A DNA stretch of 57,713 nucleotides from Candidatus Shapirobacteria bacterium CG_4_10_14_0_8_um_filter_39_15. GTDB lineage: Bacteria; Patescibacteriota; Microgenomatia; UM-FILTER-39-15. Each line of letters begins with the position of its first letter. Position 1 is the stretch's first letter. The DNA lies in the NCBI GenBank assembly GCA_002784465.1, contig PFLE01000011.1, positions 67,966-125,678 of the forward strand, in the 5' to 3' direction. Shown here piece by piece: positions 1 through 57,713 of the stretch. Position numbers and translations under genes: made by a program. The notes beneath the pieces were generated by a model. That model was not told where the DNA came from and did not search any database. It saw nothing but the letters and a program-made list of their open reading frames with translations.

Positions 1-450
1 GTAGGAATTATCCCAATCCATAAAATAGCCTAATCTTTTTGACTGCTCGGTTTGGATAGCGGCAAATTTTAGGGTGTGTTCTTTACATTTTTCTACGAAT
101 TTATCAATTCCGTATTTCTCAATATCTTTTTTTGACTTAAATCCCAACGCTTTTTCGACTTCGACTTCGACCCACAACCCTTGATTGTCAAAACCGTTTT
201 GGAATCTTTGTTTATATCCGCGCATATTAAAAAATCTCTGCCATAAATCCTTATACGTTCTTCCCCAAGCATGATGAACACCCATTGGGTTATTGGCAGT
301 TATCGGTCCATCCAGGAAAGAGAATTTCTTGGTTGAAGAATCATTCTTGTGGAGATATTTTTTCAGCAATCCATTTTTTTCCCATTCTTTCAGGAGTTTA
401 TTTTCCATCTCCACAAAATTTATTTTTGGATCAACGGGTTTAAAAGCCAT
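1..450 (-). CDS. ileS: Isoleucyl-tRNA synthetase-like class I aaRS, N-terminal part (runs off the left edge)
   Basis: Minus-strand translation from ATG at 450: [32 protein letters not shown]...[60 protein letters not shown]...; open to the window edge; HIGH-like HHAWG region. Missing from the ORF track because it is truncated. Confidence 0.75.
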
Positions 451-456
451 GGAAGT

Positions 457-462
457 ATTATA
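457..462 (-). promoter_or_regulatory. Putative -10 (TATAAT) 6 nt upstream of ileS ATG
   Basis: Minus strand reads TATAAT-ACTTCC-ATG. Confidence 0.5.
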
Positions 463-515
463 TAACAATCAAAACGAAGCTTACAGGGAGGAATCTAGCG
501 TAGCGACCCTATGTC

Positions 516-551
516 ATTCTGGACTCGTTTACACTGAAAGTGATCCAGAAT
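516..551. repeat. Palindromic REP-like element
   Basis: attctgga (516-523) ... tccagaat (544-551), perfect 8-bp inverted arms, intergenic between ileS and the RAYT gene. Confidence 0.6.
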
Positions 552-582
552 CTATGCAAAAATCAAATCATCCCATTTCACA

Positions 583-602
583 CACTTGTCAAGTGGGAAC
601 GT
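583..602. repeat. REP-like 20-bp repeat, copy 1 (cacttgtcaagtgggaacgt)
   Basis: Identical 20-mer at 583-602 and 1301-1320, on both sides of the RAYT gene. Confidence 0.75.
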
Positions 603-614
603 AGACTTTAGATT

Positions 615-1262
615 TTAATCATCGGGGTCGATAAGTAAAGAATATGCCGTAGGATCATCGACGTCTCCCCCTTCAACAAATTCCTTATATCCAAGCTTTA
701 AATTATTTTTAGAGAAGTATGACAAAATAAATTCCTTGTCACAAAAAGGATGAGATTGTTTAGAAAGATAATAATTATATGAAGAATAAGGATAAACTTT
801 ACCTTCCCACATCTTAAGTGGGAAAGAGTTTCGATGAATATATTTGGATAATTGTAAAAGATATTCATCATTTTCTATTATTCTTGCTTTAAAACTACCT
901 TGATACAAAGGCCCAACTCTCTCATATTTGGTGTTAAAATATCTTGTATAACTATCTAATACTTTTCTCATAAATCGGGTGATTCCACCCTCTTTAAGCT
1001 GTTGTAGCAACAAATGGAAGTGATTAGGAATTAATGAATAGCAGAAAAATCGGACAATATCAATTTGTTGTTCAATCTTTCTTAATTTAATCATTCCTCT
1101 TCTAAAATCTGAAAGCTTCATCGATTGAGGTTCTTTCCTATAATAATCTAGTGTTTCTAAAAAACGTAAATAGTCCCATCGGTCAAGAAAAATATCTCTT
1201 TTTTCTACTCCACGATTATAAATATGATAATAGCTGCCGGTTACAAAAGACGGATTGATCAT
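615..1262 (-). mobile_element. REP-associated tyrosine (RAYT / Y1_Tnp-like, IS200-related) transposase
   Basis: MINPSFVTGSYYHIYNRGVEKRDIFLDRWDYLRFLETLDYY...RFFCYSLIPNHFHLLLQQLKEGGITRFMRKVLDSYTRYFN...GPLYQGSFKARII: HIYNRG and NHFHLL motifs. ATG at 1262 preferred over the ORF-track start at 1310. Confidence 0.88.
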
Positions 1263-1295
1263 ATATAGTATTTCTAATCCAGTATCTTCTTCTGT

Positions 1296-1320
1296 GTTCC
1301 CACTTGTCAAGTGGGAACGT
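1296..1320. repeat. REP-like hairpin, copy 2
   Basis: gttcccacttg-t-caagtgggaac (1296-1318), 11-bp perfect stem, followed by gt; contains the 20-mer also seen at 583-602. Confidence 0.75.
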
Positions 1321-1352
1321 GGGAGCGCAAACTTAAACTTTTGGGTGTATCT

Positions 1353-2498
1353 TTATCGACCTTGCCTCAGAAATGCCGGTATCTCGAATTCTTCTCCCAT
1401 TTCTTCCGAAGGAATGGCATTATTGTCAGAAGGCGTAGAGATTGTTTTTTCTTCTTGCCCTTGTTGCTCTTGGGTTGATGAAGAAATTGTTTCTGCCACC
1501 GTTGTTAATCGAGGAGCGACTAAATTGGCTAACCGCAATCTTGCTTCATCAAAACCCGTTGCAATCACGCTTACTTTAATTTGATCAACCAGTCTTTCAT
1601 CAATCGTCGCCCCAAAAATAATATTGGCATCGGCATCCGCTTTTTCTGAAATCAATTTAGCCGCTTCATTAACTTCACTCATGGTTAAATCCGGACCGCC
1701 GGTAATCGTAAATAAAATTCCTTTCGCTCCGTCAATGGAAATTTCCAACAAGGGTGAAGCAATGGCCGCCCTGGCCGCCGCTTGAGCCCGATTATCCCCG
1801 ATCCCCGTTCCGATACCCATAAACGCGCTGCCGGCATCTTTCATAATGGTTTTAATATCGGCAAAATCGCGGTTAATTAACCCCGGAAGAGTGATAATAT
1901 CCGAAATTCCCTGAACTCCCTGTCCCAAAACACTATCCGCTACCTTAAAAGCTTCCAAGAGAGTCATTTTTTTATCAATTGAGTCGAGAAGTTTTTGATT
2001 TGGAATCACAATCAAAGCATCAACCCGGCTTTTTAAAGCTTCAATCCCTTCTTCCGCCACGACCATTCTTTTGGTTCCTTCAAACGCAAACGGTTTCGTC
2101 ACGACGCCAACTGTCAGCGCCCCTTTTTCTCTGGCAATTTCGGCAATAACGGCCGAAGCACCGGTACAAGTTCCGCCGCCCATTCCTCCGGTAATAAAAG
2201 CCATATCCGTATCCACTAATAATTGGGCAATTTTTTCTTTTGACTCTTCGGCTGCCTGCCGGCCTAATTCCGGATTACCGCCGACTCCCAAACCGCGGGT
2301 TATATTATCACCCAGTTGAAGTTTATTCTGGGCTAAATTCGCCAAAAGCGCTTGAGCGTCGGTATTGATTGCCACAAAATCAACACCCTGAATTTGTCCA
2401 TCGGAAATCATTGTATTAATGGCGTTTCCTCCACCACCCCCAACACCCAAAACTTTAATTTTAGCAAATCTGCCTACATCTGGTTTAACAAGTGCCAT
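1353..2498 (-). CDS. ftsZ: Cell division protein FtsZ
   Basis: GVGGGGGNAINTM, GGMGGGTCTGASAVIAEIAR, C-terminal EEFEIPAFLRQGR peptide. Confidence 0.98.
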   Translation of the reverse strand: MALVKPDVGRFAKIKVLGVGGGGGNAINTMISDGQIQGVDFVAINTDAQALLANLAQNKLQLGDNITRGLGVGGNPELGRQAAEESKEKIAQLLVDTDMAFITGGMGGGTCTGASAVIAEIAREKGALTVGVVTKPFAFEGTKRMVVAEEGIEALKSRVDALIVIPNQKLLDSIDKKMTLLEAFKVADSVLGQGVQGISDIITLPGLINRDFADIKTIMKDAGSAFMGIGTGIGDNRAQAAARAAIASPLLEISIDGAKGILFTITGGPDLTMSEVNEAAKLISEKADADANIIFGATIDERLVDQIKVSVIATGFDEARLRLANLVAPRLTTVAETISSSTQEQQGQEEKTISTPSDNNAIPSEEMGEEFEIPAFLRQGR

Positions 2499-2522
2499 AT
2501 TTAGTTAACTTCTGTGGGGCAG

Positions 2523-2542
2523 CCCTTCGACTTCTCTCAGGG
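2523..2542. repeat. CCCTTCGAC..CAGGG palindromic repeat
   Basis: cccttcgacttctctcaggg in the ftsA-ftsZ intergenic; related copies at 31690-31709 and 32926-32944. Confidence 0.6.
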
Positions 2543-2564
2543 TAAATTTAAGAAGTGTGAAAAA

Positions 2565-2573
2565 ATTATATCA
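2565..2573 (-). promoter_or_regulatory. Putative extended -10 promoter element upstream of ftsZ
   Basis: Minus strand TGATATAAT (TGnTATAAT) in the ftsA-ftsZ intergenic. Confidence 0.45.
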
Positions 2574-2584
2574 TGGATTGCCAA

Positions 2585-3880
2585 TTAGGGCAAAAGGGAT
2601 TTAATAAAATCAATCGCTTTATGAGCCAATCCCCCAATGGGAATTTTGTCAGTAATTCTTTCAAAGTTAATCAACGATACTTTAGTGGTTTCTGTTTTTT
2701 GAATGCTTGATCGGTAAAGAATCAGGCCTAAAACAGTGGCAAAAACCGGCGATAAAACATCCTCCACTAAACCCGTTAATCCGGTCGGAATCCCGATACG
2801 AACCGGCATTGAAAGCGTTCTTTTACAAGAATCAACCGCGCCTACAGTTAGCGCTCCCCCGCCGGTCAAAACGATTCCAGAAGGCGTCATTCCAGCAAAT
2901 CCGCTTTTTTTAATTTCCAAACCGACCATGGTAAAAATTTCATTCAATCTCGGCTTAATAATCCCTTCGGTAATTGTTTTTCGCGAAACGGTTTTAGTAT
3001 CTTCGTTAATACCCAAAGAGGCTAAATCAAGTTCATCATTTGATTTTTCTTCTTTTTTTTCGCTTTGATCCGGTAAGGTTTTTTCGATTGATTTATCCGA
3101 GAGAGCAATTTTTAATTTTTCCGCGTTTTCCAGTGACAATCTTAAACCAATGGCTAAATCGTTGGTGACGTTTTTCGCCCCAATCGGCAAAACGCTGGTG
3201 TACGACGGCGCGCCTTCAATATAAATAACCAGACTCGTCGTGCCGCCGCCAACATCCACCAAAACCACACCCAATTCTTTTTCAGTCTCGGTTAAAACCG
3301 CTTGAGCCGAGGCAATACCGCTGAAAACCATACTATCAATATCCGCCCCAACTTCGGAAACGCAGCGCGATAAATTTTTAATTGAGGTAGAAGAACCGGA
3401 AATAATGTGGGTTTCCACTTCTAAACGAATGCCATTCATTCCCAAAGGATCCTTAACTCCGTCTTGTGAATCAACGGTAAAATATCGCGGCAAACAGTGA
3501 ATAATTTCTCGAGAAGAAGGCAGGGAAATCGCTCTGGCGGCTTCGATCACGCGGCGGACATCTTCCGGACCAATTTCCCCTTCCGGTTCGGCCACCGCAA
3601 CAACGCCTTTGGAATTTTGCGAGGCAATGTGCGCGCCGCCAACCGAAACCAATAGTTTGGAAACGCTGTAACCAGCCATTCTCTCCGCCGCCTCAACCGA
3701 AGAAATAATCGCTGTCGTCGCCTCTTCAATATTAACCACTTGGCCTTTACGAATTCCGGCTGATGGCGTACTGGAAACACCAATAATGCTTGTTTTTGCG
3801 TCTTCCAGATTAAATTGAGCAATAATTGTTCCGATTTTGGAACTGCCAATATCTAACCCAGCGATAATTTTTGAAGCCAT
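2585..3880 (-). CDS. ftsA: Cell division protein FtsA
   Basis: IIAGLDIGSSKIGTIIAQ, LVDVGGGTTSLVIY, IVLTGGGALTVGAVD (actin-fold motifs), next to ftsZ; C-terminal amphipathic stretch. Confidence 0.95.
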   Translation of the reverse strand: MASKIIAGLDIGSSKIGTIIAQFNLEDAKTSIIGVSSTPSAGIRKGQVVNIEEATTAIISSVEAAERMAGYSVSKLLVSVGGAHIASQNSKGVVAVAEPEGEIGPEDVRRVIEAARAISLPSSREIIHCLPRYFTVDSQDGVKDPLGMNGIRLEVETHIISGSSTSIKNLSRCVSEVGADIDSMVFSGIASAQAVLTETEKELGVVLVDVGGGTTSLVIYIEGAPSYTSVLPIGAKNVTNDLAIGLRLSLENAEKLKIALSDKSIEKTLPDQSEKKEEKSNDELDLASLGINEDTKTVSRKTITEGIIKPRLNEIFTMVGLEIKKSGFAGMTPSGIVLTGGGALTVGAVDSCKRTLSMPVRIGIPTGLTGLVEDVLSPVFATVLGLILYRSSIQKTETTKVSLINFERITDKIPIGGLAHKAIDFIKSLLP

Positions 3881-3885
3881 ATTAA

Positions 3886-4281
3886 TTAATATACCACTAC
3901 TGGTTTATCGAATCTTAGATCAATACTTTTAGGCACTTTCCCTTCTATTTTAGATCGAGAAATAATAAATTGTAAAGAGGCAACCGAATATTTTAAGTCG
4001 GACGAGGCGGCTAACCGGACGGTTAAAGGACCAGGCAATGTTACGGTAATGGTATCTTTGTAATCCAAATTCTCCGGCGTGATTCCATATTCACCCAATA
4101 TTTTTTTAAATTCAGTTTCTTTTGAAGGATTTACTGCTGGATTTAGCTGACGACCCGGCCAATTAGGAAAAGAAATATCCTCTAGTTTTATGATTGTCAA
4201 AAGAATGATCGGGCTAAAGACAAACAGCAAAAGACTAAAGACTCTTTTTTTATTATTAGATTTATTTCTTGGCAATCTCAT
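3886..4281 (-). CDS. ftsQ: Short FtsQ/DivIB-like protein
   Basis: One N-terminal TM segment, 131 aa, C-terminal IDLRFDKPVVVY resembling the FtsQ C-terminus; located between murG and ftsA. Confidence 0.6.
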   Translation of the reverse strand: MRLPRNKSNNKKRVFSLLLFVFSPIILLTIIKLEDISFPNWPGRQLNPAVNPSKETEFKKILGEYGITPENLDYKDTITVTLPGPLTVRLAASSDLKYSVASLQFIISRSKIEGKVPKSIDLRFDKPVVVY

Positions 4282-5362
4282 TTAGGTTATTAACTAAAAT
4301 TTCGGCCGCATTCAATTTAATTAGCTTCTTGGCTTGACTGCCGTTTTGATGATATTGATCAATCTTTTCCATCATTTTGTTAATTTTTTCCAGCAAAGTT
4401 GATGAGGTTAAATCTTTTTGATAAAGAATCTCGGCAATTCCGATTTTTTTTAGCATCAAGGCGTTTTTTGTCTGTTCGTCCTGATAAGTCCAAGGGATTG
4501 GAATAAAAAGTGTCGGTTTACCCAAGGCTGCCACTTCGCAAACCGTATTAGCCCCAGCCCTGGAAACAATTAGATTCGCGTGATTCATTACCCAACCGAT
4601 TTGTTGTGAATTAATATAAGGAAATAATAAATAATTGGGTCCAAAATCTTTATTGAGTTTTTCGTAATCCAGCTCTCCGCACTGGTGAATAACGGCGTAC
4701 TTCTTTAGTAACTCAGGCAAACAACCAAGTACTGCATTATTAATCAGTCTTGATCCCTGATTTCCTCCCGTGATATAAATTATTGGCAATTTCGAATTTC
4801 GGATTTCGTTTACCCTGTAAGGGAATTTCGAATTTCGAATAAATATCTCCTGACGGATTGGATTACCAGTTAACACTACCTTATCTGCGGGGAAATGTTT
4901 CACTGAATCCGAAAATGAAACGGCTATTTTATTAACAAACAGGGAATTAATTTTTGACGATAAGCCAAAAGTGATCGTTTGTTCGTGAGTTAAAATCGGG
5001 ATGCGCAGAATCCAAGCAGAAAAAACGACTGGCACTGAAACGTATCCGCCAAAAGAACAAACAACATTTGGTTTGATTTTCCAAAGCCAGTAAAATGATT
5101 GAATCAGCCCCAAGGGAATCCGCAGCAAAGAAGGGATGGTGTAGCGGCTGAATTGTCTTTGCAACCGGCCAGTGGTTATGGAAATAAATGTCGCACCAAG
5201 TTCAGGAATCACTTTCGATTCAACCGAAGCGGTTTTATCACCTTCTAGGCTGTGTTTCCTACCAAAATAATAAATCTCCCAACCGCCCCCTTTTTTTAAC
5301 TCGGAAATAACCGCTTGAGCGGGTGTTAAATGTCCGCCGGTAATCACGATTTTTTTCATCAT
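4262..5362 (-). CDS. murG: UDP-GlcNAc:lipid I GlcNAc transferase MurG
   Basis: KKIVITGGHLTPAQAVI, HEQTITFGLSSKI, ITGGNQGSRLINNAV, SRAGANTVCEVAALGKPTLFIPIPW. Confidence 0.93.
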   Translation of the reverse strand: MMKKIVITGGHLTPAQAVISELKKGGGWEIYYFGRKHSLEGDKTASVESKVIPELGATFISITTGRLQRQFSRYTIPSLLRIPLGLIQSFYWLWKIKPNVVCSFGGYVSVPVVFSAWILRIPILTHEQTITFGLSSKINSLFVNKIAVSFSDSVKHFPADKVVLTGNPIRQEIFIRNSKFPYRVNEIRNSKLPIIYITGGNQGSRLINNAVLGCLPELLKKYAVIHQCGELDYEKLNKDFGPNYLLFPYINSQQIGWVMNHANLIVSRAGANTVCEVAALGKPTLFIPIPWTYQDEQTKNALMLKKIGIAEILYQKDLTSSTLLEKINKMMEKIDQYHQNGSQAKKLIKLNAAEILVNNLNEIAKK

Positions 5363-5372
5363 CTAAATTATA

Positions 5373-6461
5373 TCATTTAACAACTCTTTGCCGGGAAATA
5401 TTAAGAAGAATACCAATCCCCGCTAAATTAATCACCAGAGATGATCCGCCGTAAGAGACGAATGGCAGAGGAACACCGGTTAAAGGAATTAAGGAAACCA
5501 TGGCAGCTAAATTCACGACCATTTGAATTCCGATCCACGAAGTAATGCCAACCGCCAGCAGCTGGCCAAATCGGTCGGGTGTTTCCACGGCAATTTTAAA
5601 CCCTCGCCAGATAATAATCAAAAACAAACCAATTAAAACAAGCGCCCCGATAAAACCAAGCTCTTCCGCAATGACCGCAAAAATCGAGTCGGTGGTTGCT
5701 TCCGGCAGATATGCGTATTTTTGCCGGGAGGCACCGATTCCCACTCCGAATAATCCACCCGAACCTAAAGCCAATAAAATCTGGTGAAGGTGATAGGATG
5801 ATCCAAGAGGATCGCGATTCGGATCAAAAAAAGTCAATAATCTCGCCCGCCGATAAGAAGAACTGATAATCAAAATAATTCCTCCGATTAAACTGCTGGT
5901 AATAAAACCGATTAACGACAAAAGCGGGGCGCCGGAAACAAAATAAAGAATAAAACCGGTAATTGAAATAATTACGGCTGTTCCCAAGTCCGGCTCTAAG
6001 AGAATTAATAAATTAAGAAGGCCTAAAACAAATATTAACGGCAGGAATCTTGACTTGGAAGTAAAGACAGAGGACAAATATATTACCAAAGAAAGTTTTA
6101 CCAACTCGGCCGGTTGAAACCCGAAAAAGCCCAAATTAATCCACCGTCTGGCACCTAATAATTTTATCCCGATTCCCGGAACTAAAACTAAAATTAGAAA
6201 CCCAATGGTTGCTAAAATCAGGATCGGGGAAATTTTTCTCAAAACCTGATAATTGATTTTTGAAAAAATCGCTAGAGAAATAAAACCTATAATAATCCAA
6301 ATAATCTGCTGGCGAATATAATAATACTTATCACCAAAGTCCTGAAAAGCCGTTACCGAAGAAGCTTCGAAAATCATTAAGACCCCAAAAATTGACAAGG
6401 CAACGGTTAAATAAAAAAGGAGAATATCAATTCGTCTGATCTGGGGTTTGAGTTGAGCCAT
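5373..6461 (-). CDS. ftsW: FtsW, SEDS-family peptidoglycan polymerase
   Basis: GARRWINLGFFGFQPAELVKLSLVIYL, FAVIAEELGFIGA, PFVSYGGSSL. MAQLKPQIRR start at 6461, overlapping the mraY stop (TAATG). Confidence 0.95.
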   Translation of the reverse strand: MAQLKPQIRRIDILLFYLTVALSIFGVLMIFEASSVTAFQDFGDKYYYIRQQIIWIIIGFISLAIFSKINYQVLRKISPILILATIGFLILVLVPGIGIKLLGARRWINLGFFGFQPAELVKLSLVIYLSSVFTSKSRFLPLIFVLGLLNLLILLEPDLGTAVIISITGFILYFVSGAPLLSLIGFITSSLIGGIILIISSSYRRARLLTFFDPNRDPLGSSYHLHQILLALGSGGLFGVGIGASRQKYAYLPEATTDSIFAVIAEELGFIGALVLIGLFLIIIWRGFKIAVETPDRFGQLLAVGITSWIGIQMVVNLAAMVSLIPLTGVPLPFVSYGGSSLVINLAGIGILLNISRQRVVK

Positions 6462-7495
6462 TAGATCACGGCTAACCATAGACCGAAAACGGCCAAGATT
6501 ATACCGACAAGCCAAGCACGCATAACGATTTTTGGTTCTTCCCAACCAATCGCTTGAAATAACAAATGAAGGGGCGCGATTCGAAAGATCCTTCGATGAA
6601 AAATCCGAATGGCAATTATTTGTCCAAAACTGGAAGCAACCTCAACAATAAACAAGCCGCCGATTACGACAACCGCCATAATTTTTCCAATCAGCAAACC
6701 AACCACGGCTAAAGTCGCGCCAAAAGATAGCGCCCCAACATCTCCCAGCCAAATTCTGGCCGGATAAACATTAAAATACAAAAAGGCCATTAACGCACCG
6801 ATCCAAAGGGGTAAAAAGATTGACAACACGGTATCAAGAACTGTTTTTGACAAAATCCAAAAAGCAAAAAGATAAATCAACAGCAAACCGCACGATAGTC
6901 CATCCAAACCATCGGTAATATTAAAGGCATTGGCAAAGGCAACAATTACGAAAGCGGCAAAAGGAATATAAACAATACCCAGAGGAATAACATTAAAAAG
7001 GGGAATGTGAACAAAATCAATTTTAAGATTGTTATACAAAAGAACAGCAATAATTACCCCCAACGTGCATTGAATTAGAAATTTGTGACGGGTTTTAAGA
7101 CCAAAAATACCCTGTCGTGCCAACCCGAAAGACTTCATTAAATCGTCATACAAACCCAATAAACCGAAGGAAATAAAAGTGAAAAAGATAATATTGATTT
7201 CTTCTTTAATCGGATAGGAAGAAGAAATATAAATCCCTAAATAGGAAATTAAAGGGAATAAAATCGCGAAAAGCAGGCAAACCACCGCAATAATTAAAAA
7301 ACCGCCGCCAACCGGAGTGCCGATTTTTCCGGCATGAAGTTTGTAAAAAAGCTTCTCACCGACTTTAAGTTTTTCCGCTGATTTAGTTTGGTCTAAACGC
7401 TGAAATTTGAGTTTGTATAAAAAGTTAATAAACGGAACAACTAACAGGCTAGTCAAAAGGAAGGAAAACATTAATAGTCCTAACGATAATGCCAT
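6461..7495 (-). CDS. mraY: Phospho-N-acetylmuramoyl-pentapeptide transferase MraY
   Basis: GGGFLIIAV, FANAFNITDGLDGLSCG, IWLGDVGALSFG, APLHLLFQAIGWEEPKIVMRAWLVG. Confidence 0.95.
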   Translation of the reverse strand: MALSLGLLMFSFLLTSLLVVPFINFLYKLKFQRLDQTKSAEKLKVGEKLFYKLHAGKIGTPVGGGFLIIAVVCLLFAILFPLISYLGIYISSSYPIKEEINIIFFTFISFGLLGLYDDLMKSFGLARQGIFGLKTRHKFLIQCTLGVIIAVLLYNNLKIDFVHIPLFNVIPLGIVYIPFAAFVIVAFANAFNITDGLDGLSCGLLLIYLFAFWILSKTVLDTVLSIFLPLWIGALMAFLYFNVYPARIWLGDVGALSFGATLAVVGLLIGKIMAVVVIGGLFIVEVASSFGQIIAIRIFHRRIFRIAPLHLLFQAIGWEEPKIVMRAWLVGIILAVFGLWLAVI

Positions 7496-7501
7496 ATTGT
7501 A

Positions 7502-7507
7502 ATTATA
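7502..7507 (-). promoter_or_regulatory. Putative -10 (TATAAT) 6 nt upstream of mraY ATG
   Basis: Minus strand TATAAT-TACAAT-ATG. Confidence 0.5.
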
Positions 7508-7516
7508 TTTTACTCT

Positions 7517-9220
7517 TTAGCTTGGTAAAATACCACGAATTTTAAAAATTTCTTTAGCAATATCAAACCATAAAGGGGCGGCCGTCTCCGAACCCCAAGG
7601 AGAAGAAGTCGGTTCGGTTAACGATACCAGCATTACGAATTTTGGATTATCCGCTGGCGCAAAACCGACAAACGAAGCGATCGTTTTTTGACTATCATAA
7701 TGTCCGGCAATCGGTATTTGGGCGGTGCCGGTTTTCCCCGCGATCCGGTACCCTTTCGGCGCGGCCCATTTTGCCTCTCCGTATTGAGTCGCGCTAACCA
7801 TTAATTCCGTCATTACTTTAGCGGTAGTTTCCGTGATTGGCTGGCGAATTATTTTTGGTCTAATCTCCATTGTCTTTTCCGAATCGGTAATTTTATTGAC
7901 TGCGTGAGGCTCAAGAAGTTTTCCTCCGTTGGCAATTGCCCCGACCGCGCTTACCATCTCAATCGGGGTAACGGCCACTCCCTGCCCAAAGGAAATAGTT
8001 GCTAAATCAATATCTGCCCATTTTTCCGGGGATCTTAAGGGAATATTGATTTCCCCTGTAAGATCGACATTTGTTAATTGCCCGATTCCAAAATTATTCA
8101 AATCACGATATAATTTTTGCCGTCCGAGTTTTTCGGCCACGTAAACCATGCCGATATTATCCGAATGCTGTAATATTTCCGTCATTGTTGAGTTGGGATG
8201 ATATTTATCATCCCAAGTTCTAACCGTATATTCTCCAATCACCCGCGGACCGAAACATTGACTACATTGTTCATCAACTTTGATTACTCCTTCATTTAAG
8301 GCTGAAGCCATAACTAAAACCTTAAAAACTGATCCTGGTTCGAATGTTTGAGAAACCACCGGATCCGGAAAAAGCATCCGGTCGGTCGAACTATAATTTC
8401 CGGGGTCGTAATTAGGAAAAGAGGCGCTGGAAATCAAACCGCCGGTTTTTGGATCTATAATTACGACCAAACCGGCCTTGGCGCCATATTTAGTTAATGC
8501 CAACTTAAGTTTTTCTTCAACCATAAATTGAATACCCCGATCCAAATACAGATAAAGATCACGTCCGACAATTGCCTGATTTTCAACAGTCTTTCCAATC
8601 GGAATCGAAATTCCAAAAGCATCTTTTTCCATCTCAATCGTTCCTGAACGGCTTCTTAGTTCCCGATCGTAATAACCTTCCAGCCCAAAATATCCTTGAT
8701 TGCTGCCAATTGAATTCTTCCCTACAAATCCCAACAGATGGGCGCTCATTGACGCTTCGGGATAGTCTCTTTTTTCTTCGGATTCAAAATCAAGTCCTTT
8801 GATTTTCAGATTTTCAATTGATTGTTTTTGTTCTTTAACAATTGATTTTGCCAGATATGACCAAGCTAAATCCCTATTTTCGAACTTATTTTTTATCTCA
8901 ATTTTCATTTTTTCTTTTAGGGTTTCATCCGGTTCTAATATCGCAACCAGACGATCTAGATTTTCGCCGGATAAAGAATAATCTCTTTGCTGATTGATAA
9001 AGAGATTGTAAATTTCCCGGTTGTTGATGATCGGAAAGTTATCGCTCGTATGAATTAGTCCTCTTGAGCCGGGTATTACTCGCAAAGATTGGTATTGTGA
9101 TTCGGCTTGGGCAGAGAGCTTTTCACCGCTAATAATTTGCCAATAAAAAAGTTTGACGGAAATTATAAACGATAAGAGGAAAAAGTTGATTATAAGAATT
9201 TTAATTCGTGAAGACGACAT
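7517..9220 (-). CDS. ftsI: Penicillin-binding protein 2 / FtsI-like transpeptidase
   Basis: EPGSVFKVLV (SxxK), LQHSDNIGMV (SxN), AGKTGTAQIP (KTG). Confidence 0.93.
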   Translation of the reverse strand: MSSSRIKILIINFFLLSFIISVKLFYWQIISGEKLSAQAESQYQSLRVIPGSRGLIHTSDNFPIINNREIYNLFINQQRDYSLSGENLDRLVAILEPDETLKEKMKIEIKNKFENRDLAWSYLAKSIVKEQKQSIENLKIKGLDFESEEKRDYPEASMSAHLLGFVGKNSIGSNQGYFGLEGYYDRELRSRSGTIEMEKDAFGISIPIGKTVENQAIVGRDLYLYLDRGIQFMVEEKLKLALTKYGAKAGLVVIIDPKTGGLISSASFPNYDPGNYSSTDRMLFPDPVVSQTFEPGSVFKVLVMASALNEGVIKVDEQCSQCFGPRVIGEYTVRTWDDKYHPNSTMTEILQHSDNIGMVYVAEKLGRQKLYRDLNNFGIGQLTNVDLTGEINIPLRSPEKWADIDLATISFGQGVAVTPIEMVSAVGAIANGGKLLEPHAVNKITDSEKTMEIRPKIIRQPITETTAKVMTELMVSATQYGEAKWAAPKGYRIAGKTGTAQIPIAGHYDSQKTIASFVGFAPADNPKFVMLVSLTEPTSSPWGSETAAPLWFDIAKEIFKIRGILPS

Positions 9221-9229
9221 TTGACTTTT

Positions 9230-9511
9230 TTAACGCAAGGCCAGCGGAGCCGCCTGAGAAAGACTAACAACCGGACTATTATTAGTAAAACCCAATTTCA
9301 TTGCCTCATCGACAACTCTTCTGATAGATGACAATCGGGAAATTTCCTCACTTAGGGATTTGTTTTCCTGTTTGATTGAATTCGTTTGTTTTTCCAGTTG
9401 ATTGATTTCTATTCCGTTCGTGGCGACCAAGCTAACCACAACCATTTTGGCAACCGAAAACATAATTACTAAACCAATAATTCCTTTTAACAAATTTTTC
9501 GATTTGTTCAT
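9230..9511 (-). CDS. ftsL: FtsL/DivIC-like septum protein
   Basis: Single TM followed by a coiled coil (IEINQLEKQTNSIKQENKSLSEEISRLSSI), between mraZ and ftsI. Confidence 0.6.
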   Translation of the reverse strand: MNKSKNLLKGIIGLVIMFSVAKMVVVSLVATNGIEINQLEKQTNSIKQENKSLSEEISRLSSIRRVVDEAMKLGFTNNSPVVSLSQAAPLALR

Positions 9512-9582
9512 TTTGTTTGGGTATGGGCGGGTAATTTTTCTGGAGGGCAGGCAGATAACCAGAAATTTTCCCGCCCATAACC

Positions 9583-9984
9583 CTAATTTATTTGATTTTC
9601 AATTTTCTTACGATATACTTCCCACGTTTTAGTATTCCAAATTTCAAAATGATCACCGGCCCCGATTAAAGTTAAATCTTCATTTACTCCGGAATAATCA
9701 ACCATCGCTTCCGGAATGACAAAACGACCGGCCGAGTCCAAATCAATCATTTCCGCGTTCATACATAAACGTCGTCGCAGATCGCGGCCTTCGGCATCGG
9801 AAATCGGTCTGGCTAAATCAATCGCGGTCACCGCTTCCCATTTTTTTTCTTCAAAACCGAAAATGCATTTTTCCAAACCAATTGACAAAACGACTTTATT
9901 GCCGAGGATCTCTTTTCGCAGTTTCATCGGTAAAGCCAAACGGTTTTTTCCGATCATGGTGGGTTGGTAAGTTCCTAATAACAT
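9583..9984 (-). CDS. mraZ: Transcriptional regulator MraZ
   Basis: MLLGTYQPTMIGKNRLALPMKLRKEI...DSAGRFVIPEAMVDYSG (two SpoVT-AbrB-like DxxGR-type repeats); Shine-Dalgarno GGAG at 9989-9992. Confidence 0.93.
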   Translation of the reverse strand: MLLGTYQPTMIGKNRLALPMKLRKEILGNKVVLSIGLEKCIFGFEEKKWEAVTAIDLARPISDAEGRDLRRRLCMNAEMIDLDSAGRFVIPEAMVDYSGVNEDLTLIGAGDHFEIWNTKTWEVYRKKIENQIN

Positions 9985-10051
9985 TTTTCTCCTTTTTGCT
10001 ACTATTTACTACTCTATAATACATATTGAGACAGTTTAATATATATGTCAA

Positions 10052-10087
10052 GGGGCGAAATAAATTGCGAGGCAATTTAAACGCCCC
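10052..10087. repeat. Hairpin upstream of mraZ
   Basis: ggggcg-aaat-aaattgc-gag-gcaattt-aaa-cgcccc: 6-bp GC plus 7-bp AT stem. Confidence 0.55.
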
Positions 10088-10090
10088 GCC

Positions 10091-10131
10091 GACCCCGTCA
10101 AAAAAGGCGAACGGCAAGATTCTACGGGGTC
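10091..10131. repeat. Inverted repeat gaccccgt...acggggtc
   Basis: 10091-10098 and 10124-10131, perfect 8-bp arms. Confidence 0.5.
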
Positions 10132-10143
10132 AGGGAATTGTGT

Positions 10144-10178
10144 GTCATTGCGAGGGAGTTTCCGCGACCGTGGCAATC
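10144..10178. repeat. GTCATTGCGAGGGAG...GGCAATCT intergenic repeat-like palindrome
   Basis: gtcattgcgagggagtttccgcgaccgtggcaatct, terminal attgc/gcaat inversion; resembles a widespread bacterial intergenic repeat type. Confidence 0.55.
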
Positions 10179-10180
10179 TT

Positions 10181-10936
10181 TTACTTTACCAGAATGAAGA
10201 CGTTCAATCCCTCTGTAGCTGATTTACCAACCTCTTGCCAAGAAGATTGATTGGGATTCCAGCCCAAAAGATTCACGGTATCAGATCCAGAATAAGTTAT
10301 TTTTGCGATTCCTTTCGGAATCCCATTGTCACTGGAGAAAATTCCATAAGGTCCGCTAACGATTTCTTTTCCGGGGTCTTTGGGCACACCCACGGTATTC
10401 ATGGTTAAAAACATGACATTCTTCGGTAAGGTTCCGGTGAAAACAAAATTCTTATTATCAACGTTCAATTCGTTTTTGGCCGTTGGCATTTTCTGTAAAT
10501 GAAAAGCCGTCTCATATTTACTAACGCTTCCATTCCCACGAAATCTTAAAGTCAGGGACCCTTCGGTCACGCCCTCGTCATATTTGCAAACATTTTTGGA
10601 GCACGAACCCAAAAGCATATCTTTCTGGATTGCAGAATTGCCATTCGTTTCGATTGAGCCGATAACCCCTCTTTGCTGGTCGCCCACTAAATAAACCAAT
10701 TCATATTCTACCGTCTTAATATTTTGCAAATTGATCGCTTTTAGAGTGATTTGGTGAGCCTGTGAATCCGGAGTCAAGGTTACAAACGGTCTTTGATTAA
10801 TTAGCGCTTGGGCGACCTCAACCTCTGGAGTTTGGGTATTTATGTTGTTCTGCTTCTGCCGACTTCTAATTACCAGATAACCAGACAACAAGATAACCAG
10901 TAAACCAACTACAACAAAAGGTAGGTATTTCTTCAT
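10181..10936 (-). CDS. Membrane-anchored hypothetical protein
   Basis: N-terminal TM (YLPFVVVGLLVILLSGYLVI), then a soluble beta-rich-looking region. Confidence 0.6.
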   Translation of the reverse strand: MKKYLPFVVVGLLVILLSGYLVIRSRQKQNNINTQTPEVEVAQALINQRPFVTLTPDSQAHQITLKAINLQNIKTVEYELVYLVGDQQRGVIGSIETNGNSAIQKDMLLGSCSKNVCKYDEGVTEGSLTLRFRGNGSVSKYETAFHLQKMPTAKNELNVDNKNFVFTGTLPKNVMFLTMNTVGVPKDPGKEIVSGPYGIFSSDNGIPKGIAKITYSGSDTVNLLGWNPNQSSWQEVGKSATEGLNVFILVK

Positions 10937-10938
10937 TA

Positions 10939-12249
10939 TTAATATTGTAACTTACCGGAAAACCATTTTGCAAGTTCGTCAACTTTAACCCTTATCTGCT
11001 TAGTCGTATCCCTGTCTCTAATTGTTACGGTTTCGTCATTCAAGGTTTGAAAATCAACGGTAACGCACCAAGGTGTCCCTATTTCGTCTTGCGCTAGATA
11101 ACGCTTGCCAATATTCCCCCGATCATCCCAAGCAACCATGAAATCATTTCTCAATGATTCGTAAATCTTTTTTGCTTGAAGGACTAAATCAGATTTATTC
11201 GCCAGCAAAGGAAAAATTGCCACTTTATATGGAGCCAACAATGGATGCAGTTTTAAAACAATTCTTTTTTCTTCCTCGTTATAAGCATCAATTAAGAAAA
11301 ACAGTAAAGATCGATCTACTCCGGCCGATGTTTCGATATCCCAAGGAGAATATTCTTCGCTCGTTTCCGGATCATGATATTTCAAATTTTTACCAGAGAA
11401 CTCTTCGTGCCGCCTCTGATCCCAATCGCCGCGGTGATGAATTCCCATCAGTTCATCCCAACCCCAAGGAGTTTCGTATTCAATATCGGTTGCCATTTTT
11501 GCGTAGTGGGCTCTTTTTTCCGGTTCATGATCGCGGAATCGCAGTTTTTCTTTTTTAATTCCTAATTTCAAATACCAATCCATTCGGTTCTGTTTCCAAT
11601 ATTCAAACCATTTTTTTCCTTCTTCTTCATCGGGTTTAATAAAATACTGCACTTCCATCTGCTCAAATTCCCGAGATCTGAAGATAAAATTACCAGGGGT
11701 GATTTCATTCCGAAAAGCTTTTCCCATCTGGGCAATGCCAAAAGGAATTTTTACTCGGGTTGAGTCAACCACATTTTTAAAATTGACCTGAACGCCATTG
11801 GTAATTTCCCCGCGCAGAAATATTTCCAGTTGTTTTCCTTCAACTACCCCAAGATACGCTTTAACCAGAAGGTTAAATTGTTGAGGTTCAGTCCATTCGA
11901 CCTTTTGATCCTTGTGAATTTTCTCATGTTCTGCCATTTCATCAGATTTATCAGCTCTCACCCGTTGATGACAAAGTTTACATTCAACCAAGGGATCGGT
12001 AAAAGCTTGGGTATGGCCAGAGGCTTCCCAGGCTTTGGGATTCATCATAATGGCGGCATCCAGACCGACTACATCGTCTCTCAATTGCACTGTTTCTTTC
12101 CACCACAAATCTTTAAGATTCTTCTTGAGCAAGGACCCAGAAGGTCCATAATCCCAGGTCCCAGCCAATCCCCCATAAATTTCCGATCCGGGGAAAATAA
12201 ATCCCCGCCTTTTACACAAACTAGTAACTTTTTCCAATAAATCAGACAT
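10939..12249 (-). CDS. glyS: Glycyl-tRNA synthetase (dimeric type)
   Basis: SLCKRRGFIFPGSEIYGGLAGTWDYGPSGSLLKKNLKDLWWKETVQLRDDVVGLDAAIMMNP; class II motifs; GVDRSLLFFLIDAY. Confidence 0.95.
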   Translation of the reverse strand: MSDLLEKVTSLCKRRGFIFPGSEIYGGLAGTWDYGPSGSLLKKNLKDLWWKETVQLRDDVVGLDAAIMMNPKAWEASGHTQAFTDPLVECKLCHQRVRADKSDEMAEHEKIHKDQKVEWTEPQQFNLLVKAYLGVVEGKQLEIFLRGEITNGVQVNFKNVVDSTRVKIPFGIAQMGKAFRNEITPGNFIFRSREFEQMEVQYFIKPDEEEGKKWFEYWKQNRMDWYLKLGIKKEKLRFRDHEPEKRAHYAKMATDIEYETPWGWDELMGIHHRGDWDQRRHEEFSGKNLKYHDPETSEEYSPWDIETSAGVDRSLLFFLIDAYNEEEKRIVLKLHPLLAPYKVAIFPLLANKSDLVLQAKKIYESLRNDFMVAWDDRGNIGKRYLAQDEIGTPWCVTVDFQTLNDETVTIRDRDTTKQIRVKVDELAKWFSGKLQY

Positions 12250-12255
12250 AATCTA

Positions 12256-12261
12256 ACTATA
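12256..12261 (-). promoter_or_regulatory. Putative -10 (TATAGT) 6 nt upstream of glyS ATG
   Basis: Minus strand TATAGT-TAGATT-ATG. Confidence 0.45.
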
Positions 12262-12301
12262 CCTGAAAGCTTATTCCCCGTCAACAAACCTTTTGGTAAA
12301 T

Positions 12302-12334
12302 CCCACCCTCCAGGTGGTCTAGCTTGGCACCTGG
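12302..12334. repeat. TAGCTTGG-core hairpin element, unit A1
   Basis: cccaccctccaggtgg-tctagcttgg-cacctgg. Confidence 0.7.
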
Positions 12335-12353
12335 CAAATTTCGTACACATTAG

Positions 12354-12395
12354 TATTTTCGGACATTCCGGGAATGGATTAGCTTGGCATTCCGG
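12354..12395. repeat. TAGCTTGG-core hairpin element, unit A2 (42-bp direct repeat, copy 1)
   Basis: tattttcggacattccgggaatggattagcttggcattccgg, identical to 13511-13552. Confidence 0.85.
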
Positions 12396-12433
12396 GAAAT
12401 ATAAAGTTTCTCTAATCAAGTTTTAATTTCTGA

Positions 12434-12439
12434 TATAAT
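12434..12439 (+). promoter_or_regulatory. Putative extended -10 (TGATATAAT) 6 nt upstream of GTG start
   Basis: TGA-TATAAT-ATATTT-GTG, plus strand. Confidence 0.5.
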
Positions 12440-12445
12440 ATATTT

Positions 12446-13471
12446 GTGCTCAAAAAATACCAACATTTATTTAGTAAAGATCAATCTTTTTTGATTCTCT
12501 GCTCAAAACCGCTTGATTCTGATTCTCTCGGAAGCGGACTAATTTTGAAAAAATATCTAGAGTCCCTTGGCAAAAAATGTAAATTGGTATTTCCACGAGA
12601 AATTACCGAAGAAGAAAAAGCAATGAATTCCTACTTACCCTATTTTGATGAAATTGAAACAAAAGATACCAGAGAATTATTTACTAAAAAGGCTTTTGAT
12701 GTTTTGATATTCCTTGACGGAACCAATTCGGTACAATACTACGATACTGATAAAACCCCAGATAATTCCCCCAACTTTCAATTGTATACGGATCGTATCC
12801 GAATTGATCACCATCACGGCAATCCAGAAAAAATCGGCACTATCAATATTCATTTTCCAAAATTATCTTCAACAGCAGAGGTATTACTGACTAAAATTAT
12901 TCCCGATTCCTTTATTGATCAAGAAATTGCTACTTTGGGATATGCAGCATTGGTTGGAGATACTGGTAACTTTCAATGGAATTTTTCTGCCTCAACGTTA
13001 AGAATCGCTGGCAAATTAATTTCTAAAAGAGCTGACTGGGAATTGGTTCTTGATAAAATTTTCTTCTCAAAATCAAAAAGTTATTTCGATATGCTTGCGT
13101 ATGTTATTCAAAATTCAGAATATTATGATGATCTCGGAACCTGTTTTGTTTTCCTACCTTATAAAAAACTTCAAAAAGACCAACTCGATGAAGATAAATT
13201 AAAAGATTTAAAACAATCGTTTCAAGATGCTTTCGCCAGAAGAGTAATCGGCTATCCAAGAGGAATTATTGTTTATGAAAAAGAGCCTGGGAGAGTTTAT
13301 GTTTCAGTCAGAGGAAATAACCTTACAAATAATATTAATTTCCCAAAAATTTTAATGGAAATTGGAGGCAACGGCGGAGGTCATTTTAATGCTACCGGTT
13401 TTGATGTCAAGCAGGACTTCAAAACAGTCAAGAATTCTTTAATCCAATTAATCACAAAATACACTCGATAA
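12446..13471 (+). CDS. DHH-family phosphoesterase (NrnA/oligoribonuclease-like)
   Basis: CSKPLDSDSLGSGLILKKYLES, IDHHHGNPEKIGTINI, GNGGGHFNATGF. Only convincing plus-strand gene in the window. Confidence 0.85.
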   Translation: MLKKYQHLFSKDQSFLILCSKPLDSDSLGSGLILKKYLESLGKKCKLVFPREITEEEKAMNSYLPYFDEIETKDTRELFTKKAFDVLIFLDGTNSVQYYDTDKTPDNSPNFQLYTDRIRIDHHHGNPEKIGTINIHFPKLSSTAEVLLTKIIPDSFIDQEIATLGYAALVGDTGNFQWNFSASTLRIAGKLISKRADWELVLDKIFFSKSKSYFDMLAYVIQNSEYYDDLGTCFVFLPYKKLQKDQLDEDKLKDLKQSFQDAFARRVIGYPRGIIVYEKEPGRVYVSVRGNNLTNNINFPKILMEIGGNGGGHFNATGFDVKQDFKTVKNSLIQLITKYTR

Positions 13472-13480
13472 TTTCGTACA

Positions 13481-13510
13481 CACCGGGTGTGTCTTAGCTT
13501 TCCACACTGG
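13481..13510. repeat. TAGCTT-core hairpin element, unit B1
   Basis: caccgggtgtg-tcttagctttcc-acactgg. Confidence 0.65.
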
Positions 13511-13552
13511 TATTTTCGGACATTCCGGGAATGGATTAGCTTGGCATTCCGG
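13511..13552. repeat. TAGCTTGG-core hairpin element, unit B2 (42-bp direct repeat, copy 2)
   Basis: Identical to 12354-12395. Confidence 0.85.
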
Positions 13553-13557
13553 TAAAA

Positions 13558-14100
13558 TTACCATATTTCTCTAATAATTTTTGGGCTGGTGATTTTTTTC
13601 TCGGTAATTTGCTCAATGTAATCTTTTAGACTTTTTTGACTGTCTTTCAAATTTTCCGGTACGCCAAACCCTAATTCAGTGATCAATTCCTTTTCAAAAT
13701 TAACCACCAATTCGGTATAATTTCTTTCACTCAATCTCGACAATGAATTTACTAAAAGTTTAAACACTTGATAATGTTCTTGGCCTTCGGCCGTAAGTTT
13801 GTCAACCAGTTCGCAAAGATAATAGGCTACCCCAACCGATTTTATGTCTTTTCTCCAATTTGAAAAAGAATTAATTACTTCGACTTCTGACAAACTATCA
13901 AGATTTTTTCCGCAATTCAAATAAACATTAACATCGTTAAAAAGTTCCAAATTCCCTCCCCGCCGGCTGGTAATTCTTCGAACACCTTTGGCAATCACCC
14001 GTAGTTTCCCGTGGTTTTTGGTAAAAATAGTCAGAAGACGATCGGCTTCACCGTAATTGGAGCGTTTGAGGATAATTCCTTCGGTCTTGTAAGCTCTCAC
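13558..14100 (-). CDS. recO: DNA repair protein RecO (short)
   Basis: YKTEGIILKRSNYGEADRLLTIFTKNHGKLRVIAKGVRRITSRRGGNLELFNDVNVYL; GTG start. Confidence 0.85.
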   Translation of the reverse strand: MRAYKTEGIILKRSNYGEADRLLTIFTKNHGKLRVIAKGVRRITSRRGGNLELFNDVNVYLNCGKNLDSLSEVEVINSFSNWRKDIKSVGVAYYLCELVDKLTAEGQEHYQVFKLLVNSLSRLSERNYTELVVNFEKELITELGFGVPENLKDSQKSLKDYIEQITEKKITSPKIIREIW

Positions 14101-14101
14101 C

Positions 14102-16042
14102 TTAAATTTTTATATTCAGTTCTTTGTCGGTTACCAGTTCAAAAGTTTCATTATGTTTATTCAAAGAAATCGTGTATTGATTGCCCTCGGTCCCGGGCTG
14201 CTTTTGTATCAGTATTTGATAATTATTCTTACCCGCCTTAAAAGGCAATTTATACTTAAAAGAAGTTTTTGTAATTCCTTCCGGCCTCAACGCTGTGGTG
14301 TATCCATCAAAAACGGTTTTTCCCAACTCGTCATAAGTCTTAATATCGACTTCGGATCCGGAAGAACTGATTAACGTTGATCCTTGGGGAACATATAATC
14401 TAAACCAATCTTTATATTGGGAGTTCAAACACAGGCCGCCGGTTTCTAAATTACAATTTGATTGGGGGGCTGGGTCTTTATAAGTAACAGTAACTGTTTT
14501 GGTAATTGTGCCGTCGCTGCCGATTTCAATCTTTTGTTCGACTTCGTTTTTAATAAAAATATTGGACTTGGCTCCGGAAAAACTGGTATCCACCAGTAAA
14601 AAATAATCATGACTGTAATCTTTCACTCTGCCGGCGAGATTAAAAGCTTCCATTGCCGACTGAATCTTCTGATCAGGAAAATAAAAAAGAACATGCTTTT
14701 CGATTATTGAAGAAAAACCGGCTTCAAACAAATTCGGAATTTTTTCTTTTGGCGAACCTAAAGCATTGGCTAAAACCGAATGCATTAACGGTCCAATAAC
14801 CGCCTTTCTTTGGGTTTTAAGAGTATTAACCGGTTTGTCGGCTGATAATTCTAACTGGTAAACAACATTAGGACAATCAAAACATTTTGGTTCGGGATCG
14901 GCGGAAAAATTTCCCCAGCCAGGTACACCGATCCTGCCAATAACGCTTAGCAACCGCACCAATAATTGGGTATCAACCGCCACCACCCCGTCGAATTTCT
15001 GACTTGAAGCCCTTTTGAAATTTTCCACAAATTTTTCCATGGAAACCTTAAAATCAGGGGAAGAATTCATATCTCTTAAACGCCAGTGGGAATCTTTTGC
15101 GTATGGCAAGGATAAATAATCAATAAAGGCTTGGGGCGCTTTTTCTTTTGAAGGAAAACGGGCATCCAGATCATAGATGTCTTCTGATAAAACCGGCGTA
15201 ATTTTTCCCTTGTCAACCGAAAGTAATGCATAAGCCGTTATAAATCCTCCGGTCGGCCGCAATTCTGCATCGTTTTGGAAAAGAATCAAATATTGGCGCG
15301 GGGAATCAATTCCCAACAACCAAGGAGCGACTTTAATCACTGGCTTGGCGTCATTCGTCAAAGTTGCCCCTTGATCAACTAAAGATATTGCCTGGGTCAG
15401 CATTTCCCGAACTTTATAGTTTTTGAATTGAACCGGATAGCGGTTCGGATCAACATCGTCCAATTCTTTTTTGACAATTTCCAACTTGGCCCCGATGTTA
15501 TCAATATCCGGACCAATTTTGTCTAAAGTTGTCACAATAAAATTAATTCTGTCTTTGGCAGTTTTTTCACCCCCGCCAACTTGGCCGCCGAATAATCCTA
15601 ATAAATCCGAGTATGGTTCAACCGCCTTCACCACTAATTCGGCGGCGTCAAATCCGGCTTCACCGGCATTGACCATATGGGTGGCGTCCGATTGGTAAAC
15701 ACCGACAAACGGAATAATTCTCAAGGGAGTCAGAAGATTAAGCGCTTGTTTTAGAGAATCCAAATCCGCCCTGGTGGTTTTAATTTCTTGAGAGATCTTT
15801 TGCAGGTCTTTGGTTTTTACGGAATCTTTCAAAACCATTCCTTGCGCATAAACAACTTTGGCCTTATTGACAACGTTTAGCAAAGGCAAACCAACCAAAA
15901 CCCCAATACCAATCACAACAACTAAAATAATCGGAAGAATTCTAAAAAGAATTTTCTTTTTACCCGCTTCTTTTGACACCAACCCTACGGGTTGTTCCTG
16001 TGTATCGGTATCTTGAATTTCAATTTTTGGTATTTCTTCCAT
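14102..16042 (-). CDS. DUF4012-type membrane-anchored protein
   Basis: N-terminal TM; RQYLILFQNDAELRPTGGFITAYALLSVDKGKI signature. Confidence 0.8.
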   Translation of the reverse strand: MEEIPKIEIQDTDTQEQPVGLVSKEAGKKKILFRILPIILVVVIGIGVLVGLPLLNVVNKAKVVYAQGMVLKDSVKTKDLQKISQEIKTTRADLDSLKQALNLLTPLRIIPFVGVYQSDATHMVNAGEAGFDAAELVVKAVEPYSDLLGLFGGQVGGGEKTAKDRINFIVTTLDKIGPDIDNIGAKLEIVKKELDDVDPNRYPVQFKNYKVREMLTQAISLVDQGATLTNDAKPVIKVAPWLLGIDSPRQYLILFQNDAELRPTGGFITAYALLSVDKGKITPVLSEDIYDLDARFPSKEKAPQAFIDYLSLPYAKDSHWRLRDMNSSPDFKVSMEKFVENFKRASSQKFDGVVAVDTQLLVRLLSVIGRIGVPGWGNFSADPEPKCFDCPNVVYQLELSADKPVNTLKTQRKAVIGPLMHSVLANALGSPKEKIPNLFEAGFSSIIEKHVLFYFPDQKIQSAMEAFNLAGRVKDYSHDYFLLVDTSFSGAKSNIFIKNEVEQKIEIGSDGTITKTVTVTYKDPAPQSNCNLETGGLCLNSQYKDWFRLYVPQGSTLISSSGSEVDIKTYDELGKTVFDGYTTALRPEGITKTSFKYKLPFKAGKNNYQILIQKQPGTEGNQYTISLNKHNETFELVTDKELNIKI

Positions 16043-16045
16043 ATA

Positions 16046-16684
16046 TTATACCGCCCCTTTACCGGAAATCATTGCCCAGGGAGATTTTAATATAATAATC
16101 ATATCATAGATAATTGATTTTCGTCTGGCATAGCTGGCATCCATAGAAATTCTTTTATCAAAGTTAATTTCCGACCGACCGGAAACTTGCCACTCGCCGG
16201 TAATCCCTGGATTTACCGATAAAACTTCATCCACTAATTTTTTTGTTTCCGGATATTTTTTTTGCTGTTCTTCTAATTCATCTGGATAATAAGGCCGCGG
16301 ACCAACCAAACTCATTTCGCCCCTTAATACATTAATCAGTTGCGGAATTTCATCAATTGAATATTTTCTAATAAATTTCCCAACCTTTGTCCACCGCGGA
16401 TCATTATGAATTTTATAACTGGATTTTTTGTATTCTTCATATAATTTTTTGTATTTAGGATCGGTTTGCATCAAATAATGGGCATTCGTAATCATTGACC
16501 TAAATTTATAAAGACGAAATTTTTTTCCGTTTCTTCCTACCCTAAGCGGGATATCGGCAAAAACAGGCCCAGAAGATTCCCATTGAATCGCCAGGGCGGT
16601 GATTAAACTTATTGGTAAAAAGATAATCCCGAGGACAATAGCCGAACTGATATCTATTAATCTTTTTAGCTCTTCATAATCCAT
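16046..16684 (-). CDS. Bacterial sugar transferase (WbaP/polyprenyl-phosphate glycosylphosphotransferase type)
   Basis: KLYKFRSMITNAH, KVGKFIRKYSIDEIPQLINVLRGEMSLVGPRPYYPDEL, VNPGITGEWQVSGRSE. Confidence 0.93.
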   Translation of the reverse strand: MDYEELKRLIDISSAIVLGIIFLPISLITALAIQWESSGPVFADIPLRVGRNGKKFRLYKFRSMITNAHYLMQTDPKYKKLYEEYKKSSYKIHNDPRWTKVGKFIRKYSIDEIPQLINVLRGEMSLVGPRPYYPDELEEQQKKYPETKKLVDEVLSVNPGITGEWQVSGRSEINFDKRISMDASYARRKSIIYDMIIILKSPWAMISGKGAV

Positions 16685-16738
16685 ATTTTAGGCCAAAAAA
16701 AGGCACCTGCCTACTAGCATAGAATATTAGCAAACTTG

Positions 16739-17848
16739 TTAAAGATACTCAAGTTTACCTTCGTCCTGCAACTTGTTTACTAAAGTTTTAACTTCTTGAG
16801 AACGGTCTTTTTTCATAATCAACAACGCATCTTTCGTATCCACAATCACCAAATTTTCTACCCCAATCGCGGCAATTAACTGATCGGAAAAATGGATTAA
16901 ACAATTTTTGGAATCAATGGAAATAAATTCTCCATCGCCTTTTTCGTGTATCACCACGTTCCCGTCTTTATCTTTCGGCGAAACATCATAAGCGACTTTC
17001 CAATCTCCCACATCGCTCCATTCAAAATCACCCGGAACTAAAATAAGATTGTGAGCTTTTTCGGAAATCGCGTAATCAAACATAATATCTTTTGCCTGTT
17101 CGTAAACTTCCCTCACCACCCCCATCTCCCCCACTTTCCCCAATGATTCCCTTATTTTATCTAGTCCTAAACTTAATTCCGGATCTAATTCTTTAATTGC
17201 CTTTAAAACCGAAGAAACTTTATAAGTATAAAGATTAACATTCCAATAGTATCCACCCTGTTTTAAAAACTTTTCCGCCATCTCTATTTCCGGCTTTTCA
17301 ATATGTTTTTCCACTTTATAAGTGTAAAGATCGTTAATTAATTTAAACCTTTCTCCGGCCTTAATATATCCCAATCCGCCATGTGGAAAAGTCGGTTTTA
17401 AGCCAATCGTTATCAGATAATCTCCCAATTGTGCTGTTTCAACGGCGATTCTAATTGTTTTTTCAAATTTTGAAATATCAGCAATGTGGTGATCGGAAGG
17501 AAAATTTACAATGATTCCTTCTGGATCTTGCTGCTGAACGAATATTGCGCCCATTCCCATCGCCATGGCCGTATTTTTCCCCTCCGGTTCTGGAAAAATA
17601 TTTTTACTAAGAATTTCGGGGGCTTGATCATAAATTTCATCAAGATAGTCTGAATTCGTAATTAAATAAATTCTTTCTAGGGGGACAAAAAGCTTCGCCC
17701 GTTCAATTGTTTGCTGAAAAATAGTTTTATCGCCAAATAATTTGATAAATTGTTTTGGCGCTTTCATCCGAGAGCGTGGCCATAATCTCTTTCCGGACCC
17801 GCCGCATAAAATTACGAGGTAGAGATGTTCGTTTTGTATTTTTTCCAT
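16739..17848 (-). CDS. manC: Mannose-1-phosphate guanylyltransferase
   Basis: VILCGGSGKRLWPRSRMKAPKQFIKLFGDKTIFQQTIERA, NFPSDHHI, FEWSDVGDW. Confidence 0.9.
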   Translation of the reverse strand: MEKIQNEHLYLVILCGGSGKRLWPRSRMKAPKQFIKLFGDKTIFQQTIERAKLFVPLERIYLITNSDYLDEIYDQAPEILSKNIFPEPEGKNTAMAMGMGAIFVQQQDPEGIIVNFPSDHHIADISKFEKTIRIAVETAQLGDYLITIGLKPTFPHGGLGYIKAGERFKLINDLYTYKVEKHIEKPEIEMAEKFLKQGGYYWNVNLYTYKVSSVLKAIKELDPELSLGLDKIRESLGKVGEMGVVREVYEQAKDIMFDYAISEKAHNLILVPGDFEWSDVGDWKVAYDVSPKDKDGNVVIHEKGDGEFISIDSKNCLIHFSDQLIAAIGVENLVIVDTKDALLIMKKDRSQEVKTLVNKLQDEGKLEYL

Positions 17849-18954
17849 TCTTCTTCGATTTTTTGCTTAAATTTCTTTTTAAATATTTCTTGGCTGAATT
17901 TTTCCGCTTGTTTCCGGCAATCTTCCGGTCTAAACCCCTTCTCCCCTTTATCCTGTAAGGACGTCTTTCCCATCTCCCCCAACGCTTCCAATAAGGACTC
18001 GGCCGTTTGTTCCTTAAAAAATATCCCTGTTTTCCCTTCAATAATCGTTTCTAAAGCGCCACCACCTCGATAAGCAATTACCGGTTTACCGCAAGCTTGC
18101 GCTTCAAGCGGAACCAGACCAAAATCTTCCTCTTGCGGAAAAATAACCGCCTGGCATTTTTTATAGTAACCTAAAAGTTCCTTGTCTGTCAATTGTCCTA
18201 AAAACTCAATATTCGGTTTTGCCATTGCTCTTAATTTATTCATTTCCCTCCCTACTCCCACTATTTTTAAAGGCCAATCCAATTTATTAAACGCTTCAAT
18301 GGCAAGATCTATTTGTTTGTATGAAACAAGTCTGGATACCACCAAATAGAAGTTGGAAGTTGGACGTGAGAAGCTAGAGTATCTTTCGGATTTCGGATTT
18401 CGAATTACGAATTTCGTAGTGTCAACAGGAGGAAATATGACTTCAGACTTCCTTCGATAGTATTTCCATATCCTTTGTTTTACTGTCTCAGAGATAGCAA
18501 AGTAATAATCCGGTCTTTGAGATGCGATCTGGTCCCAAATACGCAATTTGGTCATCATGGATCGGACAATCATTGGCACATGATAATCTTGGTAACCGTT
18601 CCAAAGATATCTTGTTGGCGTCAGGCAATAACAAATATGTAAAGTCCCAGGCTTGGTGATTATTCCTTTTGCTTCGGCGCTGGTAATAGAAATCACGATA
18701 TCAAAGCCTGTGAAATCAAAGGTTTCAAAAGCTAGTGGAGTTAGCCAGGGATATAATTCATGGTGAGTTTTGGCAAAGGGAAATTTCTGCAGAAAGGAAG
18801 GAATGATTTTAAAATCTTTTGCCCAAAGTGCGGTTTCGGGATTGTATACTGCAGTATACAAAGGCGCATCCGGCCAGATTTCGTGAAGAGCCACCAAAAC
18901 TCTCTCCGCCCCGCCAATCTTATTTACGCGATCATATACAAAGGCTATTTTCAT
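17812..18954 (-). CDS. GT4 family glycosyltransferase
   Basis: MKIAFVYDRVNKIGGAERVLVALHEIWPDAPLYTAVYN..., PQEEDFGLVPLEAQACGKPVIAYRGGGALETI. Start at 18954; the upstream ORF extension is repeat DNA. Confidence 0.9.
   Translation of the reverse strand: MKIAFVYDRVNKIGGAERVLVALHEIWPDAPLYTAVYNPETALWAKDFKIIPSFLQKFPFAKTHHELYPWLTPLAFETFDFTGFDIVISITSAEAKGIITKPGTLHICYCLTPTRYLWNGYQDYHVPMIVRSMMTKLRIWDQIASQRPDYYFAISETVKQRIWKYYRRKSEVIFPPVDTTKFVIRNPKSERYSSFSRPTSNFYLVVSRLVSYKQIDLAIEAFNKLDWPLKIVGVGREMNKLRAMAKPNIEFLGQLTDKELLGYYKKCQAVIFPQEEDFGLVPLEAQACGKPVIAYRGGGALETIIEGKTGIFFKEQTAESLLEALGEMGKTSLQDKGEKGFRPEDCRKQAEKFSQEIFKKKFKQKIEEEWKKYKTNISTS
18384..18418. repeat. Degenerate ~7-bp tandem array inside the GT4 CDS
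   Basis: tttcggatttcggatttcgaattacgaatttcgt. Confidence 0.6.
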
Positions 18955-18959
18955 AATAT

Positions 18960-18991
18960 CCCACCTGGAGGGTGGTCTAGCTTGGCACCTG
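18960..18991. repeat. TAGCTTGG-core hairpin element, unit C (stem inverted relative to A1)
   Basis: cccacctggagggtgg-tctagcttgg-cacctg; ccacctggagggtgg is the exact reverse complement of A1 ccaccctccaggtgg. Confidence 0.75.
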
Positions 18992-18994
18992 CCA

Positions 18995-19825
18995 TTATTT
19001 CCTGTTACTAAACGGAAATTCAAGGCTAAAATCAGGATTAAAACATTTAACCGATTTACCGAATTCCTGCGTCCAGCCGTTTTTAAATTCTAAATCCTTA
19101 ATCAGCTTCCTTACGACTTCGTCTTCTTTTTTATTTAAAGTCCGATTAATTTCGGGATAATCCTTGGCTTTATATAGCGGACCGTATTGGGTCATCAAAC
19201 TTAAGTGAATATTATCAGAAATTAAACGGATAAACTCTAAACATTTTTTTGTGTTTTCTAAATGACTCGGTAAAACTAAATGTCTAACAATCATCCCCCG
19301 ATTTCCCCTATTTCCCTTATCAACCCTTAAGTCTCCTACCTGTCTATACATTTCCTTAATTGCTAGTTGGGCAACTTCTGAATAATTTGAAATTCCAGAG
19401 TATTTTTTCGCCAAATAATCATCCGTATATTTATAATCAGGAAGATAAACATCTACCAAACCCTCTAGTCTTTTTAATATTTCTACTTTCTCATAAGCAT
19501 TGCTATTCCAAACAACTGGTATTTTTAAACCTTTCTGTTTTGCTTTTTTTAATACTTCAATCAATTGAACTGACCAAATTGTCGGCGTTACCAGATTAAT
19601 GTTATTTAATCCTTGTTCTTGTAATTCAAGAATGATTTTAATTAGTTCTTCGTCGTTAACTTTTTTACATCTGATATGTTGCTGGGATATTTGCCAATTC
19701 TGGCAATAGACGCAATGAAGATTACAACCGCAGAAAAAGATTGTTCCGGATCCTTTAGTTCCCGAAATCGGCGGTTCTTCGCCAGAGTGAGAACCATACC
19801 AGGATATTTCAAATGAAGTATTCAT
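18995..19825 (-). CDS. PflX/PflA-like radical SAM protein
   Basis: SHSGEEPPISGTKGSGTIFFCGCNLHCVYCQNWQIS (CxxxCxxC). Confidence 0.85.
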   Translation of the reverse strand: MNTSFEISWYGSHSGEEPPISGTKGSGTIFFCGCNLHCVYCQNWQISQQHIRCKKVNDEELIKIILELQEQGLNNINLVTPTIWSVQLIEVLKKAKQKGLKIPVVWNSNAYEKVEILKRLEGLVDVYLPDYKYTDDYLAKKYSGISNYSEVAQLAIKEMYRQVGDLRVDKGNRGNRGMIVRHLVLPSHLENTKKCLEFIRLISDNIHLSLMTQYGPLYKAKDYPEINRTLNKKEDEVVRKLIKDLEFKNGWTQEFGKSVKCFNPDFSLEFPFSNRK

Positions 19826-20915
19826 GAATCGTTTCTTTGGCCATTTTTTTCCAACTATATTTTTTTACTTGATCCAAACCAAGTCGTTTCATTTTTTCTT
19901 TATTTTCTTTTTCACCAAAACAAAAATCAGAAATTGACTTGGTCATATTATTAATGTCGTACGGATCAAAATAAACTGCAGCATTCCCATATATTTCTTT
20001 AAGAACCGGTAAATTTGAACAAATTACCGGACAGCCGGAAGCCATTGCTTCCAAACCGGGTAAACCAAATCCTTCCGAAAGAGTTGGGAAAACAAATGCT
20101 CTGGCCTGAGTATAAAGCAATCTTAGTTCTTGGTCAGGAACAAAACCGAGCAAGCGAACCCGATTTTCAACCTTGTTAGTCTTAATTTTTTCGTTTAACC
20201 TATCCCAGAATATATTTCTGGAACAAGAAATAACTAAATCCAGAGGTTTTTCTATCAGTTTAATTGATTGAATCAATCTATCAATGTTTTTATGGGGGTA
20301 AACGCTTCCGGTATAAATAATAAAAGGTTTTCGAATTTCGTATTTTTCTAAAATCCCGCTTCTTTCTTCTTTCTTAAAATTATTATCTACTCCTTCATAA
20401 GTAACTAAGATTTTGTTATCAAATAAATGGTAATTTGCAACTAATTCCTTCTTAACCTGCTGGCTTGGAACGAATATTGTATCTGCTCTTTTTACCGCCT
20501 GACTAAAAACAATTTTATAACCTAGATATTTAAACCAATATAACCATGAATTGTGTGTTGTCGTTTCGATTCCACGGGATGAATGCTTTATAAGATCATG
20601 GATTGTCACTACAAATTTTCCGAAATAGAATAAGGTAACATTGAAATGAGGAAAATGGACTAAGTCCGGTTTTAGTTTAAATAATTGAATCGGTAAAAAT
20701 ATTTGTTCTTTAAGCGAATAATGAGGATAATCGGCCAAAATTTTATGAAACTTCGGATTACTAAAAGTTAGCTCGGAATAATATTTTCGCCTAAATAGCA
20801 GGTAATAGTCATTCTTTTTATCAAGCTTTTCAATCTGATCAACTAAATTAATTATATAGCGACCAATTCCTGCGTTTTCCAATCCATACATCCGGCAATC
20901 AATAATAATTCTCAT
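19809..20915 (-). CDS. GT4 family glycosyltransferase
   Basis: MRIIIDCRMYGLENAGIGRYIINLV, FPTLSEGFGLPGLEAMASGCPVICSN. Confidence 0.9.
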   Translation of the reverse strand: MRIIIDCRMYGLENAGIGRYIINLVDQIEKLDKKNDYYLLFRRKYYSELTFSNPKFHKILADYPHYSLKEQIFLPIQLFKLKPDLVHFPHFNVTLFYFGKFVVTIHDLIKHSSRGIETTTHNSWLYWFKYLGYKIVFSQAVKRADTIFVPSQQVKKELVANYHLFDNKILVTYEGVDNNFKKEERSGILEKYEIRKPFIIYTGSVYPHKNIDRLIQSIKLIEKPLDLVISCSRNIFWDRLNEKIKTNKVENRVRLLGFVPDQELRLLYTQARAFVFPTLSEGFGLPGLEAMASGCPVICSNLPVLKEIYGNAAVYFDPYDINNMTKSISDFCFGEKENKEKMKRLGLDQVKKYSWKKMAKETIHEYFI

Positions 20916-21814
20916 ATTTTTGTTAATCTTCTTTTTTCTAAGTAATTAATTCCGAATAAAACAAATCCGGTTATTATAGATGGATACTTTTTCAAATAAT
21001 GTTTTTGATAGAACAACCGCATTGCTTGGGTTGACGCCATAACCGCTTTTTTTCTTGTCTCCAGAGAAGCATTGGAAATATTTTTACTTTCCTGGCGTAT
21101 TCCCGAAGAGGCTCCTTTCCAATGAAGTATTTTGATTATAGGCACATACATTATTTTCCAGCCTTTTTGTTTTACCCGATAACAGAAATCCAAATCCTCT
21201 CCATACCAAAAATAGTCCTCATCCAGCCAGTTTATGGAATCTCCTATTTCCTTTCTTACTAACAAAAAAGCGCCAGCGCAGGAATCAATCTCATGAATTT
21301 TATCTAGGTTTTGGTATCCAAGATGATAACCGTTTAAAAAACATGAATTCGGAAACAATTGGCTAATTCCGGAAAAATGACAAAAAGCATTCCAGGGAGT
21401 TGGAAATCCGCGGTGACAAGCATCATCCAGTTTTCCGTTTTTTAGTTCAACCCGGCAAGTCGCTGCCCCAACTTTTGGATTACTCTTCAAATAATCTATC
21501 ATTATCTTAAAAGTGTTGATTTCTATCTCGGTATCAGGGTTTAAAAGTAACACGTATTCCCCAACTGCCATTTTAATACCTAAATTATTACCGGCGGCGA
21601 ATCCTAAATTCTTTTTACTTGAAATTAAATTAACATTAGGAAATTTCTTCTTGATCATTTCTGCTGATTGATCAGAAGAAGCGTTATCTACCACAATTAC
21701 CTCAAATTGATAACTTTCTTTTTCTGAATTATTTATTGATTCCAAACATCTCTGCAATAATTCTTTGGTATTAAAATTTACAATTAATACTGATAAATCA
21801 ATTTTTAGATTCAT
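20912..21814 (-). CDS. GT2 family glycosyltransferase
   Basis: LSVLIVNFNTKELLQRCLESI, VVDNASSDQS, NLGFAAGNNLGIK, LLNPDTEI; start at 21814. Confidence 0.92.
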   Translation of the reverse strand: MNLKIDLSVLIVNFNTKELLQRCLESINNSEKESYQFEVIVVDNASSDQSAEMIKKKFPNVNLISSKKNLGFAAGNNLGIKMAVGEYVLLLNPDTEIEINTFKIMIDYLKSNPKVGAATCRVELKNGKLDDACHRGFPTPWNAFCHFSGISQLFPNSCFLNGYHLGYQNLDKIHEIDSCAGAFLLVRKEIGDSINWLDEDYFWYGEDLDFCYRVKQKGWKIMYVPIIKILHWKGASSGIRQESKNISNASLETRKKAVMASTQAMRLFYQKHYLKKYPSIITGFVLFGINYLEKRRLTKI

Positions 21815-23003
21815 TTTCAACCTCTTGATATACTTTATCCAATAATAAAGCGCATTTCTTCCAGTCATAATCATCACTAACCAAATCCCTTGCTTGTTGG
21901 CCAATATTTTTCGCTAATTTTTTATCCTCCAAAACAGAAATTGCTTTGGCAATCATTTGATTTCGATCGTTGGCAATCATAATTTGTTGACTATCATTTA
22001 CTCTTATTCCTTCAATACCCATGCTTGTAGTAACAATGGGTAATCCAGATGCCATTGCTTCAAAAAACTTGGTTCGGCTGCCGCCACGACTACGCAATGG
22101 AGCAACCAAAACCCAAGACCTTTGGTATGCTTCACGACTATCATTAATTTCCTGAATCACGATATCTTTTTGTCCTACATAAACAGATAGGGCTTGTGGA
22201 GCGATTTTACCAACAATCCATAATTTCGCGTTGGCAACATGTTTCTTAATTTCTGGCCAAATTTCTTCGATCAAAACTTTGGCTCCCTCTTTATTTTCCA
22301 TCCAATGAAAATCAGCTGCACCAAAAAGAACCGTCGGCTGGGAATTTTTTGGATATTGAGGTTTAGAATAATATTCAAAATCTACCCCATTGGGAACAAT
22401 ATAAACTCTTTTGTTGGGTACTTGCTTTTTGATCTGGAAGTTGTCCTCTTCGGAAACATCAACTAAAAGATTGGCTTTCTTCCAGTAATATGTTTCCCAG
22501 TATTTTAATTTTAAAACATCAATCATAAGAGCCGGTTTAAGCCAAAATAAATACCAAGACAAAGACTCAACAAACCTTTTGTAAACCGCGTAAAAAATCG
22601 TTTGTTCGGTTAAAAGGATCGGTACGGTTGTATTGGGAATATGGGGCATGGCATAAAAATTTTCCGCATGGATTAAATCAAATTTTTCCTTTGTTAATTC
22701 TTCAGCCACTGCTGTTTTTTCTTCATCGCTTAAATTTCGAATTACCAAAAATGGATACAAGCCGAAACCGGTCCGAAGAATATTTTTTAATGTCCATGGT
22801 TTTTCCGGTCTTTTAAAGATTCTTACCTTTTTGCAATATTTCTCCAATTCCGAAACGTATTTCTTTTCGTTGTCGGTTTTTATTAGAGAAAAAAGAGTAA
22901 TTTCGTGCTTTTTGGATAAATTTTTAATCAGATTATACGATCGAACTTGACCCCCGGAAGACGGCGGATAAGGAAGATACGGAGTAAGCATTAATATTTT
23001 CAT
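21798..23003 (-). CDS. GT4 family glycosyltransferase
   Basis: MKILMLTPYLPYPPSSGGQVRSYNLIKNL, KFFEAMASGLPIVTTSMGIEGI. Confidence 0.9.
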   Translation of the reverse strand: MKILMLTPYLPYPPSSGGQVRSYNLIKNLSKKHEITLFSLIKTDNEKKYVSELEKYCKKVRIFKRPEKPWTLKNILRTGFGLYPFLVIRNLSDEEKTAVAEELTKEKFDLIHAENFYAMPHIPNTTVPILLTEQTIFYAVYKRFVESLSWYLFWLKPALMIDVLKLKYWETYYWKKANLLVDVSEEDNFQIKKQVPNKRVYIVPNGVDFEYYSKPQYPKNSQPTVLFGAADFHWMENKEGAKVLIEEIWPEIKKHVANAKLWIVGKIAPQALSVYVGQKDIVIQEINDSREAYQRSWVLVAPLRSRGGSRTKFFEAMASGLPIVTTSMGIEGIRVNDSQQIMIANDRNQMIAKAISVLEDKKLAKNIGQQARDLVSDDYDWKKCALLLDKVYQEVENESKN

Positions 23004-24466
23004 TTTTTTATTAAATTAAAAATAATATATTGGTCGGTCTGCTTTATTACCGAATAGTTAGCTGTCATATACTTGCCAAAATCCGTTTGAGCAAGACTAT
23101 TCCATTGAGTCGTCACATAAACCGTTCCCCCCATTTGCCTAATTTTTTCTATTGAGCCAGAAATATTAGGAAAATATGAAGCATAGCCGCCGGTCCAACC
23201 ATGACGGTTAGTATTATAAAGAAGAGTCGCGTCATTAGTATCGCCGGTCAATATTAAAGCATCTTTTTGTGTCAGTTGGTCTACCGCCTGTCCAGCCAAA
23301 TCAACACCGCCCTGAATATTATAATAATCTCTCACTTGATACCAAGAAAAAGCTAAAGTAAAAAGGATGCAAACCGTTAATAACCCCTTACTTAACCAAT
23401 GATGAATTAAAAGATTATTTTTGTCTAGCAGAAAGGTTACTCCTTTAGCCAAGAAAATAGAAAAAATCGGAATAAGAGGAATTTGATAATAATCATGGGT
23501 GACATTACCGGCCGCGAATACCGTAATGTATAAAATATTTGACAACAACCATAAATAGAAAAACCAACCTTCTTTTTTATTAGGTTTTATAACCAAACCT
23601 ATTCCTAAAGGAATTAACCCCCAAAATCCCAAAATTAATTCTCCGATTCTTTTAGCAAATATCCACCAAAAAAACGCTCCCTTAAAACGAATGTCGCCTT
23701 GATTCAGAAGCCATTCATTTGGAGGAATTCCTTCGGGAAAATGATTAATCCAAAGTCGCCATAAAATTATCGGGATTACGATTAGAATTGCGATAACCCA
23801 AACTTGCTTTTGTTTTAATAATGAAAAAGAAAATTTTCGAAACAATAAATAAAACAACGGAAGACTTAAAAAGAATGGATATACCTTTTGGGTTAAAGCC
23901 AAAGCCCCGAAAATTATTAGCAAAATTAAATTAAAAAATGAGTTTTTATCAAGCCATTTTATAAAGTAAAAAACAAAAGCCAAACAGCAAAAAATCATAA
24001 ACGGCTCCGGAAGAATCACGCGCGAGTAATACACGCTGTAAGGAAGAACCGAGAAAAAGAAAGCCGTCCAAAGAGCGGTTTTTTCTTCTATAAATTCTTT
24101 TACAATTAAATAAAGAAAAATAATTGAACCTAAAGAAAAGACAATAGAAACTAATCTCGCCAACGGTTCCTTTATCCCAAAAATCTTATAAAATATAGCT
24201 ATTATTGTTTGATAAATAGGGGGTTCTACCATAAAAAGCCGTTGAGGATTCGGAGTCGAAGCGTCACTTAAATTTGTCATATTGTCAATTGTCGGCTTAA
24301 GAAAATTCCAATCCTCTTTAATGAAATTTCTGGCAACCGCTGCCGTATCAGCTTGCCGCCAGGAATGATGATCAGCCAAAGGAATATCAATCTTATAAAG
24401 TCTTGGTATAATTGCCAAAACCAGCAATAAAGATAGCAGAAGATACTCTACAATATTTTTCTTCAT
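23000..24466 (-). CDS. GT39/ArnT-like (GT-C) membrane glycosyltransferase
   Basis: Multi-TM; ADHHSWRQADTAAVARNF near the N-terminus. Confidence 0.8.
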   Translation of the reverse strand: MKKNIVEYLLLSLLLVLAIIPRLYKIDIPLADHHSWRQADTAAVARNFIKEDWNFLKPTIDNMTNLSDASTPNPQRLFMVEPPIYQTIIAIFYKIFGIKEPLARLVSIVFSLGSIIFLYLIVKEFIEEKTALWTAFFFSVLPYSVYYSRVILPEPFMIFCCLAFVFYFIKWLDKNSFFNLILLIIFGALALTQKVYPFFLSLPLFYLLFRKFSFSLLKQKQVWVIAILIVIPIILWRLWINHFPEGIPPNEWLLNQGDIRFKGAFFWWIFAKRIGELILGFWGLIPLGIGLVIKPNKKEGWFFYLWLLSNILYITVFAAGNVTHDYYQIPLIPIFSIFLAKGVTFLLDKNNLLIHHWLSKGLLTVCILFTLAFSWYQVRDYYNIQGGVDLAGQAVDQLTQKDALILTGDTNDATLLYNTNRHGWTGGYASYFPNISGSIEKIRQMGGTVYVTTQWNSLAQTDFGKYMTANYSVIKQTDQYIIFNLIKK

Positions 24467-25965
24467 GATAATTTATCTGCTTTTGTGGGATTTAACTTCA
24501 TTAATCCAACTAATAAGCCAACGATAATCCAAAAAACATAGGCGACTTTTGACGATTCAAAGACATCGATAAAGGAAGCGTTAATTAAGAAGCCTAAAAT
24601 CGCTCCGGAGAAACCGATAACCAGCATTTTTTCCGGTGGAGAAACATTTTTGGCAAGATATTTAATGACCTCAATAATAATCTGTAAAAAGATGAGGAAT
24701 ATCGCCACAAAACCCAACAAACCGGTTTCCCCAAGAACTCGAAGGTAATCATTATCCGTCGCAAGAGTAATGGATGAATAGCCCGTGCCCAATAGTGGAT
24801 TTTTCAAAAAGGCTCTAATTGCCCGAGGCCATTCAACATTCAAACGAATTGTTGTCGAACGGTATGCGGTAAGGGCTGTAATATCAGCTGAAGATGTTGA
24901 TTCATATGTCATATATCTTTTCGGTCCGCTGGGAATAATAATCTCTGTTGGTGTAGACAGAGGAGTAACGATTTTCTTTGTCGGTTTGATCGCCACTACA
25001 GGAACAGGAGCAGGAGTCGGAGTCGGAGTTAGTGTAGGAATAGGGGTTGGAACATATAGCCTACTTAACCAAGCTAAGCGGCTTTTATCAAAAGCTTCAA
25101 CGGCCAAATCACGATTGATCCTGATCGTCGCGGCATAGCGGTCGGTCAAATCGCGGGAGGCAAAAGTTCCAAGAATGGACAATAACAGAACCGGAAGAAT
25201 CCATCTGAATTTTCTCGAAATTACCAAAATAAAAACAATGCTGACCAAATAAGCCATAAAGGCAATCTGCGAAGACGTCAAAATTAATAAATAAAAAGAA
25301 AAAACGCCAACAATAACGATAAATATTTTTTGCAATCGTCGTTTATAGCTAAAGATTGCTCCGAAAAGGAATGCGAGAAACAATACCAGATAAGCCGCTA
25401 GATCATAATGTCCGGCAAAGGTTGAGTTAATCCTCGCCCATTCAGTCAGCGTCAAAAGAATCCCCTTAGAGAATTCTTCATTCATTGTCGATACCACCGG
25501 GAAACCTAAGAATTTTTGACCTAATCCATATAAAATAACCCCGATGGTAGCGAGAACCAAAACGCTAAAAGAATCCTTAATATTTTGAACCTTTTTAACA
25601 GAGTAAACACTGATAAAAAACAAAGACATGTATTCGATATGCCGCATCCAATGCAGCACGACTAAATGCGGAATAACGTTTTTTGTGATGAAAATTGCGG
25701 ATAAGGTCGAAAGTCCGCCAACGAAAAAATAGACTAAAAATAAACGGTTCAGGCGATTTTGGAAGAATTGAGTTTTCTGTCGGATAATTTTAATCAGAAA
25801 AATTCCAACCATAAAAGCGACGAGGAAATCCTCAAACCTAATGGCAACATAGGTTTTAGGAATATTAAATAACGGAAATTTGGGATATAAAGGAATGAAA
25901 ACCAGCAGGATAATAATCCCTAAAAAAAATATCCTTTGATCAAACCAATTTAAGAGCTTTTTCAT
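24463..25965 (-). CDS. O-antigen ligase/polymerase-like (Wzy/WaaL) membrane protein
   Basis: Multi-TM; Pro/Thr-rich loop TPIPTLTPTPTPAPVPVV; NPLLGTGYSSI...NDYLRVLGETGLLGF motif. Confidence 0.8.
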   Translation of the reverse strand: MKKLLNWFDQRIFFLGIIILLVFIPLYPKFPLFNIPKTYVAIRFEDFLVAFMVGIFLIKIIRQKTQFFQNRLNRLFLVYFFVGGLSTLSAIFITKNVIPHLVVLHWMRHIEYMSLFFISVYSVKKVQNIKDSFSVLVLATIGVILYGLGQKFLGFPVVSTMNEEFSKGILLTLTEWARINSTFAGHYDLAAYLVLFLAFLFGAIFSYKRRLQKIFIVIVGVFSFYLLILTSSQIAFMAYLVSIVFILVISRKFRWILPVLLLSILGTFASRDLTDRYAATIRINRDLAVEAFDKSRLAWLSRLYVPTPIPTLTPTPTPAPVPVVAIKPTKKIVTPLSTPTEIIIPSGPKRYMTYESTSSADITALTAYRSTTIRLNVEWPRAIRAFLKNPLLGTGYSSITLATDNDYLRVLGETGLLGFVAIFLIFLQIIIEVIKYLAKNVSPPEKMLVIGFSGAILGFLINASFIDVFESSKVAYVFWIIVGLLVGLMKLNPTKADKLS

Positions 25966-26806
25966 AAGTCTCCTTTAAATAAGAATTATTTGTTAATAGA
26001 CCAATTAGAATCGCCAACCCGGCCTTAAGTTTCAACAAGAATATCAATAAGACTTGTTCAATGACTGATTTATGTTTTCTGTAAAAGTAAACAAGGCTTT
26101 TGTAATTAGCCAGTATTGGCGCTTCCCGACCGCTTTGAGAACTTTTTTGCCACAAATGAACGATTTTCGGTTTGGGATAATAATAAACCTTAAACCCGGC
26201 TTTTTTAATCCGATAGCACCACTCGACTTCGTCATAGTACATAAAAATATTTTCGTCGAGTAGGCCGGTTTTCTCCAAAATATTTTTCCGTATCATTAAA
26301 GCCGCTCCCATCACCCAATCGGCTTCAGTTAATTTATCGAATGATGTCCTGACAAATCGGTTTTGCTGCCAATGCTCAAAAAACAGCATTATAAATACCG
26401 ATAATAGGTCCGGAAATCGTCCGACCGAAGCTTGTTTAGAATGATCTGTATTTAATAATTGAGGTCCAACGACCCCAATTTCCTTATGCGATTCCATAAA
26501 ATTAACTAAATCTTTTAATGAATCTTTTTCTACGAGTGTATCCGAATTAAGAAGTAAAATGTATTTACCTTTGGCAATTTTAATTCCTTGGTTGTTAGCT
26601 TTCGAAAATCCTTCGTTACTGTCATTTTCAATTAATATAATGTTTGGATAATTCTTACTGATAAATTCCGGGCTGCCATCGGTTGAATGGTTGTCAATAA
26701 CAATAATTTCCATGTCAATCTCTTTGGAATTCTTAAGAATTGATTTAAGACAATTATCTAAAATATCTTTTGTATTAAAGCTTAGAATAATAATTGATAA
26801 ATTCAT
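25940..26806 (-). CDS. GT2 family glycosyltransferase
   Basis: LSIIILSFNTKDILDNCLKSI, VIDNHSTDGS, NEGFSKANNQGIK, LLNSDTLV. Confidence 0.92.
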   Translation of the reverse strand: MNLSIIILSFNTKDILDNCLKSILKNSKEIDMEIIVIDNHSTDGSPEFISKNYPNIILIENDSNEGFSKANNQGIKIAKGKYILLLNSDTLVEKDSLKDLVNFMESHKEIGVVGPQLLNTDHSKQASVGRFPDLLSVFIMLFFEHWQQNRFVRTSFDKLTEADWVMGAALMIRKNILEKTGLLDENIFMYYDEVEWCYRIKKAGFKVYYYPKPKIVHLWQKSSQSGREAPILANYKSLVYFYRKHKSVIEQVLLIFLLKLKAGLAILIGLLTNNSYLKETYEKALKLV

Positions 26807-26811
26807 TTCTT

Positions 26812-27372
26812 TTATTTCCGAAGCATATCCTTAGCTTCCTTAATTAACCACCAACTCAAACAGACAATCCCGCCGGTCACGATTAAACGAATTATCGGGT
26901 TTGAATTTCTTTCAATCAATGTAACTTTTGTTTTGTATTCCCGACCGTTGATAATTAGTTTATTTTTGACCCTTTTTTCCGGACTGGTAAATGGATCGTT
27001 TCCCCATTCGAAACCACTCACAAATAAAGATTCTCTTAACGGATGAATAATTTCTTCGAAATAAGTTACTTGTTGTGTCGCACGAATTAATTCCCGGAAA
27101 TATTCGGGCGGATGGTTGAGACGATAAGTAATTAAAGGAAGATTAAACAAACTCGAACGGGAATAATGACTTTGGTAAAAATTAATAACCTCCTGACGGG
27201 ATAAATTAGTATAATACGCAGAAATACCAAGAATTTGCACCGTGTCGCCGGGTTCCGTTGATTTTAAACTTTGCGGAAGAGGCGGCAATTCTACCGGTGC
27301 CGGAAGAACAAGATAAAACACCCAAAGAATTAAAATTCCGACCAATAAAGGTTTGATTATTTTTTTTCCCAT
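26812..27372 (-). CDS. Hypothetical protein with terminal TM segments
   Basis: MGKKIIKPLLVGILILWVFYLVLP start; C-terminal hydrophobic helix. The ORF-track start is likely too far upstream. Confidence 0.6.
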   Translation of the reverse strand: MGKKIIKPLLVGILILWVFYLVLPAPVELPPLPQSLKSTEPGDTVQILGISAYYTNLSRQEVINFYQSHYSRSSLFNLPLITYRLNHPPEYFRELIRATQQVTYFEEIIHPLRESLFVSGFEWGNDPFTSPEKRVKNKLIINGREYKTKVTLIERNSNPIIRLIVTGGIVCLSWWLIKEAKDMLRK

Positions 27373-27382
27373 TAGTAAATAA

Positions 27383-27985
27383 TTATTGGAAAAGTCTGGC
27401 TCGACCCAAACGATAATGGTACTCTTTAATTCTTCTCTCACCGATTTCCCTCGCCGGAACTCCCCCAACAATCTTTCCCGGCACAACATCGTGAGTTACC
27501 ACGGCTGCCGCGGCGATAACCGCCCCTTTACCGATTTTTATTCCCGGCAAAACAATCGCCCTTGGTCCGATAAAGACATAATCGTCAATAAAAACTGAAT
27601 CTTCAATCGCAATCATTTCTTCATGGTGAACATCATGTTCAGAGTTATAAATCATCACTTCGGAAGCAATATCTACATGATTTCCAATAACTAAATTTGC
27701 CCGGCCATCTAAAAAAGCATGATTGCCAATAATCGTATCTTCTCCGATCTGAATATTTTTGGGATTAAAAAAGTTTGCCCACATATGAATCGCTGAACCT
27801 TGACCAATTTTCATCCCGGCCAAACGGTAAACCGTATTTCTGATTGTATGTAAAGGAATGTACCCTACCCACCGAAGAAGCATTAATTCAAAATCCAATC
27901 CAACGTTCGAAAATCTGTTAAATATTTTTGGCCAAGCTTGATTTAAAGTGAGATCTCGGCCGTTCTTGTCTTTAAAAATCTTCAT
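27383..27985 (-). CDS. Hexapeptide-repeat (left-handed beta helix) acyltransferase
   Basis: IGEDTIIGNHAFLDGRANLVIGNHVDIASEVMIYNSEHDVHHE...VFIGPRAIVLPGIKIGKGAVIAAAAVVTHDVVPGKIVGGVPAREIG. Confidence 0.92.
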   Translation of the reverse strand: MKIFKDKNGRDLTLNQAWPKIFNRFSNVGLDFELMLLRWVGYIPLHTIRNTVYRLAGMKIGQGSAIHMWANFFNPKNIQIGEDTIIGNHAFLDGRANLVIGNHVDIASEVMIYNSEHDVHHEEMIAIEDSVFIDDYVFIGPRAIVLPGIKIGKGAVIAAAAVVTHDVVPGKIVGGVPAREIGERRIKEYHYRLGRARLFQ

Positions 27986-29616
27986 TGATTAATTATATCA
28001 TTTTTTGGTATATCTTCCTTTTTGCTGATTTTATAAATCACGATATTCTTGCCGGTTGTCCATTGGTCAATAATCTGACCCGGATTAAAATCCGATATTT
28101 CCATGATCTTTGAACTTAAGGGGTCGCTTTGACCTGATTCATCTACTACAAATAAAATTTCAGCATTTTGATAATCTTGCGGGTACCAGTCTAAGGCTCT
28201 CTTGCCGCCAAAAGTCTCCGTAAAATATCGGTAATCAACCGCATTTCGGTCCCAGCGATCAGCGTCTTTTTGAATCGTTGCGATATTAAAAGTTCCATTT
28301 TCGGGAGCATTCAAAGCGATAATCTTACCAACTTCTTTTAAATCATTAATATCTCTCCAGGTTTTTTCGTGAATGGTGGTGTATTTTAGATGAAAAATGA
28401 TTAGCAAAGCAAACGCTAATGAGAGAATCGTTTTTATTAATATCTTTTTTGAATCAAAGACAATTTTTCCTAATAAACCAAACAGTAAAATCGGCGCCGG
28501 AAAAAGAAAAAGGTAATAAAAAAAGAAAAAGCTGCCGCCGTACATCCTCGATATCAAAACTCCCCAAATAATCCAAATCCATAGCAACACTAAAGGCAGT
28601 TTATACTTATTCGGTTTGAATAAACTGAAAAAGATTATTAAAGCAAGGATTCCTAATCCCCACCATTGGAAAGAAATTGAAAAAGGTTTTTGGGCAACCA
28701 CGGAGATTGGTTTGTTTAAATAAAAGATATCCGAAAGCCTACCGGTAAATTCAAGAGGGGCGCCATATCCGACCATGATTTTCCCGGAAATTAAAATGGT
28801 GAATAAGGCAATTAAGGAGGTGGAAAATGATTCAAGAAGATTCACTCCGGTTTTCGGACCTAAATGACTGCCATCAAAAAAAAATATTTTTGCCTGTTGA
28901 GTGAGAAAAAAATTATGCCTTATCTCGAAGATAAAAAGCGGGCTGACAAAGAAAAATAAGATTCCGATTGCGCCCAATAATCCCAATATTCCCAATTTAT
29001 CTTTTATCAGGGCGAAAAACCAGATAAAAATAAAAAGCGGTATTAATATCCAGGCGCCAAAATGTAAACTTAAGCAGTATCCATAAAAACCAAATGCCAG
29101 TAAAAAATACTTCAGCTTCTTTTCTTTAAAATACATGTAGATAAAATAAAAAGTAATTAAGATAAAAAAAGGAAGAGTGTTCGGATTCCAAGCTCTCCTT
29201 GTTAATTCAACAATTAACGGGGATACGGCAAATAGTCCGCTGCTAAAAATACCCGCTGGTCTGCCAAAAATTTTATTGGCAATAAAATAAATTGCGGGAA
29301 TCGTTAATACTCCGATAAAAGCCGAATAAATATCAATACTCACTGGATTTAATTTCGAAAGCCATAATATCGGAGCAATCGTATAATAATAAAATGGGGG
29401 CAAATACATTCCCGGTAAAGATGTTTGAGTTCCCAATAGCCGCCATTGATGATCAATAATCATTCTTTTTACGAACAAGGCGTCTCTCGATTGATCAAAG
29501 GTAAAAAAATTCAAGGACGTAATATTGGTGAAACGCAAAACAACAGCTATTAAAATAAAGACCAAAAGCAAACTTAATTCCCAATTTCTAGTTAAGAACT
29601 TTTTAATTCTGTTCAT
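27982..29616 (-). CDS. GT39-like membrane glycosyltransferase
   Basis: Multi-TM; FFTFDQSRDALFVKRMIIDHQWRLLGTQTSLPGMYLPPFYYYTIAPI. Confidence 0.8.
   Translation of the reverse strand: MNRIKKFLTRNWELSLLLVFILIAVVLRFTNITSLNFFTFDQSRDALFVKRMIIDHQWRLLGTQTSLPGMYLPPFYYYTIAPILWLSKLNPVSIDIYSAFIGVLTIPAIYFIANKIFGRPAGIFSSGLFAVSPLIVELTRRAWNPNTLPFFILITFYFIYMYFKEKKLKYFLLAFGFYGYCLSLHFGAWILIPLFIFIWFFALIKDKLGILGLLGAIGILFFFVSPLFIFEIRHNFFLTQQAKIFFFDGSHLGPKTGVNLLESFSTSLIALFTILISGKIMVGYGAPLEFTGRLSDIFYLNKPISVVAQKPFSISFQWWGLGILALIIFFSLFKPNKYKLPLVLLWIWIIWGVLISRMYGGSFFFFYYLFLFPAPILLFGLLGKIVFDSKKILIKTILSLAFALLIIFHLKYTTIHEKTWRDINDLKEVGKIIALNAPENGTFNIATIQKDADRWDRNAVDYRYFTETFGGKRALDWYPQDYQNAEILFVVDESGQSDPLSSKIMEISDFNPGQIIDQWTTGKNIVIYKISKKEDIPKNDIINQ
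27992..28000 (-). promoter_or_regulatory. Putative extended -10 (TGATATAAT) 6 nt upstream of acyltransferase ATG
   Basis: Minus strand TGATATAAT-TAATCA-ATG. Confidence 0.45.
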
Positions 29617-31151
29617 CTTGTCATTTTATAGATTTTCTGGCCGGACTCTGCTTGCCAGATTTTTTGAATTGTTTTCGGAGCAAAAGATTCCATTTCCATT
29701 CCTCCCAATTTCAAAGGTTCTTTTATATCCCCTTCATCAATTAAATATAATGTTTTAGCCTGTTGATAATCATTAATATCCCAATTGCTGATTGGCAACC
29801 TGTAATAAGCCTCCAAAAAATAACGGTATTCCAAACCATTATGATCCCAACGTTGAGGATCATTATTGTTCGCCGCGATGACATAACTGCCAGGCTTACT
29901 GTTAAAAAAATCATCGGCGATAATTTTTGCCGCCGAGAGAAAAAAGGCATCACTTCTTAAGCTATTAGGCATTTTAAAGAAATTAAGAATGCTGAAAACA
30001 AACATTGGAAAAAATAATAAAAGAGACAAAAATAAACCCCAATTCTTTTTCCTTAAAAGGTAAAATAGATTAACCAAAAGAAGAAAAACCGCCGGGAACA
30101 AAAAATTATATTGATAAAAATAAAATGTTTTTGACGGCAACAGGAACCTCAAACCAATGCCGAAAAGAAACCAGAATAAAATCAAAAAGAAACCTTTCTT
30201 TTCCGTATTGTCTTTTATCCTGATGATCAAACCTATAAATATGAACAAAATAAGCAAAAAACTCCAGCTTTGATAAAAGATGGGTATTTTGTCCATAAGA
30301 ATAATTGAAGAAGGATTAATTGATTCCACTCCCTTAATTAGATGACCATTAAAAAGTAACCATGGAAGCTTGAAAAGATCTTTCATAAAAATTTCCAGAC
30401 GAAAAAAAATAGAGTCTGAGCCGTTCCCGTTCCCGATTACAAAGTTGACAATATTTGAGGTTATCGAAAAATGATGACGAACCTCAAAAAATAATAGAGG
30501 TGAAACGAAAATCAAAAAGGAGAAAAAACCAATGATTACGTTTTTCAACGAAGCTTTGTTCTTTCTCCGACCAAAAAGAAAAACAAAAAAAATCACTGGC
30601 GCCATCACTAAAAGACTGAAATGAAAGCTTAAACTTAAACCAAAAAAAGTGCAGGCAATATAAAACCAGAGCCATTTTTCTTTGATCAAAAATCGGTAAA
30701 GACAAAAAATTATCGCCAGAGAAAAAAAATCGCTGGTATTAGGATTCCAGGCATGCCGGGAAAAGGAAATTACAACCGGGCAAACAGCAAAAAGTAAGGA
30801 TCCCAAAGCCGCCGGTAATTTACCAAAAATCTCCCGGGCGAATAGATAAAAAAGGAAAACAGCACTTATCCCTAAAATTGCCGTAAAAAAATCCGCTCCC
30901 TGCGGCTGAAAGCGAAAAATCATCAAAAAAGGAGCCAGGAGGTAATAATAAAAAGGCGGCAAAAAAACACCGGGAATAAGAACAGTGGGCCCAAGTAAAG
31001 TTAACTTATGATCAAGCAGCATTCTTTTAATTATTAAAAAATCTCTGGCCTGATCATAAGTGATAAACTGGGTGATTTCTAAATGCCAAAAACGGAAAAA
31101 GGCCGCTATGAGCAAAATTAATAAAAGAACCAGAATTTCATTTCTTTTCAT
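29613..31151 (-). CDS. GT39-like membrane glycosyltransferase (paralog of the previous gene)
   Basis: QFITYDQARDFLIIKRMLLDHKLTLLGPTVLIPGVFLPPFYYYLLAPF. Confidence 0.8.
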   Translation of the reverse strand: MKRNEILVLLLILLIAAFFRFWHLEITQFITYDQARDFLIIKRMLLDHKLTLLGPTVLIPGVFLPPFYYYLLAPFLMIFRFQPQGADFFTAILGISAVFLFYLFAREIFGKLPAALGSLLFAVCPVVISFSRHAWNPNTSDFFSLAIIFCLYRFLIKEKWLWFYIACTFFGLSLSFHFSLLVMAPVIFFVFLFGRRKNKASLKNVIIGFFSFLIFVSPLLFFEVRHHFSITSNIVNFVIGNGNGSDSIFFRLEIFMKDLFKLPWLLFNGHLIKGVESINPSSIILMDKIPIFYQSWSFLLILFIFIGLIIRIKDNTEKKGFFLILFWFLFGIGLRFLLPSKTFYFYQYNFLFPAVFLLLVNLFYLLRKKNWGLFLSLLLFFPMFVFSILNFFKMPNSLRSDAFFLSAAKIIADDFFNSKPGSYVIAANNNDPQRWDHNGLEYRYFLEAYYRLPISNWDINDYQQAKTLYLIDEGDIKEPLKLGGMEMESFAPKTIQKIWQAESGQKIYKMTR

Positions 31152-32260
31152 TTCCTGAAAACCTCGTCATAAATCTTTAGTGTTTCCCGTGCAGTTTTTT
31201 CCCAGGAAAATTCCTTAGCTCTTATTAAACCTTTTTTTGTCATTTCTTCTTTATTTTTTATGGCTTTCTCAATTCCCTGTACAATCTCTTCAACGTTCTC
31301 TGGATTAACCAGTATCGCTGCCTTTCCGGCAATTTCTGCCAAACTGGAAACATTGGAGGTTACCACGGGACAACCACTGGCCATCGCTTCAAGAACCGGT
31401 AGACCAAATCCTTCATACAAAGGTGGATAAACAAAACATTCCGCTCCGGAGTATAACAACGCTAAATCTTCCTTTAGCACGAAACCGAGAATTTTTAATT
31501 TTTTATCTTTAATATTTGATTTTTCACTACCCCATCCATATTTCCCTGCTATCACTAAAGTGACAAGGTTAGACCTTGTCAATCGAGAATGAGCCTCGAT
31601 TACCCTAGCAAGATTCTTTCTCGGTTCTCTTGTTCCTACTGCCAATATATATTTTCCCTCAATTCCATACTTCTTCTTTATTTTGTTTACCTTGAGCGGA
31701 GTCGAAGGGTTGTAAATCTCATCCGCCGCTTCATATATGACTTTAATTCTACTTTCAGGAATCCCTAGTAATTCGACAATATCTTTTTTAGTGTTTTCCG
31801 AAACCGCAATAATTATTTTTGATTCTTTTTTAACTAAATCCAGTTTTCTTTTTTGATTGGCAACAATATCGTGACCTCCTCGAGGAACAAAGGTCTCCGG
31901 ATATTTTAAAACCGTTAAATCGTGAATTGTTGTCACTTTGGGACATTTTGCCGGCGGCTCCAGCCAATCGGAAGTGTGAAATAGATCTAACTTTCCAGTA
32001 AAAGTTTCTATAGGTAAAATATGGAATTTATTCCATATCAATTCCAAAAATATTGGCGGGAATCGGAAATTTTTGATATTTGATCTGTGTTTTATATTTT
32101 CTATCTTTAATCTTTTATTTTCTATTCTTAGCGATGAATAAAATAAAACATATTCATTTTCCTTGTCAATGTTTAGCAGGTTATTAACCAGGTTTTCCGT
32201 ATATGTGGCTACCCCGGTTCCAGGGTATGCCAATTGCGAGATGTCAATTCCAATCTTCAT
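31148..32260 (-). CDS. GT4 family glycosyltransferase
   Basis: MKIGIDISQLAYPGTGVATYTENLVNNL, YPPLYEGFGLPVLEAMASGCPVVTSNVSSLAEI. Confidence 0.92.
   Translation of the reverse strand: MKIGIDISQLAYPGTGVATYTENLVNNLLNIDKENEYVLFYSSLRIENKRLKIENIKHRSNIKNFRFPPIFLELIWNKFHILPIETFTGKLDLFHTSDWLEPPAKCPKVTTIHDLTVLKYPETFVPRGGHDIVANQKRKLDLVKKESKIIIAVSENTKKDIVELLGIPESRIKVIYEAADEIYNPSTPLKVNKIKKKYGIEGKYILAVGTREPRKNLARVIEAHSRLTRSNLVTLVIAGKYGWGSEKSNIKDKKLKILGFVLKEDLALLYSGAECFVYPPLYEGFGLPVLEAMASGCPVVTSNVSSLAEIAGKAAILVNPENVEEIVQGIEKAIKNKEEMTKKGLIRAKEFSWEKTARETLKIYDEVFRK
31690..31709. repeat. CCCTTCGAC-type palindromic repeat inside the GT4 CDS
   Basis: ccttgagcggagtcgaaggg. Confidence 0.55.
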
Positions 32261-32266
32261 AATAAT

Positions 32267-32304
32267 ATTAACGGATTAACGGATTAAAAAATTAACGGAT
32301 TAAC
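32267..32304. repeat. Left inverted array of four-helix-bundle element 1 (ATTAACGG units)
   Basis: attaacggattaacggattaaaaaattaacggattaac. Confidence 0.8.
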
Positions 32305-32315
32305 ACATAAGCGCA

Positions 32316-32705
32316 TTAATTATTCGTAAAATTTCCTTCCTTCTTTTGTTTTTTCAAATATGAAATAAAACTCCCGATCTGTTTTCCCAAAGAATCAAAT
32401 TTATTATTCAGATCGTCAAAGGTTTGTTTATTTATATATCCTAATGCCAAAGCAAAATACAGTTGACTTCGAACTTCTCCGGTAGATCCTTTTGCGATTA
32501 ATAAAAATCTTACAAATTCATTATTGTTTGATCTTTCGAATCCTTCTGCGATATTTGAGCTTATTGAAATTACCGCTCTTCTAATTTGATCCTTAAAAGA
32601 ATAATCTTTCTCAAACTTACCAGTACTGGATAATAAATAAACCTCTTTCCCGAGTTCGATTGACTCTTTCCAAATCGGCAATTCCTCGAATATTTTATAT
32701 TTCAT
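32316..32705 (-). CDS. Four helix bundle protein (S23/IVP-like)
   Basis: FEELPIWKESIELGKEVYLLSSTGKFEKDYSFKDQIRRAVISISSNIAEGFERSNNNEFVRFLLIAKGSTGEVRSQLYFALALGYI: SNIAEG signature. Confidence 0.92.
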   Translation of the reverse strand: MKYKIFEELPIWKESIELGKEVYLLSSTGKFEKDYSFKDQIRRAVISISSNIAEGFERSNNNEFVRFLLIAKGSTGEVRSQLYFALALGYINKQTFDDLNNKFDSLGKQIGSFISYLKKQKKEGNFTNN

Positions 32706-32716
32706 TTTTTTAAATT

Positions 32717-32770
32717 TCGTAAATTCGTAATCCGTTAATATTTTAATTCTTTAATCCGCAATCCGTTAAT
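32717..32770. repeat. Right inverted array of four-helix-bundle element 1
   Basis: ttcgtaaattcgtaatccgttaatattttaattctttaatccgcaatccgttaat; reverse complement aligns with 32267-32304. Confidence 0.8.
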
Positions 32771-34160
32771 TTTTCCTATATTCCCAAACAGGTATTTGAT
32801 TAAAACTTATTTCTTTGGTTTTATTATAACCATTTTTAGTTAGCCAGAATATAATCTTTTCTTCAGGGTCAAACAAGGGTTGTAAATATCGAATATAATA
32901 TATTGTTAAATTGATAAATTGCTTGCCCTGCGCTTGTCGAAGGGTTAGGTTATCAAAATCTTTGGAATCAACCATCCTGGCCCCCGGAGAAATTCCAATC
33001 AGCCTAACCTTGCCTGACGAATAATATTGCCAGGGCCAATTCGACGTCGATGATGGCAAAACTGCCACCGCATTTTTTTGTTGTTCAATAAAATATATTG
33101 TTCCCCGCCAGTCTTCCCGCCAGAAATAGGGATTGGAATAATACTGGTATAAAGAAAATACAGAAACCAGAATAATAAAACCAGCAAACATTTTAACGAT
33201 TCTATCACTTTTAATTGACATTAAACCCAAAACCAATAATAAATAAAAGGCCGGCAAGACAAAAAGTAGACGGAAGGGCTGAAAGTTGGGAAGACCAACT
33301 GACAACAGCAACGCAAGTGCAGTTGGGACGATTAACCATAAATTGATTAACAGGTCTTTTCTGAAAAGCCCTTTTAACAAAAGAAATCCGTAAACTAGAA
33401 ACAAGCATATTGCCGATAATTCATAAAGCGTTTTATCAAAGATCGTGATTCTCCCAATTATGAATTTTATAAATGTTAATGGCAAGGCCTTGATAAAGGA
33501 AGCGTTTACCAATATCCCCCATTGCGGCAGAATTGATACTGCTTCTTTACCAAAGGATATTTGTTTTATGAACATCGGCAACCAAGGAATAAACATTAAA
33601 AGGGAAACTGCCTGATATCTCAAGACATGATTATTTCTGTTCCGCCAAGAAATGATGCCTTGAACCAATAAAATAAAAATAGCAAAGTAGCTGGAGTAAA
33701 GAGCTAAAACAGTGGCAACTACGTAAAAAGTCCACTTCTTTTTTAGAAAAAAATACATTGACAAAGAAACCAACAAAGTAACCAAAGCATAAGGTCTAGC
33801 CTCTTGGGAATAATAAATATGAAACGGCGCTGTCGCCATCAACAACGCTACTATCTGTGCAATCCGCAATCCGTTAATCCGTAATCCGTAATCCGCAATT
33901 TTATAAACAACATAAATTGTGGCGGTTCCAAAGATAACTGATGGCAGGCGTAATATTATTTCGCTTGATCCAAGAAGGTGAACCCAACGCCACATAAATA
34001 TATGATATAAAGGAGGGTGAAAATCGCCTAACAGTTCGGAAAAAATATTAAAGAAACTACCTTGTGACGTTATCGCCTGAACTGCCTCATCAAGCCAAAG
34101 ACTTTGATTAAGATTTATCAATCTCAAGACTAATCCCAGTAACAATATTAAGATAATCAT
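32766..34160 (-). CDS. GT39-like membrane glycosyltransferase
   Basis: Multi-TM; LDEAVQAITSQGSFFNIFSELLGDFHPPLYHIFMWRWV; SQEARPYALVTL. Confidence 0.85.
   Translation of the reverse strand: MIILILLLGLVLRLINLNQSLWLDEAVQAITSQGSFFNIFSELLGDFHPPLYHIFMWRWVHLLGSSEIILRLPSVIFGTATIYVVYKIADYGLRINGLRIAQIVALLMATAPFHIYYSQEARPYALVTLLVSLSMYFFLKKKWTFYVVATVLALYSSYFAIFILLVQGIISWRNRNNHVLRYQAVSLLMFIPWLPMFIKQISFGKEAVSILPQWGILVNASFIKALPLTFIKFIIGRITIFDKTLYELSAICLFLVYGFLLLKGLFRKDLLINLWLIVPTALALLLSVGLPNFQPFRLLFVLPAFYLLLVLGLMSIKSDRIVKMFAGFIILVSVFSLYQYYSNPYFWREDWRGTIYFIEQQKNAVAVLPSSTSNWPWQYYSSGKVRLIGISPGARMVDSKDFDNLTLRQAQGKQFINLTIYYIRYLQPLFDPEEKIIFWLTKNGYNKTKEISFNQIPVWEYRKN
32926..32944. repeat. CCCTTCGAC-type palindromic repeat inside the GT39 CDS
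   Basis: ccctgcgcttgtcgaaggg, encoding TLRQAQGK in frame. Confidence 0.65.
33861..33900. repeat. ATCCGTA/ATCCGTTA 7-8 bp array inside the GT39 CDS
   Basis: caatccgcaatccgttaatccgtaatccgtaatccgcaat, encoding ADYGLRINGLRIA. Confidence 0.75.
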
Positions 34161-35050
34161 TGATTAATAAGCTGTTTTAACAATCCGAGTTTTAATCCTA
34201 GTAGTAAATTAAAAAATATCGCCCATTTAATTAATTGAGCTTTGGTTTTTGAATAATTCTTCTCGCAAAATAAAAATAACGAATTAAAATTAAGAAACAA
34301 AAATTTATCAAGACCTTCTTTTTTTATTACCGGCTCAATGCTTTTTCGACCAAGATGAATAATTCTGGCGTCTGGAACAACAAACAATTTATAACCGGCT
34401 TTGTTTATTTGAAAACTCAAATCAACATCTTCGAAATAGATAGGAAATTTTTCGTCAAATCCGTCGATTTGTTTAAAGAGATTTTTTCTTATCATTAACG
34501 CTGCGCCAGGTATTTGCTCAACTTGTGAAACATTTGTATAGTCACTGACTGAAAATAAATAATTCGGAAATATTTTAGTAAATAATGTTCTTAAATATTT
34601 ATTATAATAAACCAACGCTCTTAGAGGGCTTGGAAATCTTAAAAAACACGGATCGATTTGATAAGAACCGTCTTCGTTCAAAAGCAATGGTGAAACAGCT
34701 CCCACCTCTTGATTGTGATCAAGAAAATCTATAAGTTTTTCCAAAGCCGATTCTTTAACAATCGTATCCGAGTTTAGAAAAAATAAATATTCTCCTTTTG
34801 CTATTTTAGCAGCCTGATTATTAGCTTTACTAAATCCCAGATTATTTTTATTAATAATCAGGTTAACGGCAGGAAATTCCTTCTTCACCATTTCCGCTGA
34901 TTTGTCTTGCGATCCATTATCCACCACAATTATTTCAAATTTTAAATTAAAAATTTCAAATTCCAAACTTTTAAGACAGTCCCTCAAAAGTTTGGCTGTG
35001 TTCCAGGAAAGAATAATAATCGAAACTCTTATTTTTTGAGTATTTTCCAT
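34157..35050 (-). CDS. GT2 family glycosyltransferase
   Basis: VSIIILSWNTAKLLRDCLKSL, VVDNGSQDKSAEMV, NLGFSKANNQAAK, LNSDTIV. Confidence 0.92.
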   Translation of the reverse strand: MENTQKIRVSIIILSWNTAKLLRDCLKSLEFEIFNLKFEIIVVDNGSQDKSAEMVKKEFPAVNLIINKNNLGFSKANNQAAKIAKGEYLFFLNSDTIVKESALEKLIDFLDHNQEVGAVSPLLLNEDGSYQIDPCFLRFPSPLRALVYYNKYLRTLFTKIFPNYLFSVSDYTNVSQVEQIPGAALMIRKNLFKQIDGFDEKFPIYFEDVDLSFQINKAGYKLFVVPDARIIHLGRKSIEPVIKKEGLDKFLFLNFNSLFLFCEKNYSKTKAQLIKWAIFFNLLLGLKLGLLKQLINQ

Positions 35051-36255
35051 ACGAAAAGATTATTAATTATTAATCCGGCAAATTCGCCCCCCACAACGGC
35101 CCAAGCTGCACCAATAATTGAAAACCGGGGGATTAAAAATAAACATAAAATTAGCGTAATCAAAAAATTAACCAAAGCCCAAGGTAAAAATCTCTTAAAT
35201 TGAGGTGAATTTTGAATAATGTTACCGGGCAAAACATTAACAAAAAAGAGAATTAAGGAGACACTTAAAATAGCTAAAACCGGTGCAGCCGCCATATAAC
35301 TTTGGCCATAAGTCAAACCGATAATCAGCTTTGAACCAATGATCAAAAACAAAGCAAACGGTAAAGAAAAAAGCAGTAAAATTCCCAGACCCTTTCGGTA
35401 GACCCTCTTTAATTTTTCTTTATCTTCTAAAAATAAACGAGCAGATAAAGGGAACAACGCCAAAGCTAAAGATTGAGGAACTAGAATAATTGCTTCAATA
35501 AACTTAAAAGCGCTCCCATAAAGTCCGGTATAATAATCCCCTTTTAATAAACCAACCAAAATTAGGGAAATCCGTAGATAAATTACAGCCAAAATCAGTA
35601 AAAAGGCAAAAGCCCAGGATTGGGAAAGGGATTTGCTAATAAACTTTTTGTCAATAATCCAACCCAATGGCAACCCCCAAGAACCGGCCTTAAAAAGAAA
35701 AACCAAGGTGACCACCGATTGTCCCAAAAAGCCGGTAAGAAAAATCACCGAAAGCGGCAACTTAAGTAAAACAAAAATTACGCCGAGAATAAAAATTAAT
35801 AACTGACCAGCGATAACAGCAAAAGACATATATTCCATCTTTTCCCGAGCGTTTAAAAAACTGCTTAATAGATAGGTAAAACTGTAAGGAAAAATAAAAA
35901 GTCCGAAGATACCCAAATAAAAGATTTGCTGGAGCGACTGTCCAAGAAAGATACCCAACAACAAAGCCCCAAAATAAGCGATCAGGGATAACAAAAATCT
36001 TAATGGTAGTAAACGAGCTAGATAAAAGGAAATTTTTTCCGGTTCCCGAGAGATGTCGCGTAAAACCAATCTTTCCAAACCAAAATCCGCAACCGGAATA
36101 AAATTATAAATAAAAGCGAGGGTAAAATTATAAATACCAAAAGTCGCTACTCCAAGATACCGGGCTAAAAAGATAAAATAGATAAACCCCAGAAGGCGGG
36201 CGCTGATTTGAGAAAAAGAAAGAAACAAGGTGTTGGCGGCAATTTTAGCAATCAT
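35029..36255 (-). CDS. Wzx-like polysaccharide flippase (MOP superfamily)
   Basis: Multi-TM; NTLFLSFSQISARLLGFIYFIFLARYLGVATFGIYNF. Confidence 0.88.
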   Translation of the reverse strand: MIAKIAANTLFLSFSQISARLLGFIYFIFLARYLGVATFGIYNFTLAFIYNFIPVADFGLERLVLRDISREPEKISFYLARLLPLRFLLSLIAYFGALLLGIFLGQSLQQIFYLGIFGLFIFPYSFTYLLSSFLNAREKMEYMSFAVIAGQLLIFILGVIFVLLKLPLSVIFLTGFLGQSVVTLVFLFKAGSWGLPLGWIIDKKFISKSLSQSWAFAFLLILAVIYLRISLILVGLLKGDYYTGLYGSAFKFIEAIILVPQSLALALFPLSARLFLEDKEKLKRVYRKGLGILLLFSLPFALFLIIGSKLIIGLTYGQSYMAAAPVLAILSVSLILFFVNVLPGNIIQNSPQFKRFLPWALVNFLITLILCLFLIPRFSIIGAAWAVVGGEFAGLIINNLFVWKILKK

Positions 36256-36259
36256 TGAT

Positions 36260-37888
36260 CTATTTTACCCTAAATATACCAAAAGCGGGAGAGGTGTCCG
36301 GATAATTGATGGTTTTTTCAGGAGTGTTTTGGAAAATTTGGTAATCCTGAAATTTTGTTTTAAGATCTTCCGGCAAAGCTAAATGGCTTATTCCGTTTTG
36401 ATTTAAAAAGGAGGTTAAATCTAATTCCCCGCGTGGAATTGAGAAATACAGATTATTAAAAGCTTTGGTAAAAGTACTATTGCCGATCGTGATTGATGAT
36501 ATTTTATTACCTAGATATTTTTCATAATCGGTTCTTTGCCAAAACCTAAAATACGCCTGTGGATAATAACCATCCCAGATGATCAGCATTGACTGATCAT
36601 TTTTTTCTTTTTGAAAATCGGCTAGTTCTTTAAAACCATATTCAAAACTTCTTGCGGATTTAGCCGGATAAACCTGAAAATAGTTAAAAAGAAAACTGTA
36701 CGTGGAAAAAGCAAAAATTATTAACAACAAAACCGACAAAATAATTTTTAACTTCTTCTCAAATAGATGTAGAAATTCCATTATACCCAAAGCCGATAGG
36801 TAAGTTAAAAGCGGCAACATATAGGTCACCCGTAAAAGATAACCGGAACCGTCCTTAGTCAGAGCGGCCGGAATAGGAGTCACCAAAAACCAAAATAAAA
36901 ACATTTCTTTAGTCTTTTTTTCACCTCTGGTAAAAAGTATAAAAGCTCCATAAACTAAAAAGGGCAACAAAAAGGGATAAAGAACACCGAAACGGCCGGT
37001 GGAATGCCGCAAAATCGGATCACCTTTAAGAAATAGGAAATCCGGAGAAAAGAAAGAAAGATAGGTTCTGGTAAAAGAATTAATCACCGCTATCGGACGG
37101 TTATAAAATAACCGGCTAACCAATTCCGGATTAGAATTTAAAGAAAAAATTGTTGGACTTGAAAGGCGGGCTAAACCGCGGTCAACGTTTTCATTAGCGG
37201 TAACATTAACGTCTTTCCAAATCGCTAAATCGAAACCCCGATTACCCATTTTAAAAAGCATCAAACCAAAAAAAGTGATTAGAATTATCCCAATAATTAA
37301 AGCCGTCTTTTTAACTTTAACCGAAGTCGTCAGTTGCCAAATTTTAATGAAAACTAGAATCAAGACGAAAGGACCTATCAAAATCATTGATGCATAACAA
37401 TAGGCCGCTAAAAATAGAGGCATTAAAGACCATATGTAAGCTCTAATGGTTGTGGCTTTTAAATAAATCAACCAATGAATTCCAACCGCCAATAAAGACA
37501 AAATCACTCCGGTGTGTCCGATCCGGCTTATATGAATCCCCCAAGGTAAAAATGCGGCTAAAATTAGAGTTATTAAGGGAATTAATTGCCAATCTTTTTT
37601 CTTTTCAAAATTGATTTCTTTAGCCAACCAAAAAATAAGAAATAAAAGCAGGGTACCAAATAACACCGACGGTAATCTTACCCCTAAGGGTGTTAAATCC
37701 AAAAACCAAGTAAATCTCAATAATCTTAAAAAAAGAAGAGACGGTTCGAATAAATTACCGGAATCAAAAATACCGTTCGCTTCATCAACATAAAGAGACG
37801 GTATATTTAAATCTAGACGGTAAAATCTGATAAAAAAACCTGCTAAAATGATCAAAAATATAATAATCAATGTTAATTTTTTGTTCAT
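36260..37888 (-). CDS. GT-C/GT39-like membrane glycosyltransferase
   Basis: Multi-TM; FFIRFYRLDLNIPSLYVDEANGIFDSGNL. Confidence 0.75.
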   Translation of the reverse strand: MNKKLTLIIIFLIILAGFFIRFYRLDLNIPSLYVDEANGIFDSGNLFEPSLLFLRLLRFTWFLDLTPLGVRLPSVLFGTLLLFLIFWLAKEINFEKKKDWQLIPLITLILAAFLPWGIHISRIGHTGVILSLLAVGIHWLIYLKATTIRAYIWSLMPLFLAAYCYASMILIGPFVLILVFIKIWQLTTSVKVKKTALIIGIILITFFGLMLFKMGNRGFDLAIWKDVNVTANENVDRGLARLSSPTIFSLNSNPELVSRLFYNRPIAVINSFTRTYLSFFSPDFLFLKGDPILRHSTGRFGVLYPFLLPFLVYGAFILFTRGEKKTKEMFLFWFLVTPIPAALTKDGSGYLLRVTYMLPLLTYLSALGIMEFLHLFEKKLKIILSVLLLIIFAFSTYSFLFNYFQVYPAKSARSFEYGFKELADFQKEKNDQSMLIIWDGYYPQAYFRFWQRTDYEKYLGNKISSITIGNSTFTKAFNNLYFSIPRGELDLTSFLNQNGISHLALPEDLKTKFQDYQIFQNTPEKTINYPDTSPAFGIFRVK

Positions 37889-39294
37889 GGTAAAAAGATA
37901 GATGAGTTTATACTAATAGGTTGTTTATTTTTTGGCTTTTCTTCCGGTAAATCTTGATAAAAAGCTTGTATTCCTTTCTTATGATACAAAACCTGAAAGA
38001 AATTATCACCACCGACGGCAAAAGCCACCTGTTTTGATACTCCCCAAATTTTATTTTCAATATTCTGATCATTTATAAATTCAAAATAACGGTCTTGGGG
38101 ATATTGGGGATAGTTACTAGTAAAATACTGATAAACTTTTTGAGCAATCCGTGAACGGTTAACCGTATAGTGCGTTTGATAAGTCAAAAGATTCATTGAT
38201 AAATTAAGAATTACAAAAAGAACCACGAAAAGAGAGGTTAACCAAGAACGTTTAACCGAACAAATTTCCGTCAGAAAAAAACTAAAACCAATCATCGGCA
38301 AAGTCAATTCTAAAGTAAATTTATGCAATGGTAAAAAAAGTACTGGTGATAATGAAAAAAGAAATATTCCCAAAGAAAGCAAGATTTTCCTAGCTTCTAT
38401 TTTCCTAAAATTAGTTATAAGTAAAATCGTAAAAGATGTTAGAGTACAACCAGTTAAACTTAAAACAATTTTTGACCAAAAAGGAAAATCCGAGAAAAAC
38501 CGAGGTAGAATCTTAAAACCGCCGGAAACATAATCAACCAGTAATTCCGGTGCGCCAAAAGACCATAGACTATACCAGAAAAAAGTATTTAAAAATTTCT
38601 TTAGTGAAAAATCCCAAAGATAACTATCCCCGCCTGTCTGACCAAAATAAATAAAACGAAAATAAAGATAGGGTAAAAGAATTAGCAATAACGGAATCAG
38701 TCTTTTTGGGCGGAAATGACCGTTAAACCAGTCAAACAAAATCAAGATTAAAGGTAAAACGATGGCAGTTTCTTTACATAACAAGGCCAGGATAAAAAAT
38801 AACGCCGTTAATAAATCTATTTTCCAGGAAGGTTTTTTAAAATAAGTCAGAACCGCTAATAAAACAAAAACCGTCATTAAAATTTCCTGAAAGGCCGACA
38901 AAAAATAAAGACGGGTAAAATGAGTCACTGAAAAAGAGTAAAAAAGTAAAGCTAAAAGAGATTGCTTCTGGTTATTGAAAACATGTTGAGCCAAACGATA
39001 AACAAGGAAGAGACTAAGTCCAAAAACCAAAAAAACAAAAATATAATATGGTAAGGTGTTTAAGCCGAATAACTTTTGGAAAACAAAGAAAAAAACTTGA
39101 GTCGAAAGAGGACGATAAAAAGCGGCAGAATGGTCATTTGGGAAAAAAGAGAAAAAACTCAAAAAATCACCAAAATTATTAATTTGAGAAATCCGCAAAT
39201 GAAACCAATCATCGCTGGAGAAAAAATTAACAAGAGCCGGAGAAAAAATTAATAATGAAAAAAAAATGATTAATAATGGCCAATACTTTTTCAT
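37885..39294 (-). CDS. GT-C-like multi-TM membrane protein
   Basis: FSSDDWFHLRISQINNFGDFLSFF; MKKYWP start at 39294, 6 nt from TATAAT (39301-39306). Confidence 0.7.
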   Translation of the reverse strand: MKKYWPLLIIFFSLLIFSPALVNFFSSDDWFHLRISQINNFGDFLSFFSFFPNDHSAAFYRPLSTQVFFFVFQKLFGLNTLPYYIFVFLVFGLSLFLVYRLAQHVFNNQKQSLLALLFYSFSVTHFTRLYFLSAFQEILMTVFVLLAVLTYFKKPSWKIDLLTALFFILALLCKETAIVLPLILILFDWFNGHFRPKRLIPLLLILLPYLYFRFIYFGQTGGDSYLWDFSLKKFLNTFFWYSLWSFGAPELLVDYVSGGFKILPRFFSDFPFWSKIVLSLTGCTLTSFTILLITNFRKIEARKILLSLGIFLFSLSPVLFLPLHKFTLELTLPMIGFSFFLTEICSVKRSWLTSLFVVLFVILNLSMNLLTYQTHYTVNRSRIAQKVYQYFTSNYPQYPQDRYFEFINDQNIENKIWGVSKQVAFAVGGDNFFQVLYHKKGIQAFYQDLPEEKPKNKQPISINSSIFLP

Positions 39295-39300
39295 TATTAA

Positions 39301-39306
39301 ATTATA
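39301..39306 (-). promoter_or_regulatory. Putative -10 (TATAAT) 6 nt upstream of ATG at 39294
   Basis: Minus strand TATAAT-TTAATA-ATG. Confidence 0.45.
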
Positions 39307-40828
39307 ATATACCCCACGAATAAACACTAACCGGCCAATAACGGGGTTGCACTGAATATAATCTATCTACTTCCAGTTCCTTTTTTAAATTTTTATGGCT
39401 AAATTCCCTTATATCTTCCGGCACCTGATCATCCCAACTATCCAAAACTAATATACCCTTGGGATATCGTTTAATTATCCCATTAAGGCTCTCGAGATTA
39501 TTAACTATTTTAGCTCCCGAAAAAGTTTCGATTGTTTCGATATCAACTTTTCTTAAAATATAATCTAATTTCCCTTCTCCCAAATACCAAACAGGTAAAT
39601 CACTCCAGTTTGTAATCAGTACTGCTTTGGGGTTATCTTTCATTGTGTTTTCAACAAATCCATAAACCTTTTTCCAATCGACCTCCGGGATTTCCTGCAT
39701 ATCCGCGTTAAGCGAATATTCTTTTTGTGGCGAAAAAGAAATCTTATTAGACTTCCATAATGAAAAAACGACGACAAAAATCAGGATACCAGATACCAGA
39801 TACTGGATATTAGATGCTGGCCCCTGAACCCTTTTCCTAATATCAAATATCAAATATCCAATATCCATCATTCCATAGCTTGCCAACAAAATAATAAAAC
39901 CAAAAATAGGATAGAGATAGCGGGTGAACGGTTGAAAAAGAAAATAAGAAACAATCGGTGCTTGAATTAAGAAAATAAGCAAAAACATAGTAAGTTTTTG
40001 ATATTCTTTTTGCCAAAATAGGAATAATCCGCCAACAAAAGACAAAAAACAAAATGGTAAATAATTATGGGTCATAAAAACACGATAATAAAACAAATTA
40101 TTGGTTCTCCCGATTGAAGACAATATAGAAAAAATTTGAACTTTAAAAATTAAACCAAATAATACTAACAAAAATATCCCTAAAAACATCCATTTTTTTC
40201 CAAACCATGAAGCTTTAAAGATTAATAGATAGATAAAACCGGAGAAAAAAATGGTAAGACCTAAACCATGCATCAACGATGCGAAAACACTACACCCTAA
40301 AAAACCCAAAAAATAACGCCAATTGAATATTTTTTCTTTAGTCAACCTATAAATAAAATAAAACCCTAAAAGATAAAAAAATTGTAAAGCCTGATAGGGT
40401 CTTGCCTGACGGGAAAAGAGAATTTCGATATTCATAAAGGTTATAAAAAAGGTACTTAATAATCCCACCCTCCGGTTAAAAATTTCCTTTCCCAATAAAT
40501 AAATGACTAAAATCGTCAAAACACCAAAAAATACCGAAGGCAAGCGAATAGCAAATTCGTTTAAACCAAAAATACAAGCGGAGAGAGCACTTATCCAATA
40601 TTGCAACCATTGATAAACTCCGGTTGAATAACCATTGGTCAAAGCCGGTTGGCCTCTTTCTAAAATCGCTCGAACAAAAATAGCCACATGATTTTCATCG
40701 GTCCAGAATGAATAATTATTATCCAGTCCATAAATTCGATAATAGAAACCGAGAATTAAAAGAAAAAACAAAATGATATTGGATACTAGATATTTGATAT
40801 TGGATATTGAATCATGAATATTAGTCAT
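39302..40828 (-). CDS. GT39-like membrane glycosyltransferase
   Basis: Multi-TM; SFWTDENHVAIFVRAILERGQPALTNGYSTGVYQWLQYWISA; FSRQARPYQALQFFY. Confidence 0.82.
   Translation of the reverse strand: MTNIHDSISNIKYLVSNIILFFLLILGFYYRIYGLDNNYSFWTDENHVAIFVRAILERGQPALTNGYSTGVYQWLQYWISALSACIFGLNEFAIRLPSVFFGVLTILVIYLLGKEIFNRRVGLLSTFFITFMNIEILFSRQARPYQALQFFYLLGFYFIYRLTKEKIFNWRYFLGFLGCSVFASLMHGLGLTIFFSGFIYLLIFKASWFGKKWMFLGIFLLVLFGLIFKVQIFSILSSIGRTNNLFYYRVFMTHNYLPFCFLSFVGGLFLFWQKEYQKLTMFLLIFLIQAPIVSYFLFQPFTRYLYPIFGFIILLASYGMMDIGYLIFDIRKRVQGPASNIQYLVSGILIFVVVFSLWKSNKISFSPQKEYSLNADMQEIPEVDWKKVYGFVENTMKDNPKAVLITNWSDLPVWYLGEGKLDYILRKVDIETIETFSGAKIVNNLESLNGIIKRYPKGILVLDSWDDQVPEDIREFSHKNLKKELEVDRLYSVQPRYWPVSVYSWGIL
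39783..39866. repeat. ORF-less inverted pair of 7-bp arrays inside the GT39 CDS
   Basis: aggataccagataccagatactggatattagatg ... taatatcaaatatcaaatatccaatatcc, encoding MDIGYLIFDIRKRVQGPASNIQYLVSGIL. Confidence 0.75.
40775..40818. repeat. Left inverted array of four-helix-bundle element 2
   Basis: gatattggatactagatatttgatattggatattgaatc; 20-mer 40782-40801 is the perfect reverse complement of 41210-41229. Confidence 0.85.
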
Positions 40829-41205
40829 TTAGATTCGAAACCCTTGGTTTGATAATTGGATTTAATAAAAGCATTCAGGGAGAAATTTAAATCTTCCAAA
40901 AGATTAGATATGGAACTATAATCTTTTTCCGTAATTAAATCGCGATTTTTAAGTAGTTCCAGCCAGTGCAGAGATTCCAAAAGAGAACCTCTGGCATTAT
41001 AGTAGAATTTAATGCGGTCAAGATAGTGAAATCTTCCATACCCTTCGGCAATGTTCGCCCCGATCGAATCAATCGCCCTTATAAATTGATCACCAATTGT
41101 TTTTTTAACCTGCCAAGTGAAATTTTTATATATCTCCCAAGATTTATTACTTATAATCAATGCTTTTTGATAAATTTTTAAATCTTTTAATAAAATATGA
41201 TCCAT
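40825..41205 (-). CDS. Four helix bundle protein (S23/IVP-like)
   Basis: MDHILLKDLKIYQKALIISNKSWEIYKNFTWQVKKTIGDQFIRAIDSIGANIAEGYGRFHYLDRIKFYYNARGSLLES; ATG at 41205 preferred over TTG at 41217. Confidence 0.9.
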   Translation of the reverse strand: MDHILLKDLKIYQKALIISNKSWEIYKNFTWQVKKTIGDQFIRAIDSIGANIAEGYGRFHYLDRIKFYYNARGSLLESLHWLELLKNRDLITEKDYSSISNLLEDLNFSLNAFIKSNYQTKGFESK

Positions 41206-41209
41206 CTTT

Positions 41210-41243
41210 AATATCAAATATCTAGTATCTAGTATCTAATATC
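41210..41243. repeat. Right inverted array of four-helix-bundle element 2
   Basis: aatatcaaatatctagtatctagtatctaatatc (7-bp units). Confidence 0.85.
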
Positions 41244-41550
41244 TGTTTTCTTTTACATATTCAATAATCATTTGTATCACTCCAACTACCAAAAACATAT
41301 AGGCCCAGATAGCCGATTTTTCAGCGACCAAATCCTTTTTGAAAATCAGCAAAAAGGGGCACATCGTCAAAAATATTAATGCCCCAGCAATGGAAACTCT
41401 CCCTTTAAATTTGTAACGATAAGCCAATATAGTCCATAAACCAATAAGAAATAAAATCAGTAAATCGGAAGTAAATCTAAAAACAAAAATATCAAAAAAA
41501 ATACCAATTCCGGCGATAATTAATATCAAAAAATTTTTAATGTTTTCCAT
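41236..41550 (-). CDS. Small multi-TM hypothetical protein
   Basis: 104 aa, three or more hydrophobic segments. Confidence 0.55.
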   Translation of the reverse strand: MENIKNFLILIIAGIGIFFDIFVFRFTSDLLILFLIGLWTILAYRYKFKGRVSIAGALIFLTMCPFLLIFKKDLVAEKSAIWAYMFLVVGVIQMIIEYVKENRY

Positions 41551-41659
41551 TTTTGATTACTATCTTTCTCTTTATAAAACTATATTCTAAATATCCCAAA
41601 CATCCTAAAAAGGTAAACAAGGTAATTCCTAAACCAAGATAAAACAACCGCTGGGGCCA
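41537..41659 (-). pseudogene. Remnant/duplicate of the C-terminal TM tail of the 41975-43966 gene
   Basis: WPQRLFYLGLGITLFTFLGCLGYLEYSFIKRKIVIKNGKH* vs WPQRLFYLGLFISGLTLFSCLGYLGYDYIKRRKVARNS*; frame closed by TGA just upstream. Confidence 0.75.
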
Positions 41660-41705
41660 TCCCAAGAATTTTTTTCAAAAATTCAGGGATGAATAGCCCC
41701 CAAAT

Positions 41706-41966
41706 TCATAAATTTTGGTAAAAATTTTCCAATCTTTTGTTAATAAATTTGTATCCCCATTGTCCCTTAAGATACTTCTCACGTCTTTTAGCGTCTTTCT
41801 TATCCAAACAAGCTTCGTAGTAAATCAACTTCAAGGGTATTCTGTGCCTTGTGGAAACGACTAATTTTCCACTATGCTCTTCTATCCTTCTCCTTAAATT
41901 ATCTGTATAGCCGATATATCTTTTGTTATCTTTCTCGCTCAATAAAATATAAACGTAATAAAACAT
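41706..41966 (-). CDS. GIY-YIG nuclease domain protein
   Basis: MFYYVYILLSEKDNKRYIGYTDNLRRRIEEHSGK...LIYYEACLDKKDAKRREKYLKG. Confidence 0.93.
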   Translation of the reverse strand: MFYYVYILLSEKDNKRYIGYTDNLRRRIEEHSGKLVVSTRHRIPLKLIYYEACLDKKDAKRREKYLKGQWGYKFINKRLENFYQNL

Positions 41967-41974
41967 CTTAAAAT

Positions 41975-43966
41975 TTATGAATTTCTTGCGACTTTTCTTC
42001 TCTTAATGTAATCATAACCTAAATACCCTAAACAGGAAAATAACGTCAAGCCACTAATAAATAAACCTAAATAGAAAAGTCGCTGGGGCCAAAATTCAAT
42101 GATAATCTCGTAATCTCTCTTACCACCAGCATCTTCGGGAGTAATATACCAAGAATTCGCGTATCCATTAACCAATAGGTGTCGATCTTCGGAAATTGCC
42201 TTCTTTCCCCAAGTTTCAAAGGTTGCTTTTTCTATAAATATATTTCGGTGAGTCCCTTCTTTAACTTCTCCATCAAAATAGCTCGCCACCGTCTCTCCAT
42301 AATTCTTTAATTCGTCATTTTTTAATCCGTTAATTTCGGAATCTGTTAATCCGTTAATATACAACTTCCATCCTTGATGAAAACTTTCGGAAAATACTAA
42401 GGTATAAGGGTCAACTGCACCCTCTATCTTAACCCGATATTTCGTCGGATTAATTCTAACAAATGTAATTTTTGGTACTACCTTGTCATAATTCGTTAAT
42501 CCGTTAATCTCTTTAATTTCTTTAATAGATTTGAGTATAATCTCCAGTTGATAAATTCTTTCAATCTTTAAGTTTTTAAATTCTACCTTACCGGAATTAT
42601 TGGAATTGGCAGGGGTATAAAAATAAATTTCTGCACCTAAAGTATTTTTGTCGGCTCTTAATATAACGTTAAACGTTTGCCATTCATCGTTTTTACCGTT
42701 TATCAATATTCTACTCAACACTTTCTCTTTTTTGATTACATCGTTTTCTTCTTTACGTTCGATCTTACTCTCCATGATTCCCACGCCTAAATGACTCTCT
42801 TTTACGGTATAGTCAAAACTCAAAGAATAAAGATTATTTGATTGCCAATTATTTATTTCTTGAAAAACAAGATTTTTGACATCTGGGAAAGGGTTCTGGG
42901 TAAATTCCACTCCTCCTTCTTTAACTTTTGTTTCCTCAAATTTCCGCCAATTTGTACCCACCAAATTATCCGATTCCGGCAAATTCAAAACTAATTGATC
43001 ATTACCTTCTTTAAATTCCCTTTCTCCCAGCTTTATCCAACCCCCATTTGTTTCAATTTTATCTCTGTTAATTTCTAGAGTATTTCCATTCATTCCTAAA
43101 TTCATTAACCCATCAATATTGCCAATAAACATTGAATAAGTCCCTTTCTTTGGTATTTTAAAACTATACTCTAAATTCCTTAAATCAAACGGTTCCAGTG
43201 CCTTGATTTCCCCATCCAATACCTCAAAAACTCTTTCCCAATCATTCTCGCTGGGTACGCCTTCAAATTTATCTTGATATATCTCTTCAATTTTTTCTTT
43301 ATGCCTCTCCCAATAAGCTCTTAATTTTATGGTCGACAAATCTCTCAACGCTTTAACCTTTGGCTTATCCAAATCCGTTAATTTCTCAATTTCTTTTACT
43401 GTTTCTTCCATCTTCTTTTGATAAATATCCAATATCCAATATTTAATATCTTTTTCTTTTCCCCATTTTTCGTATTCCGTTATTCTTTTTGAAGCAAAGT
43501 AAAGTTTTTTATCAATCAATTTTCCCGGATCTTTTCTTACCTTCCATTCCTCATATTTCTCTTTCAATCCCGCTAGTTTCCACCAAAAACTTCCCTGACT
43601 ATGCTTAACGTAAGGAAAAAACACGCTGTTTTTTAAGCTTTCCCTTTTCTCAATATCCAATATCAAATATCCAATATCCTTTTTTTCTCCTTTAATAAAA
43701 AATTCATCCGCCCTGTCTTTTAATCCATTAATTCTTGAATCTGTTAATCCGTTAATCGTGTCTAAATATATCCCCGATCTAATTTTGTAATCTTCAAACC
43801 CCAAAATATCAAGCAAATTTTTAGTATCTAAATTTGTATTAATTATGTTTTGAGGAATATAAAATAGAGGCAAGAAATAATCAGTAATCGCCTGCGCTCG
43901 TGAGTTAAAGAAAAAAAATGTAAAGAAAAAGAAGAAGATTATTGCAATTCTAAATATATTTCTCAT
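41975..43966 (-). CDS. Large hypothetical secreted/membrane protein with C-terminal TM (YfhO-like C-terminal features)
   Basis: N-terminal hydrophobic segment, ESFHQGWKLYING region, C-terminal TM plus basic tail; contains several repeat-encoded segments. Confidence 0.6.
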   Translation of the reverse strand: MRNIFRIAIIFFFFFTFFFFNSRAQAITDYFLPLFYIPQNIINTNLDTKNLLDILGFEDYKIRSGIYLDTINGLTDSRINGLKDRADEFFIKGEKKDIGYLILDIEKRESLKNSVFFPYVKHSQGSFWWKLAGLKEKYEEWKVRKDPGKLIDKKLYFASKRITEYEKWGKEKDIKYWILDIYQKKMEETVKEIEKLTDLDKPKVKALRDLSTIKLRAYWERHKEKIEEIYQDKFEGVPSENDWERVFEVLDGEIKALEPFDLRNLEYSFKIPKKGTYSMFIGNIDGLMNLGMNGNTLEINRDKIETNGGWIKLGEREFKEGNDQLVLNLPESDNLVGTNWRKFEETKVKEGGVEFTQNPFPDVKNLVFQEINNWQSNNLYSLSFDYTVKESHLGVGIMESKIERKEENDVIKKEKVLSRILINGKNDEWQTFNVILRADKNTLGAEIYFYTPANSNNSGKVEFKNLKIERIYQLEIILKSIKEIKEINGLTNYDKVVPKITFVRINPTKYRVKIEGAVDPYTLVFSESFHQGWKLYINGLTDSEINGLKNDELKNYGETVASYFDGEVKEGTHRNIFIEKATFETWGKKAISEDRHLLVNGYANSWYITPEDAGGKRDYEIIIEFWPQRLFYLGLFISGLTLFSCLGYLGYDYIKRRKVARNS

Positions 43967-45177
43967 TTAGACGATTTCTTTAGAAATTGCTCGGTAATTT
44001 TTACCAAATAATCAATATGCTCATCAGTAATGTCCTGATGCACACCAATATGCAAACCATTATAGCCAATATATTCCGCATTTGAGAATTGACCTAGACG
44101 ATATCCTAAATATTTAAAACCCGGACATTGAGTGGGCATCGCCCAAAACAAATTTCTGGTTTCAATTCCGTTTTCTTCTAGATAATGAACAAATTGATCG
44201 CGGGAAAAGGGTGTCTTTTCTTTTAAAATAATAGGGAACGCATGCGGACCGATTTTTTCATTTTTTTCCTCTTTAATGGTATAAAAATAATCATCAAACT
44301 TTTCAAATCTTTTTATCATTGTTAAAAGATTTTTTCTTCTTTTAGCTAATATTTGTTCATAAATGCCTAAATTCCCCAACCCAACTGCCGCTTCTAATTC
44401 ATTCATTTTACTGGAATATCCAATCCTCTCGAACACAAATCTTATGTCTACGTTTTTACCATACTGAAATCTTTTAGTGCAATATCCGGAAGTGGTATTT
44501 AAAATACATAATTCACACTTACACCCGCGTCCGTGACACCGCAATGACCGCATTATATCGGCAAATTCCAAATTATTTGTTACCACTATCCCCCCCTCTA
44601 CTGTCGAAATAATATGAGCTAAGTAAAGACTGTAAGCACCCATATCACCAAGCGTTCCTACTTTTTTGCCCTTATATTCCGCCCCATGAGCCTCCGCCGC
44701 ATCTTCTATAACATATAATTTATGTTTCTTGGCAATCGCGTTTATCGCGTCCATATCCGCTGGCTTTCCCATCAAATGAACCGGCATAATCGCTCTCGTC
44801 TTCTTTGTAATTACTCGCTCTATTTTTGTAGAATCAATATTTAAAGTATTTCTATCGATATCTACAAATACCGGTTTAAAACCGGCGTGAATAACCGCGT
44901 TTCCCGTAGCCACAAACGACAATGCCGGTACGATAATTTCATCACCTCTCTTTGCCCCAAAATCATATAAAACCGCCATCGCGATAATATCTGCATCCGT
45001 ACCGCTACTGACTGCAACCGCCTTTTTGGCTCCTGCTAAATTGGCAAATTGTCTCTCAAATTCCCTTACCATTTTACCTTGAGAAACTCTTCCTGAATCG
45101 AGAGCTTCATTTACCAGTTTTTTCGCGTTTTGAGTAATAGATATCGTTCCAAAGGGAATTTTTAATTTATCTATCAT
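43963..45177 (-). CDS. DegT/DnrJ/EryC1/StrS-fold enzyme, RfbH/E1- or ColD-like dehydrase candidate
   Basis: GAYSLYLAHIISTVEGGIVVTN (His at the PLP-Lys position), LRCHGRGCKCELCILNTTSGYCTKRF Cys patch, Shine-Dalgarno AGGAGA upstream. Confidence 0.85.
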   Translation of the reverse strand: MIDKLKIPFGTISITQNAKKLVNEALDSGRVSQGKMVREFERQFANLAGAKKAVAVSSGTDADIIAMAVLYDFGAKRGDEIIVPALSFVATGNAVIHAGFKPVFVDIDRNTLNIDSTKIERVITKKTRAIMPVHLMGKPADMDAINAIAKKHKLYVIEDAAEAHGAEYKGKKVGTLGDMGAYSLYLAHIISTVEGGIVVTNNLEFADIMRSLRCHGRGCKCELCILNTTSGYCTKRFQYGKNVDIRFVFERIGYSSKMNELEAAVGLGNLGIYEQILAKRRKNLLTMIKRFEKFDDYFYTIKEEKNEKIGPHAFPIILKEKTPFSRDQFVHYLEENGIETRNLFWAMPTQCPGFKYLGYRLGQFSNAEYIGYNGLHIGVHQDITDEHIDYLVKITEQFLKKSSK

Positions 45178-45196
45178 ATTATTTCTCCTTATTTTA

Positions 45197-46483
45197 CTAT
45201 TTATTATAATTTAATACGAATTTAATTGCCGAAGGTAAGTCTTTAAAAACAAAATCAGCATACTGATTCTTTTCCATTTTCGGATTTAAATAAACCGTTC
45301 TACAACCGGCATTCTTTCCGGCAATAAGATCTCTTTCGTCATCACCAATCTTCCATGATTCTTTTAAGTCAATATTAAAATCTCTCGCCGCCTGCAAAAA
45401 CATTCCGATTTTCGGTTTCCGACAATCGCACTCAATTTTTAGTTCCTTAATTTCTCCTTTAAAACCGCCTTGAGGATGATGAGGACAATAGTAGACTCCG
45501 TCCAAATAAGATTGATTTTTACCTAACAAGGTATCCATTTTCTTATGAATTTCCCGCAATTCTTTTTCCGACAAAAAACCTTTCGCAATCATCGGCTGAT
45601 TAGTAATAACGATAGATAAATATTCACTTTTATTTATCTTGTTAATTGCTTCAGAACAACCATCCGTCAGCTTAAAATCATCAATTTTACTAAGATTATC
45701 AACATACTTGTTAATTACGCCGTCTCTGTCCAGAAAAATTGCTCTTCTTTTATTTTTCTTGTTTAATCTGGCTACCTTTCCAGACACGTAATCTTTCTTT
45801 ACTCTTCTAAGCCTATCCGGAGTACCCATATCTCTTATGTATTCCGAACTTCTATACCCCGCTACAAACTCACCCTTACTCAAAAGCATAGGTAAGATGT
45901 TTTTTTCAAAAGTACTGAACTGTCCCGAAGGAATATATTTGAATATTTGCCCGGATAAAATATAAATTGAAGCTATCGCCAGGTTGCTATAATAAAATCC
46001 CTCCGGGTGAGGTTTTGGATGAAAGGCGATAATCCTTTGGTCAGAATCCATTTCAACCAGATCGCTGTCATATGGATGATTGTTTGGATGAACAACCAGT
46101 GTCGCTATCGACTTCTTTTTTTGGTCTTCCTCAATAATCTTTCCTAAATCAACATTAAGGATAACATCACCTGAAAATACCATAAATCTTTCTTCCTGAC
46201 CGATAAGATTTTTTACTAATCTCAAACAGCCACCAGTCCCCATCGGGTATGGTTCAATCAGGTGAGTAATCTTTACTCCAAATTTTTCTCCGTCGCCAAA
46301 ATAATCATAAATTACATTTGCAAGATAACCGGTTAACAAAAATATCTCTGTAATGCCGTACCTTCTGACTAAATCAATCTGATGTTCTAAAATCGGCTTC
46401 CCCCCAATCTTAACCATCGGTTTTGGAATTGTTGAGAGATTTAGTCTGATTCCTTTTCCACCCGCGAGTATAATTAATTTCAT
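45197..46483 (-). CDS. Fusion: heptose-1-P guanylyltransferase (HddC-like) + HAD heptose bisphosphate phosphatase (GmhB-like)
   Basis: N-term LIILAGGKGIRLNLSTIPKPMVKIGGKPILEHQ; C-term RRAIFLDRDGVINKY...ITNQPMIAKG...CDCRKPKIGMF...IGDDERDLIAGKNAG. Confidence 0.9.
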   Translation of the reverse strand: MKLIILAGGKGIRLNLSTIPKPMVKIGGKPILEHQIDLVRRYGITEIFLLTGYLANVIYDYFGDGEKFGVKITHLIEPYPMGTGGCLRLVKNLIGQEERFMVFSGDVILNVDLGKIIEEDQKKKSIATLVVHPNNHPYDSDLVEMDSDQRIIAFHPKPHPEGFYYSNLAIASIYILSGQIFKYIPSGQFSTFEKNILPMLLSKGEFVAGYRSSEYIRDMGTPDRLRRVKKDYVSGKVARLNKKNKRRAIFLDRDGVINKYVDNLSKIDDFKLTDGCSEAINKINKSEYLSIVITNQPMIAKGFLSEKELREIHKKMDTLLGKNQSYLDGVYYCPHHPQGGFKGEIKELKIECDCRKPKIGMFLQAARDFNIDLKESWKIGDDERDLIAGKNAGCRTVYLNPKMEKNQYADFVFKDLPSAIKFVLNYNK

Positions 46484-46496
46484 CTTATTAATTAAT

Positions 46497-47525
46497 TTAT
46501 GTTATTTGCTCTAAGACAGGTCCCCTTCCAATCTTAACAGAAGATGAACTATTAAAAATAATTGTGCTTCCGGAATTCTCAAATTTAAAGGGGACATGCA
46601 ATAGCTTTTTCAATTTTTCTTTTATATTCGGCTGGTCTTCAGGTTTAGCAAAAAAGAGAACAAAACCCCCACCACCGGCACCTAAAATTTTTCCTCCTAA
46701 TGCTCCCTCTCGACAAGCAGTCTCGTATATATTGTCAATCTCGGGAGTCGAAATCTTTTCCGAAAGGCTGCGTTTTAATTTCCACGCTTCGTCCAATAAA
46801 GTACCAAACTCTTCAATATTTTTACCTTCAATAAGTATTTTCACTCCTTCATCAACCATATTTTTCATCTCACATAATTCCCCTCTTTTTTTAGGGGTAT
46901 TCTCTACCTGCTTTTTGGCAATATTTGATGCGGTTCTGGAAATTCCGGTGAAAAATAATAATAAATGACTTTGCAGCATCTCCAATCTTTCTGGCTGTAA
47001 AATAACCGGTTGAATTTTGATTTCGTCATCTCCATTAAAGCTTATTTTGTTAAAACCGCCAAAAGAAGCCAAAACTTGGTCTTGAGATCCCACGTTTTCC
47101 TTGAGAATATCCCGTTCGATATGGATCGCATCCGTCGCTAAATTAAGTTTTGCCAATGAAATTCCTTTCAGGGCATAAAGGGCGTTTAGTAAACCAACTG
47201 TAAAAGAAGAACTGGTACCCAATCCGGATCGGGCAGGAAGATCACCATCGTGGTGGATTTCCAGGCCTTCAGTTATTTTTAAATATTCAAGGGTTGCCCT
47301 AACCGCCGGATGTTCGATTTCAGAAATTTCTTTAACACTCTCCACCTTTGACCAAACAATCCTGTGTTTATGCTCAAAAAATGGCGGTAGATATCGACAT
47401 GTCAGGTAGCAATATTTATCAATCGTCGTTGCCAAAACCGCCCCACCATTTTCCCGATACCAAACCGGGTAATCCGTTCCGCCGCCAAAAAATGAAATAC
47501 GATAAGGTGTTCTGCTAATAATCAT
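46497..47525 (-). CDS. hddA: GHMP kinase, heptose-7-phosphate kinase (HddA) type
   Basis: MIISRTPYRISFFGGGTDYPVWYRENGGAVLATTIDKYCYL, GLGTSSSFTVGLLNAL, KILGAGGGGFVLFF. Confidence 0.88.
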   Translation of the reverse strand: MIISRTPYRISFFGGGTDYPVWYRENGGAVLATTIDKYCYLTCRYLPPFFEHKHRIVWSKVESVKEISEIEHPAVRATLEYLKITEGLEIHHDGDLPARSGLGTSSSFTVGLLNALYALKGISLAKLNLATDAIHIERDILKENVGSQDQVLASFGGFNKISFNGDDEIKIQPVILQPERLEMLQSHLLLFFTGISRTASNIAKKQVENTPKKRGELCEMKNMVDEGVKILIEGKNIEEFGTLLDEAWKLKRSLSEKISTPEIDNIYETACREGALGGKILGAGGGGFVLFFAKPEDQPNIKEKLKKLLHVPFKFENSGSTIIFNSSSSVKIGRGPVLEQIT

Positions 47526-47534
47526 AAAGATCTT

Positions 47535-49028
47535 TTAATCACCAAGTAATTTCCTTTTCAATTTTGTTTTGGTCATTTCTTCAATATGCTTTCTTGTTTT
47601 TTTACCAAATTTTTTCTCAATCATCTTTAGATATCGAGGATTTTCAAAGTACTTATTAAAAGCCTTATCTCGAAATCGAAGTATTTCTTCAGCTGAAAGA
47701 TATTTTGAAGGTAAGGGTAAAGTTTCATAGGAATGTTGAGAATAAGCATGCCATTCTTTGGGCAAATCCCATTTGTTTTTTAACGCAGTTTCATATAGTT
47801 TTGAGCCGGGATAAGCCATCGTGCAATAAAAATTTGCCCATTCGGTATTTAGTTCCAACGCTAAATTTAGAGTTTCCTGCATCGTTTCCATATTGTCATC
47901 GGGCAAACCAAAAATATAATTTCCCATTACATAAATCCCCGCTTCTTGAATCTTACGAACAACCTTAATAATGTCTTTTCGTCTGATTTGTTTATTAACA
48001 CCGTCTCTCACAATCTCGCTACCCGACTCAATCCCTAAACTAAGCCAATGAATGCCAGCCTTTTTCATTTTTGGTAAATTATTAAAATTAACAGAATCTA
48101 CCCGTGCGTAAGCCCAAAAATTTAAAGGATATCCTTTGTTAATCAAGCGTTTTATTAACAAATCAACTATAGTCATATAATGTTTTTCATCTAAAACAAA
48201 AAGTTCATCTATAATTTTAATATTTTTTATATGATATTTTTTGACCAAAAATTCGATTTCCGACACCACTAATTCTGGACTTCTATAACGAATTCCAGGC
48301 CGTCCAAAGGGGGTATTAATACAACAAAAAGCACAGGAATACGGACAACCCAAACTTGTGTACACGGCTGCGTAAGGAGAACGGTGATCAATATCATCCA
48401 TACTATGCCAATTATGAGCCCTGTATTTTTTCATTGGTAATAAATCCCATGCCGCGATAGGCAGCATTTCATCCAAATTCTTTACAAGAGGTGCACGAGG
48501 ATTGTTTTTTATTTTATTATTTTCCCGATACCATAAACCGGGGACTTCTGAATAATCTTGATTACCTTCTTTTAATTTCTCTAAAAGCTTGGTTAAAGTA
48601 AATGGTCCTTCGCCTTCAATCACAAAATCAACGGCTTCTTCAATCAAGGTTCTTTTTGGTAAGGCAGTTGGGTGCAATCCTCCAATCGCAATTTTAATAT
48701 TCGTTCCTGTTTTTAAAGCACTACAGATCTTTCCGGAAATTGACATATTTTGTGTAGAAGCAGAAGGTTGTGCTCCATACACTATTATCGCCGCTAAAAG
48801 AGGATTGTATTTTTGTACCTTCTTTGTAGTTTCCTCCGGCGTTAAATTATCCGCGTTAGAATCAACAATCGCCACTCTAAAACCTTTATTGCGTAAAAAA
48901 GCCGCCATAACGGCTATCCAATACGGCGGCTCAATACCGACAACATTTTTTCCTAATCCTTGAAATATTTGTCTCCTATCCCCGGGATTAATAAAAACAA
49001 TGTCTATCTTGTTTAGTTTTGTCTTCAT
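47535..49028 (-). CDS. B12-binding-domain radical SAM protein
   Basis: N-terminal cobalamin-binding-like Rossmann region (IGGLHPTALPK); SLGCPYSCAFCCINTPFGRPGIRYRSPE (CxxxCxxC). Confidence 0.9.
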   Translation of the reverse strand: MKTKLNKIDIVFINPGDRRQIFQGLGKNVVGIEPPYWIAVMAAFLRNKGFRVAIVDSNADNLTPEETTKKVQKYNPLLAAIIVYGAQPSASTQNMSISGKICSALKTGTNIKIAIGGLHPTALPKRTLIEEAVDFVIEGEGPFTLTKLLEKLKEGNQDYSEVPGLWYRENNKIKNNPRAPLVKNLDEMLPIAAWDLLPMKKYRAHNWHSMDDIDHRSPYAAVYTSLGCPYSCAFCCINTPFGRPGIRYRSPELVVSEIEFLVKKYHIKNIKIIDELFVLDEKHYMTIVDLLIKRLINKGYPLNFWAYARVDSVNFNNLPKMKKAGIHWLSLGIESGSEIVRDGVNKQIRRKDIIKVVRKIQEAGIYVMGNYIFGLPDDNMETMQETLNLALELNTEWANFYCTMAYPGSKLYETALKNKWDLPKEWHAYSQHSYETLPLPSKYLSAEEILRFRDKAFNKYFENPRYLKMIEKKFGKKTRKHIEEMTKTKLKRKLLGD

Positions 49029-50002
49029 TATATTTTACTTAACAGTTTTTTAATTTTTTTGGCGATAAATATTCCATCAAGATTATTGATTTTATGGAGA
49101 TATTCCCTATTACCAATATTAAAAGTATAGGAATCTCCGATTCCCATTTTATTCAAAACTATTGAGGATTTATTTTTTGTTAAAATATCGGATATCAAGC
49201 TATCTAATCCACCTTTACCTAAAAAGGCTTCTTCGATTGTTATTATATATTTATATTGTTTTAACCGTTCGTAAAGTAATTTTTCATTAAGCGGTTTAAG
49301 CAAAAAAACATCAATCACTCCGACTTTTATATTTTCACTCGCTAGCGTATCTCTCACCTCAAGAGCTCGGTGAGTCATGTATCCGTTAGAGACGATGCAG
49401 ATCTTTTCACCTCGAAATAATTGATTGAATCCTTTCGTAAAATCTATTTTTTGTTTTTCATCATATATCTGCACTACCGGCTTACCTTCAAACCGTATAT
49501 ATTTAGGACCTTTATTATTAATTGTATAATTTGCAAATTGTTCTGCTAACACCCAATCGCTTGGAGAAAACAATAAAATATTTGGCAATGTCCTTATAAT
49601 ACTAAGGTCTTCCAAACAATGATGGGTTGGACCGGAAACAACGTAGCTCATTCCTCCCCCTACACCAATTAAGTTTACATTAACTTGTCTTATTTGAGAG
49701 AGCATCGCCAAATTGATCCGAATTTGCTCAAAAGCTCTCATCGTTAAAAAGGAGGCAATTCCATATGCATAAACCGTAAATCCCTCCAAGGCTAAACCGG
49801 TAGAAACATTTATCAAATTCTGCTCGGCTATTCCTACATTGATAAATCTGTCCGGATAATCCTTTCTGATAGAATCAAGGGTAGGTGCACCAAAATCAGC
49901 AGACAAAAAGAATATCTTTTTGTTTCTCTTCATTATCCGATAAATCTGTTCGAGAAAAACATCCCGCATCGTTTTCGTCTGACTTCCTATCATTTTATTC
50001 AC
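49028..50002 (-). CDS. Transketolase C-terminal subunit
   Basis: FLSADFGAPTLDSIRKDYPDRFINVGIAEQNLINVSTGLALEGFTVYAYGIASFLTMRAFEQIR. Confidence 0.92.
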   Translation of the reverse strand: MNKMIGSQTKTMRDVFLEQIYRIMKRNKKIFFLSADFGAPTLDSIRKDYPDRFINVGIAEQNLINVSTGLALEGFTVYAYGIASFLTMRAFEQIRINLAMLSQIRQVNVNLIGVGGGMSYVVSGPTHHCLEDLSIIRTLPNILLFSPSDWVLAEQFANYTINNKGPKYIRFEGKPVVQIYDEKQKIDFTKGFNQLFRGEKICIVSNGYMTHRALEVRDTLASENIKVGVIDVFLLKPLNEKLLYERLKQYKYIITIEEAFLGKGGLDSLISDILTKNKSSIVLNKMGIGDSYTFNIGNREYLHKINNLDGIFIAKKIKKLLSKI

Positions 50003-50810
50003 TCCCTTTCAATAATAATTCAACTTCATCTTTTTTTAATGTTTTTATGTGACTTAAGGGGTCATTTTCTAACCGTGGAACGCCTTTTCCTTTAATAGTA
50101 TCGGCGATTATCACTTTTGACTTATCATCGTGAGAATTCTTAACTTTTACAAAAAGCTTATATAGTTTTTGGCAATTATGTCCTTCTACTCTAAAGACTT
50201 CCCAATTGAAAACTTTAAATTTCTCTTCCAACGGCTCGAGGTTAATAATATTACGGCAAAAATCAAGCATAGAAGCTTTATTATTATCAATAATTAAAAT
50301 TAGATTGTCTAATTTGTGATGAGACGCAAACATTACTGCTTCCCAGATAGAACCCTCATTAAGTTCTCCATCCCCAACTAAAACAAATACCTTCGATGTT
50401 AATTTCTTTTGTTTTAAGGCTAAAGCAAGACCACAAGCAACCCCAAGTCCATTGCCCAAAGAACCGTTAATCGTTTCGTAACCGGGAATAATTGGATCAG
50501 GAATACCTCCTAAAAAAGAACCTTCTTTACCAATCTTTTGAAGTTCGTTCTTATCGAAAAAACCCAAATCCGCCAATATCGGGTACATCCCTATTGAACC
50601 ATGACCTTTACTGATTATAAACCTATCTCTATCCTCCGCGAATATATTTTTAGAATCAAACTTAACAATTTTTCCGTAATATAAAACAGTTAAGATCTCA
50701 ATACACGACAAAGAAGATGCTATGCGTGTCTCGGGGCACAATAAGTGTAATTTTAATGTTTCTTGTCTTATTCCATCAGCTTTTTGCTGTAATAATTTAA
50801 ACATTACCAT
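49995..50810 (-). CDS. Transketolase N-terminal (TPP) subunit
   Basis: DRFIISKGHGSIGMYPILADLGFF, GSLGNGLGVACGLAL, VGDGELNEGSIWEAVMFASHHKLDNLILIIDNN. Confidence 0.93.
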   Translation of the reverse strand: MVMFKLLQQKADGIRQETLKLHLLCPETRIASSLSCIEILTVLYYGKIVKFDSKNIFAEDRDRFIISKGHGSIGMYPILADLGFFDKNELQKIGKEGSFLGGIPDPIIPGYETINGSLGNGLGVACGLALALKQKKLTSKVFVLVGDGELNEGSIWEAVMFASHHKLDNLILIIDNNKASMLDFCRNIINLEPLEEKFKVFNWEVFRVEGHNCQKLYKLFVKVKNSHDDKSKVIIADTIKGKGVPRLENDPLSHIKTLKKDEVELLLKGSE

Positions 50811-51750
50811 ATAAACAGTTGGCCATCATTTTATAACCTTTTATTAATTCTTCGATTCCCATTTCCAGCGAATAAATTGGTTTAAAACCGGTTTTTTCTA
50901 TCTTTTCATTGGAAACGATATAATCACGCTTATCCGGATCTTCACCAACCGATGCTTCTAAATAAATAAATCCCGGTGCTTGTTCTTTAATTTTGGCGCA
51001 CAATTCTAACTTCGATAAGTTAGCATCTGATAATCCAACATTGTAGGGTTCGTTTTTCATTTTATCAAAATTATCCATCGCATGAATAAACGCCCGCGCA
51101 ACATCACGAATATGAATATAATTTCGTTTAAAATGTCCTTCAAAAATTACGACAAATCTGTCTTTAACTGCCCGATAGGTAAAATCGTTTACCAATAAAT
51201 CTAATCTCATCCGCGGCGACATTCCAAAAACCGTTGCCAATCTAAAAGTTATCGCATTTCCTCTTTCTAAAACGATTTTTTCTGCTTCTGTTTTGGTTTT
51301 TCCATATAAAGAAATTGGGTTAAGCGGGGTTTTTTCAGTACAATAGGTGTCTTTTTGACCAATGCCATACCCACTGTTGGTCGTAGGAAAAATAATTTTT
51401 TGCTCCTTAGAAAGCAAACTAACTAAAGTCGCAATCGCGTCTCTATTGGTAGTAACAGCCGCTACTTTGTCTTTATTGCAAGCCGGAACCCCCACAATAG
51501 CCGCAAGTGGAATCACTAAATCCTTGTCTTTAAGTAAAGATTTTAAAATACTTTCATCTCTGGCATCCCCTTTTACGATTTCAAAATTTTCATAAGAACA
51601 ACAATCAAAAAGAGAATTTTGGTTGTATAGAAAATTGTCCAAAACAGTTACTTTATGTCCCAGTCTTAGAAGCTCTGGAACCAGGATTGAACCAATATAA
51701 CCGGCACCGCCAGTAACAAGGATTTTTTTCTTGGAATTTTTTGGCATCAT
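50797..51750 (-). CDS. NAD-dependent epimerase/dehydratase (extended SDR)
   Basis: KILVTGGAGYIGSILVPELL; SLYGKTKTEAE; NYIHIRDVARAFIHA. Confidence 0.92.
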   Translation of the reverse strand: MMPKNSKKKILVTGGAGYIGSILVPELLRLGHKVTVLDNFLYNQNSLFDCCSYENFEIVKGDARDESILKSLLKDKDLVIPLAAIVGVPACNKDKVAAVTTNRDAIATLVSLLSKEQKIIFPTTNSGYGIGQKDTYCTEKTPLNPISLYGKTKTEAEKIVLERGNAITFRLATVFGMSPRMRLDLLVNDFTYRAVKDRFVVIFEGHFKRNYIHIRDVARAFIHAMDNFDKMKNEPYNVGLSDANLSKLELCAKIKEQAPGFIYLEASVGEDPDKRDYIVSNEKIEKTGFKPIYSLEMGIEELIKGYKMMANCLYGNV

Positions 51751-51756
51751 TAGATT

Positions 51757-52371
51757 TTATTTTTTATTTTTCACTTTTAACTTACCAAAAAGTTCTGCTT
51801 CTAAAAATTCACAAATCATATGATAAATCAACATATGTCCTTCCTGGATCCTTGGCGTGGAAACTGAAGGAACACATAAACAATAGTCCGCCAATTGGCT
51901 AATTAAATTTTTCCTATTACTCCCCGTCATCCCAATTGTTAACATCCCCATATTTTTAGCTGTTTTAAGCGCCTCTATTACATTTTTGGAGTTGCCACTG
52001 GTAGAAATACCAATAAGGATATCTCCCGTTTTCCCTTTTGCTTCAACCTGTCTGGCAAAGATCTTCTCAAAATGATAATCATTACCTATGGCTGTCAAAG
52101 ACGAAGTATTGGTTGTCAGGGCTTCCGCATCAATCGCCTTCCGTTCAAGAAAAAATCTACCTACAAGTTCAGCAGCCATATGTTGAGAATCCGCCGCGCT
52201 TCCCCCGTTGCCGCATATCAATATCTTGCCGCCCCTGTTTAACGATTCAAATAAAATTTTTACGACATTTTCCAGTGATGATATAAAATTCTGGTCTTTC
52301 ACCAAAATTTCCACTACTTCCAAGTGTTCTTTTAGTCTTTCAAATATTATTTTCTTTTTGATACCATTCAT
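51757..52371 (-). CDS. gmhA: Sedoheptulose-7-phosphate isomerase (SIS domain)
   Basis: GGKILICGNGGSAADSQHMAAELVGRFFLERKAI, IGISTSGNSKNVIEAL. Confidence 0.92.
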   Translation of the reverse strand: MNGIKKKIIFERLKEHLEVVEILVKDQNFISSLENVVKILFESLNRGGKILICGNGGSAADSQHMAAELVGRFFLERKAIDAEALTTNTSSLTAIGNDYHFEKIFARQVEAKGKTGDILIGISTSGNSKNVIEALKTAKNMGMLTIGMTGSNRKNLISQLADYCLCVPSVSTPRIQEGHMLIYHMICEFLEAELFGKLKVKNKK

Positions 52372-53272
52372 AAGTAAGTTTTAATCCTCTCTCTAAATCA
52401 AATTCTGGTTTCCAACCAATATCGTTTATTTTACTACTGTCTAAAATTTTCCGCAAGACCCCATCCGGTTTAGAAGTATTAAAAATTATTTTTCCCTTAA
52501 ATCCCACAATTTTTTTTACCAGATATGCTAATTTCTTAATGGAAATGTCATTACCGAAACCAACATTTATAAGATTAATATTAAAATCATTATTCATTAA
52601 AAAAACGGAAGCCCTGCATAAATCGTCAATGTAAATAAATTCTCTGCGCGGTTTTCCACTCCCCCAAACTTCTATTTCTTTTTTCTTTTCGATTTTTGCT
52701 TCGTGAAATCGTTTAATTAAAGAAGAAATTACGTGTCCGTTTTCTAAATTAAAATCGTCACCCGGTCCGTATATAGTCGCTGGTATCAAGGAAAAAAAAT
52801 CGGTTCCATATTGTTGACGAAAAGATCGGCACATTTCGATACCAGCAATTTTTGAAATCGCATATGGCTGACTGGTTTTTTCCAACGCACCTTCCAATAA
52901 ATATTCTTCTCTAATTGGTTGGGGACATTTTTTCGGATAAGCACAGGAACTCCCGTAAAAAAGAAGTTTTTTGACTTTATTTTTAAAAGCGGCTCGGATA
53001 ATATTATTTTGCGCTTCTAAATTCTCATAAATAAAATCAGCCGGATATTTCATATTTGCCGCTATCCCGCCGGCTTTTATATAACCTAAAAAAACATATT
53101 CCGGTTGTTCTTTAAGAAAAAAGGCGGTGACTGATTTTTGGGATAGTAAATCAAGGCCGGTATTGGTCTCACTAAAAACATTGGTAAGGCCTTGTTTTTG
53201 TAAGAATGCAATTAATCCTTTACCCGGAAGAATTTTGTCTCCAACGATTAAAATTTTAGCATTCTTATTCAT
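52340..53272 (-). CDS. GDP-L-fucose synthase-like SDR (Fcl/WcaG family)
   Basis: LGYIKAGGIAANMKYPADFIYENLEAQNNII, FYGSSCAYPKKCPQPIREEYLLEGALEKTSQPYAISKIAGIEMC, RREFIYIDDLC. Confidence 0.9.
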   Translation of the reverse strand: MNKNAKILIVGDKILPGKGLIAFLQKQGLTNVFSETNTGLDLLSQKSVTAFFLKEQPEYVFLGYIKAGGIAANMKYPADFIYENLEAQNNIIRAAFKNKVKKLLFYGSSCAYPKKCPQPIREEYLLEGALEKTSQPYAISKIAGIEMCRSFRQQYGTDFFSLIPATIYGPGDDFNLENGHVISSLIKRFHEAKIEKKKEIEVWGSGKPRREFIYIDDLCRASVFLMNNDFNINLINVGFGNDISIKKLAYLVKKIVGFKGKIIFNTSKPDGVLRKILDSSKINDIGWKPEFDLERGLKLTYEWYQKENNI

Positions 53273-54381
53273 ATATATTTAACAATGCTTTCTTCCTTTT
53301 CTAATGAATGAAGATATTTTATGATGTTATTCCGATATTGTACTTGATTTTTATAAACGTGCAATATGGCTCTACTGATATTTTCTTTTGTAGGGTCAAT
53401 TACCACTCCCAGCTTATTTATTTCGATTATTTTCGCCATCGGCCCAATATTTTTTGTTACCACTACGGGGATTAAATATTGTAAATAATCGCATATTTTC
53501 GCCGGAATGGTTTTGCTGGTATGGCTCTCTTTGCTCGTAACGAGATTAAGACCGCAAAAACAATCTTTTAGCGCTTCTTTAAATTTTTCTTTTTCTGTGA
53601 ATCCCATAAATTCTATATTTTTTTCAACTCCGTTACTTATCGCCAGTTTCTTTATAAAAAGTTCTTGATGACTTTTATTCCCTATCATTTTTAAGCTAAC
53701 AGGAACTGATTTTCTTATTTTAGGTAAAGATGAAACCACAAAATTTACTCCAGAATCGTCTCTTAATAATCCTAAAAAAACAATCTTGTTTTTTAAAACG
53801 TTACTCATATCCTGTTTAATTTTAAGCCGGTTGACAAAAAGCACATCTTTGTTGGAAGCCGATTTTCCCCAAAATTTATTTCTTTCTTCAATAATTTGTA
53901 AAGTACAATTCAAAGTTATATCGCTAAATTTACAAGCGACATAATCAAAAACAGGGAAAATAATATTATTTCCGAGATGACTCCATATCCCCATACGGAC
54001 AACATTGCCTGCCAACCAATCACCGGGAATATATAACATTTTTTTAACCAAACCAATCTTACGCAAAATTCCTACAATCGCAGCAGCAAAAGTGTTTTCC
54101 ACTATTATGGTATTTACCCGATATTTAAAACAAAAATACAAAAAAATTCCCAATACTTTCAAAAGATTCGCCACGAACATTAAGGGATAAACAAAATAGT
54201 CTATTTTGGGATTACTAAAATGAAAAGATGACAATCCTTCATTTTTAATATCGTAGTTTTTGGGTTTATATGCGACTCTTATTCCCTGTTTATTGAAAAT
54301 TAATATAATTGAATTTGGTCTATAAATAACAATGTCTTCAATAAAAACATCGTTATCAAAAGAATCCACTTTATAAGCCAA
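53269..54381 (-). CDS. GT4-like glycosyltransferase
   Basis: GVEKNIEFMGFTEKEKFKEALKDCFCGLNLVTSKESHTSKTIPAKICDYLQYLIPVVVT; TTG start. Confidence 0.72.
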   Translation of the reverse strand: MAYKVDSFDNDVFIEDIVIYRPNSIILIFNKQGIRVAYKPKNYDIKNEGLSSFHFSNPKIDYFVYPLMFVANLLKVLGIFLYFCFKYRVNTIIVENTFAAAIVGILRKIGLVKKMLYIPGDWLAGNVVRMGIWSHLGNNIIFPVFDYVACKFSDITLNCTLQIIEERNKFWGKSASNKDVLFVNRLKIKQDMSNVLKNKIVFLGLLRDDSGVNFVVSSLPKIRKSVPVSLKMIGNKSHQELFIKKLAISNGVEKNIEFMGFTEKEKFKEALKDCFCGLNLVTSKESHTSKTIPAKICDYLQYLIPVVVTKNIGPMAKIIEINKLGVVIDPTKENISRAILHVYKNQVQYRNNIIKYLHSLEKEESIVKYI

Positions 54382-54398
54382 AACTGCTATTTCTTTTC

Positions 54399-55352
54399 TT
54401 ATTTGATATCTCCTTTACCAAACCCTACCAAACTTTTAATAATGTAATTAGGTCTATTCCTTGTTTGCCGGTAAATTGCACCGATATATAATCCCAAAAC
54501 GCCGATGGTTAAAAGTTGTATTCCTCCCAAAAAAAACATCGTAGCCATAATCGCCGACCATCCCGGCAAGTTTAAATTAAAAAGTTTCATTATAAAAATT
54601 ATTGCTAAATACAAAAACGCGCCCATAGAAACTAAAAAACCCAATAGTAATGAGATTTTTAAAGGTGCGTCGGAAAAAGAAATTAAAGCAGATTCTAAAA
54701 AGTTATCAATCACTTTACGGCTGTAAATCGGAAATTTTGTTTTGCCTCCCCAACGGGCATCGCGATGGTAGAAAACTTGCGCCTGTTTAAAACCCACCAA
54801 CGAAACCAAGCCCCTGATAAAAGGCTTTTCTTCCTCAAGTTTAATCAACTCATTAACCGCCTTTCTCGATAACAACTTAAAATCGCCCGCATTAGGCGTG
54901 ATCTTAATATCTGAAACCGATTTTAAAAGAAAGTAACCCACTTTTGTCAACCATAGCTTTATGGGGTGTTCACCGGCGCGGGTAATCCTCACGGTATTCA
55001 CAATTTCAGTATCTTGGCTTTCTTTCCAAGCTGTTATTAACTTCGGAATTAATTCGGGAGGATCCTGTAAGTCGGCATCCATATAAATGACTGCATCTCC
55101 GCAAGTGTGTTTCAATCCCGCCATTACGCAACCCCCCACCCCAAAATTGCGGGACATGTTAATTATTTTTATATCTTTATGTCCCCGAGCCGCTTTTTTT
55201 AATAATACCAAAGAGTTATCTATTGAATCGTCATTTACAAAAATTAACTCATAATTCTTTTTATATATTGCCAAGGAAGCACGCAACCGTTGAATTAATT
55301 CCGGAATCACTTTTTCTTCGTTATAAAATGATAAAACTACTGAAATAAACAT
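54399..55352 (-). CDS. GT2 polyprenyl-phosphate glycosyltransferase (GtrB/DPM1-like, two C-terminal TMs)
   Basis: MFISVVLSFYNEEKVIPELIQRL, FVNDDSIDNSLVLL, NMSRNFGVGGCVMAGLKHTCGDAVIYMDADLQDPPELIPKL. Confidence 0.93.
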   Translation of the reverse strand: MFISVVLSFYNEEKVIPELIQRLRASLAIYKKNYELIFVNDDSIDNSLVLLKKAARGHKDIKIINMSRNFGVGGCVMAGLKHTCGDAVIYMDADLQDPPELIPKLITAWKESQDTEIVNTVRITRAGEHPIKLWLTKVGYFLLKSVSDIKITPNAGDFKLLSRKAVNELIKLEEEKPFIRGLVSLVGFKQAQVFYHRDARWGGKTKFPIYSRKVIDNFLESALISFSDAPLKISLLLGFLVSMGAFLYLAIIFIMKLFNLNLPGWSAIMATMFFLGGIQLLTIGVLGLYIGAIYRQTRNRPNYIIKSLVGFGKGDIK

Positions 55353-57550
55353 TAAAAACTAGGAGGCTCCTTTCTTTCTTTTCGCCAATAAGCCCGTAAC
55401 CAATGAAAAAAAACTATCATAATAATAAAATAAGAACCTACCAACGTATAAGGGATAAACGGAGGAGAAAATTGGAATTTAATATTGGACCGTCCTTCCG
55501 AAACCAATACTGCTTTAAAACCAAACAGATTAGAAAGGGCAACGTTTTTGCCGTTAATTGTGGCAGTCCAATATGGAAAAAACGCGTCACGCCAAAAGAA
55601 AAGAGATTCCTCCGGGGAAAAAATGTTCAATTCCAAAGTATTATAAGTTTGATGAACTATCCTTACCGATCCTTTCAAGCCTTGATCGCTTATCAACTTT
55701 TCAAAGATATCATTAAATTCCACCAATAGTTTTGGGTTATTCGAGTTACCACTTGTAAAAAATTTTGATAAAAGTGAGGAGTTTGCCTCGTAAAGAGCCA
55801 TTTGGGGAAGTGAAGCCAGGTCTTCTCCGTTTTGCTTCAAGTCCCGCAGTGACTTTAATTCTAAAATCGTTGAAGCTACAAAACTACCGGGGTTGGCACT
55901 TCCAAACCCGACGGAATAGGCTGGCGATTCGTTTTTGAATGAAGATCCTTTATTAAAAAGAAACGACCTAACATGCCAAAAGGCAATCGTAGAAATATCA
56001 ATAAAAACTAACAATAATAATAGCATAAAGATCCGAGATACTTGTTCACGACTATTAGCCATTCCTAACCAAATCAACACAATGCCGTAAAACAAGACCA
56101 TCGTTAACATAAAACCAAACATAAATGTTGACGATGCGGAATTTCCATAAACAATAGAAAAAAGCCCTATTGAAAAAATTGAAGTAACTGAAAAAATTAG
56201 AACCAGCATCCGTCTTTTAAATTTATTCGCCTCCAATAGCACCTCTGCTCCCAGTCCTATTCCAAAGATAATCAAAAGGAATAATCCCAGACGAAAAAAG
56301 GTATCACTATAATGATTAACGGCTCGAAGGGGCGTTTCCCAAAGCAAAACGGAACTAAATAGGGGACTATATCCGGATAAGACCACAACTGTTGAGCTTA
56401 TGACAATTAAGATAAATAGTCTGACTCGCCAAACAGATTTACTAAAGAAGAGACCAATGATAAGAAGCGGAAGCGCCAATAGTCCTAAATAGACATAAGC
56501 AACATGGTCTTTGCCAGATAAGGGAGCTTGCGGATAACTAAACAATTGCCAAGTGCCATTAGTCCACTCGAATCCGACAGCTGGTGTGGAAATAGCCAAA
56601 ATCTCCATCGGGTTCCCCGGACGAAGCTGATCATAAGTATATGTTCTTTGACCGATAGTCGATCTGACGATATTCGACCCCTGTAAGTAAGTAAAAAGGG
56701 CAGTTGACATGCAGACAAAAAATAAGATCGTGGCAATAATCCATGTTTTTCTAGAAACACTTCTAATGATTTGTCTTATTGATGTCGATGGCGGTAACGT
56801 TGCGAAGCAAACAATTATAAATAAAGGAATAAAGACAATATTCCAATATAAAAAAAGATGATTAAGGGAAACTGCTAATATTAAAGTCGAAAGGACCAAA
56901 GCCAAAAAATTAATTTTATTTTGCTTTTTAAGAAATTTTAAAAAAGCGGTTGCAAAGAAAAGACCATAGGCCGTTTGGACTAGTCCATCGTCGCTAAGAT
57001 TCAAAATTATGCCCGGCGAAAAACTAACCAATATCAGGACCAACGAAATAACGAGATTTTTAGTAAATATCTGCCTGGCCAGAAGTAGCGCTCCAACTGA
57101 AAAAAGCGCAGGAATTAAAAAACCGCAGTAGATAACGTAGAGAGTATGAAATGAAGAAATGTTTATTCGGAAAAGTCCCAAAAGCCAAAAAATAAAAGCC
57201 AATACGGCGAATAACGGGTGGGTAATATTGACCCCAAGAATTGAAAAATAATAGATTGGAAAACCGGTACCAAGATTGGGATTCCACCATGCAAATTCGT
57301 GAAAGTAATTGAGAGCGTTCAAATTATCACGGAAAAAGCTGAATAAACTGGATACGTCATGATACAGTGTTTTATTAACTAGAAAATTGCCCCAAAGAAC
57401 TACTCCCGAAAAAATATTTAAAACTAAAAGTAAAAGTAATTGCCAACCAAAAAAATTATTGTCTTTTAATAATTTTTTTAGTAACGATTTGGTAGGTAAT
57501 CGATTCCAAAAAGAAACTAAGATTTTTTTTAAATTAATTTTTATTTTCAT
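55352..57550 (-). CDS. YfhO-like multi-TM (GT-C-like) membrane protein
   Basis: Many TMs; C-terminal FFPYWTATINGKNVALSNLFGFKAVLVSEGRSNIKFQFSPPFIPYTLVGSYF. MKIKINLK start at 57550 likely. Confidence 0.75.
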   Translation of the reverse strand: MKIKINLKKILVSFWNRLPTKSLLKKLLKDNNFFGWQLLLLLVLNIFSGVVLWGNFLVNKTLYHDVSSLFSFFRDNLNALNYFHEFAWWNPNLGTGFPIYYFSILGVNITHPLFAVLAFIFWLLGLFRINISSFHTLYVIYCGFLIPALFSVGALLLARQIFTKNLVISLVLILVSFSPGIILNLSDDGLVQTAYGLFFATAFLKFLKKQNKINFLALVLSTLILAVSLNHLFLYWNIVFIPLFIIVCFATLPPSTSIRQIIRSVSRKTWIIATILFFVCMSTALFTYLQGSNIVRSTIGQRTYTYDQLRPGNPMEILAISTPAVGFEWTNGTWQLFSYPQAPLSGKDHVAYVYLGLLALPLLIIGLFFSKSVWRVRLFILIVISSTVVVLSGYSPLFSSVLLWETPLRAVNHYSDTFFRLGLFLLIIFGIGLGAEVLLEANKFKRRMLVLIFSVTSIFSIGLFSIVYGNSASSTFMFGFMLTMVLFYGIVLIWLGMANSREQVSRIFMLLLLLVFIDISTIAFWHVRSFLFNKGSSFKNESPAYSVGFGSANPGSFVASTILELKSLRDLKQNGEDLASLPQMALYEANSSLLSKFFTSGNSNNPKLLVEFNDIFEKLISDQGLKGSVRIVHQTYNTLELNIFSPEESLFFWRDAFFPYWTATINGKNVALSNLFGFKAVLVSEGRSNIKFQFSPPFIPYTLVGSYFIIMIVFFHWLRAYWRKERKEPPSF

Positions 57551-57713
57551 AAAGTGTAAGCGGGCCAAAGAAATTTGATACCATTGTCCGGTCAAGAATA
57601 ACTGTTAATTCATTGATATTTTCTTTGTGAACATATCCAAACCAAGGACAAGTATCTTGATTAAGTAAAACTTTCTTAATACTGTAAAACCCTAATAACT
57701 TTTGATAGCCTTC
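57534..57713 (-). CDS. C-terminal end of an unidentified protein (runs off the right edge)
   Basis: Open from the edge: EGYQKLLGFYSIKKVLLNQDTCPWFGYVHKENINELTVILDRTMVSNFFGPLTLYENKN*; overlaps the next start by 17 nt. Confidence 0.6.
   Translation of the reverse strand, partial: EGYQKLLGFYSIKKVLLNQDTCPWFGYVHKENINELTVILDRTMVSNFFGPLTLYENKN

Follow-up and report, generated by a model that had tools for sequence, protein, structure and literature searches.

An IVP/S23 gene between inverted arrays of 7-letter repeats as a likely copy of a selfish element with copy-specific repeat ends

In a stretch of 57,713 nucleotides of Candidatus Shapirobacteria bacterium CG_4_10_14_0_8_um_filter_39_15 (contig PFLE01000011.1, positions 67,966 to 125,678; the whole stretch is referred to as the window), a small ORF of the IVP/S23 family is present on the minus strand between an ORF encoding a membrane-like protein and a GT39-like glycosyltransferase ORF, and is enclosed by two inverted arrays of the heptamers GATATTT/GATACTA (Table 1). 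The IVP/S23 family has been known since the 1990s from insertions in ribosomal RNA genes. The encoded protein matches PF05635 with 91.2 bits (cut-off 33.8) and TIGR02436 with 88.7 bits (cut-off 24), and only PF05635 and TIGR02436-type families were matched. Its AlphaFold2 model (pLDDT 93.4) consists of four helices and is closest to the four-helix bundles of XCC0516 (2gsc, TM 0.86) and BT_0352 (2rld, TM 0.75), followed by Avd of diversity-generating retroelements (4dwl, TM 0.75-0.77, 12% identity). Over 166 sequences, Glu58 and Glu81 (numbering of the 130-aa form) are invariant (166/166) and Gln44, Arg47, Ser51, Asn55 and Ser78 are 92-98% conserved. The helix positions of the model put the first group on one face of helix 2, which suggests a conserved polar site, either catalytic or structural. 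No rRNA, Rfam or tRNA hits were found in the window.

Table 1. Coordinates of the element, its neighbours and related features in the window and elsewhere in the same genome (G000; positions preceded by a contig name C)
Position	Strand	Feature	Remarks
40825..41205	-	IVP/S23-family ORF, predicted four-helix bundle	126 aa from ATG; 130 aa from TTG at 41217; stop codon overlaps the ATG of the GT39 ORF (ATGA)
41210..41243	-	Arm upstream of the ORF	GATATTA GATACTA GATACTA GATATTT GATATT
40775..40818	-	Arm downstream of the ORF, inverted	Same heptamers in the same order of variants, one unit fewer; encodes residues SISNIKYLVSNI of the GT39 ORF
40782-40801 / 41210-41229		Perfect 20-bp inverted repeat within the arms
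39302..40828	-	GT39-like glycosyltransferase ORF	First ~16 codons come from the element; homologues in the genomes G056 and G014 align only from residue 17 and 14 on
41236..41550	-	Upstream neighbour, 104 aa, membrane-like	Stop codon (TAG) lies in the arm
39799..39866	-	ORF-less hairpin of the same heptamer, inserted in frame inside the GT39 gene	Two inverted arrays, short loop; a MITE-like relative
43424..43450	-	Solitary array of the same unit	Inside the 663-aa ORF
43651..43678	-	Second solitary array of the same unit	Inside the 663-aa ORF
43714-43760	-	INGLTDS-coding repeat (ATTAACGGATTAACAGATTC...) in the 663-aa ORF	8-bp unit of another IVP copy of this genome (C7:100338)
41706-41966		Free-standing GIY-YIG endonuclease ORF	Next to the element
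C5:20848-21165, C5:23326-23649		IVP elements inside insertions of the 16S rRNA gene	Outer parts look group-I-intron-like by eye
C5:60140-62163, C5:6047-7120, C18:24575-24862		Roughly 110-bp hairpin family (ATCAG.../CTGAT... units)	Flanks ArgS and other genes on both sides in inverted orientation; the IVP copy at C13:33036 has similar flanks
C7:7151-7919, C11:173-945, C19:75576-76356		Y1-transposase-like ORFs (MPYR...YHIFNRG)	Flanked by short palindromes; a RAYT-like system beside the IVP system

A sequence-only reading of the window had proposed this segment to be a free-standing relative of the rRNA intervening sequences, inserted among glycan genes, with arms that differ mainly by one 7-bp unit, encode part of the GT39 N-terminus and supply the stop codon of the upstream neighbour. 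The observations on the arms were confirmed. The motif GATATTNGATATTNGATA, allowing up to 2 mismatches, has 16 matches in the window whereas 0.16 are expected, and no shuffle reached 16. In the whole 816-kb genome, inverted pairs with a score >=16 and loops of 350-450 bp number 8, compared to 0 in one shuffled genome. The transcript is predicted to fold with the arms paired, with a z of -3.7 against shuffles. Two corrections are needed, as arrays of the same unit also occur alone, without an ORF and even inside coding sequence, and as processing of the transcript at the stem is predicted and not shown.

To get more insight into the generality of this architecture, we first mapped all PF05635 matches in the genome (97% complete) and found 14. 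Inspection of their flanks showed inverted arrays of 7-8 bp repeats around nearly all of them, with a different unit for almost every copy (TTAATCCG, CACTAGTA, AGTCTTT, CATAGTG, TTTTGAA, AACAGTA and others), and two copies lie inside the 16S rRNA gene. Hereafter, the 150 bp upstream of each ORF were scored against the reverse complement of the 150 bp downstream. A score >=16 was reached in 10 of 14 copies, compared to 52 of 867 other ORFs (6.0%) and 15 of 182 mismatched IVP pairs, and a score >=20 in 7 of 14 against 2.3%. In 87 copies from 33 related genomes, 75 reach 16 (mismatched pairs 10-12%, control ORFs in the same loci 5.6%) and 44 reach 20 (3% and 1.5%, respectively), and autocorrelation of these flanks peaks at lags 7, 14 and 21 (0.405, 0.370 and 0.347 upstream; 0.419, 0.377 and 0.343 downstream), against 0.26-0.29 in sequence 600-700 bp away. 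In 71 loci from many phyla and three groups of archaea, found with an XCC0516-led alignment, 46 (65%) reach 16 against 6% of mismatched pairs, with the same lag-7 peak; examples are GGTGAGT in Thiobacillus, TTTAGCG in Methanomicrobiales and ANME-1, and GGGAATC in Xanthomonadaceae. About 14% of the copies in relatives and 35% in the wide set show no arms at this threshold. The upstream arm is purine-rich on the sense strand in 92-93% of elements. The exact order of unit variants in both arms is not a general rule, since only 31% of elements clearly prefer one register. GIY-YIG genes do not appear to be a second cargo, as the genome has 8 copies of which at most one has flanking repeats, of another type. 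The other inverted repeats in this genome belong to the Y1-transposase palindromes or to the roughly 110-bp hairpin family of Table 1.

The arms come and go with the ORF. Genome G053 is of the same genus as genomes G016 and G037 but has no IVP. For most of the G016 and G037 copies examined, the flanks align to G053 with the element missing and no array left, and two of these copies occupy 16S helix 6, which in G053 is an ordinary short hairpin. The flanks are only about 70-90% identical, and at this distance no clear target-site duplication was seen. For the locus in the window, the homologues of the 104-aa ORF and of GT39 in the distant relative G056 (5606-5899 and 4087-5571) lie 34 bp apart on the same strand with no IVP between, as judged by coordinates only, and the GT39 alignment starts just where the arm-coded residues end. 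At four sites (loci L079/L080, L114/L121, L129/L163 and L164/L165) both G016 and G037 carry an IVP, but these pairs are non-orthologous, only 43-54% identical and have different units, which might point to insertion hot spots or replacement. Neither of the two observations that would have spoken against the sequence-only reading, i.e. no enrichment of inverted arrays around homologous ORFs or arms at orthologous loci lacking the ORF, was made, and its interpretation is supported. The general scope, the copy-specific units and the coupling of unit to protein lineage go beyond that reading.

This coupling was examined among 98 copies. Pairs from different genomes with less than 45% protein identity share units across arms (score >=20) in about 2% of cases, which rises to 12% (50-55% identity), 48% (60-65%), 60% (65-70%) and 75% (>70%); the Mantel r is 0.185 and none of 2000 permutations reached it. 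At these distances synonymous sites are saturated and dN/dS is 0.00-0.12, so an unselected arm should have lost its similarity. The coupling is not absolute. The protein nearest to the IVP of the window (L156 in genome G013, 59% identity) has a different though similar unit (GAAATTA), while a 29%-identical IVP (L110 in genome G036) has GATA-type arms; in the wider set, proteins 60-70% identical often differ in unit and close pairs are partly orthologous loci. L156 lies in the same gene neighbourhood, with homologues of the 104-aa ORF and GT39 on its contig, but at another position, which could reflect local hopping or transfer with the cluster.

Besides the element ends, ORF-less arrays of the same units are scattered through IVP-rich genomes. 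The genome of the window has 76 lag-7 and 36 lag-8 array segments compared to 0 and 1 in a shuffled genome; of 126 merged arrays most are not beside an IVP, and 25 have an inverted partner within 65 bp. The 663-aa ORF of the window is hit by arrays of two IVP lineages. The IVP-free genome G053 has 16 lag-7 segments, clustered at a few places. In sampled stretches, ten IVP-rich genomes have 11.6 and ten IVP-free genomes 1.0 lag-7/8 segments per 100 kb (Mann-Whitney p = 0.0017; small samples), although three genomes with many IVPs (G021, G046 and G010) had few or no arrays in the stretches sampled. In Xanthomonadaceae, GGGAATC arrays form the arms of the S23 gene between accB and accC. In Xanthomonas cucurbitae one IVP gene accompanies 244 GGGAATCx2 hits, whereas none occur in three unrelated genomes. 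The arrays lying about 400-500 bp apart in inverted orientation in three genomes (GGGAATC in G376 and G377, GGTGAGT in G378) enclose the IVP; the reversed-pattern control for GGTGAGT is uninformative because the reversed unit is a rotation of the same repeat.

Taken together, we consider it more likely than not, though far from certain, that the segment at about 40775-41243 is one copy of a small (about 0.4-0.6 kb) selfish mobile element, consisting of an IVP/S23 ORF between two inverted arrays of 7-8 bp repeats, of the same kind as the intervening sequences (IVS) of rRNA genes but not confined to rRNA. The unit is usually private to the copy and shared by its nearest protein relatives. We infer that the IVP protein, a pentameric ring in its solved relatives, recognises its own heptamer array in DNA or in the transcript and promotes spread or upkeep of elements and solitary arrays, much as RAYT proteins do for REP/REPIN sequences, and that in RNA the arms form a long stem that can be cut out of the host transcript, as known for rRNA IVSs, which would make insertion between co-transcribed genes or in rRNA loops tolerable. 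The chemistry, and that IVP itself does the moving, remain inferences. No transposition was observed, no known nuclease or recombinase domain is present, and in rRNA, published work on Coxiella suggests that the protein may not be expressed (PMC4990558). The 23S rRNA IVSs of Coxiella and Leptospira share the protein family, the complementary ends and a length of about 430 bp, and that of Coxiella even has three GACAGAT heptamers just upstream of the S23p start codon (PMC4990558). Here, however, the element lies between protein genes, its arms are degenerate heptamer arrays with copy-specific units, and ORF-less arrays are dispersed in the genome, which is not described there as a general feature. 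IVP ORFs in 16S and 23S insertions have been noted in a survey of CPR rRNA genes (PMC11270868). REP/REPIN systems would likewise combine one or few copies of a small gene flanked by short palindromic units with many ORF-less copies of the unit and a gene lineage coupled to repeat type, but RAYT is a Y1 (HUH) transposase whereas IVP is an unrelated four-helix bundle without that motif, and the units here are tandem 7-8-mers. Xanthomonas GGGAATC repeats were reported without explanation, without connection to an IVP gene and without a link to mobile elements (PMC4692102), and in the open-access literature searched we found no paper linking IVP genes to heptamer arrays in general.

A purely RNA-level intervening sequence, in which the arms matter only because they pair in the transcript and are cut by RNase III, the protein is a passenger and the heptamers arise by slippage that keeps both arms complementary, seems unlikely but cannot be dismissed. 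The Coxiella IVS has 28-bp terminal inverted repeats and is excised by RNase III (PMC4990558); the transcript of the window is predicted to fold with paired arms, and the G016 and G037 copies in 16S helix 6 read in the sense of the rRNA. Conversely, the protein is under strong purifying selection with seven near-invariant polar residues, the repeat unit tracks protein lineage, and dozens of ORF-less arrays accompany a single IVP gene. Moreover, neighbour orientation is close to the genome baseline and purely sense-oriented insertion is not supported, although the '--' arrangement was 0 of 77 in the CPR relatives against 9% of baseline genes.

Even less probable is that the arrays are host features (slippage-prone simple repeats, terminators or regulatory sites) into or beside which IVP ORFs merely insert. 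Polymerase slippage is the published explanation of bacterial heptamer repeats (cited in PMC4692102), most arrays in the genome of the window are not next to an IVP, and inverted arrays or array hairpins also flank a few ordinary genes such as ArgS. Yet the empty sites examined by sequence have no arrays, IVP-free genomes are nearly array-free, and both arms of a copy share one unit that differs from the next copy and follows the protein across genomes. We regard as very improbable, at least for this genome, that IVP acts as an Avd-like partner of a reverse transcriptase that writes the arrays; Avd is the next structural relative and gave a weak PHROG hit, but no PF00078 reverse transcriptase was found in this 97%-complete genome with 14 IVPs and over 100 arrays, and none was seen in the element.

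A more far-reaching possibility, which we put forward only tentatively, is that IVP/S23 proteins are the mobilising or array-building factors of a previously unrecognised class of prokaryotic repeat systems, found in both domains, in which each protein lineage propagates its own 7-8 bp tandem unit, as element ends and as hundreds of ORF-less arrays. This would explain the long-noted excess of heptamer repeats in bacterial genomes and give the S23 family a function. The family has had solved structures since 2006 but no known function, and heptamer repeats have been reported as unexplained in Xanthomonas (GGGAATC, the only one of the three considered here), Nostoc (GGGGA(C/T)T) and Beggiatoaceae (TAACTGA). 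Tying the two together gives a testable function, i.e. binding and propagation of its own array, turns scattered simple repeats into traces of one kind of mobile element, and predicts which repeat belongs to which protein.
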